A stretch of DNA of 41,312 nt from Comamonadaceae bacterium CG2_30_57_122 (GTDB taxonomy: Bacteria > Pseudomonadota > Gammaproteobacteria > Burkholderiales > Burkholderiaceae_C). This document shows, piece by piece, positions 1 to 41,312 of this stretch; position 1 is the stretch's first letter; the number at the start of each line of letters is the position of its first letter. The notes under the pieces were generated by a model that was not told the origin of the DNA, made no database searches, and saw only the letters and a program-made list of their open reading frames with translations. A program made the translations under genes and the position numbers. Location: contig MNXW01000213.1 in assembly GCA_001871515.1 (NCBI GenBank), positions 1-41,312 on the forward strand, read 5' to 3'.

Positions 1-2
1 CG

Positions 3-368
3 CTGGCACGCATCGCCAGCCACGCGGTGTTTGCGCAAGAACCCAACTGGTTTGCCACTGCTCCGGTGGGAGCCAGCAAAAAAGCACTGGAAAAGGCCGG
101 TTGGGCTGTCAAAGATGTCGATTTGTGGGAAGTGAACGAAGCCTTTGCCGTGGTGCCCATGGCGCTGATGCACGACCTGCAGATCAGCCATGACATCATC
201 AACGTGAATGGCGGTGCCTGTGCTTTGGGTCATCCGATTGGTTGCAGTGGCGCACGCATCATCGTCACACTGATGTATGCCTTGCAGGCCCGTGGGCTTA
301 AAAAAGGCCTGGCCACGCTGTGCATTGGCGGGGGTGAGGGTACGGCGGTGGCGCTGGAAATGCTCTGA
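3..368 (+). CDS. Thiolase (acetyl-CoA acetyltransferase family), C-terminal part
   Basis: This is the last ~121 codons of a thiolase whose start lies left of the window; the reading frame is open from base 3. Visible family marks are NEAFA, the catalytic His in GHPIGCSGAR and the catalytic Cys in the terminal CIGGGEG loop. Thiolases condense two acyl-CoA units or cleave 3-ketoacyl-CoA, in fatty acid, PHB or amino acid metabolism. The exact substrate cannot be read from this domain. A complete second thiolase (bktB) is at 28.9-30.1 kb. The gene converges on the GGDEF gene with about 58 bp between the stops. Confidence 0.93.
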   Translation: MARIASHAVFAQEPNWFATAPVGASKKALEKAGWAVKDVDLWEVNEAFAVVPMALMHDLQISHDIINVNGGACALGHPIGCSGARIIVTLMYALQARGLKKGLATLCIGGGEGTAVALEML

Positions 369-426
369 TCTGGCGCTGCCCGCAGGCGAGAGTCAGTGTC
401 TGCGCCCGGGCATCAAAGCCTTGCCT

Positions 427-1371
427 TCATTGAAAGGCTTGCCCGCGAACGCAACCGCGTCCGTGGTGCTTGGCAAGATAGAGTTGCTGATCTGCGGCGG
501 CCAGCAGCTTGTCGGCAGTGCATGGAAGGGGAGCGTTGCAGCCCGCTACACCCAGGCTGACGGTAACTACTTTTGCAGAGTCGGAGTCTGCATGGGCGAT
601 GGTTTTGAGACGCACCTGGGTTTCAAGCTCAGTCGCAAGCATCATGGCTTGGTCAAAGCCTGTATCAGGAAGCAGGCAAACAAATTCTTCGCCTCCGTAG
701 CGTGCGACCAGATCAGCTGGCCGACGCAAATTTGCTTTCAGGGTTTGGGCCACCAGGCGTAGGCAGTCATCGCCCGCCTGATGCCCATAGCGGTCATTGA
801 AACGTTTGAAAAAATCAACATCAAGCATGATCAAAGCCAGGGGATGGTTGACCCGCGAGGCACGCGCGGTTTCCATGCGGAGTTGCTGGTCGAAGTAGCG
901 ACGGTTAAAGACACCAGTCAGGCCATCACGAAAGACCAGTCGGCGTAATAAATCAGATTGCAGCTTGACTGTCAAATGGGTTTTGACACGCGCCCGCACC
1001 ACTGCGGGGTTAACGGGTTTGGAGATGAAGTCCACTGCGCCCAGTTCCAGACCCCGGGTTTCAGAAGCCTCGTCGCGGTTTGCGGTGACAAAAATAACCG
1101 GAATGTCTTGCGTGGCCGCATCGGCTTTAAGCTGCGTGCAAACCTCAAACCCATCCATTCCCGGCATGCCGATGTCCAGCAGAATCAGATCGGGCGGCGT
1201 TCGGTGGCACAGGTCAAGCGCTTGCTCACCAGATTCCGCCGTGAGCACCTGGTAACTGTGGGCAAAAATGTGTGCCATGAATTGCAGGTTGACCCGCTGA
1301 TCATCCACCACCAAAATTTTTGGAAGATCAGTGGGGATGTCCAGGAGGTCATCAAAAATGGAGAAGTTCAT
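427..1371 (-). CDS. Response regulator with GGDEF output (diguanylate cyclase)
   Basis: A cytoplasmic PleD/WspR-like protein of about 314 aa. An N-terminal receiver domain carries the acidic pair (VVDD, ~23-24), phosphoacceptor Asp in LLDIGMPGMDG (~66), and the conserved Thr and Lys (VTA, SKP). A GGDEF domain follows with an intact GGEEF active site (~226). An RPAD I-site lies five residues before it, so the enzyme is probably an active cyclic-di-GMP synthase with product inhibition. The ORF extends to 1509, but the ATG at 1371 (MNFSIFDD) is preferred because the extra residues are unlike any domain. No partner kinase is adjacent. Confidence 0.9.
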   Translation of the reverse strand: MNFSIFDDLLDIPTDLPKILVVDDQRVNLQFMAHIFAHSYQVLTAESGEQALDLCHRTPPDLILLDIGMPGMDGFEVCTQLKADAATQDIPVIFVTANRDEASETRGLELGAVDFISKPVNPAVVRARVKTHLTVKLQSDLLRRLVFRDGLTGVFNRRYFDQQLRMETARASRVNHPLALIMLDVDFFKRFNDRYGHQAGDDCLRLVAQTLKANLRRPADLVARYGGEEFVCLLPDTGFDQAMMLATELETQVRLKTIAHADSDSAKVVTVSLGVAGCNAPLPCTADKLLAAADQQLYLAKHHGRGCVRGQAFQ

Positions 1372-1536
1372 TCGGTGGATGCGGGTTACCCCAACTTTAC
1401 TACGCTCTTGCTGCGCCAAAGCATGCAATGATGCAAGGCATCGACTGGTTTGACGGAGGTGATGCGGTAACTTGTTGCAGCGTTGTAACTCAAACCGTGT
1501 GAAAATCATGAAACTAAATTACAAGGAGATTGTTTC

Positions 1537-2967
1537 ATGCCACGTCGTGCTACCAAGATTGTTGCCACCTTAGGCCCAGCTTCCAGCGACCCCGCGTTGC
1601 TCGAGCAAATGATTCGCGCCGGGGTGAACGTGGTGCGGCTCAACTTCAGCCATGGCAAGGCGCAAGACCACATTGACCGAGCCCGCTTGGTGCGTGAAGC
1701 CGCGCAACGTGCCGGGCGCGAAGTGGGCATCATGGCCGACCTGCAAGGCCCCAAAATTCGCGTCGGCAAATTTGCCGATGGCAAGGTGTTGCTGGAACCT
1801 GGTCAGCCCTTTGTACTGGATGCCGCACGCACCGAATTGGGCGACGTAGATGCGGTCGGGCTTGACTACAAAGCCTTGCCCAAAGAAGTCAAGGCAGGCG
1901 ATGTGTTGCTGCTCAACGACGGCTTGATCGTCATTACAGTGGATGCGGTGGTGGGGGAGGCCATCCACACCACTGTCAAACTCGGTGGCGAGTTGTCCAA
2001 CAACAAGGGCATCAACAAGCAGGGCGGCGGCTTGAGCGCCCCAGCGCTGACCGCCAAGGACATGGAAGACATCCGTACCGCGATGAGCTTCAAGGCGGAC
2101 TACGTGGCGGTGAGCTTTGCCAAGAGCGCCACCGACATGGAAATGGCACGCCAGTTGTGCAACGTGGCCGCAGCGGACGGACACAAACCCGGCTTGATCG
2201 CCAAGATTGAACGCGCTGAAGCGATTCCACGTCTGGAAGAAATTTTGCTGGCCAGCGACGGCATCATGGTGGCGCGCGGTGACCTGGCGGTGGAAGTCGG
2301 CAACGCGGTGGTGCCTGCCTTGCAAAAACGCATGATCAAATTGGCGCGCGAGCATGACCGTGTGGTGATCACCGCCACACAAATGATGGAGTCCATGATC
2401 ACCAACCCGGTGCCCACCCGTGCCGAAGTATCTGACGTGGCCAACGCGGTGCTCGATGGCACCGATGCGGTGATGCTGTCCGCTGAAACCGCCGCTGGCA
2501 AATACCCGCTGGAAACCGTGATTGAAATGGCCAAAATTTGCCATGCCGCTGAAAACGGCAACGCACTCAAGTTAGAGGCCGACTTTACTGGCAAAACCTT
2601 CACCCGCATCGACCATGCCATCGCCATGGGCGCGCTGTTCACCGCGCACCACTTGGGGGCCAAGGCGATTGTGGCGTTGACCGACAGTGGCTCCACCGCG
2701 CTGTGGATGAGCCGCCATTTGATCCAGATTCCGATCTACGCCATCACCTCCAAGCTGGCCACGCAGCGCCGCATGACGCTGTACCGCACCGTGCGTCCGC
2801 TGTTCAGCGACACCAGTACCGACCGCGACACGGCCTTGAAGCAAGCCGAGGCCGAATTGAAATCACGCGGCGTGGTGCAAACCGGTGATGTTTATGCCAT
2901 CACCTGTGGCGAACCCATGGGCTCACCGGGCGGCACCAATATGCTGAAGATTTGCCGGGTGAGTTGA
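1537..2967 (+). CDS. pyk: Pyruvate kinase
   Basis: A full-length 476-aa pyruvate kinase, which converts phosphoenolpyruvate and ADP to pyruvate and ATP in glycolysis. The start is supported by AAGGAG a few bases upstream. The N-terminal barrel shows KIVATLGPAS and RLNFSHG. The metal/substrate region shows IERAEAI and MVARGDLAVE, followed by TATQMMESM and the AVMLSAETAAGKYP stretch. A C-terminal allosteric domain (~350-476) completes it. It is transcribed divergently from the GGDEF gene and converges on the small PepSY-like gene. No other glycolytic gene is next to it. Confidence 0.97.
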   Translation: MPRRATKIVATLGPASSDPALLEQMIRAGVNVVRLNFSHGKAQDHIDRARLVREAAQRAGREVGIMADLQGPKIRVGKFADGKVLLEPGQPFVLDAARTELGDVDAVGLDYKALPKEVKAGDVLLLNDGLIVITVDAVVGEAIHTTVKLGGELSNNKGINKQGGGLSAPALTAKDMEDIRTAMSFKADYVAVSFAKSATDMEMARQLCNVAAADGHKPGLIAKIERAEAIPRLEEILLASDGIMVARGDLAVEVGNAVVPALQKRMIKLAREHDRVVITATQMMESMITNPVPTRAEVSDVANAVLDGTDAVMLSAETAAGKYPLETVIEMAKICHAAENGNALKLEADFTGKTFTRIDHAIAMGALFTAHHLGAKAIVALTDSGSTALWMSRHLIQIPIYAITSKLATQRRMTLYRTVRPLFSDTSTDRDTALKQAEAELKSRGVVQTGDVYAITCGEPMGSPGGTNMLKICRVS

Positions 2968-2983
2968 TGCGCAGTAAGCGCAA

Positions 2984-3346
2984 TTACTTGGCTATGTTTT
3001 GATGCAACAACTTGGATGTAACAGGGTCAAAGTAGGCCTCAACTATTTGGTTGAGTTGGTTGAACCCATAAATTTCATAGCAATTATTGCCGTCAGCCTT
3101 GAAGGTCTTGATGCGGTAGCCCCGGTGCTGAGCCAGTAGTTTCATCTCGTCTTCAGGTAGCCATTCACTGCGCGGTGCGGTGGTGCACAGCTTGCTGTTC
3201 ATGACCCGGTTGTAACCATCTTTGGCTGGTTCCGAACTGGCTGATGCAGCTTGTCCCGAATGCCGTGGCTGGGTTTGCGCCAAGACTGGTAGCCAACAAG
3301 TGCAGCTCAAAGTTGGCAAAATAATGAGTTTGTGAAGTGTTTTCAT
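2984..3346 (-). CDS. Small exported PepSY-like protein
   Basis: About 120 aa. The ORF runs up to 3481, but the ATG at 3346 is preferred: it has a good ribosome binding site (GAGGAA) and is followed by a signal peptide (MKTLHKLIILPTLSCTCWLPVLAQ). The mature part ends in a PepSY-like module, with GYRIKTFKADGNNCYEIYGF followed by a conserved-looking YFDP turn. PepSY-type domains occur in periplasmic and membrane-associated proteins and are often inhibitory or haem-related. The role here is unknown. Its stop lies 16 bp from the pyk stop. Confidence 0.65.
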   Translation of the reverse strand: MKTLHKLIILPTLSCTCWLPVLAQTQPRHSGQAASASSEPAKDGYNRVMNSKLCTTAPRSEWLPEDEMKLLAQHRGYRIKTFKADGNNCYEIYGFNQLNQIVEAYFDPVTSKLLHQNIAK

Positions 3347-3706
3347 CCAAGATTCCTCAGTTGGAAGCGCCCGAGTGGGCTGCTGGGTAGGCCAGACGGC
3401 GAGGCGGGCTAATGTCCGCAAGAAGGAGCAACGACCCCAGGCGCGTTGCCAAGGGCTCAATCGGGTGCGTAGCGCTGTCACTTAAATGGTGAACTGAGCC
3501 TCAGTGAAGAAACCCAGGAGGCTGTCGAATTTCCGGAACATTGACTGCAATCCAACCGCAGCAATCCAATTCTTATTGGTTTTTTGAACTCGGCTACGGC
3601 TATGAGTCTGCAAATCTTTCAAAAACTGTCCTCGTTGTGGTCGAAATTCGCTTCGATACCGAAAGTCTGACATCCTTTTAGCAAACAATTAACAATTTTA
3701 AGTAAA
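3347..3706. other. Gene-poor spacer before the inverted-repeat element
   Basis: No recognisable gene. A minus-strand ORF (3482-3688) gives a 68-aa Arg/Lys-rich peptide with no recognisable domain and a poorly spaced Shine-Dalgarno sequence, so it is not called. The left part is the promoter side of the PepSY-like gene. The right part becomes AT-rich where it meets the repeat element at about 3707. Confidence 0.4.
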
Positions 3707-4013
3707 AAACAGTCCATTAAGGAATTTGGCATCAAAGATTTTCACGACCTCATCCGCTGCGCGACTGCATATCTTCAAAGTGTCTTTCATCCGAGATTGT
3801 TCATTAGTCGGTACTTTGCACCAGTTTGAACGCTGGCTGCAGCTTTGCGGTCATTTTGAGCGTCTCCTCGGTGTCCATAGCCCTGCTATGAACGTCTCAC
3901 AGCCTTGCATACTGCCTCGAAAACCTATCGACGACGAACGGGCTGGCAAAATGGCCGCAAATCGATCGCCACACATCATGCAGGCAAGAAGTCCTGCCTA
4001 ATGGATTATTTGG
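3707..4013. mobile_element. Inverted-repeat element, family B, longer diverged copy
   Basis: About 307 bp bounded by AACAGTCCATTAAGG on the left and CCTAATGGATTATTTGG on the right, imperfect inverted ends. The reverse complement of its right ~90 bp aligns, with roughly four of five bases identical by eye, to the left half of the element at 13812-13982. Its left interior also carries a diverged copy of the same block in the other orientation, so it looks like a head-to-head composite. No transposase gene is inside. The ORFs listed here (3726-4001, 3897-4145) are products of the repeat. Confidence 0.6.
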
Positions 4014-4165
4014 GACCATGCCACCTGTATCCAGTACAGACCGGTGCGCAGCACCAACTGATGGACAATCTTGGTTAAAACTTTGGGTGCTTAAGACATC
4101 GCGTCCACTTGCCGTTAATTGAGTGTAAAACCAATTTTGAGTCATTTAATGACCCTCGCTGCACC

Positions 4166-5482
4166 ATGATTATCCTGCTGTATCTTTTTGAATCTTCTTG
4201 TCGAGCAAGCATTGCCAGTGGGCGCGTGCGTCGTGGGCTACATCTGATGCTGTTGGGTTTGTCCAGCCTGCTTCTGGGACTGGCCAGCAGCCAAGCGGCC
4301 TCGCCAGCGGCGCAGGACTCTGCGTCAGAGAAACCGGCAGCGCATCAAGTTACCGGGAAAACACATGCGATAGACACCTCTGCGCCGCAAGAAAAGTCCA
4401 TTGGTGTGGACATCAAAGCGGCTATCCGTGAACAAATGCTGGGCAAAACGAATCTGATGCTGGTGGTGCGGGACAAGTCAGCTGTAAAAACCGAAGCTGC
4501 CTCAGAGCCAGCGCCAGCGGCTCCGGTTCATGCCACCCCAGCGGCTGCACATGCCCCGGCCGTTGCTCATGCACCCGCCACCAAGCCAGTGGCTGCCGCT
4601 GCAAAAGTATCAACACGTGTGCCGGTGCTGACCCTGCATGTGGGCGCATCGGGTGCGGCCAGCGCCCACACGCCCGCAGTCAACCCGCGTGCCAGCCGGG
4701 AATACATCCGAGCCAAAGCCGCTGCCCTTACCGGCCACAAATTGCCCGCCGCACCAGATGCCCATGCGGTTGCGCACGGTGGCGATGCACATGGGGGCGA
4801 GCCGCATTGGGCGTATGAGGGTGAGAACGGCCCGCAAGCCTGGGGCAAGCTCAAGCCTGAATTCAATGCGTGCGCCATCGGCAAGCGGCAGTCGCCCATC
4901 AACATTGAAGACAACCTGACGCTGCAAGGCCCGGCCGAGCCGCTGGCCTTTAACTACAACCCGTCCACCGGCAGTGTGGTCAACAACGGCCACACGATTC
5001 AGGTGGACGTGGTGGGCGACAACACCCTGACGGTGCGTGGCTCGGTTTACAAGCTGGTGCAGATGCACTTTCACACGCCGTCCGAGGAGCAGGTGAACTA
5101 CCGCAGCTTTGCCATGGTGGCGCACCTGGTACACAAAAGTAATGATGGCCAATTGGCGGTGGTGGCGGTGCTGCTAGACCCTGGCGTGGCCAACCCGCTG
5201 ATCAATAAGGTGTGGACTTACATGCCCCTGGATTTGAACGACCGGGTGCGTATGCCCGGGGGCATTCTTGACATGAACGAGCTGCTGCCCAAAGACCAGC
5301 GCTACTACCAGTTCATCGGCTCACTCACCACGCCACCCTGCACCGAAGGCGTGCTGTGGATGGTGCTGAAAACGCCCACGCAACTCAGTGCCGCGCAAAT
5401 TCGTTTGTTTCAGCAGCTGTTTCCCAACAACGCGCGACCGGTGCAGCCGGTGAATGGCCGCCCGGTGCGCGACGCGCAGTAA
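4166..5482 (+). CDS. Secreted alpha-type carbonic anhydrase with long Ala/Pro linker
   Basis: Interconverts CO2 and bicarbonate outside the cytoplasm. An N-terminal hydrophobic segment (LMLLGLSSLLLGLASSQA) is a signal peptide. It is followed by ~170 residues of Ala/Pro/His-rich linker (PAAAHAPAVAHAPA and similar). The alpha-CA domain then begins at HWAYEGENGP. Zinc ligands are the two His of QMHFHTPSEE and the first His of AHLVHK. The proton-shuttle His is in NNGHTIQV, the Thr pair in SLTTPPCTEG, and two Cys (FNACAIG, TPPCTEG) can form the usual disulfide. The start is uncertain: ATG 4166, GTG 4226 or ATG 4247 all retain a signal peptide, and none has a strong ribosome binding site. Confidence 0.92.
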   Translation: MIILLYLFESSCRASIASGRVRRGLHLMLLGLSSLLLGLASSQAASPAAQDSASEKPAAHQVTGKTHAIDTSAPQEKSIGVDIKAAIREQMLGKTNLMLVVRDKSAVKTEAASEPAPAAPVHATPAAAHAPAVAHAPATKPVAAAAKVSTRVPVLTLHVGASGAASAHTPAVNPRASREYIRAKAAALTGHKLPAAPDAHAVAHGGDAHGGEPHWAYEGENGPQAWGKLKPEFNACAIGKRQSPINIEDNLTLQGPAEPLAFNYNPSTGSVVNNGHTIQVDVVGDNTLTVRGSVYKLVQMHFHTPSEEQVNYRSFAMVAHLVHKSNDGQLAVVAVLLDPGVANPLINKVWTYMPLDLNDRVRMPGGILDMNELLPKDQRYYQFIGSLTTPPCTEGVLWMVLKTPTQLSAAQIRLFQQLFPNNARPVQPVNGRPVRDAQ

Positions 5483-5500
5483 TTCTATTTTTAACGCCCA

Positions 5501-5620
5501 TGTTGAACAAGAATTCCGCAAGCATGTGCTGCCTGCGTAGGGCGGTTTTCAACCCGGCATGGCCGCCTGAAGTCAACCCTACAACAAGCTATTCTTGGTG
5601 ACTGTGGTTGTTGTTCAACG
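5501..5620 (+). repeat. GTAGGGCGG palindromic repeat, copy 1
   Basis: About 120 bp with terminal GTTGAACAA and TTGTTCAAC. The core GCGTAGGGCGGTTTTCAACC, followed by CATGGCCG and CTGAAGTCAACCCTAC, matches the core at 38750-38805, where the sequence is a cleaner palindrome. It lies just downstream of the carbonic anhydrase stop and 76 bp before MITE copy 1. Confidence 0.7.
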
Positions 5621-5698
5621 TTATTTTTTTGTCGTTGTGACTCTGCCTTTTCGGGCTGCGGCCGTGACAGCGCTTGTTGCGGCGTGGTGCGCGGCTAA

Positions 5699-5857
5699 GG
5701 GCTTGTTCACAAATAACATGCACATTTGACTCGCCAACTTTGGGCGCACTGCGGCGTTGCAAATCGCTTGTGCAGCAGAGCTGCAAGGCACGCTTTGCGC
5801 CTCGCATTGCATCCCAAATCCGGCGGCCAAATGTACAGCTTATTCATGAACAAGCCC
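5699..5857 (+). mobile_element. MITE family A, copy 1
   Basis: 159 bp, with ends GGGCTTGTTCA and TGAACAAGCCC. Flanks are TAA on the left and TTA on the right, so unlike copies 2 to 5 it lacks a matching 3-bp duplication. There is no internal coding capacity for a transposase. It ends about 20 bp before the queC start codon, so the queC leader is largely repeat DNA. Confidence 0.85.
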
Positions 5858-5879
5858 TTAGCCGGTTTAACATCTTGCC

Positions 5880-6599
5880 ATGCACACTTCAGCTCTTGTT
5901 TTATTTTCTGGTGGTCAAGACTCCACCACCTGCCTGGCGCAGGCACTTGCCAAATACCGACGTGTTGAAACCATCGGGTTTGATTACCGCCAGCGCCATC
6001 ATGTCGAACTGCAGGCGCGCCTGCGCGTGCTGAGCGAAATTCGCCGCCAATTTCCCCAATGGGCCGAAAAATTAGGTCAGGATCACCTGCTGGATTTGGC
6101 GGTGCTGGGCGAGGTGAGCGACACCTCTCTGACACGTGACACCGCCTTCAAAATGGAACAAAACGGCCTGCCCAACACCTTTGTGCCGGGTCGCAACCTG
6201 CTGTTTTTGACCCTGGCTGCCGCCGTGGCTTACCGGCGCGATTTGCAGGTGCTGGTCACCGGGGTTTGCGAGACCGATTTTTCAGGCTACCCGGATTGCC
6301 GCGACGACACCATGAAAGCCATGCAGTTGGCGTTGTCGCTGGGCATGGACAAACGTTTTTTAATTGACACCCCGTTGATGTGGATCGACAAGACCGACAC
6401 CTGGGCCATGGCGCACATGCTGGGTGAAACATCTGGCGTGGTGCAAGGCGGGGATGCGCTGGTGCAGCTGATCATTGAACACACCCACACCTGTTATCTG
6501 GGCGACCGCGAACACCGCCACGCCTGGGGTTACGGCTGCGGTACTTGCCCGGCCTGCCTGCTGCGCGCGCGCGGGTATGAAGGTTTTTTGCAGCCCTAA
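5880..6599 (+). CDS. queC: 7-cyano-7-deazaguanine synthase
   Basis: 239 aa. QueC converts 7-carboxy-7-deazaguanine to preQ0 using ATP and ammonia, in queuosine tRNA modification. The PP-loop SGGQDSTT lies at residues 10-17. The zinc site is formed by Cys of TCYLGD and the [16 protein letters not shown] stretch at the C-terminus. The start ATG has no clear Shine-Dalgarno sequence and lies 20 bp after MITE copy 1. The TAA stop codon (6597-6599) is the left target-site triplet of MITE copy 2, so the gene is held exactly between two copies. No other queuosine gene is nearby. Confidence 0.96.
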
Positions 6600-6758
6600 G
6601 GGCTTGTTCACAAATAACATGCACATTTGGCGCGCCAGCTTTGGGCGCACTGCGTCGTTGCAAATCGCTTGTGCAGCAGAGCTGCATGGCACGTTTTGCG
6701 CCTTGCATTGCATCCCAAATCTGACGACCAAATGCACAGCTTGTTCATGAACAAGCCC
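6600..6758 (+). mobile_element. MITE family A, copy 2
   Basis: 159 bp, same orientation as copy 1, ends GGGCTTGTTCA and TGAACAAGCCC. It is flanked on both sides by TAA (6597-6599 and 6759-6761), a clean 3-bp target duplication. The left TAA serves as the queC stop codon. Confidence 0.88.
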
Positions 6759-6836
6759 TAAGTGAGTTTCTCAAGCAGCCACTGCTGAAGCACGGCATGG
6801 CGTTGCAACAACGACACGGATGATTTTGAAGTGAAA

Positions 6837-7859
6837 TTACTCCACCAGAGCAGAAGTGTCCACTGTGGGGTAGCGATCTTTCAATGCAGCCAATCCCTCA
6901 AGGGCTCGGCTGCGCCATCCGGGTCCTTGGCTGATAAGTTCTCCCCATGTGTCGCTGAGCAGTTCGACATCATTCTTGGTGAGGTAATCGATGAGGGATG
7001 CGGCTTGGGCCAAATCCTTGGCGGCCTTGACCCGCATTTTTTGCGGTCTTTCGCCATAGACCAGTAGCTTGTGCAAAGCGTACTTTTCCGGTGGTGGCGC
7101 GTTGACGGTGATCGGGCCGCGCTGCGCAAGCAGCGTGACTTGAATAGGAGCCTCCATGGAAAATTCCATGAATTTCAATGGCTGCATGGTGGCGTTGAGT
7201 GCCTTGATGAGTACGGGCGTGTCGCCACCCCGATGTCGGCAGGTCACAAAATCGATTTGCAAATCCTGTTCATCGGATTTGACGTAGGTGGTCAGACTTT
7301 TGACTGGAACAAAGCCCATCTTTAGTGCTTCGATTTCGCTGCCTACGTCCATGGTGACACCAGAAGGAATTGCGACGGATACATTGCGACCCGCATGCGC
7401 AAAGTCCAAATCCACGGTCTGTGCCGCAGATTGCCAACGAATGCCGAGGTAGTTCTGGTAGGCCATATAAACGTGGGTTCCCACCAGAATGCCGCCCGCC
7501 CGAAAAAATCCAACATCGGCCAAACGCTCGATGATTTTTGCGTGGGACGGGACGATGGATGGGCAGCCCGCTGCAATTGCCTGGCGAGTGAGTTGGCGCA
7601 AGTGAACCTTGGTTCCATTTCCGCTGCGGTGGAGGTTGATTAACTTGGTTAGTTGATCGGATGCGCAGCCCAAAAAAATCTGAATTTGCTTGCCGGTAAG
7701 GTCTGGTGTTTGGTAGTACCAATACTCTTTTCCCTTCACCCTCTTTTTCGAGAAGCTGCCTGGTAATTCAGCGACGCTACGTACATCCTCAAGACGTCTG
7801 GCACTGGCAAGCGACGCGTAGGCGGTTTGAGCTGCAGTAGAAAGTGAGGTGTAGAGCAC
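6837..7859 (-). CDS. GSU2403-family nucleotidyltransferase-fold protein
   Basis: About 340 aa. I recognise the general pattern of the GSU2403/NTP_transf_8 family. A DLDFA motif (TVDLDFAHAG) gives the metal-binding Asp pair of a nucleotidyltransferase fold. A late EKYALHKLLVYGER helix and an N-terminal KEYWYYQ segment are also typical. The substrate is unknown; related folds include the AbiEii-type toxins, but no antitoxin-like partner is present. The ORF reaches an ATG at 7907, but that would place a strong inverted repeat inside the gene and add a hydrophobic oddity. The GTG at 7859, directly after the palindrome, is preferred. The gene stands alone between MITE copies 2 and 3. Confidence 0.7.
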   Translation of the reverse strand: MLYTSLSTAAQTAYASLASARRLEDVRSVAELPGSFSKKRVKGKEYWYYQTPDLTGKQIQIFLGCASDQLTKLINLHRSGNGTKVHLRQLTRQAIAAGCPSIVPSHAKIIERLADVGFFRAGGILVGTHVYMAYQNYLGIRWQSAAQTVDLDFAHAGRNVSVAIPSGVTMDVGSEIEALKMGFVPVKSLTTYVKSDEQDLQIDFVTCRHRGGDTPVLIKALNATMQPLKFMEFSMEAPIQVTLLAQRGPITVNAPPPEKYALHKLLVYGERPQKMRVKAAKDLAQAASLIDYLTKNDVELLSDTWGELISQGPGWRSRALEGLAALKDRYPTVDTSALVE

Positions 7860-7860
7860 G

Positions 7861-7892
7861 GTTATACTGATATTTAAAATATTCAGTATAAC
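7861..7892 (-). promoter_or_regulatory. AT-rich palindrome at the nucleotidyltransferase gene start
   Basis: Perfect 10-bp arms GTTATACTGA and TCAGTATAAC separated by 12 AT-rich bases, ending one base from the preferred GTG start. Read on the minus strand, TTGGGG and TTAAAT with 17 bp between could be the -35 and -10. The palindrome would then cover the -10 and start point and the mRNA would be almost leaderless. An operator is inferred; no regulator gene is adjacent. Confidence 0.5.
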
Positions 7893-7935
7893 TACCCCAA
7901 AGCCCATGGCCTATTCAGGGATAGGGATGGCGTAA

Positions 7936-8093
7936 GGGCTTGTTCATGAATAAGCTGTACATTTGGCCGCCGGATTTAGGATGCAATGCGAGGCGCAAAT
8001 CGCTTGTGCAGCTCTGCTGCACAAGCGATTTGCAACGACGCAGTGCGCCCAAAGTTGGCTAGTCAAATGTGCATGTTATTTGTGAACAAGCCC
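7936..8093 (-). mobile_element. MITE family A, copy 3 (perfect central palindrome)
   Basis: 158 bp in the opposite orientation to copies 1 and 2, flanked on both sides by TAA (7933-7935, 8094-8096). Its centre is a perfect hairpin with 17-bp arms (7995-8011 and 8017-8033) and a 5-nt loop. Copies 1, 2, 4 and 5 have only an imperfect palindrome there. Confidence 0.88.
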
Positions 8094-8107
8094 TAAGTGC
8101 CACTGGC

Positions 8108-8980
8108 TCAATTTTTTTGACTTGCAAGTTTTTTAGTTAGCCACTGGCACAGGCTGCTGTCCGGGCTTTCAAAGCCATGCAGCCCCCGAAAATGGTCGGC
8201 ACCCTGCAGGGCGCTTAGCTCGCCTTTGTTTCTAGCCAACTGCCAGGCGGCATCGAAACTGGCCGCCTGACGGGCAAATTCGGTGCTTTCTTCAGAACCC
8301 CAATTGACCCAGATGGGGGTGGCACATGGCCGCACCGCGAACAGGGGCGACTGGCGGCGAATCAGCCCTTCGTCGAGCTGAATCATGGGCTGCAGATAGC
8401 TGTAGCGCAGCGGTGCAATGTCGTACACGCCGCTGATCAACAGGGCGGCAGTGATCGGGTCTGACGGCAAACCGTAGTCATCTGCCCAAGCGGTTTGCAG
8501 GCACATGGCTGTAAGGTGCGCGCCGGCTGAGTGGCCGCCCAGGGCGATGCGCTTGGGGTCACCGCCGTGTGCTGCAATATGGTGGTGCGTCCAGGCCACG
8601 GCTGCACGCACCTGGCGCGTGATCTCGTCAATGCTCACCAGCGGGCACAGCGCGTAGTTGACCACCACCGTAGTGATGCCCAGTGGCTGCAGCCCCAAGG
8701 CCACGCAGCTGAAGTCTTTGCTGGACAGCGCCCGCCAGTAGCCACCGTGAATAAACACAAACACCGGTGCGTTGGGCACATCAGCCGGAAAAATGTCCAG
8801 CGTCTCAGCCCGCGTGGGGCCATAGGGCACATCCAGCATGCAGCGCAGGGTCTGGCGGGCCAGCACAGACCGCGCCGCGTAATGCCGCATGGGAGCGGTG
8901 GCATCGGGCAGTTTGATCGACGGGTTGTACTGCGCGTCGATCTGCGCCTGGGTGTCAAAGTTGCGGTAGAGTTTTTTCAT
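8108..8980 (-). CDS. Alpha/beta hydrolase, esterase/arylformamidase-like
   Basis: About 290 aa. The oxyanion-hole motif HGGYWR is followed by the nucleophile elbow GGHSAGAH. A candidate catalytic His lies in GADHFRGLHGF. The HGGYWR variant is typical of the esterase/kynurenine formamidase-like branch, but the substrate cannot be fixed and no kyn genes are near. There is no signal peptide. The ORF track starts at a TTG at 9001; ATG 8980 (MKKLYRNFD) is a better start. It lies directly downstream of ruvA on the same strand, with about 21 bp between, so the two are probably co-transcribed. Confidence 0.8.
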   Translation of the reverse strand: MKKLYRNFDTQAQIDAQYNPSIKLPDATAPMRHYAARSVLARQTLRCMLDVPYGPTRAETLDIFPADVPNAPVFVFIHGGYWRALSSKDFSCVALGLQPLGITTVVVNYALCPLVSIDEITRQVRAAVAWTHHHIAAHGGDPKRIALGGHSAGAHLTAMCLQTAWADDYGLPSDPITAALLISGVYDIAPLRYSYLQPMIQLDEGLIRRQSPLFAVRPCATPIWVNWGSEESTEFARQAASFDAAWQLARNKGELSALQGADHFRGLHGFESPDSSLCQWLTKKLASQKN

Positions 8981-9001
8981 GGTGCTTGCCGGTTTGATCA
9001 A

Positions 9002-9574
9002 TTACTTGGCTAGCGCGCGCAACGCCAGCTTGATGCCGTCGCTGACACTGGCGTCTTTGGGCAGGGCTTTGAGGGCCAGCGCGGCTTCTTTGTCGCTGTA
9101 GCCCAGCGCCAGCAGGGCTTGCAAAATATCAGACTGTGCGTCACTGGTCACATTGGCCACCACGCCAATGTCGGGGCCCAGCTTTCCTTTGAGTTCCAGC
9201 AGCAGCCGCTCAGCGGTTTTTTTGCCAATGCCGGGCACTTTGATGAGTCGGCCCGCCTCTTGCAGGGTGATCGCCTGCGCCAGCTCTGCCACCCCCATAC
9301 CCGACAACACCGACAGCGCCGTGCGTGGCCCCACGCCCGATATTTTGACCAGCTGGCGAAACGCTTCGCGCTCTTGGCTGCTGGCAAAGCCGTACAGCAG
9401 TTGCGCGTCTTCACGCACCACAAAATGCGTCAGCAGCGTCACCGTTGCACCCAGCTCAGGCAGGTTGTAAAACGTGCTCATGGGCACAAAAACCTCGTAG
9501 CCCACGCCGTGACAATCCAGCACCACGGCGGGCGGGTTTTTGGCATCGAGCGTGCCGGTCAGTTTTGCGATCAT
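9002..9574 (-). CDS. ruvA: Holliday junction DNA helicase subunit RuvA
   Basis: 190 aa, normal length. RuvA binds four-way junctions and loads the RuvB motor during recombination repair. The N-terminal OB domain begins MIAKLTGTL with [11 protein letters not shown]. The central helix-hairpin-helix repeats are [16 protein letters not shown] and [17 protein letters not shown]. The flexible linker and C-terminal RuvB-contact domain ([13 protein letters not shown]) are present. ruvC and ruvB are not in the window; downstream on the same strand is the hydrolase gene. Confidence 0.97.
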
Positions 9575-9721
9575 TTTTTGCCTATCATGGAGAACATTTC
9601 AAGACGCAAGCAAAATCGTGCCAGCTAGGCGTGCCTTCGAAGACAGTACGATGCGTACGGCAAGAAGGTTCAACGACGCTGGCGCGGTTTTTTGTACGTC
9701 CCCATTTCAGGAATTATCAAC

Positions 9722-10666
9722 GTGATCTTGCGCCACATCTTTTCTCCCCCCAGCAACACCCGCCTGGCGCACTTGTGCGGCCCCATGGACGAGCACCTGC
9801 GCAGCATCGAGACTGCGCTGCAAGTCAAAATTGCCCACCGGCACGAGCAGTTCAAGGTGGATGGCCTCAAGGCCAACGCCAAGCGCGCCATGGAAATGCT
9901 GCAAGCCCTGTATGAAATGGCCGCGCGCCCGATTGAGCCGCGCACCGTGCAGCTAATGCTCTCAGGTGACGGTGATGTGAACGGGGTCGACGGCCCAGCG
10001 CTCAAAACCAAGCGTGCCGAGCTCAAACCCCGCTCCATCAACCAGGCGCGCTACCTGGACAGCATTGCCAGCCACGACATTACCTTTGGCATTGGCCCGG
10101 CTGGCACCGGCAAAACCTACCTGGCGGTGGCCTGTGCCGTAGATGCCCTGCAACGCAGCACGGTGCAACGCATTGTGCTGACCCGCCCGGCGGTGGAAGC
10201 CGGAGAACGCCTGGGCTACCTGCCTGGTGACCTGGCGCAAAAGATCGACCCCTACCTGCGCCCGCTGTACGACGCGCTGTACGACCTGATGGGCTTTGAG
10301 GCGGTGCAAAAAGCCTTTGAGCGCCAGACCATTGAGATCGCCCCGCTGGCCTTCATGCGCGGGCGCACCTTGAACACTGCGTTTGTGATTCTCGACGAGG
10401 CGCAAAACACCACGCCCGAGCAGATGAAAATGTTTTTGACGCGCATTGGCTTTGGCTCCAAAGCTGTGGTGACCGGCGACGTGAGCCAGATCGATCTGCC
10501 CACCACCCAGCTCAGCGGTCTGATTGATGCCGAGCGCGTGCTCAAAAGCGTGGAAGGCATTGCCATTTGCCGCCTGACCAGCGCAGACGTGGTGCGCCAC
10601 CCGCTGGTGGCACGCATTGTGGATGCTTATGATCTGCCAGCGCGACGCCGGTCACACACTGCCTAA
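9722..10666 (+). CDS. PhoH-family ATPase
   Basis: About 314 aa, YbeZ-type. Walker A GPAGTGKT and Walker B VILDEAQN are intact, with the family stretches [10 protein letters not shown] and [12 protein letters not shown] 9722 is chosen over the TTG at 9692: it has AGGAA at proper spacing, and ILRHIFSP...[10 protein letters not shown] is where this family normally begins. PhoH proteins occur beside ybeY, as here, and are thought to act in RNA or ribosome metabolism. The gap to ybeY (76 bp) holds a dispersed short repeat instead of the usual tight junction. Confidence 0.92.
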
Positions 10667-10725
10667 TTGCTATAATATATATAGCTAACTGCGCTTATTA
10701 TTCAAGGGCTAGAGGCCTATAAGCC
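10667..10725 (+). repeat. Short intergenic repeat, family C, copy 1
   Basis: About 59 bp between phoH and ybeY: a small hairpin (GCTATA/TATAGC) followed by a CTGCGCTTATTATTC segment and AAGGGCTAGAGGCC. It aligns with the sequence at 39947-39998, and its AAGGGCTAGA core recurs in the hairpin after the lyase gene (37036-37080). Confidence 0.6.
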
Positions 10726-10742
10726 ATATAAAAATTGAAACC

Positions 10743-11186
10743 ATGAAGCAACTCACCCTGTCTTTGCAATTTGCCAAATTTGCCGACGTAGCCCTGCACC
10801 GCGCCGCCTTGCCGCGCCACAAAGTCACGCGCTGGCTGCGCCATGCGCTGCAAACAGATGCCGAGCTAACGGTGCGCGTTGTGGATGCCGAAGAAGGCCA
10901 GGCGCTGAACCGCGACTACCGCAAAAAAGACGTCGCCACCAATGTGCTGACGTTTGACTACACCCAGGAGCCGATCGTGACCGCAGACCTGGTGCTGTGC
11001 GCGCCAGTGGTCGCCCGTGAGGCGAAAGCGCAGAATAAAACGCTAGAAGAACACTACGCCCACCTGCTGGTACACGGCGCGCTGCACGCCCAGGGCTGGG
11101 ATCATGAGCTGGATGAAGACGCACAAGTGATGGAACTGCGCGAGAGCGAGATCATGGCGCGGCTGGGGTTTGAGAATCCGTATTGA
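10743..11186 (+). CDS. ybeY: Endoribonuclease YbeY (rRNA maturation factor)
   Basis: 147 aa. A metal-dependent single-strand RNase for 16S rRNA 3'-end maturation and ribosome quality control. The zinc site HGALHAQGWDH matches the HGxLHxxGxDH signature. Upstream, NRDYRKKDVATNVLTFDY is the usual conserved block. Downstream one would expect corC in this lineage; instead there is a transposase remnant, so the local gene order is broken. Confidence 0.96.
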   Translation: MKQLTLSLQFAKFADVALHRAALPRHKVTRWLRHALQTDAELTVRVVDAEEGQALNRDYRKKDVATNVLTFDYTQEPIVTADLVLCAPVVAREAKAQNKTLEEHYAHLLVHGALHAQGWDHELDEDAQVMELRESEIMARLGFENPY

Positions 11187-11198
11187 AATAGATGGGCA

Positions 11199-11581
11199 TT
11201 AACTGGGATGGTTCATTGGGCGCAGCTTCAAATCCATCGTCTTGATCGAGCGTAAAGCCTGCTCCACCTGCGCCAGAGTCTTGTAGGTGCGCACGCAAAT
11301 AGGCGCATTCATGCGCGCAGCCTTGACCATCGTGCGGTTGATGTATAGCCCGTCCAATGCCGCCTCAGCGTAAGCCCCGGTCAACACTACCCTTGCGCGC
11401 ACGAGGTGGATTTGCCATCTGCACCGCACCCTGCGCCACCAACGTGCGAATGGCACTGATGCGCAACGCCGTGACCCAGGCCACATCGACACCCTTGCTC
11501 ATCTAATCAATGGCCTTTTGCGCGATCATGCCCCGCTCTCCCACCATCACCATGCGCTTGATACCAGATATTGCAGCGGTT
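11199..11581 (-). pseudogene. IS1634-type transposase, C-terminal remnant
   Basis: Pieces of an IS1634/IS4-superfamily transposase can be read on the minus strand: VMVGERGMIAQKAID, then a stop, then DVAWVTALRISAIRTLVAQG, then after an internal deletion and frame change ALDGLYINRTMV and KTLAQVEQALRSIKTMDLK. At least one stop and one deletion make it non-functional. No terminal inverted repeats were found. It begins exactly where the GGDEF gene ends, so the insertion or a later deletion may have trimmed that gene's C-terminus. Confidence 0.8.
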
Positions 11582-13438
11582 TTAGGTCGTTGTCGTTGCT
11601 TCTGGCGGGAGTTTGTCCTCGGCCATGATGCAGCGGTTGCGTCCGGTTTCCTTGGCGCGGTAAAGCGCTGCATCCGCGCGACCCAAAGCATCTTCAATGC
11701 TTTTGCCTGCTGCAATCAGACTCACGCCCATGCTCACTGAGACGTTGTGACAACCTTCGATGGGAGTTTTTTCAATAGCGAGCCGGATGTTTTCTGCCAG
11801 CGCAAATCCGTCGGCTGCATCGGTATTGGGTGCCACCACCAAAAACTCCTCACCGCCCCAACGAACCAGCAAATCAGACCCACGCAGCAAGTCTTTGGCA
11901 GCGCGCGTGATGGCCTTGAGCACTTGGTCTCCCTGCTCATGGCCGTAGGTGTCGTTGATTCTTTTGAACTTATCCACGTCCATCATGATCAGCGTGAACG
12001 GCAGCCCCTCTTTCTGGCTATGGGCGTATTCTCTTTGCATGAATTCGTTGGCACTGCGTCGGTTGGCCGCGCCTGTGAGGGTGTCGGTCATCGCCATGTC
12101 GCGCAGTTGGCGCATAAGGTCGGCTTTTTCGTGACCCCACTCGATAATATTTAACCCAAAACTTGCGAGCGCGCCAAGATCTGCCATCACTTCCAGCCAT
12201 TCGCGTGGAAAGTTGTGGCGGCGATCAAGCATCAAACACAAAGCGCCCAAGGTTTTTGCAGCCTCATCAAACATGATGGATTCCGCCACTATTGGTGTGC
12301 CAACAATGGTGCGGACTCCCATTGCATGGAAAAACCTTAGATCTCTTTGGCCTCCAATTTTGGCCAACGAATCAGCGATGACAAACTCTCCCTGCATGAG
12401 GGCTGACAACACACCCAGGCTTTTACCTCGGGACAATTGCAGCATGTCTTCGCAGCCCTTAACAAAACTGACGCGATCTTGGTCGTCGCGTGACATGCAC
12501 GCATCGAGTTGCATGACATCGTTCGCGTCCTTGTGCAAAAACGCTACGCCCACAATACCAGGACACTTTCGTAGCTCTTGGCACATCAAAAATGACAGCT
12601 CATTCACGTCTTTAATGCCCATCAACGCTTGCTGTAATTTAGAGCGAACAAGCAGCAGCACTTTAAGCTCGCGCTCCACTTGCAGCAGGCTCTCGGACTT
12701 GAGTTTGTCGGCCAAAAAATAGTTGACACCGCGCAGCTCACACCGGGTTTGAAGGTGCTCACCGTGGGTGTTGTAGGTTGCCACGCCGTTGAGCGCAACG
12801 TCTAAAATTGAGCCATCCTTGCGGCGCAGCTGGCAGACAACCGTTTCAGTGCGACGGTTGGTGTGGGTAGTGATAAGCGCCTGTTGCACAGCACGGCGAC
12901 TTTCGGGGTTCACGTAGTCTTCAAATGGAGTCCCTATGACTTCGTCAATGGTGTATCCCATCGCATCCAACCAGGTTGCATTGAGATCGACAATGTCTCC
13001 ACGGTCATCCAGGCGTTGTGTCATGTCAAACGCATCGACTTTGAGTGTCATGTCTTGCACGCGGCGCGTCAATTCTGCTGAAAGGTAAGGGCTTAGGCAG
13101 TAGTGCTTGAGTCCATGCGGCATCAAGTCCAAAAGCCAAGCAGCCGCGCTAGCTGGGCACAAAGCCAGCGTTTCCATACCTGAGCGCAACCCCATCAATT
13201 CACCTAATGACCGTACATGTGTGGGTCGGGTAAAGCTCTCCAAATCAAGGACTAACAAGTCGATGACCCTCTGTTTGAGCAGAGTGGCAGCGTCCTCTGT
13301 CGTGGTCACGAAATGCCGTCGCCCAATTTGCGTTTTGCATTCGGTTTCGAATTGCCTTCTGCGATCTGTGTCGGTTCCAACAAATAACACTTCGTGGGTA
13401 GTTTTTTGATCTTTGCTTTGCATGGCCGCCATATTCAT
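11582..13438 (-). CDS. Diguanylate cyclase with REC-like, PAS and GAF sensory domains
   Basis: 618 aa. The first ~130 residues resemble a receiver fold (LLVLDLES, SPYLSAELTRRV) but lack the usual acidic pair, so phosphorylation is doubtful. A PAS domain (~140-250, MGYTIDEVIG) follows, then a short coiled coil, a GAF-like domain (~265-420), and a GGDEF domain with RWGGEEF and an RGSD I-site five residues before it. Active c-di-GMP synthesis is likely. The C-terminal tail (PPEATTTT) abuts a transposase remnant and may be slightly altered. There are no membrane segments, so sensing is cytoplasmic. Confidence 0.9.
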   Translation of the reverse strand: MNMAAMQSKDQKTTHEVLFVGTDTDRRRQFETECKTQIGRRHFVTTTEDAATLLKQRVIDLLVLDLESFTRPTHVRSLGELMGLRSGMETLALCPASAAAWLLDLMPHGLKHYCLSPYLSAELTRRVQDMTLKVDAFDMTQRLDDRGDIVDLNATWLDAMGYTIDEVIGTPFEDYVNPESRRAVQQALITTHTNRRTETVVCQLRRKDGSILDVALNGVATYNTHGEHLQTRCELRGVNYFLADKLKSESLLQVERELKVLLLVRSKLQQALMGIKDVNELSFLMCQELRKCPGIVGVAFLHKDANDVMQLDACMSRDDQDRVSFVKGCEDMLQLSRGKSLGVLSALMQGEFVIADSLAKIGGQRDLRFFHAMGVRTIVGTPIVAESIMFDEAAKTLGALCLMLDRRHNFPREWLEVMADLGALASFGLNIIEWGHEKADLMRQLRDMAMTDTLTGAANRRSANEFMQREYAHSQKEGLPFTLIMMDVDKFKRINDTYGHEQGDQVLKAITRAAKDLLRGSDLLVRWGGEEFLVVAPNTDAADGFALAENIRLAIEKTPIEGCHNVSVSMGVSLIAAGKSIEDALGRADAALYRAKETGRNRCIMAEDKLPPEATTTT

Positions 13439-13811
13439 ATCAATTCGTTTGTCTCAACAGAAGGCTTTTAGTTGACGTTGGATGTCTAGTCAACCCCATT
13501 CTTACCCTAAGTCTCTAGCGCCGAGGCCAGTTGCCCAATGTGCAGTCCAAGTTGTGCCATTTTTTCATGGCAAATAGTCCGACACGAAACATCATGAAGT
13601 CTGCTGGCTCAACACATTGCAGTGACAGAGATCCAATCGCTTAAAAACAACTATGGCATGGGCTTGGGGCGATAAGATGCCTTTGAGCGTGGTAGTTTGA
13701 GCGTGGTAGTTTGAGCGGTCGCGACAGCCTAAACCCAAATAATCAATTAGCCTAGATTCCTCAGTTGACCGCTTGTTTTCTTCAATAAATGCATATGGAT
13801 TTGGATTATCC
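13439..13811. other. Gene-free intergenic stretch
   Basis: No convincing ORF on either strand. It contains the 14-bp tandem repeat at 13682-13717. At about 13733-13751, CCCAAATAATCAATTAGCC looks like a diverged end of the family B element that begins at 13812. The left end should hold the promoter of the PAS/GAF/GGDEF gene. Confidence 0.5.
13682..13717 (+). repeat. 14-bp tandem repeat, about 2.6 units
   Basis: TTTGAGCGTGGTAG occurs twice in direct tandem (13682-13695, 13696-13709), followed by a partial third unit TTTGAGCG. Confidence 0.85.
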
Positions 13812-13982
13812 CAAACAATCCATTAGGCGGAACTTCGCGCCTGCATGATGCCAGGCGGCGTGATTTGCGGCCATTTTGCCCGTTCGTTCGTCGTCCATAG
13901 CTACGGCTATGAACGCCTCTCGGCCAGCCAAACTGCCTTGCAACTCACCTCGCCATGCATTCATGCCCTAATGGATTGTTTG
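13812..13982. mobile_element. Inverted-repeat element, family B, 171-bp copy
   Basis: Perfect 16-bp terminal inverted repeats CAAACAATCCATTAGG and CCTAATGGATTGTTTG enclose 139 bp without coding capacity. An internal palindrome GTCCATAGCTACGGCTATGA is visible. The left half is homologous to the right half of the element at 3707-4013 in inverse orientation. No clear target duplication was seen. It sits 9 bp downstream of the narK stop codon, so it may also end that transcript. Confidence 0.75.
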
Positions 13983-13991
13983 TGATGAAAT

Positions 13992-15248
13992 TTATTCGCT
14001 TCCGCGCCCATTGGCTTTTCCACTGGCCATGTATTCCTTGCCGCGCACCTCTGTCCAGTACATCCAGATCAGCGACACCCAGACCACGCCATACATCAGC
14101 ATGAAGGCGCTGGAGCGAATGCCGGTCAGGTCCATCAGGCCGCCGAACATGATGGGTAAAAGAAAGCCCCCCATGCCACCGGCCAGGCCAACGATGCCGC
14201 TAACAGCGCCAATGTTGTGGTGGTAGTCGTCGCTGATGTACTTGAACACGCTGGCCTTGCCAAAGCCCCACGCCACGCCCAAGGTGAACATCAGCATGGT
14301 GAAGGTGTAAACATTCAGGCCGACGTGAAAGGTCTGCGGGCCGTTCACGGTGGCAATGGTGAAATCGGTTTGCGGGTAGCTCAGCAAAAACAGGCAGACC
14401 CAGCTCACCCACAGCACCCACCAGGTCATGGAGTGCGCGCCGTATTTGTCAGACAACCAGCCACCAAAGGCGCGCAACACGCCGCCGGGCAATGAGAAGC
14501 AGGCTGCCAGCAGGGCGGCGGTGCGGATGTCCAGGCCAAACTCGCCGACGTAGTACTGCACCATCCAGAGGCTCAGAGCCACATAGCCACCAAACACAAT
14601 GCTGTAGTACTGGCAATATTTGAAAACGGTGGGGTCTTTCAAGGCTTTGAGCTGCGCCATGAAGGGCACTTGCTTGGCCGCATGGTGGTCTGGGTCGCTG
14701 TGTGAGAACAGCCAGAACATGACCACCGTGCCAAGCATGATCAAGGCGTAAACCTTGGGCACCATGGTCCAGCCGAAGCCCACCATAATTGCAGGCGCAA
14801 CAAACTTGTTCAGTGCTGCTCCGGCGTTGCCCATGCCGAAGATGCCCATGGCAAAGCCTTGTTGTTTTTTGGGGAACCAGCGCGCCACATAAGGCGTGCC
14901 GACCGAGAACGAGCCGCCAGCCAGCCCGACAAACAGGCCAATCACCAGGTAGTGCCAATAGGCGGTGGCGTAGGTCATCAGCCAGATGGCGGGCACGGTG
15001 CAGGCCATCAGCACGGCAAACACAATGCGCCCACCAAACTTGTCAGTCCAGATGCCTAGCGGCACGCGGATAAGTGAACCGGTGAGCACCGGCATGGCCA
15101 TCAACAGACCCGATTGGGTCGAGTTGAGGTCTAACGCTTTTTTGATCGGGATGCCGATCACCGCAAACATCATCCACACCATGAAACACACGGTGAAGGC
15201 GAAGGTGCTGACGATCAGTACCGAGAGGGCTTGCCCTTTCTTGGTCAT
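13992..15248 (-). CDS. narK: Nitrate/nitrite transporter, MFS NarK type
   Basis: 418 aa with about 12 membrane helices. The nitrate-porter signatures are present: GLAGGSFSVGTPYVARWFPKKQQG in the first half (loop with conserved Arg) and GFGKASVFKYI plus GIVGLAGGMGGFLLP in the second half. It should move nitrate (proton symport) or exchange nitrate and nitrite at the inner membrane. AGGAG lies just upstream of the ATG. It is divergent from norC across a 267-bp region with a NsrR-like palindrome. No nar or nap reductase follows it, so its partner enzyme is elsewhere. Confidence 0.93.
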   Translation of the reverse strand: MTKKGQALSVLIVSTFAFTVCFMVWMMFAVIGIPIKKALDLNSTQSGLLMAMPVLTGSLIRVPLGIWTDKFGGRIVFAVLMACTVPAIWLMTYATAYWHYLVIGLFVGLAGGSFSVGTPYVARWFPKKQQGFAMGIFGMGNAGAALNKFVAPAIMVGFGWTMVPKVYALIMLGTVVMFWLFSHSDPDHHAAKQVPFMAQLKALKDPTVFKYCQYYSIVFGGYVALSLWMVQYYVGEFGLDIRTAALLAACFSLPGGVLRAFGGWLSDKYGAHSMTWWVLWVSWVCLFLLSYPQTDFTIATVNGPQTFHVGLNVYTFTMLMFTLGVAWGFGKASVFKYISDDYHHNIGAVSGIVGLAGGMGGFLLPIMFGGLMDLTGIRSSAFMLMYGVVWVSLIWMYWTEVRGKEYMASGKANGRGSE

Positions 15249-15334
15249 ATAAAACTCCTGTTTTTAAGTGACCAGACTGTAGGGTTCAGACCCGTTTTGC
15301 GGTATCCCTCTGAGGAACGGTAGCGGCGGATCAA

Positions 15335-15368
15335 TGGAACTATGTGTGTGTTTGCCGCCATAGTTCCA
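15335..15368. promoter_or_regulatory. Inverted repeat in the narK-norC intergenic region
   Basis: Perfect 10-bp arms TGGAACTATG and CATAGTTCCA with a 14-nt spacer, about 90 bp upstream of the narK start on its side of the region. It could be a hairpin in the narK leader or a regulator site. No assignment can be made from sequence. Confidence 0.45.
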
Positions 15369-15416
15369 AAGAACTAGTCGCTCATTTTTTTTGGATGTGA
15401 GGTGCTTGCTTGATAT

Positions 15417-15439
15417 ATGATTCATGCAAAATGAATCTT
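15417..15439 (+). promoter_or_regulatory. Probable NsrR operator upstream of norC
   Basis: Core ATTCATGCAAAATGAAT, two inverted ATTCAT half-sites. Read on the other strand, 18 of 23 positions agree with the consensus I remember for NsrR. It lies 77 bp upstream of the norC ATG. TTGGAT (15391) with TATATG (15414) could form a promoter whose start region the operator would cover. A near-identical palindrome lies at 21108-21130 and nsrR itself is at 25.7 kb. Confidence 0.7.
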
Positions 15440-15515
15440 TAATTGACTTTATTTGCCAATACAAGTGCAAATGTGTCGCCCAGCAAAACCCATTTTTTTT
15501 AAGGAGTTCTACAGC

Positions 15516-17436
<1,921 letters not shown>

Positions 17437-17440
17437 GACG

Positions 17441-18235
17441 ATGCCAGCCGTTCCGTTTTACGCTGAGCAGGCCGGTGAATGCACGCTGTTTGAACACGCC
17501 TGGCGCAAGCAACTGCCGCTGCTCATCAAAGGCCCCACGGGCTGCGGCAAAACCCGTTTTGTCGAGCACATGGCGGCGCGCCTGCAGCGGCCGCTGGTCA
17601 CCGTGTCCTGTCACGATGACCTCAGCGCAGCTGACTTGGTGGGGCGATTTTTGATTGGCAACGGCAGCACCCAGTGGTCGGACGGACCACTGGCACGGGC
17701 TGTTCGCATGGGGGCGATTTGTTACCTTGACGAGGTGGTGGAGGCGCGCAAGGACACCACCGTGGTGCTGCATCCGCTGGCAGATGACAGGCGTGTTTTG
17801 CCGATGGAGCGCACCGGCGAAGAATTGATCGCCCCGGCGGAATTCATGCTGGTGATTTCTTACAACCCGGGTTACCAAAACCTGCTCAAGGGGCTCAAAC
17901 CCAGCACCCGCCAGCGCTTTGTCAGCCTGAGCATGAACTACCCCACGCCGCAGGTTGAGGTGGGCATTGTGAAAAAAGAGGCCGGTGTGTCCGAGGCGCA
18001 AGCCCAACAACTGGTGCAATTGGCTAAAGCCCTGCGCTCGCTCACCGAGCATGATCTGGAAGAAACTGCCAGCACCCGTTTGCTGGTGTCGGCGGGTCGA
18101 TTGGTGGCTTCTGGTTTGCCGCTGCACACGGCTTGCCAGGCCGCCATCATTGATGCCCTGACCGATGACCTTGCCACCGCACAGGCTTTGACTGAAGTGG
18201 TGCGTGCGCTGTTTGGCGATGCCGCCCGCGACTGA
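17441..18235 (+). CDS. norQ: NO reductase activation ATPase NorQ
   Basis: 264 aa, MoxR/CbbQ-type AAA+ ATPase. Walker A GPTGCGKT, Walker B ICYLDEVVEA and the sensor segment VISYNPGYQN are present, followed by a C-terminal CbbQ-like region. NorQ works with the VWA protein NorD to insert the non-haem iron into NorB. The ATG at 17441 is four bases after the norB stop, so the pair is likely translationally coupled; the track start at 17414 would overlap norB. Confidence 0.94.
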   Translation: MPAVPFYAEQAGECTLFEHAWRKQLPLLIKGPTGCGKTRFVEHMAARLQRPLVTVSCHDDLSAADLVGRFLIGNGSTQWSDGPLARAVRMGAICYLDEVVEARKDTTVVLHPLADDRRVLPMERTGEELIAPAEFMLVISYNPGYQNLLKGLKPSTRQRFVSLSMNYPTPQVEVGIVKKEAGVSEAQAQQLVQLAKALRSLTEHDLEETASTRLLVSAGRLVASGLPLHTACQAAIIDALTDDLATAQALTEVVRALFGDAARD

Positions 18236-18251
18236 TTCAAGGGTGAAGGTG

Positions 18252-19217
18252 ATGCGCACAGTTCAACCGGATCGACTCAACCCGGCCCGATTGCAGTCGT
18301 GGCGGTTGGCCACACAAACTGGCTTCTTTGTTTTGTTTGTGCTGGCTCCAGCCCTCAATCTGTTGCGTTTTGACTTGTATGAAACCCAGCTTTGGTTTCT
18401 GGGTCAACGCTGGTCTCTTGGCATTGATGCGCTGGCTAGCGGGCAAATCGATGCCACTGCCGCAGCACTGCAACTGGTGTGGCGCGCCTTTGTGCCGACG
18501 TTGCTGCTGATTGCCGTTTTTTTGGGCGTGGCCTACCGCTATGGTCGCTTGTATTGCGGCTGGCTATGCCCTCATTTCTCGATGGTGGAAGGCCTCAATG
18601 CCCTGCTGCACCGAGCTTGTGGCAAATTGAGCCTTTGGGACAAACGACCTACGCCGCGCGCAGGAGCCACCCCCCAAGCACGTTGGTGGCCTTTGTTTGG
18701 TCTGAGTTGTGCCCTGATGGGTTTTGTTTGGGCCATCACGCTGCTGACCTACCTGCTGCCGCCTGCCGTGATTTGGGGCGGCTTGCTGCACGGCAGCCTA
18801 ACCCCCAATCAAACCCGGTTTTTGTGGATTGCCAGCACGCTCTTCACGCTTGAATTCGCCTTTGCCAGGCATTTGTTTTGCCGCTTTGGCTGTGCCGTGG
18901 GTTTGTTTCAAAGCCTGGTCTGGATGGCCAACCCCAAAGGCATGGTTGTGGCCTTTGCGCGTGAACGGGCACGCGACTGTAAAACCTGTGACCAGCCCCG
19001 AGGCTCGGCTTGCGACCACGCCTGCCCCATGCGCCTGAACCCGCGCAACATCAAACGCATGATGTTCTCATGCGTGCAGTGCGGCCAATGTTTAACAGCG
19101 TGTGATGCCACACAACAAGCACAGCGGCGCACGCCCAACCTGGAATGGCAGGTGGGGCTGGAGGCGCTGCGCGAAACCCTGCGCCAGCGCAAGCGCCCCG
19201 AAACGGAGCGTGACTGA
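18252..19217 (+). CDS. Membrane 4Fe-4S polyferredoxin (NapH/NosR/RdxA-like) inside the nor operon
   Basis: About 321 aa. Around five membrane helices carry the Cys pairs CGWLCP and CRFGC, which resemble the NapH/NosR/CcoG membrane iron-sulphur family. A C-terminal cytoplasmic part has CKTCDQPRG...CDHACP and CVQCGQCLTACD, enough for two [4Fe-4S] clusters. It probably moves electrons at the membrane. Position between norQ and norD, with its stop overlapping the norD ATG, implies a role in NO reductase maturation or electron supply. AAGG precedes ATG 18252. The paralog family is clear; the precise job is not. Confidence 0.85.
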   Translation: MRTVQPDRLNPARLQSWRLATQTGFFVLFVLAPALNLLRFDLYETQLWFLGQRWSLGIDALASGQIDATAAALQLVWRAFVPTLLLIAVFLGVAYRYGRLYCGWLCPHFSMVEGLNALLHRACGKLSLWDKRPTPRAGATPQARWWPLFGLSCALMGFVWAITLLTYLLPPAVIWGGLLHGSLTPNQTRFLWIASTLFTLEFAFARHLFCRFGCAVGLFQSLVWMANPKGMVVAFARERARDCKTCDQPRGSACDHACPMRLNPRNIKRMMFSCVQCGQCLTACDATQQAQRRTPNLEWQVGLEALRETLRQRKRPETERD

Positions 19218-21049
19218 TGGAAGAAATGGTTGGCAAGTGGTGGCATAACACTATTACTTCGATAGCTGGTTGCGCATATCCAGAAAGGGCTGCAAGCCTA
19301 AAAGACATGCAAAAAGCGATTGGCATCATGTTTCGCGCTGCTGGCGGAGCAGCGGCGTTGCGGGTTGCACCGGCCAGCGCGCAAGCGGTGGGCGGGCAAC
19401 GCCACTGGTTGCAAAAGCTCGCCGGCAGCGGACTGCGTGCTGACTGCGCACAAATCGAGCCTGATGTGCTTGCCTTGCCCGCCGTGTTGGCCATTTTTGA
19501 CTCCAAACCGCTGAACCAGGATCTGTACTTTTGGCTGGCCATGCAGGCAGCCAGTTTTGAGCCTACCGGGCATTGGATCAATGACAACGTCCTTGCAACG
19601 CGGCGGGCGTTGACCCGCTTTCCGGGCTTTGCCAAACGTTACCAGGCCTTGCTGCAAGCCCATTTGGCGCAACGTCCCAAGCTGACCAGCCTTGACACGG
19701 CAGCAGCCTGCAAGGTGGCCGACCTAGCAGAGGCCGCCGTGCAAGCGGCACTGCAGGGGCAGGGCATCAGCCCAGTGCCTTATCTGCCCCAAGATGTGGC
19801 ACCGGTCTGGCTTTGGCTCCAGGCTACTACGGCTGTGGGCCATGCAGCCAGCGGCCAAGCCACCCCCGCGCCCAGCCGTCCGGCATCGGCATCCAATGCA
19901 CAACGCCGACGCACCCAGGCTACCCAGCACGAGCAAAGCCGCAACGCCATGGTATTGCCGTTTCGGGCTGAAGCCCTGATGTCGTGGAGCGAGATGGTGC
20001 ACGTCAATCGCAGCAGCGACGATGAAGAAGACGGCAACGCCATCAACGCCGCCAATGACATGGACAAACTATCGGTGGCTACTGATGGGCAGTCGCTGGC
20101 TTCTCGCGTGAAATTTGATCTGGATTTACCCAGTGCCAGTGCTGACGATCAGCCTTTGGGGCCTGGTGTCCATCTGCCTGAATTTGATTACCGCAAAGGT
20201 GTTCTGCTGCCTGACCACTGCCTGGTGCAGGTCATGCAAGCACAACACTGTGCCCCCTTCACGCCAGCGCCAGAGTTGCGCGTGACCGCGCGCCAATTGC
20301 GCCGCCGTCTGGAAACCATGCGTGATGCACCGCGCGCTCTGCACGGCCAAGACAGCGGTGACGATATCGATCTGGATGCCTGGGTGCGCTTTAGCGCCGA
20401 CCAAACCGGCCAGGCTGGCTGGCATACCGACACCCCAGCCATTTACACCCGCCAGGCGCGTCACGAGCGCAGTTTGGCTACCTTGTTGCTGGCTGATTTG
20501 TCACTTTCTACCGATGCTTACGCGACAGCGAAAGTCAGAGTGATTGATGTCATTCGTGACGCATTGTTCGTGTTTGGCGAGGCGCTTCACGCCACCGGCG
20601 ACCCTTTTGCCATGTGGGGGTTCAGCTCGGTACGCCGCCAGCATGTGCGCATGCAACACCTTAAAACTTTTTCAGAGGGGTGGTGTGACACTTGTCGAGC
20701 CCGTGTCGGCGCTATCAAACCAGGCTATTACACACGTATGGGCGCGGCTCTTCGCCACGCCACTGGTCAACTTGCAGCCAGACCCGAGCAGCGTCGTTTG
20801 TTGATGCTGCTCACCGATGGCAAACCCAATGACCTGGATGTGTATGAAGGACGATACGGTCTGGAAGATACCCGTCAGGCCGTGCACGAAGCACGCACGG
20901 CTGGAATGATCCCGTTTTGCGTCACCATTGATGAGCAGGCGCACGACTACCTGCCGATGCTGTTTGGTCAGAACGGTTATGCCTTGGTGCGCAGACCGCA
21001 GGATTTGATCAAACAGCTCACCCAGGCCTGGGCCACGTTGTCGCGCTGA
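19217..21049 (+). CDS. norD: NO reductase activation protein NorD (VWA domain)
   Basis: 610 aa. The start (MEEMVGKWWH) fits the family, and its ATG overlaps the TGA of the preceding gene. The C-terminal third is a von Willebrand A domain with a MIDAS motif DLSLSTD (~443) and the later LLTDGKPND. The middle has acidic and low-complexity linkers (SSDDEEDGN). NorD forms a complex with NorQ needed for active NorCB. Last gene of the tightly spaced norCBQ-X-D block; 101 bp and a second NsrR-like box separate it from the next gene. Confidence 0.95.
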   Translation: MEEMVGKWWHNTITSIAGCAYPERAASLKDMQKAIGIMFRAAGGAAALRVAPASAQAVGGQRHWLQKLAGSGLRADCAQIEPDVLALPAVLAIFDSKPLNQDLYFWLAMQAASFEPTGHWINDNVLATRRALTRFPGFAKRYQALLQAHLAQRPKLTSLDTAAACKVADLAEAAVQAALQGQGISPVPYLPQDVAPVWLWLQATTAVGHAASGQATPAPSRPASASNAQRRRTQATQHEQSRNAMVLPFRAEALMSWSEMVHVNRSSDDEEDGNAINAANDMDKLSVATDGQSLASRVKFDLDLPSASADDQPLGPGVHLPEFDYRKGVLLPDHCLVQVMQAQHCAPFTPAPELRVTARQLRRRLETMRDAPRALHGQDSGDDIDLDAWVRFSADQTGQAGWHTDTPAIYTRQARHERSLATLLLADLSLSTDAYATAKVRVIDVIRDALFVFGEALHATGDPFAMWGFSSVRRQHVRMQHLKTFSEGWCDTCRARVGAIKPGYYTRMGAALRHATGQLAARPEQRRLLMLLTDGKPNDLDVYEGRYGLEDTRQAVHEARTAGMIPFCVTIDEQAHDYLPMLFGQNGYALVRRPQDLIKQLTQAWATLSR

Positions 21050-21107
21050 GGAGATCAACGAGCCGTCACATGATGCAGCAAAGTAAGCATTTTTCTGGCA
21101 ATTTTAT

Positions 21108-21130
21108 TTAATTCATTTAAAATGAATCTT
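21108..21130 (+). promoter_or_regulatory. Probable NsrR operator upstream of the DUF2249 gene
   Basis: Core ATTCATTTAAAATGAAT. It shares ATTCAT, AAAATGAAT and the following CTTTAA with the site upstream of norC. It ends 20 bp before the DUF2249 start codon, where it would overlap the core promoter. It implies a second NsrR-controlled unit covering DUF2249, fdxA and possibly norEF-nnrS. Confidence 0.7.
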
Positions 21131-21150
21131 TAACTTTCTGGAGCTATCCG

Positions 21151-21411
21151 ATGACTTCCTGCGCAACCGGCCACGTTAACCCCGAAGCTGTTTATCCGTT
21201 TGATGCGCGCGGCGTGGCCAAACGCTTTCGCCATGCAGCCATTTTTGGTGCACTCGATACACTGCAACCGGGTGAGACCATGCGTTTTTGCAATGACCAC
21301 GATCCCATCCCCTTGTTGCATCAGCTCAATACGCGTTATGGCGATGCTGTGACAATTCAATACGTGCAACGCGAACCCGGCGCGATCGTGATTGATTTTG
21401 TTTGCCGTTAA
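21151..21411 (+). CDS. Small DUF2249 protein
   Basis: 86 aa, cytoplasmic. The pattern (DARGVAKRFRHAAIFGALDTLQPGETMRFCNDHDP then a C-terminal IVIDFVCR strand) fits the DUF2249 family, a TusA/SirA-like small fold often found in nitrogen-oxide and hemerythrin gene neighbourhoods. GGAG precedes the ATG and a NsrR-like palindrome sits directly upstream. The function is unknown; a role in redox or metal handling under NO is inferred from context only. Confidence 0.8.
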   Translation: MTSCATGHVNPEAVYPFDARGVAKRFRHAAIFGALDTLQPGETMRFCNDHDPIPLLHQLNTRYGDAVTIQYVQREPGAIVIDFVCR

Positions 21412-21435
21412 ATCTGATTTGAATGGAACTTTGTC

Positions 21436-21765
21436 ATGACTTTTGTGGTGACTGAATCGTGTATCAGTTGTAAATACACAGACTGCGTTGACGTGTGTCC
21501 GGTAGATGCTTTCCGTGAGGGTTCCAATTTTCTGGTGATTGATCCAGATGAATGTATTGACTGTGCCGTGTGTGTACCGGAATGCCCGGTCAATGCCATT
21601 TATGCAGAAGAAGACGTTCCTGCAAATCAGCAAGATTTCATTGCACTTAATGCTGACTTAGCACCCCAATGGAAAACAATTGTAAAAACCAAAGCAGCCC
21701 TACCGGACGCAGACGAATGGGCGAAGGTTGAGCACAAGCGCAATGAACTTAGGGCTTGTTCATGA
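21436..21765 (+). CDS. fdxA: Seven-iron ferredoxin FdxA, C-terminus ends in MITE DNA
   Basis: 109 aa. The [3Fe-4S]/[4Fe-4S] ferredoxin pattern is clear: [18 protein letters not shown] and [17 protein letters not shown], followed by the usual C-terminal extension. The last residues (ACS) and the TGA stop are read from MITE copy 4, inserted at 21752, so the native C-terminus has been replaced. The clusters are unaffected and the protein is probably functional. It starts 24 bp after the DUF2249 stop, in the same apparent operon. Confidence 0.93.
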
Positions 21766-21910
21766 ATAAGCTGTACATTTGGCCGCCGGATTTGGGATGC
21801 AATGCGAGGCGCAAAGCGTGCCGTGCAACTCTGCTGCACAAGCGATTTGTAACGACGCAGTGCGCCCAAAGTTGGCGAGTCAAATGTGCATGTTATTTGT
21901 GAACAAGCCC
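21752..21910 (-). mobile_element. MITE family A, copy 4
   Basis: 159 bp with the standard ends, flanked on both sides by TTA (21749-21751, 21911-21913), a 3-bp duplication. It lies between fdxA and norE. It provides the fdxA stop codon and forms the immediate upstream region of norE. Confidence 0.88.
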
Positions 21911-21932
21911 TTAAACGTTGATGCCGACTAGC

Positions 21933-22514
21933 ATGTCCCAACCGAACGCGGTGACGGAAATACCGTATCTGGCAGGTGATTTGGCGGTCTGGCTCATCAT
22001 CCTGGCTGAGTTGCTGACCTTTGGCATCTTCTTTTTGTCTTACGCGTTTGCGCGCACGTTTGACGTGGCGTTGTTCAATGCGTCACAAACCACGCTTGAT
22101 CTGAATTCGGGTGGCATCAATACGGCTTTGTTGATCACCGGTAGCTGGTGTGTGGTGCGCGCTGTGCAGGCCGTCAAACGTGATGCTTCTGCTGTGGGCG
22201 TGCGCTGGCTGATGGCTGCTTTGGTGTGTGGCAGTGGTTTTGTGGTGATCAAATTAATAGAGTTCTCAGCCAAGGCAGACGCTGGCATAGACCTGTCAAC
22301 CAACAGCTTTTACATGTTCTATTTTCTACTGACGGCATTTCATTTTTTCCATGTGTTGGCAGCCATGGTGTTTTTGTCAATTTTGTTGTTTAAAACGCGT
22401 GCTGGGCGCTATGGCAGCCAGGATGTGCATGCACTTGAAACCGGCGCAGCCTTTTGGCACATGGTTGATTTATTGTGGATTGTGTTGTTCCCGCTGATTT
22501 ATGTGATGCGTTAA
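21933..22514 (+). CDS. norE: NorE, cytochrome c oxidase subunit III-like
   Basis: About 193 aa with five or so membrane helices. The subunit III family pattern is seen in LAVWLIILAELLTFGIFF and in FHFFHVLAAMVFL, with a final ETGAAFWHMVDLLWIVLFPLIYV. NorE is an accessory that raises NO reductase activity. ATG 21933 is taken; ATG 21921 is possible and neither has a clear Shine-Dalgarno sequence. MITE copy 4 ends about 20 bp upstream, so any native leader was displaced. Confidence 0.88.
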   Translation: MSQPNAVTEIPYLAGDLAVWLIILAELLTFGIFFLSYAFARTFDVALFNASQTTLDLNSGGINTALLITGSWCVVRAVQAVKRDASAVGVRWLMAALVCGSGFVVIKLIEFSAKADAGIDLSTNSFYMFYFLLTAFHFFHVLAAMVFLSILLFKTRAGRYGSQDVHALETGAAFWHMVDLLWIVLFPLIYVMR

Positions 22515-22525
22515 GGACACTGCAC

Positions 22526-22798
22526 ATGTTGAAATTTTCATCCAATACCCTCTGGCTGCTGTTGCTGGCCGCTACTGGTTTGACCTATTGGATAGGCGAA
22601 TCAGGGCAGATGGGTCACAGGAGCATCGTGCCCGTATCGATCATCTTTGGTGTCGCTTTTTTGAAAGCCTGGGTGGTGATCAATGACTTCATGGCATTGC
22701 GCCAAGCCCCCAAGCTTTGGCGTCATCTTTTACTGGGCTGGCTGACTTTTGTAATTGGCATGATTTTGTTGGCCTATCAATGGGGTCTGCACGGATGA
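22526..22798 (+). CDS. norF: NorF, small cytochrome oxidase subunit IV-like membrane protein
   Basis: 90 aa with three hydrophobic segments. It matches the NorF/subunit IV-like pattern by size, by position after norE and by sequence (LTYWIGESG, VAFLKAWVVINDFMALRQAP). NorF accompanies NorE as an accessory of cytochrome-c NO reductase. AAGGAC precedes ATG 22526, 11 bp after the norE stop. Its TGA overlaps the nnrS ATG. Confidence 0.85.
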   Translation: MLKFSSNTLWLLLLAATGLTYWIGESGQMGHRSIVPVSIIFGVAFLKAWVVINDFMALRQAPKLWRHLLLGWLTFVIGMILLAYQWGLHG

Positions 22799-24072
22799 TC
22801 CAACAACAACGTGCAAAGTGTGAAGATGGCAGCCCGTCATGGAAATTTGCCGGGTTATTGATGGCTCCACACCGGTTGGGATTTTTCATGGCTGGTGCCA
22901 TGCTGGCCTTGAGTGCCGTTTGGTGGGCGCTGGTTTTGCTCGGCCGCGTCTTGCATTGGGAGCAAAACCCAGCAGTGCCTTTGCCGTTGATGCATGGCTT
23001 ATTGATGAGTCTGGGTTATATGCCGCTGTTTATTTGTGGGTTTCTGTACACAGCCGGCCCCAAGTGGTTGGATGTGCATGCAGTTGCAGCGAAAGAGCTG
23101 TTACCCATGCTGGCGCTGATGCTGGTGGGCTGGGTCATAGCCTGGCCTGGATTGCAGTGGCAGCACTGGCTTGGGGCGGCAGGGATTGGTATGGTAGGTG
23201 TGGGATGGCTGATGTTGAGCTGGAAGTTTTTTCGCATGGTTTGCAGCAGTCAGGTCGATGACAAAGTTCATCTCAAACTAGTCTCAGTGGCCTGTCTTTT
23301 TGGAGCTGTCTTGATGGAGATGGCGGCAGTTGCTTTGGCGCTTGATTCTCAGTTGATGTTGCGATCAGTGATTCATGCTGGCTTGTGGTGGTTTCTTGCC
23401 CCGGTCTTTGCCGTCATGTCGCATCGCATGCTTCCATTTTTTAGCGCCAGCGTTTTGCCCATGCTGGATAACTGGCGGCCGCTGTGGTTGCTATGGGTGT
23501 TGGTTGGGTCTTTGTGTTTCGAAGGATGGGTCAGTATCGTTGACCTGTGGTGGTGGCCTATGCCTGCGCTTCTGCGCTGGTTTCAGGTTGCAGTCGAATT
23601 AATCTTGACCCTGTTGATGGGGTGGCTGGCTCTACGATGGGGCTTGGTTCAAAGTCTGAAAATTCGCATCTTGGCCATGTTCCACGGTGGCTTTGTTTGG
23701 CTTGGTCTATCTTTTGCATTCAATGCTGTGTCGCATGGGCTCATGGCATACAGCGGCGACACGGTGTCCCTTGGTCTGGCTCCCTTGCACGCCATGACCA
23801 TGGGCTATCTTGGTGCCACGATGTTTGCCATGGTGACGCGGGTGAGCAGTGGTCATGGCGGACGCAAACAACCCGCTGACAATGTCGCCTGGACGCTTTA
23901 CTGGGTATTGCAACTGGCAGTCGTGTTGCGTGTCGTTGCCGCAACTGTGCTGGATTGGAGCGTTTTTCTGCTGCTTTGCGCAGCTGGCGCATGGTGTGTA
24001 GTCGCGGTGAGCTGGTTTGTGCGTTATGGTTCTTGGTTTGGCACACCGCGTGCTGATGGTCGACCTGAGTAA
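22795..24072 (+). CDS. NnrS family membrane protein (first copy)
   Basis: 425 aa with about 12 membrane helices. NnrS proteins are haem- and copper-associated membrane proteins linked to NO stress. Typical segments are PHRLGFFMAGAML, LMHGLLMSLGYMPLFICGFLYTAGPKW, a central SHRMLPFF and a late LHAMTMGYLGATMFAMVTRVSSGH. The ATG is chosen where it overlaps the norF stop (ATGA). It is tail to tail with the second, clearly different NnrS, with one base between the stops. Confidence 0.9.
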   Translation: MIQQQRAKCEDGSPSWKFAGLLMAPHRLGFFMAGAMLALSAVWWALVLLGRVLHWEQNPAVPLPLMHGLLMSLGYMPLFICGFLYTAGPKWLDVHAVAAKELLPMLALMLVGWVIAWPGLQWQHWLGAAGIGMVGVGWLMLSWKFFRMVCSSQVDDKVHLKLVSVACLFGAVLMEMAAVALALDSQLMLRSVIHAGLWWFLAPVFAVMSHRMLPFFSASVLPMLDNWRPLWLLWVLVGSLCFEGWVSIVDLWWWPMPALLRWFQVAVELILTLLMGWLALRWGLVQSLKIRILAMFHGGFVWLGLSFAFNAVSHGLMAYSGDTVSLGLAPLHAMTMGYLGATMFAMVTRVSSGHGGRKQPADNVAWTLYWVLQLAVVLRVVAATVLDWSVFLLLCAAGAWCVVAVSWFVRYGSWFGTPRADGRPE

Positions 24073-24073
24073 T

Positions 24074-25255
24074 TCAGCCATCTTTCCCGTCTGAACGGGC
24101 GCTGACCAGCCAGGGGGTGTACTGCCAAAGGTAAACCAGGAAAGCTGCACTCCAGGCTGCCGCAGCAGCGACCAATGCATAGCTGTAAATGGAAGGCAAC
24201 ATGAGCGGCAACACAACTCGCAAAACAGCCGCCACCATGATCAGCCCGTAAGCGATTTTTTCTGGCATATCGGCTGCTAGTGGGCGTCCGGTGTGACCCC
24301 GAGCTGTGCGCGTCATCATGCCCATGATCAGTCCACCAGTGGCACCCACACCCAACGCATGTATGCCGATAGAGCTGGTGACCCAACCCAGTTGAGCTAC
24401 GGCCAGCAAGCCCAAGCCTAAAGACAACCACAGGTATGAAAAATGCAAAATCCAAAGAATCGGTCGGCGCAGGGTGTCCAGGGGATGCCAGCGCCATTGA
24501 CGCGCCACATTCAGGATACAAGCCAAGCTTAAAACCACGGCGGTCAGACCGCCATGCCATTCGGTCGCCCACAGAATCAAGCCAAAGGCAGTGGCGGCCA
24601 GTGCACTGCGTTCGAGCCAGACCACCGGTTCAATCTTGATGTTCAGTGCTGTGGCGGTAAAAAATGGCACGACACGACCGGCCATCACGCTCTCAATCAT
24701 CACAATCAAACCTAGGCCAACATACAAGGTGCGTATGGGCGCAAGGTCAATCATGCCCTGAGTTGACAGATGAAAGCTCAAGTTCACCATCGACAAAAGC
24801 AGCAAGATAACCGCCAGTGGTACGTTGCGCCAGTTGCGTGAGCGCACCAGCAGCCGCAAAAAAATCAGCCCTACTGTGGGTAACAACATCAGATCAAGTA
24901 CTGCGAACACGGCATAGGGTGCGACCAATGAAGCCAAACGCGCACCAAGCCAAAGCAAAATCAAGAAACCCAGCATCGGGCCGCGGGGTGTGGGCAGGCC
25001 AGTCCATGTTTTGCCGGCGGTCATCAGGAAGCCCACAATGACAGCGATGGTGAATCCAAACAGCATTTCGTGGGCGTGCCACAGTAGCGCAGATGGTGCA
25101 GGTTGCCAGGTCACCGCGCCAAGAAAGATGGCCACCCATAGTGGCACGATGAGCGCAGCCAGCAAGGCTGCACCAAGATAAAACGGACGAAAGGCCAAGC
25201 GCAACCATGGCATGCCGTAAGCTGCTGGTGCTTGTTTGAAAATGGGTAGTGACAT
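24074..25255 (-). CDS. nnrS: NnrS family membrane protein (second copy)
   Basis: 393 aa with about 12 helices. Standard NnrS marks: LAFRPFYLGAALLA, LLWHAHEMLFGFTIAVIVGFLMTAGKTWTG, a central AGRVVPFFTATALN and IHALGVGATGGLIMGMMTRTARGHTGRP. The several His and the GRVVPFF segment are the usual haem/copper candidates. It starts two bases after the DUF3079 stop and follows AGGAAAG, so it belongs to the minus-strand operon that diverges from nsrR. It is closer to the classical NnrS than the copy at 22795. Confidence 0.93.
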   Translation of the reverse strand: MSLPIFKQAPAAYGMPWLRLAFRPFYLGAALLAALIVPLWVAIFLGAVTWQPAPSALLWHAHEMLFGFTIAVIVGFLMTAGKTWTGLPTPRGPMLGFLILLWLGARLASLVAPYAVFAVLDLMLLPTVGLIFLRLLVRSRNWRNVPLAVILLLLSMVNLSFHLSTQGMIDLAPIRTLYVGLGLIVMIESVMAGRVVPFFTATALNIKIEPVVWLERSALAATAFGLILWATEWHGGLTAVVLSLACILNVARQWRWHPLDTLRRPILWILHFSYLWLSLGLGLLAVAQLGWVTSSIGIHALGVGATGGLIMGMMTRTARGHTGRPLAADMPEKIAYGLIMVAAVLRVVLPLMLPSIYSYALVAAAAAWSAAFLVYLWQYTPWLVSARSDGKDG

Positions 25256-25257
25256 GC

Positions 25258-25479
25258 TTACTTTCCTGGGGTTATTTTTTTGGGGAGTGGTGGGCTGGTT
25301 GGCGTGGCAACCACAGTTGGCTGTTGCTCACCCCAATCCATCCAGTCATCACCAAACAACTCGGACGGATGTGGCGAACGCTCGTTGGCGCAGGCCATGG
25401 CATGTATCGCGCAAAATTGATCACAGCCCCAGCAAATGCGTTCAGGGTTGGCGGGGTTAATGGGGAACTTTTTGGCCAT
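25258..25479 (-). CDS. DUF3079 small Cys-rich protein
   Basis: 73 aa. It begins MAKKFPINPANPERICWGCDQFC and has HPSELFGDDW, the DUF3079 pattern. Four Cys in a C-x2-C-x3-C-x6-C arrangement suggest a metal or Fe-S site. The family has no established function that I know of. It lies between a 43-aa ORF and nnrS on the minus strand, all with tight spacing, next to nsrR, which suggests a link to NO stress. Confidence 0.8.
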   Translation of the reverse strand: MAKKFPINPANPERICWGCDQFCAIHAMACANERSPHPSELFGDDWMDWGEQQPTVVATPTSPPLPKKITPGK

Positions 25480-25500
25480 GGTAAGGTGGGTCGAGTGGGC

Positions 25501-25632
25501 TTAACGCGGTATGACAAAAGTCGCTTTCTTTTCCACAGCAGTCACCTGGCCGTGTTCATCGGGTTCGACCCCGAACAGGAAGGGAATGACTTTGGAGCCG
25601 GAAGCTTTGTTCATGAAGGGTTCACGGGACAT
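25501..25632 (-). CDS. Hypothetical 43-aa protein heading the minus-strand nnrS operon
   Basis: Too short for the ORF track. It reads MSREPFMNKASGSKVIPF and ends EKKATFVIPR, with no Cys and no membrane segment. The stop is 21 bp before the DUF3079 start, the likely order being this ORF, DUF3079, nnrS. The Shine-Dalgarno sequence is weak, so translation is uncertain. No family is recognised. Confidence 0.45.
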   Translation of the reverse strand: MSREPFMNKASGSKVIPFLFGVEPDEHGQVTAVEKKATFVIPR

Positions 25633-25713
25633 AAAAAGATGAATTCTGCGTGAATGTTATTTTATCTGGATAATAGCCATCTTGAATGCACCTTTTATTT
25701 CCCATTTTGATCT
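25633..25713. promoter_or_regulatory. Divergent promoter region between nsrR and the nnrS operon
   Basis: 81 bp, AT-rich. Two weak NsrR-like stretches are visible, one around AAGATGAATTC at its left and one containing GGTGCATTC read on the minus strand near the nsrR start. Each agrees with about 16 of 23 consensus positions by eye, clearly weaker than the norC and DUF2249 sites. Autoregulation is plausible but unproven. Confidence 0.35.
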
Positions 25714-26199
25714 ATGCGCCTGACCCAATGGACTGATTACACCTTGCGCGTCTTGATGTATTGCGCTGCCTGTGTGGGGCGTGAAATGCCTGTGACGATC
25801 ACAGAAATTGCCGAGAGTCATGGCATTTCGCGTAGTCACCTGACCAAAATTGTGCAGGAGCTGGGGGCTCGTGGCTGGCTTGAAACCACAAGGGGTCGGG
25901 GCGGTGGAATGCGTTTGCTGGTACGGGCGCAAGACATTTGTCTGGGTGAGGTTGTGCGTGCCACCGAAACTGACTTTGCCATGGTGGAATGTTTCGATGC
26001 AGATCTAAACCAATGCCGTTTGAGCCAGCATTGCAGACTCAAAAGTGTTCTGAATCAGGCCACGCAGAGTTACCTGGCCGTGCTTGACGGGATTACTTTG
26101 GCCGATTTGATTGCGCCTGCTGGTGGCATCAAATTGCCGTTGAATGCCAAGCGTGTGTTACTGCGTCCGGGCATCCCTGTTCAGCCCAAGCAAACCTGA
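25714..26199 (+). CDS. nsrR: Rrf2-family nitric oxide-sensing repressor NsrR
   Basis: 161 aa. Begins MRLTQWTDYTLRVLMYCA, with a winged-helix recognition segment (ITEIAESHGISRSHLTKIV) and wing (TTRGRGGG). Three Cys in ECFDADLNQCRLSQHC (C-x7-C-x5-C) are the Fe-S cluster ligands typical of NsrR-type Rrf2 proteins. NO nitrosylates the cluster and releases DNA. Two palindromes that fit NsrR binding occur in the same island, upstream of norC and of the DUF2249 gene. It is divergent from the nnrS operon and convergent with narL. Confidence 0.92.
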   Translation: MRLTQWTDYTLRVLMYCAACVGREMPVTITEIAESHGISRSHLTKIVQELGARGWLETTRGRGGGMRLLVRAQDICLGEVVRATETDFAMVECFDADLNQCRLSQHCRLKSVLNQATQSYLAVLDGITLADLIAPAGGIKLPLNAKRVLLRPGIPVQPKQT

Positions 26200-26200
26200 A

Positions 26201-26896
26201 TCAACACAGACCCTGCTCTGAAGCCATTACTGCGGCGTGAACCCTGGAGCTGACACCGAGTTTGCGCAAGATGTGCTGCACATGAATCTTGACAGTGGCC
26301 TCCACAATGCCATGTTCGCGGGCAATCTCCTTGTTGCTGGCACCCCGGGCAATGCCACGCAAGATATCGCGCTCACGCGGAGACAGGTTGGTTACGGCCT
26401 GTTTGGCCAGAGTGGGCGTAGCTTCACTGGGTAGACCAGATTTGATCGACACGGTTTTGTACGCTTTGATCAATTTGCCCATCATCTCTGGTGCAATGAT
26501 GCTGTCTCCCTGAAAGGCTCGGTGCACGGCGCTGGTCAGGTCATCGCCTTCCATGGTTTTGAGCAGATAGCCACTGGCACCTCTGTGCAGGGCTGCCGCC
26601 AGGTCGTTTTCGTCTTCGCTCACGGTCAGCATCAGAACACAGGTGTCAGGTGCCGCCTCCAGCAAAGAGGGCAGTGCATCTACGCCATTGACACCTGGTA
26701 AATGGTTGTCCAGCAAAATCACGTCAGGTTGCAGTTCTTGGGCTTTACGCAGGGCCTGGCCCGCATCCGCGGCATCACCGACCACCACCAGCCCGGCATC
26801 ACGAGCCAGTAAAGCGGTCAATCCACGGCGAAACAGGGTGTGGTCGTCGACCACCAGAATTCGGATCGGTTTGTGCTTATCTGAAGGGGGGCGCAT
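26201..26896 (-). CDS. narL: Nitrate/nitrite response regulator NarL
   Basis: 231 aa. Receiver domain with VVDDHTLFRRGL, phosphoacceptor Asp in VILLDNHLPGVNG, Thr in MLTVSED and Lys in YLLKTMEG. The C-terminal LuxR-type HTH is LSPRERDILRGIARGASNKEIAREHGIVEATVKIHVQHILRKL. It is encoded 20 bp downstream of narX on the same strand, so the pair is a typical NarXL system. It should control nitrate-responsive genes such as narK. Confidence 0.94.
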   Translation of the reverse strand: MRPPSDKHKPIRILVVDDHTLFRRGLTALLARDAGLVVVGDAADAGQALRKAQELQPDVILLDNHLPGVNGVDALPSLLEAAPDTCVLMLTVSEDENDLAAALHRGASGYLLKTMEGDDLTSAVHRAFQGDSIIAPEMMGKLIKAYKTVSIKSGLPSEATPTLAKQAVTNLSPRERDILRGIARGASNKEIAREHGIVEATVKIHVQHILRKLGVSSRVHAAVMASEQGLC

Positions 26897-26916
26897 GGTT
26901 GGCAGATGTGGGTGAG

Positions 26917-28836
26917 TTACGCAATTGCGGCTTTGTCCTGGCGCGCCACATTGCTGGTGCTGGGGTGTGACTGGGGTGGCAGGGTGAGTATCACCGAGCT
27001 GCCGCGCGTTGGGGTTGAAATGATGTCGATGCTGGCACCGATACGTTGTGCGCGTTCGGTCATGATGCGCAGACCCACGTGGGTTTCATCATGCGGGTTG
27101 GCTGCCAAATCAAAGCCAATACCGTCGTCACGCACCTCAAAACGCCACGAGGGTTGCTGTTGCACATCCAGCCAGGCGGTGCTGGCGTGGGCGTGTTTGC
27201 GCACGTTGGACAAGGCCTCTTGCACGATATGCAGCACCTGCATCTGGATGTCAGGTGTAAGGGGCAGACCTTGCCCTTGCATGGTCAGTTCGGTTTGGAT
27301 ACCACTTTGGTGTTCAAATTTTTGCAGTGTGGTGGCAAGAGCCGGTTCAATGTCTTCGGTGTTGGTTCGGGTTCTGAAGTGAAGCAGCAACTCACGCACA
27401 TCACCGTAGCTTTCTTTGACACCGGCATCAATTTCTTCCAGGATTTTCGCCACCTCTGCTTCGTTGCAGGTTTTTATGGCATCGCGCATCAGCTGCACCT
27501 GAATTTTCAAAAATGCCAGCGATTGCGCAATGGAGTCATGTAGTTCACGGGCCAGCAAGTGGCGTTCCTGGGATACCGCAGCTTCTTTCTCAAGCGAGTT
27601 CAAGCGCAAGTTTTCCATGCCACTGGCCAGGTGACGGCTTAAGGCCTCCAGTAAAGAACGCTCGGCAGGTGTTGGACTGGTGCGAGCGTAAAAGAACAAA
27701 TCCACTTCACCCATCACCAGTTCATGCAATCGCACGGGAATGGTGACCACGGTTTCAAATCCGGCCTTCATACAGTGGTCTAAAGGCGCGCTCGACATGT
27801 CCCGGATGGGGATTACTTTGAGTTCACTGGTTGCCTCAGCTTGCCCGCAATGGCAGTCGCCAGCGTAAACGCATTGCTCGGCATCAACCATACCCGTGGG
27901 CAAGCCATGGGCTGCCAGCATCAGATGGCGCTGACCACCCTGGTTGGACCAACGCAATGCCACGCCATCTGCATGTGAAATTTTGGCAATGCTTTTGGTG
28001 AACTCTTGTGCCAACACATCCAGTGATGTGGCTTTGGCCACGAGATTGGTCACTTCATACAGGCTTTCAAGGCGTTCGGACTTTTCATTCAGCAATGCGG
28101 TTTTTTCAGCTACTTTGCTTTCCAGGTTTTTGTACATGGATTGCAGGCGTTCGGCCATGCCGTTAAAGCCATCAGCCAGTGTGCCAAATTCATCGCTTGA
28201 GACACGTTCAACGCGGGCATCAAAATCCCCACGCTGGATTTTTTCAATGGCTTGCTTGAGCTGCGCCACCGGTTCCAGAACAAACAGGTAGCCGGTATAC
28301 AACAGCACCGTGGCTCCTACGATAACGGCTGCCAGCATGCTCATTTGCAGCAAATGCAGCAGTGCCGTCCAATGCGCGATGTGTACTTCAATGCTGTTGA
28401 CAAATGCATCAATATGCGAGGCAAATTCGACGGTGTCTGCGCGCAGTTCGACAAAGCTGTGGGGTTGGATGTCCAGCCACCGAGCCTGGTAACGCGCCCA
28501 GTCCGCCTCCACCACAGTAAAGCGAGCCGTGGTGTCTTCGTCCCATGGCACAAACAGGGGGCGCTCTGGGTCACCTTTTTTTAAAGTGATCAAACTGCGC
28601 TCAAATTCGGCCCTTTGCATGGGAAGTTGATTGGTTTCAGCAGTCCCCACCGAGAGAGACATGCGGTAGGACTGCATGCGCATGCGCCCGGCCTCGTTGA
28701 CGGCGGCGGCACCACCGTCCAGTTGCCAGGATACCCACAAGGTGGCGACCGTGGCCATGAACACCAGCAGCAAAAACGGTGCGCCAACCATGAGCAATTT
28801 GGAACCAAGACTCCAATGACGGGTATTGTTCATCAT
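26917..28836 (-). CDS. narX: Nitrate/nitrite sensor histidine kinase NarX
   Basis: 639 aa. An N-terminal membrane helix is followed by the periplasmic P-box (VNEAGRMRMQSYRMSL), which binds nitrate or nitrite. A second helix (~165-190), a HAMP domain and a central Cys-containing GAF-like module (CVYAGDCHCGQ) follow. The HisKA_3 domain has phospho-His in LARELHDSIAQSL, and the HATPase domain has EALSNVRKHAHA and DDGIGFD. Two adjacent ATGs (28836, 28833) are possible starts. Operon with narL. Confidence 0.94.
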   Translation of the reverse strand: MMNNTRHWSLGSKLLMVGAPFLLLVFMATVATLWVSWQLDGGAAAVNEAGRMRMQSYRMSLSVGTAETNQLPMQRAEFERSLITLKKGDPERPLFVPWDEDTTARFTVVEADWARYQARWLDIQPHSFVELRADTVEFASHIDAFVNSIEVHIAHWTALLHLLQMSMLAAVIVGATVLLYTGYLFVLEPVAQLKQAIEKIQRGDFDARVERVSSDEFGTLADGFNGMAERLQSMYKNLESKVAEKTALLNEKSERLESLYEVTNLVAKATSLDVLAQEFTKSIAKISHADGVALRWSNQGGQRHLMLAAHGLPTGMVDAEQCVYAGDCHCGQAEATSELKVIPIRDMSSAPLDHCMKAGFETVVTIPVRLHELVMGEVDLFFYARTSPTPAERSLLEALSRHLASGMENLRLNSLEKEAAVSQERHLLARELHDSIAQSLAFLKIQVQLMRDAIKTCNEAEVAKILEEIDAGVKESYGDVRELLLHFRTRTNTEDIEPALATTLQKFEHQSGIQTELTMQGQGLPLTPDIQMQVLHIVQEALSNVRKHAHASTAWLDVQQQPSWRFEVRDDGIGFDLAANPHDETHVGLRIMTERAQRIGASIDIISTPTRGSSVILTLPPQSHPSTSNVARQDKAAIA

Positions 28837-28872
28837 GGCGTGCGTGTTTGCCGCTGCTGTAGCCTGTAGTGA

Positions 28873-30060
28873 TCAGGCCAGACGTTCAAAAATGGCTGCA
28901 ATACCTTGGCCGCCGCCAATGCACATCGTGACCAATGCGTAGCGCCCACCCGTGCGCTCCAACTCATACAAAGCCTTAACGGTGATGAGTGCTCCGGTGG
29001 CACCAATCGGGTGACCCAGCGAAATGCCTGAGCCATTGGGGTTGACCTTGGCCGGGTCCAGACCCAGGTCACGACTGACCGCACAGGCCTGGGCGGCGAA
29101 GGCTTCATTGGCTTCGATCACATCCAGGTCGGCTACCGTTAAACCCGCTTTTTTCAAAGCCAATTGGGTTGCCGGTACCGGGCCAATGCCCATGTGCATC
29201 GGGTCTACACCAGCGTGGGCATAGGCCACCAGGCGTGCCAGTGGTTTCAGGCCGCGTGCTTTGGCAGTAGCGGCTTCCATCAGCACCACGGCGGCGGCGG
29301 CATCATTGATGCCAGAGGCATTGCCTGCAGTGACGGTTCCATTTTCCTTTTGGAACGCAGGCTTGAGTTTGGCCAGATCGGCCAGTGTGCAGTTGGGGCG
29401 GTAGTGTTCGTCGGTGTCAAACACCACATCGCCTTTGCGACTCTTGAGGGTGACGGGCATGATCTGGCTTTTGAAGTAACCGGCTTCAATGGCGCGCTGG
29501 GCACGGTTGTGGCTTTCTACCGCCAAGGCATCCTGGTCGGCGCGGGTAATGCCCCACTTGGCAGCGATGGCTTCAGCGGTCACACCCATGTGCACGGTGT
29601 GGAACGGGTCGTTCAAGGCACCCACCACCATGTCGACCATTTTGGTGTCACCCATGCGGGCACCCCAGCGCATGTTCAGACTGGCGTAGGGCGCACGGCT
29701 CATGGCTTCAGCGCCGCCACCAATGGCAATGTCGCAGTCGCCGAGCAAAATGCTTTGACTGGCGCACACAATGGCTTGCAGTCCTGAGCCGCACAGTCGG
29801 TTGACGTTAAAGGCAGGCACGCTCTGGGCACAGCCGCCGTTGAGTGCCGCCACGCGTGACAAATACATGTCTTTGGGTTCGGTGTTGACCACATGACCAA
29901 ACACCACGTGGCCCACTTCATCACCCTTGACCTGGGCGCGGCTCAATACCTCGCGCACGATCTGGCCGGCTAATTCGGTTGGGGCAATGTCTTTCAGGCT
30001 GCCGCCGTAGGTACCAATGGCAGAGCGGGCTCCGCTCACAATCACAACTTCACGGGTCAT
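28873..30060 (-). CDS. bktB: Beta-ketothiolase BktB-like (acetyl-CoA C-acyltransferase)
   Basis: 395 aa, full-length thiolase. Catalytic Cys in NRLCGSGLQA (~90), NEAFAAQA, His in LGHPIGATGA and the second Cys in MCIGGGQGIAA. From memory the sequence tracks the Ralstonia/Cupriavidus BktB pattern, e.g. NPNGSGISLGHPIGATGAL. BktB condenses acyl-CoA with acetyl-CoA for PHA precursor supply or beta-oxidation. AAGGAG precedes the ATG. A perfect FNR-type box lies ~107 bp upstream but is better placed for the divergent hpf. Confidence 0.9.
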   Translation of the reverse strand: MTREVVIVSGARSAIGTYGGSLKDIAPTELAGQIVREVLSRAQVKGDEVGHVVFGHVVNTEPKDMYLSRVAALNGGCAQSVPAFNVNRLCGSGLQAIVCASQSILLGDCDIAIGGGAEAMSRAPYASLNMRWGARMGDTKMVDMVVGALNDPFHTVHMGVTAEAIAAKWGITRADQDALAVESHNRAQRAIEAGYFKSQIMPVTLKSRKGDVVFDTDEHYRPNCTLADLAKLKPAFQKENGTVTAGNASGINDAAAAVVLMEAATAKARGLKPLARLVAYAHAGVDPMHMGIGPVPATQLALKKAGLTVADLDVIEANEAFAAQACAVSRDLGLDPAKVNPNGSGISLGHPIGATGALITVKALYELERTGGRYALVTMCIGGGQGIAAIFERLA

Positions 30061-30160
30061 CGCATAGCTCCTTAACGGGTTAAAAAGAACAGTTTTCCAT
30101 CAATTTGAGTGTGCATCTTAGCGGTTGACTCTGGCAAGCGTTTGGACTCGCGATCAAAAT

Positions 30161-30174
30161 TTGATGGTTATCAA
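30161..30174 (+). promoter_or_regulatory. Perfect FNR/ANR/DNR-type box upstream of hpf
   Basis: TTGATGGTTATCAA is an exact TTGAT-N4-ATCAA match, embedded in a longer palindrome with 9-bp arms (30157-30178). TATCAT at 30196-30201 is a fair -10. The implied start point near 30208 would place the box centre at about -41, the class II activator position. Whether FNR or a NO-sensing DNR binds cannot be told from the motif. Confidence 0.75.
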
Positions 30175-30240
30175 ATTTCCGAGGTGCGGTGTGGCTATCA
30201 TCAGACTTAACCGTCGTGGTTGCTTTAAAAGGAGAAAAAC

Positions 30241-30558
30241 ATGCAAGTTCAGATTCACACCGATAACCACATTGAAGGCACAGAGGCTATGGGCAAGTGG
30301 GTGACCACCAGCATCAAGGAAGCTTTGGCTCGTTTTGCAGGGCAGATTACCCGGGTAGAGGTTCATTTCAGCGATGAGAATGCTGGCAAGAAGACCAGCC
30401 CTGAAAACAAGCAATGCATGCTCGAAGCCCGTATGGAAGGACTGCAACCCTTGGCTGTCAAGCACCATGCTGCTAACCTCAACCAGGCGCTGGATGGCGC
30501 TTGCGAAAAACTGATTCACCTGATTGAAAGCACCTTGGGTCGCAAAACCAAGGGCTGA
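30241..30558 (+). CDS. hpf: Ribosome hibernation-promoting factor (HPF/RaiA family, short form)
   Basis: 105 aa, single-domain HPF/RaiA fold (MQVQIHTDNHIEG, RVEVHFSDENAG, ALDGACEKLIHLIEST). It binds the decoding region of the 30S subunit and silences ribosomes in slow growth. AAGGAG precedes the ATG. The gene stands alone, away from rpoN/pts. A perfect FNR-type site at an activating distance suggests induction when oxygen is absent. It converges with the pseudouridine synthase gene: its stop (30558) touches that gene's last base. Confidence 0.9.
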   Translation: MQVQIHTDNHIEGTEAMGKWVTTSIKEALARFAGQITRVEVHFSDENAGKKTSPENKQCMLEARMEGLQPLAVKHHAANLNQALDGACEKLIHLIESTLGRKTKG

Positions 30559-31200
30559 TCAAAAAGGTGCCGGACTGACAAACCTCAGGGTTTGTTGGTT
30601 GACTGGGTGGGTAATTTCAAGCTCACAGGCGTGGAGCAACAAACGCCTTGTTTTTGCGGCTACTTCAGGGGTTCCATAAAGCATGTCGCCAAGTATGGCG
30701 TGCCCGATGGCCTGCAGGTGCACACGCAATTGGTGAGAGCGGCCGGTGATGGGCTTCAGCGACAGGCGTGTGGTTTGTTCGTCCGGGTTGACATGAAGCA
30801 CCTGCCAGCGGGTACTGCTGGGCTTGCCACGCGCTTGGTCAACGACGCGTTTGGGACGGTTGTCCCAGTCCAGGAAGATGGGTAAATCGATTTGCTGCCA
30901 GTTCGTACCTGATGAGGCCAGAACTCCATCCACTACAGCTTCATAGCGTTTATGTACGCTATGGCTTGCAAAGGCCTTATTAAGCATGCGTTGGGCTTGC
31001 AACCCGCGTGCCATCACCATCAATCCCGAGGTGGCCATGTCCAGCCGGTGTACCACCAAGGCATCAGGGTAAAGCTGCTGCACGCGCCGACTCAGACAGT
31101 CTTGTTTGTCCGCGCCACGACCGGGCACACTCAATAACCCGGCAGGTTTATTGAGTACCAACAGTTGGTCATCTGCAAAAATGACGACAACTTCAGTCAA
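30559..31200 (-). CDS. RluA-family RNA pseudouridine synthase
   Basis: About 213 aa. The catalytic Asp lies in VVHRLDMATSGLMV (HRLDxxTSG), and LNKPAGLLSVPGRG and GRSHQLRVHLQAIGHAILGD are the other family blocks. It isomerises uridines in rRNA or tRNA; the target is not predictable here. There is no S4 domain. The start is uncertain: TTG 31200 has GAGG at good spacing and overlaps the stop of the upstream kinase gene by a few bases, while the ATG at 31254 would overlap by 60 bp and lacks a Shine-Dalgarno sequence. Confidence 0.9.
   Translation of the reverse strand: MTEVVVIFADDQLLVLNKPAGLLSVPGRGADKQDCLSRRVQQLYPDALVVHRLDMATSGLMVMARGLQAQRMLNKAFASHSVHKRYEAVVDGVLASSGTNWQQIDLPIFLDWDNRPKRVVDQARGKPSSTRWQVLHVNPDEQTTRLSLKPITGRSHQLRVHLQAIGHAILGDMLYGTPEVAAKTRRLLLHACELEITHPVNQQTLRFVSPAPF
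30578..30595 (+). terminator. Possible hpf terminator hairpin inside the convergent gene's 3' end
   Basis: ACAAACC and GGTTTGT form a perfect 7-bp stem with a 4-nt loop, 20 bp after the hpf stop. No good T-run follows, so it is a weak call. The sequence is also the last codons of the pseudouridine synthase gene. Confidence 0.3.
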
Positions 31201-33337
31201 GTGGTGATGCCTCGGCCAGAAGTTTGTGCACCTTACTACACAATTCGTCGACATCGTTGGGTTTGTGTATCAGTGCCCGGGCTCCTGCTGCAAGTGCATC
31301 TTTTTCGATCTCTGGCGTGACATAACCGGATGTCAGTGCCACTGGTAAATCTGCTCGCAGCGCTAGGGCATCACGCAACAAGTCCACCCCGCTGTAGCCA
31401 GGCATGTTGTAGTCGGTGACCAGTAGGTCGCAGATGTAAGGATCGGTGTGCAATGCAGCCAAGGCTTGGCGAGGATCTGTGAACGTGATGACCTTATAAC
31501 CCTTGCGCGTGAGCAGTCGTTTAACAAGAAACACCAATGCTTCATCGTCATCCACATACATCACACGTTGGCCTATGCCAGTTGTGGTGCTGGTTTCAGC
31601 AGGCAACACACTGACGGGTTCAATATTGCCGTCAGATACAGGGAAATAGAGTGTGAACTTGCTGCCTTGGCCGGGGATGCTTTTGACCCGCACAGTACCC
31701 TGATGGGCGCGCATGATGCCGTGCACCACAGACAAACCCAGCCCGGTGCCCTGGCCAACCGGTTTGGTGGTGAAAAAAGGCTCAAAAACACGTTGCACCG
31801 TGTCCTCATTCATGCCGCAGCCGGAGTCCCTGACGGTTAGCTTTACATGCTGTCCCCTTAGACCTCCTCGCCGCTCCAAGGTGGGATTGAAGCTGTGGCG
31901 GTTGTGTGTTAATTCAACGCTCAGTGTGCCGGGGTGCTCTGTCATGGCATGGATGGCATTGGTACACAAGTTCAAAAGAGCTTGCTCGACTTGTGTGGCA
32001 TCGGCCAGAACTGCAGGCGTGTGTTCATCAATGCTGGTATGCAATGTGACATGTGGCGGCAGGGTCACTTTGACCAATCGCAGCGTTTCATGCACCACAT
32101 CGGCCAGTTGCAGGGGAACACGGTGTGGTGGTTCGTTGCGGCTGAAGGTCAAAATTTGCCTGACCAGGTCACGGGCACGTCGGCCGGCCTTGTCGATTTC
32201 GTGCAGACTGGTAGCTACCGTACCTTCGGCTTGCGCATCTAGCCTGGCTAGTTGAACATTGCCCAAAATAGCGCTGATGATGTTGTTGAAGTCATGTGCA
32301 ATGCCACCTGCCATGGTGCCAATGGCCTGCATTTTTTGTGATTCTCGGAGTTGTGACTCCAACGCTGTGCGGTGTGCCTCCATTTTTTTTTGTGCCGTCA
32401 AGTCATGCACAAAAAGCGTCATGATGTCACCGTCGGCGTGTTTTTCAAATGACAGACTCACCTCCAGCGGCAAACTCTCTCCGCGACTGGTTCGGCCTGT
32501 CATTTCACCCAGTTGTGCATGGCTGGTGATGTCGCCGTAAGACAAAGCTCGCTGCGCATCTGGCAAGAAGTCGGTCAGTTTGCGCCCCAAGGCCTGGTTT
32601 TTGGGACACTGAAAAAGGGTTGCTGCCGTGGGGTTGAAGACAATGATGGATTGTGTTTTATCGACACACAGAATGGCATCCAGTGACGAATCAATGATGG
32701 CGGCTAACCGGGTTTGGCTTTGCAGCAGTTGTTCATTGCGCTCTTGTAGTGCCTGGCTGCTGAGTTGCAAGGCCTGGCGTTGTGCCAGCAATGGGCCTTG
32801 GTCGATGACGGCACAAATGAAGCTTGGGGTTTCACCCTGGTTGTCATCGGTTCTGGAAATGTGCAGGTCGCCAGTAAAAACTCCGTTAGAACCACCTAAA
32901 AATTCAAGTTCATCGAGCTCATAAGCACCTTGCTCCTCAGCCAGTAAAAAACCCACTTGCAGGCGATCCATACAGTCAGGGCTGACCAAAGGAGAGAGGT
33001 ATGTGAGTGTGGGGTCGCTCTCGCGTGGACGAAACAAATCCAGCGCACGGCCATTGGTTTCCAGGATCAGGCCAGACTTTTCGACCACCATGAGTGCCAG
33101 CGGCACATTGGAGAACAGGCTGACAAAGCGTTCGGAGGCACCCTCGGCTGCTGCCTGGCTAAAACGCAAGGCTTTGTTTTGAACTTCAAGCTCGGTCTGG
33201 TACTGGCGCAAATCGTCCACCAGCTGGGCGGTGGAAAATTTTTCGGGTAATCCTGGCGCTTTGCGACCAGAGCCACCTAGCCTTTTGGCAGATACCTCAG
33301 GCTTGGTGTAACGGTGTTGATGCCGCAGTGGCTTCAT
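31193..33337 (-). CDS. Hybrid sensor histidine kinase (PAS-PAS-HisKA-HATPase-REC)
   Basis: 714 aa, no clear membrane helix, so probably cytoplasmic. An N-terminal coiled coil (~35-65) leads to two PAS domains (~70-190 and ~210-320). HisKA follows with phospho-His in GGIAHDFNN, then a HATPase domain (LCTNAIHAM, DSGCGM, GQGTGLGLSVV). A C-terminal receiver has YVDDDEAL and LLVTDYNMPGYSG. No adjacent response regulator or operon clue for its signal. Its stop overlaps the preferred start of the downstream pseudouridine synthase gene. The ATG at 33337 lies 28 bp after the stop of the 48-aa gene. Confidence 0.92.
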   Translation of the reverse strand: MKPLRHQHRYTKPEVSAKRLGGSGRKAPGLPEKFSTAQLVDDLRQYQTELEVQNKALRFSQAAAEGASERFVSLFSNVPLALMVVEKSGLILETNGRALDLFRPRESDPTLTYLSPLVSPDCMDRLQVGFLLAEEQGAYELDELEFLGGSNGVFTGDLHISRTDDNQGETPSFICAVIDQGPLLAQRQALQLSSQALQERNEQLLQSQTRLAAIIDSSLDAILCVDKTQSIIVFNPTAATLFQCPKNQALGRKLTDFLPDAQRALSYGDITSHAQLGEMTGRTSRGESLPLEVSLSFEKHADGDIMTLFVHDLTAQKKMEAHRTALESQLRESQKMQAIGTMAGGIAHDFNNIISAILGNVQLARLDAQAEGTVATSLHEIDKAGRRARDLVRQILTFSRNEPPHRVPLQLADVVHETLRLVKVTLPPHVTLHTSIDEHTPAVLADATQVEQALLNLCTNAIHAMTEHPGTLSVELTHNRHSFNPTLERRGGLRGQHVKLTVRDSGCGMNEDTVQRVFEPFFTTKPVGQGTGLGLSVVHGIMRAHQGTVRVKSIPGQGSKFTLYFPVSDGNIEPVSVLPAETSTTTGIGQRVMYVDDDEALVFLVKRLLTRKGYKVITFTDPRQALAALHTDPYICDLLVTDYNMPGYSGVDLLRDALALRADLPVALTSGYVTPEIEKDALAAGARALIHKPNDVDELCSKVHKLLAEASPLD

Positions 33338-33365
33338 TCAAACCTCATGCGGCCTTGCATCCGCA

Positions 33366-33512
33366 TCAACGAGCGGCGGTTTTCAATTTTCCGCGCACGG
33401 GAATCACAGTGACGACGGTGGGGCGCACCGCATCGGCCGAGACCGGCTTGGGTGGTGAAGTGTCTTTTTTGGGCTTCTTGACCATTTTGTTGCTTTGTTG
33501 ACCTTTTGCCAT
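33366..33512 (-). CDS. Hypothetical 48-aa basic protein
   Basis: Missing from the ORF track because it is short. It reads MAKGQQSNKMVKKPKKDTSP and ends VIPVRGKLKTAAR: Lys-rich N-terminal half, Pro/Val-rich tail, no Cys. AGGAG stands at ideal spacing before the ATG, which supports real translation. It lies between the cytochrome gene and the hybrid kinase on the same strand. No family is recognised; small basic proteins of this kind may bind nucleic acid, but that is only a guess. Confidence 0.6.
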   Translation of the reverse strand: MAKGQQSNKMVKKPKKDTSPPKPVSADAVRPTVVTVIPVRGKLKTAAR

Positions 33513-33571
33513 GGTGTTCTCCTGGAAGTTGATGAGAGTGTGGGCGATTTGAAGGTGTCATTATCGACTTG

Positions 33572-35494
33572 TCAATGCGTTTGCCGGTCACGCAGGCGGT
33601 TGACTTCTTGAGGGGTGATCCCATTCGCTTGGTTGCCCCATGCGGTGCGTACAAAAGTCAATACCTGGGCAATGTCGGAGTCTCCGAGTTGCAAGACAAA
33701 AGGCGGCATGCCAAAGGGTTTTGCATTGGAGGGCGTCACAGGCGAAAAGCCACCGTGCAGCACGCTTTGGATCAAGTTGCTGCTGTCTGACAATTGCACC
33801 GCCCGGTTGCCTGCCAGTGCAGGGTAAGCATGGGCGACACCCTGACCGTTGTCACCGTGACAATTGGCACAGTGGGTGCGGTACAGCTTTTCGCCGTTGC
33901 CTTGACCTGACGACAGGGGGACATCGTTCGCCCTGATGGGGCGCACTAACGCAGCCTGATTGTGCTGTTCAGGTTGTGCCTTGGCCAATGTTTGTAAGTA
34001 GAACAACATGGCTTGCAGGTCGGTATCGGTCATGTGCTGGGTGCTGCCTTGCACCACCAGAGCCATTGGGCCACTGGCCGTGGCATGGGCTGACAAGCCC
34101 GATTTAAGCAAAGCCTTGGTATCGGGTGAATTTTGCATATTGACTCCAGCTGCATCAGACTGCAGCAGCGACGGGGCGTACCAGTTTTGCACTGGGATCA
34201 TGCCGCCTGCGAACGCCCTCTCGCTTTGACTCGCCCCCAGCGCATTGCGTGGGGTGTGGCAGGCACCGCAGTGGCCTAATCCGTTGACCAGATAAGCGCC
34301 CCGGTTCCATTGGACTGATTGCGCCGCGACAGGCACAAACGTTTGGGGTGTGAAAAACAATGTGCGCCATGCAAGCAGTGCCGTTTGCGTACCAAACGGC
34401 CAGCGCATGTCATGAGGCCGGTTGGGGGCGGCAATTGCAGGCAGACTTTGCAAGTAGGCAAACAGTGCGTCGGCATCGGCACGGGTCACCCGGGTGTATT
34501 CGGTGTAGGGAAAGGCCGGGCTCAGCAGGTGGCCATCGCGCGATTGACCGTGGTGCAGGGCTTGCCAGAAATCATCAGCCGTCCAGTTGCCTAGCCCAGT
34601 GGTTTTGTCTGATGTCAGGTTGCTTGAAAAAATGGTCCCGAACGGGGTTTCAATCGCACGGCCACCGGCGTAAGGCGTACCACCCGCCGTGGTGTGACAG
34701 GTCTGGCAATTGCCCACGCGCGCCAGATAAGCGCCTTGTGCAAGCTGCGCCGACCAGGCATGCGGTGCAGGCGTGATTGCACCTGTTGTGTTCACTGCAG
34801 CACTACCACAGGTGACCGCTTTTGCTCCTGCTGGCAAGGCAGGCAACTGCGCCAGCGGTTTTGTGTTGGCGGGCAGGGGCTGCGCGGCCAGCCAGAAGGT
34901 GACGGCGTTCACGTCTTGGGCACTCAGGCGACTCGCGATGTGACTCATGCAGTCGGGCGACTGGGCGTGGCGCTGGCCGGTACGCCAGCCGCCCAGCTGC
35001 GCGTTGAGGTAGTCACGTGGCAAACCCAACAAGCCGGGTACATGCGGCAGAGACCCCGTTAAGGCTTCGCCATGGCATTGTTGGCAGGGCGGCACCTCAC
35101 GACTGGGGTCGCCCTGGGTCACCAAGGTGTGTCCACGCGCCAACACCTCTTTGGCGGCAAGACTGTGCAAAGGTGCCGGGTAGGACACCTCCAAACTGGA
35201 AAAGTAGCGAGCCAGTTCCAGCAAGTAACTGTCGGTGAGCGGCTCCAGCAGGCTGGCCATGGGGCGGTAGTGGCGACGGCCATCGCGAATGTTGAGCAAT
35301 TGGTTGTAAAGGTAGCCTATCGGTTTGCCGGCCAGCCTGGGGTAATAACCGTCCGGCCCGGCGCGACCCTGGTCGCCGTGGCAGACGGTACAGGCTTGGG
35401 TGCGCTGCGCCATGCTGTCTTCAAAAGGGGGTGATGCGTGGGTGATTTGCCCAAAGCAAAGCAGCAGGGCGGTGACGAAAAAATGAACTGGCAT
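33572..35494 (-). CDS. Five-haem c-type cytochrome (c4-like module fused to dehydrogenase-type triple module)
   Basis: About 640 aa, exported: signal peptide MPVHFFVTALLLCFGQITHA. Five haem sites occur in order: CTVCH, CQQCH, CQTCH, CGACH, CANCH. The first two modules resemble dihaem cytochrome c4 (CHGDQGRAGPDGYYPRLAGKP, CQQCHGEALTG). The last three resemble the cytochrome subunit of membrane alcohol or gluconate dehydrogenases (TPFGTIFSSNLTSD, LGHCGACHTPRN, YRTHCANCHGDNGQG). The ORF track runs to 35842, across the opposite gene; ATG 35494 is chosen. No dehydrogenase subunit is adjacent, so its electron donor is unknown. Confidence 0.88.
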   Translation of the reverse strand: MPVHFFVTALLLCFGQITHASPPFEDSMAQRTQACTVCHGDQGRAGPDGYYPRLAGKPIGYLYNQLLNIRDGRRHYRPMASLLEPLTDSYLLELARYFSSLEVSYPAPLHSLAAKEVLARGHTLVTQGDPSREVPPCQQCHGEALTGSLPHVPGLLGLPRDYLNAQLGGWRTGQRHAQSPDCMSHIASRLSAQDVNAVTFWLAAQPLPANTKPLAQLPALPAGAKAVTCGSAAVNTTGAITPAPHAWSAQLAQGAYLARVGNCQTCHTTAGGTPYAGGRAIETPFGTIFSSNLTSDKTTGLGNWTADDFWQALHHGQSRDGHLLSPAFPYTEYTRVTRADADALFAYLQSLPAIAAPNRPHDMRWPFGTQTALLAWRTLFFTPQTFVPVAAQSVQWNRGAYLVNGLGHCGACHTPRNALGASQSERAFAGGMIPVQNWYAPSLLQSDAAGVNMQNSPDTKALLKSGLSAHATASGPMALVVQGSTQHMTDTDLQAMLFYLQTLAKAQPEQHNQAALVRPIRANDVPLSSGQGNGEKLYRTHCANCHGDNGQGVAHAYPALAGNRAVQLSDSSNLIQSVLHGGFSPVTPSNAKPFGMPPFVLQLGDSDIAQVLTFVRTAWGNQANGITPQEVNRLRDRQTH

Positions 35495-35567
35495 GGGCTG
35501 GGTAGGCGTGGTGGAACGCACGAAAAATCTTGAACTTGCGTAGCGTGAAGCGTACACACTTTTTTCA

Positions 35568-35607
35568 GGTGTTGGAAATACCCGACACCACAACCTGTAA
35601 GGTGGTG
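35568..35607 (+). promoter_or_regulatory. Two overlapping hairpins in the lyase gene leader
   Basis: GGTGTTGG (35568-35575) can pair with CCGACACC (35582-35589). CACCA (35586-35590) plus CCT can pair with AGGTGGTG (35600-35607). They share bases 35586-35589, so only one can form at a time. This lies 40-80 bp before the start codon. An attenuator-like switch is only a possibility; no T-run follows. Confidence 0.3.
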
Positions 35608-35645
35608 CTACCTTGCGCTCACTTTCAATTTTTACCGAGTGCAAC

Positions 35646-37022
35646 ATGCCTAAAACCCTGATTGAACCGTTTCGCATCAAGAGCGTGGAACCCATTCGTA
35701 TGACCACCCGTGAGGAACGCGTCAAGCTGTTAGAAGCCGCCAAGCTCAATGTTTTCAAGCTGCGTGCTGAGGATGTGCTGATCGACTGGCTGACCGACTC
35801 CGGCACGGGGGCTATGTCCAGCCGCCAGTGGGGAGCGATCATGGAAGGTGATGAGAGCTATGCTGGAGCGCGCAGTTTTTATCGGCTCGAGGCAGTGATT
35901 CAAAACATCACTGGCATGAGCTTCTTTGTCCCCACGCACCAGGGCCGCGCGGCGGAAAAGGTGCTGTTCACTGCTGTCTGCAAAAAAGGCGACCTGGTGC
36001 CCAACAACTCGCACTTTGACACCACTCGCGCCAACCTGGAATTTCTGGGCATTGAGGCGGTGGATATGGTGATACCAGAAGGCTTGCAACCGGCGCTGAT
36101 TTACCCATTCAAGGGCAACATTGATTTAGTGCGCGTGGAAAACTTGCTGAAAGAGCAGGGCGAACGCATTCCTTTTGGCATGATCACCGTCACCAACAAC
36201 ACGGGCGGTGGCCAACCCGTGTCGATGGCCAACATCCGCGCCTATGCAGCACTGCTCAAAGCCTATGGCAAGCCCTTGATCATGGATGTGTGCCGATTCT
36301 CGGAAAACGCCATGTTCATCAAGATGCGCGAGCCGGGCTATGAACACACGCCGATCAAAGCAATTGTGCAAGAGATGTTCAGTTATGCCGATGGTGCCAC
36401 CATGAGCGCCAAAAAAGACGGCATGGTCAATATTGGTGGCTTCATCGTGCTGCGCAGTGAGGAATGGATGGATGCGGTGCGCAACGTGTTGATCATGACC
36501 GAGGGCTTTCCCACCTACGGCGGTTTGGCTGGGCGCGATCTGGAAGCGCTGGCCGTGGGGCTGGAAGAAGGTATGCAGGAAGACTACTTGCGCTACCGGC
36601 TGCGCACCGCTGAATATTTGGGCGAGCGTCTGGATGCGGCGGGGGTGGGTTTTGTTAAACCCACTGGTGGTCATGCGGTTTACATCGATGCGCGCACCGT
36701 GCTGCCCAACATGCCGGTGGCCCATTACCCAGCCTGGGCGCTGTGCAATGCGCTGTACCTCGAAGGTGGCATTCGTGGGGTGGAAATCGGCTCGGTGATG
36801 TTTGGCAAACGCCTGGCCGATGGCATCGAGACCTACCACAGCATGGAGTTGGTGCGCCTGGCCTTCCCCCGTCGCATGTACACCCAAAGCCACTTTGACT
36901 ACGCGGCAGAGGTAATTGCCGAAGTGAAGGAAAAAGCGTCCAACATTCGTGGCGTAAAGATCATCAAACAACCTGAATTTTTAAGGCATTTCACTTGTGA
37001 GTGCGCTTGGGTAGATGTTTGA
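35646..37022 (+). CDS. tnaA: Tryptophanase-family beta-eliminating lyase
   Basis: 458 aa, PLP enzyme. The family blocks are EPFRIKSVEPI, LTDSGTGAMS, GDESYAGARSFYRLE, PTHQGRAAE, TNNTGGGQPVSMAN and the PLP Lys region SYADGATMSAKKDGMV. Tryptophanase and tyrosine phenol-lyase are close relatives. EGFPTYGGL, VEIGSVMFG (where the phenol-lyase has an Arg-containing MERG-like segment) and the end FLRHFT favour tryptophanase, which makes indole, pyruvate and ammonia from tryptophan. ATG 35646 is preferred over the upstream TTG. No tnaC-like leader peptide or tnaB permease was seen. A strong hairpin follows. Confidence 0.85.
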   Translation: MPKTLIEPFRIKSVEPIRMTTREERVKLLEAAKLNVFKLRAEDVLIDWLTDSGTGAMSSRQWGAIMEGDESYAGARSFYRLEAVIQNITGMSFFVPTHQGRAAEKVLFTAVCKKGDLVPNNSHFDTTRANLEFLGIEAVDMVIPEGLQPALIYPFKGNIDLVRVENLLKEQGERIPFGMITVTNNTGGGQPVSMANIRAYAALLKAYGKPLIMDVCRFSENAMFIKMREPGYEHTPIKAIVQEMFSYADGATMSAKKDGMVNIGGFIVLRSEEWMDAVRNVLIMTEGFPTYGGLAGRDLEALAVGLEEGMQEDYLRYRLRTAEYLGERLDAAGVGFVKPTGGHAVYIDARTVLPNMPVAHYPAWALCNALYLEGGIRGVEIGSVMFGKRLADGIETYHSMELVRLAFPRRMYTQSHFDYAAEVIAEVKEKASNIRGVKIIKQPEFLRHFTCECAWVDV

Positions 37023-37035
37023 TAAATATAAGGAT

Positions 37036-37080
37036 AATAGGCTTCTAGCCCTTGTTTAATAAGGGCTAGAAGCTATTTTT
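37036..37080 (+). terminator. Terminator hairpin after the lyase gene, built from the family C repeat core
   Basis: AATAGGCTTCTAGCCCTT and AAGGGCTAGAAGCTATT pair almost perfectly (one bulged G) around a 7-nt loop and are followed by TTTTT. The arm contains AAGGGCTAGA, the core of repeat family C, here as two inverted copies. It sits between the convergent lyase and iron-binding-protein genes and may act in both directions. Confidence 0.75.
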
Positions 37081-37131
37081 AACATAGCGTTTTATGCTTC
37101 GAGGACAAGCTGGCAACTTTGGTTGGCGTGG

Positions 37132-38175
37132 TCACTTAAAGTTAACACGATCGAGCAACTGCTGAACTTTCACCTGGTTCATCCCTACCGTACTGATGTG
37201 GATGGTTTCGCTTTTGAAAGAGCCGCCGGTCATGGCTTGCAGCGCGGGGTTGCTGATGTGGACACCTTTGGCGGCTGGCCATTCATTGTTGCCATCCGCA
37301 AAGTGGTTTTGCGCGTCTGGGCTGGCCAGGTATTCCAGGAACTTGATGGCGCTTGCGGCGTGAGGCGTGTGTTTTGCAACGGCACCACCGGCGATGTTGA
37401 CGTGCGTCCCCCAGGTGGACTGGTTGGGAAACACCACGCCGACTTTACCGGCAACTGATTTATCTTCAGGTTTGTCCGAGCGCATCAGCCGAGCCAAATA
37501 ATAGGTGTTGGTGACGGCGATGCCGCACTCGCCGGAGGCTACGCCCTTGATTTGATCCGTGTCGCCACCTTGCGGAGAACGTGCCATGTTGCTGACCATT
37601 CCTTTAAGCCATTGCTCGGTCTGCTTAGCACCAATATGTTCCATGACAGAGCCAAACAATGACAGGTTGTAGGGGTGAGAACCTGAGCGGATACACAATT
37701 TTCCCTTGTGTTTTGGGTCGGCCAGCGATTCGTAGGTCATGACATCCTGAGGATTGACCGTTGATTTGTTGTAAACAATGACACGAGCCCGTGTAGAAAA
37801 ACCATACCAAGGTGTCTTGCCATTCACGTCGGCTTTGGCTCTGAATTGTTCCGGGATGGCGTTGTCGAGTATCTTGGAAGTGACGGGCAAAAACAGGCCT
37901 TCAATTTCACCGCGCCAGAGTCTCGAGGCATCCACCAGCAAAATCACGTCTGCCGGAGAAGCCGAGCCTTCAGCCTTGAGCCGGGCAATAATGCCGGCAT
38001 CGTCAGCGTCGACCCGGTTGATTTTGATGCCGGTGGCTTTGGTAAAACCGCTGTACAGCACGTCATCGGTGGGGTAGTGTCGGGCTGAATAGATATTGAG
38101 TTCAGCATTTGCAGCCATGACGACGTTGGACAGCGTGGCCAGCAGGCCGATGGCGGTGAGTTTGACGAGTTGCAT
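37132..38175 (-). CDS. Iron(III) ABC transporter periplasmic binding protein (FutA/FbpA type)
   Basis: 347 aa. Signal peptide ending VVMAANA, then the mature start ELNIYSARHYPTDDVLY, as in FutA/FbpA ferric-binding proteins. TPWYGFSTRARVIVYNK and the TNTYYLARL segment hold the Tyr residues that usually bind ferric iron. It delivers Fe(III) to an inner-membrane ABC permease, which is not encoded beside it. AGGAAC precedes the ATG and a Fur box lies about 40 bp upstream, so iron repression is likely. Confidence 0.92.
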   Translation of the reverse strand: MQLVKLTAIGLLATLSNVVMAANAELNIYSARHYPTDDVLYSGFTKATGIKINRVDADDAGIIARLKAEGSASPADVILLVDASRLWRGEIEGLFLPVTSKILDNAIPEQFRAKADVNGKTPWYGFSTRARVIVYNKSTVNPQDVMTYESLADPKHKGKLCIRSGSHPYNLSLFGSVMEHIGAKQTEQWLKGMVSNMARSPQGGDTDQIKGVASGECGIAVTNTYYLARLMRSDKPEDKSVAGKVGVVFPNQSTWGTHVNIAGGAVAKHTPHAASAIKFLEYLASPDAQNHFADGNNEWPAAKGVHISNPALQAMTGGSFKSETIHISTVGMNQVKVQQLLDRVNFK

Positions 38176-38214
38176 AGAGGTTCCTTTAATTGAGTGAAAA
38201 AATTCTAACCTATT

Positions 38215-38235
38215 AAATGAGAATTATTATCATTT
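38215..38235 (-). promoter_or_regulatory. Fur box upstream of the iron-binding protein gene
   Basis: AAATGAGAATTATTATCATT is a good match to the GATAATGATAATCATTATC-type Fur operator (ATGAGAAT/ATTATCAT halves). It is centred about 50 bp upstream of the start codon, where it would cover the promoter. Confidence 0.75.
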
Positions 38236-38542
38236 AAACAAAAAAATTCAGATTTTTTGGGGGGGTTAACGCTGTCTGTAACGTTGCTGTTGGTCGGGTG
38301 CTCGGGCTTGCCGCCGGTGCAGCCTGTACCTGAACCCGTGTCTGTCACGCTGTCGGGTACACCCAAAGCACCATGAATTGGCTTGGTGCTCGGTGTCGTT
38401 GCTGAGCGCGGGTTTGCACGCATTGGCGTGATTCAGGCCTTGGAAGAAGCTGGCATTCGCCCAGACCTGGTAGTGGGAACTTCAGCCGGTAGTGTGGTGG
38501 CTGCGCTTTACGCCAGTGGCAAAACAGCCAAGGAATTGCTAA

Positions 38543-38703
38543 GGGCTTGTTCATGAACAAGCTGAGCATTTGGTCGTCGGATTTGGGATGCAATGCAAGG
38601 CGCAAAGCGTGCCGTGCAGCGCTGCTGCACAAGCGATTTGCAACGAAGCAGTGCGCTTCAGAGGCTGGCGCGCCAAATGTGCATGTTATTTGTGAACAAG
38701 CCC
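38543..38703 (-). mobile_element. MITE family A, copy 5
   Basis: 161 bp, standard ends, flanked on both sides by TAA (38540-38542, 38704-38706). It is inserted within the patatin pseudogene directly after the KTAKELL codons. Its interior (AGAGGCTGGCGCGCC) is a little more diverged than the other copies. Confidence 0.88.
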
Positions 38704-38734
38704 TAACGTCCAGGTTCAACAAGGACACCCCAAA

Positions 38735-38841
38735 GCATGAAACATGCGCGCCCTGCGTAGGGCGGGCTTCAGCCCGCCATGGCCGACTGAAGTCGGCCCT
38801 ACGACACGCCATTTTTGTCGGCTGTGGGCGTTGTTTCACGT
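38735..38841 (+). repeat. GTAGGGCGG palindromic repeat, copy 2
   Basis: About 107 bp. GCGTAGGGCGGGCTTCAGCC then CGCCATGGCCGACTGAAG and TCGGCCCTACG form strong nested palindromes. Imperfect ends are ATGAAACA and TGTTTCAC. It aligns with 5501-5620. It lies 29 bp after MITE copy 5 within the patatin pseudogene; at the other locus the two repeat types are also neighbours. Confidence 0.75.
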
Positions 38842-39363
38842 TAACCATTGCAGAGTCCGTGGATGAGGCCTCTTTTTCTGACTGGCGCTTGCCATTTTTC
38901 AAGCCTGGTGTTCTCAAAGGTGAGGCTTTGGCCTGGTTTATCAGTACGCAAGTTGGCGGGCGACAGATACAAGAATTGCCCATGGCTCTGGGTATCGTGG
39001 CGACCGATTTGTAAAGTGGTCAAGGGCTGCTCTTTCAGCGCAGAGAGGTGGCGACTGCAGTGCGAGCTTCGAGCGCCATAGCGGCTGTATTTCAACCGGT
39101 GCTCATTGCCGGTCATGAGCATGTGGATGGAGGCTTGGTTGCACCTGCACCGGTTGGATTCGCGAAACAGATGGGGGGCTGAGGTGGTGATTGCCGTGGA
39201 TATTTCTGGTACTGCAGGGTGCAAGTTTCCAAAGCACCGAGCAACTGACTCAGGCAATCGAGGCCTTCGTGACCCGCTACAACAAAACCGCCGCGCCGTT
39301 TGTTTGGAGGAAACGTGAGGTATGAGATGCCCAGCTTAACAATACAATTGTTAACTGACGCAA

Positions 39364-39624
39364 TTGAACACCAGTACCAAGATGCTGACCGCATTGTTGA
39401 TCTGTTTGCGTGATATGCCGCACGGCGCGCTGGTGTTGTTCACCTCACGCGTGCAAATGCAGACAGCAGTGCATGCGCTCGATGCCCAATTGTTCGACGT
39501 GGTGTTGGTGCAGCGGCAACTGGTGCGAGCCAAACTACCGGGCATCCACCTGGTGCGGGTGGAGACGGGCAGGCCGTCGGTGATACTTGGACTTCCGTCG
39601 TTTTGTGAGGATATGAATTTGTGA
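39364..39624 (+). pseudogene. DinG-type helicase fragment
   Basis: About 75 codons resemble the C-terminal helicase domain of DinG: MPHGALVLFTSRVQMQTAV, then LVRAKLPGIHLVRVETG and RPSVILGLPSFCED, where DinG proteins have a FGLQSFxEGxDLPG-like segment. The rest of the ~700-residue protein is absent, and the reading stops at MNL just where the conserved Leu-Pro-Gly would follow. It is therefore a relic, though a short translated product cannot be excluded. Its TGA overlaps the GTG of the next gene. Confidence 0.65.
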
Positions 39625-39941
39625 ATGCGTTGCTGGGCTTGGTGGTGCGGTTGGTGTTGTTTCTGGCCGGTTTGGTGTTCATTGCCAGTTTGGTGAGCTT
39701 GGGCTTGGTGTTGCTGCTGGTGTGGATGCTGCGCTACTTTTGGGCTCGGCTCACCGGGCAGGCCGTGACCCCCTGGGTGTTTCGCTTTAACCGCCAGCCG
39801 CCCTGGCAGCGCAGTGGCCGTGGCTTTGGCTTTGGAAGCCCGCCCCAGCATCCCCAAGACGATGTGGTCGATGCCGAAGTGTGTGATGTCACCGTTGTCA
39901 CCGACGTGGAGCCCAAGCGGATTGAGCCACCAGGACGCTAA
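39621..39941 (+). CDS. Small membrane protein, hypothetical
   Basis: 106 aa. Begins at GTG 39621 (MNALLGLVV). One long or two short hydrophobic helices (~6-42: LVLFLAGLVFIASLVSLGLVLLLVWML) are followed by an aromatic/Arg stretch (FRFNRQPPWQRSGRG) and an acidic, Val-rich tail (DVVDAEVCDVTVV). The tail is likely cytoplasmic. No family is recognised. Its start overlaps the DinG fragment's stop, so it was probably a downstream partner in the original dinG operon. Confidence 0.6.
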   Translation: MNALLGLVVRLVLFLAGLVFIASLVSLGLVLLLVWMLRYFWARLTGQAVTPWVFRFNRQPPWQRSGRGFGFGSPPQHPQDDVVDAEVCDVTVVTDVEPKRIEPPGR

Positions 39942-39946
39942 GATCG

Positions 39947-39998
39947 TTACTAAATTAATAGCTACTCGCGCTTTATCTATAAGGGCTAGAGGCTTATA
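39947..39998 (+). repeat. Short intergenic repeat, family C, copy 2
   Basis: Matches 10667-10725: AATAGCTA, CGCGCTTTATCTAT and AAGGGCTAGAGGC in the same order. The CTA within AAGGGCTAGA is, on the minus strand, the TAG stop codon of the exonuclease/GIY-YIG gene, so the repeat sets that gene's end. Confidence 0.6.
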
Positions 39999-41312
39999 TT
40001 TCTTAAAGAATCAAGCGCCACCACGGTGCAGCCCGCCTTGCCCGGTGGCATCAAATATTTGAGCGCCAGCCGGTAAGTGTCCAAGTCAAACGCCAGCGTG
40101 GTGGTTTGGCGGCTGTGCAGCGCGTCCGCCAGTGCTTCGTCTGACTGCACCGTGGCCAGATGGCACCATTGCTCGAACAGGTGGACATCGGTGCGACCGG
40201 TGCGCGGGTTGTGTTCGCGCAAGCCCACTTTGCCGTCAAACGGCCAGACTTGCAGCTTTTGATCGGCCAGCGCCAGTTGCAGGCGCAGGTGATGTCGCTC
40301 TGGAGTTTCTTCGCCACAGCACACGCCTTTGCAGCGGCCAATCTGGTGCGCAAAACAACGGCCTTTGCCAGACTCCAGCCCCAGGGCTTGCAGGCACAGG
40401 CCATGCGCGTCGGCCAGTTCGCGCAGGTGGCTGAGGGCCTGGTTTTTGGAGCGGTGCGGGCCGTACAGGTTGCCAAACTGTTGCGGAGACAACTCGGCAC
40501 CACGCACCAGCGTCAGCAACGGGCGGGTGTTGGGGTTGGGCTCCAGCCGCCAGGCGCACAGGCTGGCTTCGCGGCGCAGCTGGCGGTTGTAGACGGGTTG
40601 CCGGGCTTTGACCAGGCGCGCTTCCAGCAGCAGGGCACCGAGCTCGCCCGCGGTTTCCATCCATTCAATGCGGCGAATTTCTTGGGCAATGCGCAGCTCG
40701 CGCGGGTTGCGTGCTGCGGCCTGAAAGTGGGACATGACCCGGCTGCGCATCTTGACGCTTTTGCCGATGTACAGCGGCAGCGCCCCCTCGCCATAAAACA
40801 GGTAAACGCCCGGTGCATCGGGAATATCGGCCACATTCGTGTCGAGCTGCGGTGGCAGCGCGGCACTGCCTTGCAACAAGCGCTGCGCCTGGCACTGCAC
40901 AGCCTCTGCACCCAACTCGGTTTGCGCCAGTTGCAGCCACTGCTGCATCAGGTCTACGTCGCCCATGGCGCGGTGCCTGGCCTGGGTGACCAAGCCATGG
41001 CGCTGCATGATGGCATCGAGCCCATGGCTTTTGAACTGCGGGTACAGCAGGCGCGACAGGCGCACGGTGCACAAGGTTTTGGTGCGCAGCGGCACGTCGG
41101 TGCGGGCGAATTCATGGAGCAAAAACCCGTGGTCAAAGCGCACGTTGTGCGCCACCAGCACCGCGCCGTCCAGCAGTGCCAGCAGTTGCCCGGCCACCTC
41201 AGCAAATGGCGGGGCGCTGGCCACCATGGCGTTGCTGATGCCGGTGAGTCGTTCAATGAAACCACTGATGCTCACACCCGGGTTCACCAGCGTGCTCCAG
41301 CGCGCCACCTCC
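39986..41312 (-). CDS. 3'-5' exonuclease plus GIY-YIG nuclease (Cho/UvrC-like) fusion, partial at the 5' end
   Basis: About 440 codons; the frame stays open to the right edge, so the N-terminus is missing. The first part is a DEDDh exonuclease like DNA polymerase III epsilon: LVNPGVSISGFIERLTGIS, LVAHNVRFDHGFL and the final HRAMGDVDLM. The second part (~165-245 of what is visible) is a GIY-YIG nuclease: PGVYLFYGEGALPLYIGKSVKMRSRV, then LGALLLEARLVKARQPVYN. A Cys cluster (CFAHQIGRCKGVCCGEE) follows, as in UvrC/Cho. Such fusions are read as repair nucleases. The last codons and the TAG stop come from repeat family C. Confidence 0.88.
   Translation of the reverse strand, partial: EVARWSTLVNPGVSISGFIERLTGISNAMVASAPPFAEVAGQLLALLDGAVLVAHNVRFDHGFLLHEFARTDVPLRTKTLCTVRLSRLLYPQFKSHGLDAIMQRHGLVTQARHRAMGDVDLMQQWLQLAQTELGAEAVQCQAQRLLQGSAALPPQLDTNVADIPDAPGVYLFYGEGALPLYIGKSVKMRSRVMSHFQAAARNPRELRIAQEIRRIEWMETAGELGALLLEARLVKARQPVYNRQLRREASLCAWRLEPNPNTRPLLTLVRGAELSPQQFGNLYGPHRSKNQALSHLRELADAHGLCLQALGLESGKGRCFAHQIGRCKGVCCGEETPERHHLRLQLALADQKLQVWPFDGKVGLREHNPRTGRTDVHLFEQWCHLATVQSDEALADALHSRQTTTLAFDLDTYRLALKYLMPPGKAGCTVVALDSLRNISL

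Follow-up and report, generated by a model that had tools for sequence, protein, structure and literature searches.

A divergent second S30AE paralog behind a conserved, predicted FNR-family class II promoter in a Comamonadaceae bacterium

INTRODUCTION

Ribosome hibernation is usually linked to stationary phase, ppGpp or cAMP-CRP, and it is chiefly in mycobacteria that a direct transcriptional coupling of hibernation to oxygen has been established. There, hypoxia acts through DosR to induce the factor RafH (MSMEG_3935 / Rv0079; PMC10799931). In Shigella, yfiA is upregulated under anaerobic conditions and is absent from the authors' list of FNR-dependent genes (PMC4229854). A short factor bound to the 70S ribosome of A. 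baumannii (7m4z chain v) is described as a homology model fitted to density, so that its sequence assignment is that of the authors (PMC8263017). In the passages searched, three papers on FNR, Anr or DNR regulons name no hibernation factor among the targets (PMC6588701, PMC2908626, PMC5398030), and no direct precedent for FNR/Anr control of hibernation factors was found in the literature searched, which covered few subscription journals.

Here, we analyzed a 41,312-nt stretch of DNA (the window) from Comamonadaceae bacterium CG2_30_57_122, in which a preliminary description had placed hpf behind a perfect FNR/DNR box and had called the resulting connection between anoxia or NO and ribosome hibernation a link not usually drawn for hpf. 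The latter statement is too strong in view of the hypoxic induction of RafH through DosR and the anaerobic rise of yfiA in Shigella.

RESULTS

The window contains one exact TTGAT-N4-ATCAA site, TTGATGGTTATCAA, and four sites with one mismatch, which agrees with the earlier remark that the exact site was unique. As had also been described, this box lies inside a larger palindrome and is followed by TATCAT at the spacing of a class II promoter (Table 1). With a gap of 21 nt between the box and the −10 element, the box centre falls at about −40.5 or −41.5 for a transcript starting at 30208 or 30209, respectively. The box centre is 73 bases upstream of the ATG at 30241, and this distance is the one given for hpf in the preliminary description; the gene that starts there, however, is a divergent S30AE paralog.

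Table 1. Features of the promoter region and the flanking genes in the window
Feature	Position	Strand	Basis
bktB (beta-ketothiolase), divergent neighbour	28873..30060	-	NF042999 above cut-off
Palindrome AAATTTGAT-GGTT-ATCAAATTT, perfect 9-bp arms, encloses the TTGATGGTTATCAA box	30157..30178	.	Direct reading
FNR/DNR-type box TTGATGGTTATCAA	30161..30174	+	Exact match, no mismatch
−10 element TATCAT	30196..30201	+	21 nt after the box; TATSAT kept in orthologs, gap 21–22 nt
Predicted transcription start	30208..30209	+	Inferred from the −10 position
Ribosome-binding region AAAAGGAGAAAAAC before the ATG	30227..30240	+	Sequence; AGGA kept in orthologs
Divergent second S30AE (HPF/RaiA-like) paralog, 105 aa	30241..30558	+	PF02482, 36 bits; below the TIGR00741 cut-off

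The 105-aa product scored 36 bits against the S30AE family PF02482, above the gathering score of 23.7, and 27.9 bits against the HPF/YfiA equivalog TIGR00741, below the cut-off of 40.9. The other S30AE gene of the genome, located on contig C282, reached 91.9 bits with PF02482 and 106.6 bits with TIGR00741 and represents the canonical HPF. With the canonical copy on that contig and the TIGR00741 score below the cut-off, the assignment of the window gene as housekeeping hpf was rejected. In the GTDB family to which the source genome belongs, canonical HPF was present in 246 of 251 genomes and the divergent paralog in 94. Members of the divergent subfamily are also present in Nitrospira, Chlorobi, Geobacter, Pseudomonas and others, and the named genomes closest by the 105-aa protein belong to Rhodoferax.

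When a profile of 20 subfamily members was compared with HPF/RaiA chains in the PDB, 7m4z chain v scored 121.6 bits and all other chains scored 22–32 bits. The AlphaFold model of the 105-aa protein (pLDDT 88.8) also had 7m4z_v as its best PDB match, with a TM of 0.91 and an rmsd of 1.2; the TM for 8rd8_D was 0.82. The protein consists of a single domain, with no dimerisation domain. RMF (PF04957) was not found in the source genome (2.95 Mb in 336 contigs), which is only 84.7% complete; the lack of RMF suggests that a 70S mode is likelier than a 100S mode. Two copies of the divergent subfamily were observed in some genomes of the same genus (G252, G253 and G284, at loci L307, L308 and L306), suggesting that accessory hibernation factors can multiply. 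One same-genus copy (L292, G284:C1:4429508-4429807) is reported with an in-frame TAA, which may mark a paralog in decay or stem from the end of the sequence.

We examined 11 named close orthologs from Rhodoferax, Polaromonas and Comamonadaceae, which share 64–78% identity with the window protein. All 11 have a variant of TTGAY-N4-RTCAA at exactly −73/−74 from the start codon, some with TTGAG and one with ATGAC, and in all 11 TATCAT or TATGAT (TATSAT) follows the box after 21–22 nt. Conservation in relatives, which the preliminary description had suggested checking, was thus confirmed for this group. A gap of 21 nt was present in ten sequences, that of the window among them. These were ten different 41-mers, and the majority-base fractions were 0.94 and 0.96 in the two half-sites, 0.98 in the −10 element and 0.54–0.72 in the spacers and flanks outside these elements (gap 0.65, upstream 0.54). 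Drift of the inner bases to TTGAC/GTCAA in relatives probably yields weaker sites. A second set of ten orthologs with 62% identity or more was drawn from the genus of the source bacterium, and eight of them have the box promoter; five of these eight duplicate promoters of the named set, leaving three new ones. The two orthologs without it were L286 and L290, the latter with TATGAT retained and the box lost. In homologs at about 50–58% identity, the box was absent.

The wider family set comprised 92 paralogs from the same GTDB family, window included. When one mismatch was allowed, 13 of the 92 had a box within 350 bp, compared to 0–1 for the control patterns. Using the composite pattern TTGAYN4RTCAA-N20-22-YATSAT with up to two mismatches allowed, we detected the promoter ahead of 14 of the 92 paralogs, where shuffles gave an expectation of 0.2, and ahead of 11 of the 80 in the named set, where 0.1 were expected; 78 of the 92 were without it. 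The composite promoter occurred in none of 698 other upstream regions of the same loci and ahead of none of 50 canonical hpf genes, and the corresponding Fisher values for 14/92 were 3e-14 and 0.0016, relatedness being ignored. Of 30 canonical hpf genes, 3 (L229, L242 and L248) have a box at −139 to −182 with no more than one mismatch; one of these boxes is exact, and the class II −10 element is absent.

On the tree, the composite label required 8 changes (at least 4 of them forced), compared to 22.5 for shuffled labels, indicating that carriers of the composite promoter cluster on the tree, chiefly within the Rhodoferax group and a second clade; the strict box label required at least 9 changes. 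This history may consist of two gains, or of one gain and many losses. In this second clade, the −10 element is mostly CATGAT with the same 21-nt gap, whereas the distance to the ATG ranges between about −60 and −95 and the neighbouring genes vary. At loci L085, L120 and L081 the gene upstream runs in the same direction, which leaves the S30AE gene as the only possible target there.

Across the source genome, exact TTGAT-N4-ATCAA occurs 12 times, compared to once for the reversed control pattern, and the composite of box, 21-nt gap and YATSAT without mismatch occurs only at the window locus. The exact motif also precedes ccoN and a cytochrome oxidase subunit II gene. Elsewhere in the genome, three exact sites lie within coding sequence (L002, L006 and L011). 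An exact FNR-type site, TTGATGCTTATCAA, is flanked by a lexA-like gene on one side and a divergent asparaginase-like gene on the other (L005, contig C161:15590-15603); oxygen-linked SOS control would be unusual. On the minus strand of contig C288 (L010/L251, 1518-1558), an FNR-type box with a −10-like TACCAT 21 nt after it faces the gene for a small protein with two CBS domains. Archaeal HibA is an HPF/RaiA domain fused to a CBS module (PMC13324472). A link between S30AE paralogs and CBS-domain genes was rejected, as CBS matches occurred in only three of the searched loci and these genes are not general neighbours of the paralogs.

Within the window, no FNR box was found between the narK-type and norC-type genes. 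This intergenic region carries the palindrome GATTCATGCAAAATGAATC (15419-15437), with 0 expected by chance, which may be bound by the Rrf2/NsrR-like regulator whose gene lies at 25714-26199.

The genome encodes a [4Fe-4S]-type FNR, which scored 240.2 bits against NF008365 (cut-off 228) and has an N-terminal Cys motif; its gene adjoins hemN-type and ccoG-type genes. The absence of DNR, as taken from a PF00325 search, was rejected when a PF13545 search led to two DNR-like proteins, one encoded on contig C183 beside nap-type genes and the other on contig C132. Their best PDB match was DNR (3dkw), with 135.7 and 124.4 bits.

DISCUSSION

We propose, with a probability of roughly 75%, that the box is a class II activator site for an FNR-family regulator and drives the 105-aa S30AE paralog, which would park idle ribosomes. 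At low oxygen, a [4Fe-4S] FNR dimer or, in the presence of NO, a DNR-like protein would bind TTGAT-N4-ATCAA centred near −41 and recruit RNA polymerase to TATCAT, leading to transcription of the paralog. Its product would sit in the decoding/tRNA channel of 70S ribosomes that stand idle and would silence their translation, so that ribosomes would be parked during oxygen-short respiration, apart from the housekeeping HPF encoded elsewhere. With the FNR/DNR promoter box conserved, oxygen exhaustion probably switches on the S30AE paralog directly; the paralog most likely serves as an accessory hibernation factor and is controlled by an FNR-family regulator from a class II site. The FNR/DNR class II promoter of the preliminary description is supported, with the box, spacing and −10 element conserved, the −10 element facing the S30AE gene, and FNR and two DNR-like proteins encoded, whereas housekeeping hpf as its target is not.

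Which member of the family reads the promoter is less clear-cut. A plausible though less favoured alternative is that an NO-sensing DNR-like regulator is the main reader, the signal then being denitrification or NO and not low oxygen alone: the TTGAT-N4-ATCAA consensus is common to FNR and DNR, both DNR-like proteins are encoded, one of them next to nap-type genes, and norCB-type and narXL-type genes lie within the window. However, the exact sites ahead of ccoN and the cytochrome oxidase subunit II gene mark typical oxygen (FNR) targets and fit an oxygen regulon, and the norC promoter of the window has a different palindrome and no such box, so we lean towards FNR as the predicted regulator of the S30AE paralog. 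As to the protein, its divergence from canonical HPF, seen in the shortfall against the TIGR00741 cut-off, could reflect another role, such as free 30S protection or RNA binding, with no 70S hibernation. We regard this as unlikely, given a fold and subfamily that are the same as those of the A. baumannii factor modelled in place on its 70S ribosome.

The divergent intergenic location of the box, with the bktB start 107 bases away, raises the question of whether it mainly serves or represses the divergent gene, which is bktB in the window and has a short-chain-dehydrogenase-like start in several relatives. Yet no −10-like hexamer stands at the matching distance on the bktB side, the divergent gene differs in most orthologs while the box and the S30AE-facing −10 element persist, and at distant loci the upstream gene is co-directional. 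A main role for bktB was rejected on the lack of a −10 element and the varying divergent gene, and we consider such a role very improbable. Even less credible is a chance, unused palindrome; exact sites do fall inside coding sequence elsewhere in the genome, but the box, spacing and −10 element are conserved across orthologs and the composite promoter is recurrent.

On a broader scale, it appears somewhat probable that in Burkholderiales-type bacteria a dedicated accessory hibernation factor has gained FNR/DNR-family control and has lost it in part. The outcome would be a respiration-sensing branch parallel to housekeeping HPF, in which oxygen/NO status rather than starvation signals parks ribosomes. 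The conserved FNR-family promoter on the second S30AE paralog suggests a separate ribosome-parking factor for the oxic–anoxic switch in facultative denitrifiers, which, if true, would help explain survival of sudden anoxia. It would also set the two S30AE paralogs apart by their regulation.

Among known systems, RafH resembles the window paralog in being an extra hibernation factor beside the housekeeping one, hypoxia-induced in its case via a dedicated regulator (PMC10799931). In contrast, RafH is a dual-domain long HPF under the two-component regulator DosR, an architecture that the window protein does not share, being a single-domain protein of 105 aa behind a predicted Crp/FNR-family promoter. 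The A. baumannii factor on the 70S ribosome belongs to the same short divergent S30AE subfamily and shares 39% identity with the window protein; that work had a subject other than regulation, and its available part mentions no FNR-type control (PMC8263017). The canonical short HPF and RaiA/YfiA share the S30AE fold and PF02482 with the paralog, but E. coli HPF reaches only about 24 bits against the divergent-subfamily profile, and canonical hpf is near-universal in the family and without the composite promoter, unlike the patchier divergent paralog. What we predict as new here is an additional S30AE factor of one domain whose gene is read from a class II promoter of the FNR family. This promoter has the layout of known class II FNR/Anr/DNR promoters, with TTGAT-N4-ATCAA near −41 and a −10 element 21–22 nt behind it, and differs from them in its target, a ribosome-hibernation-type gene.
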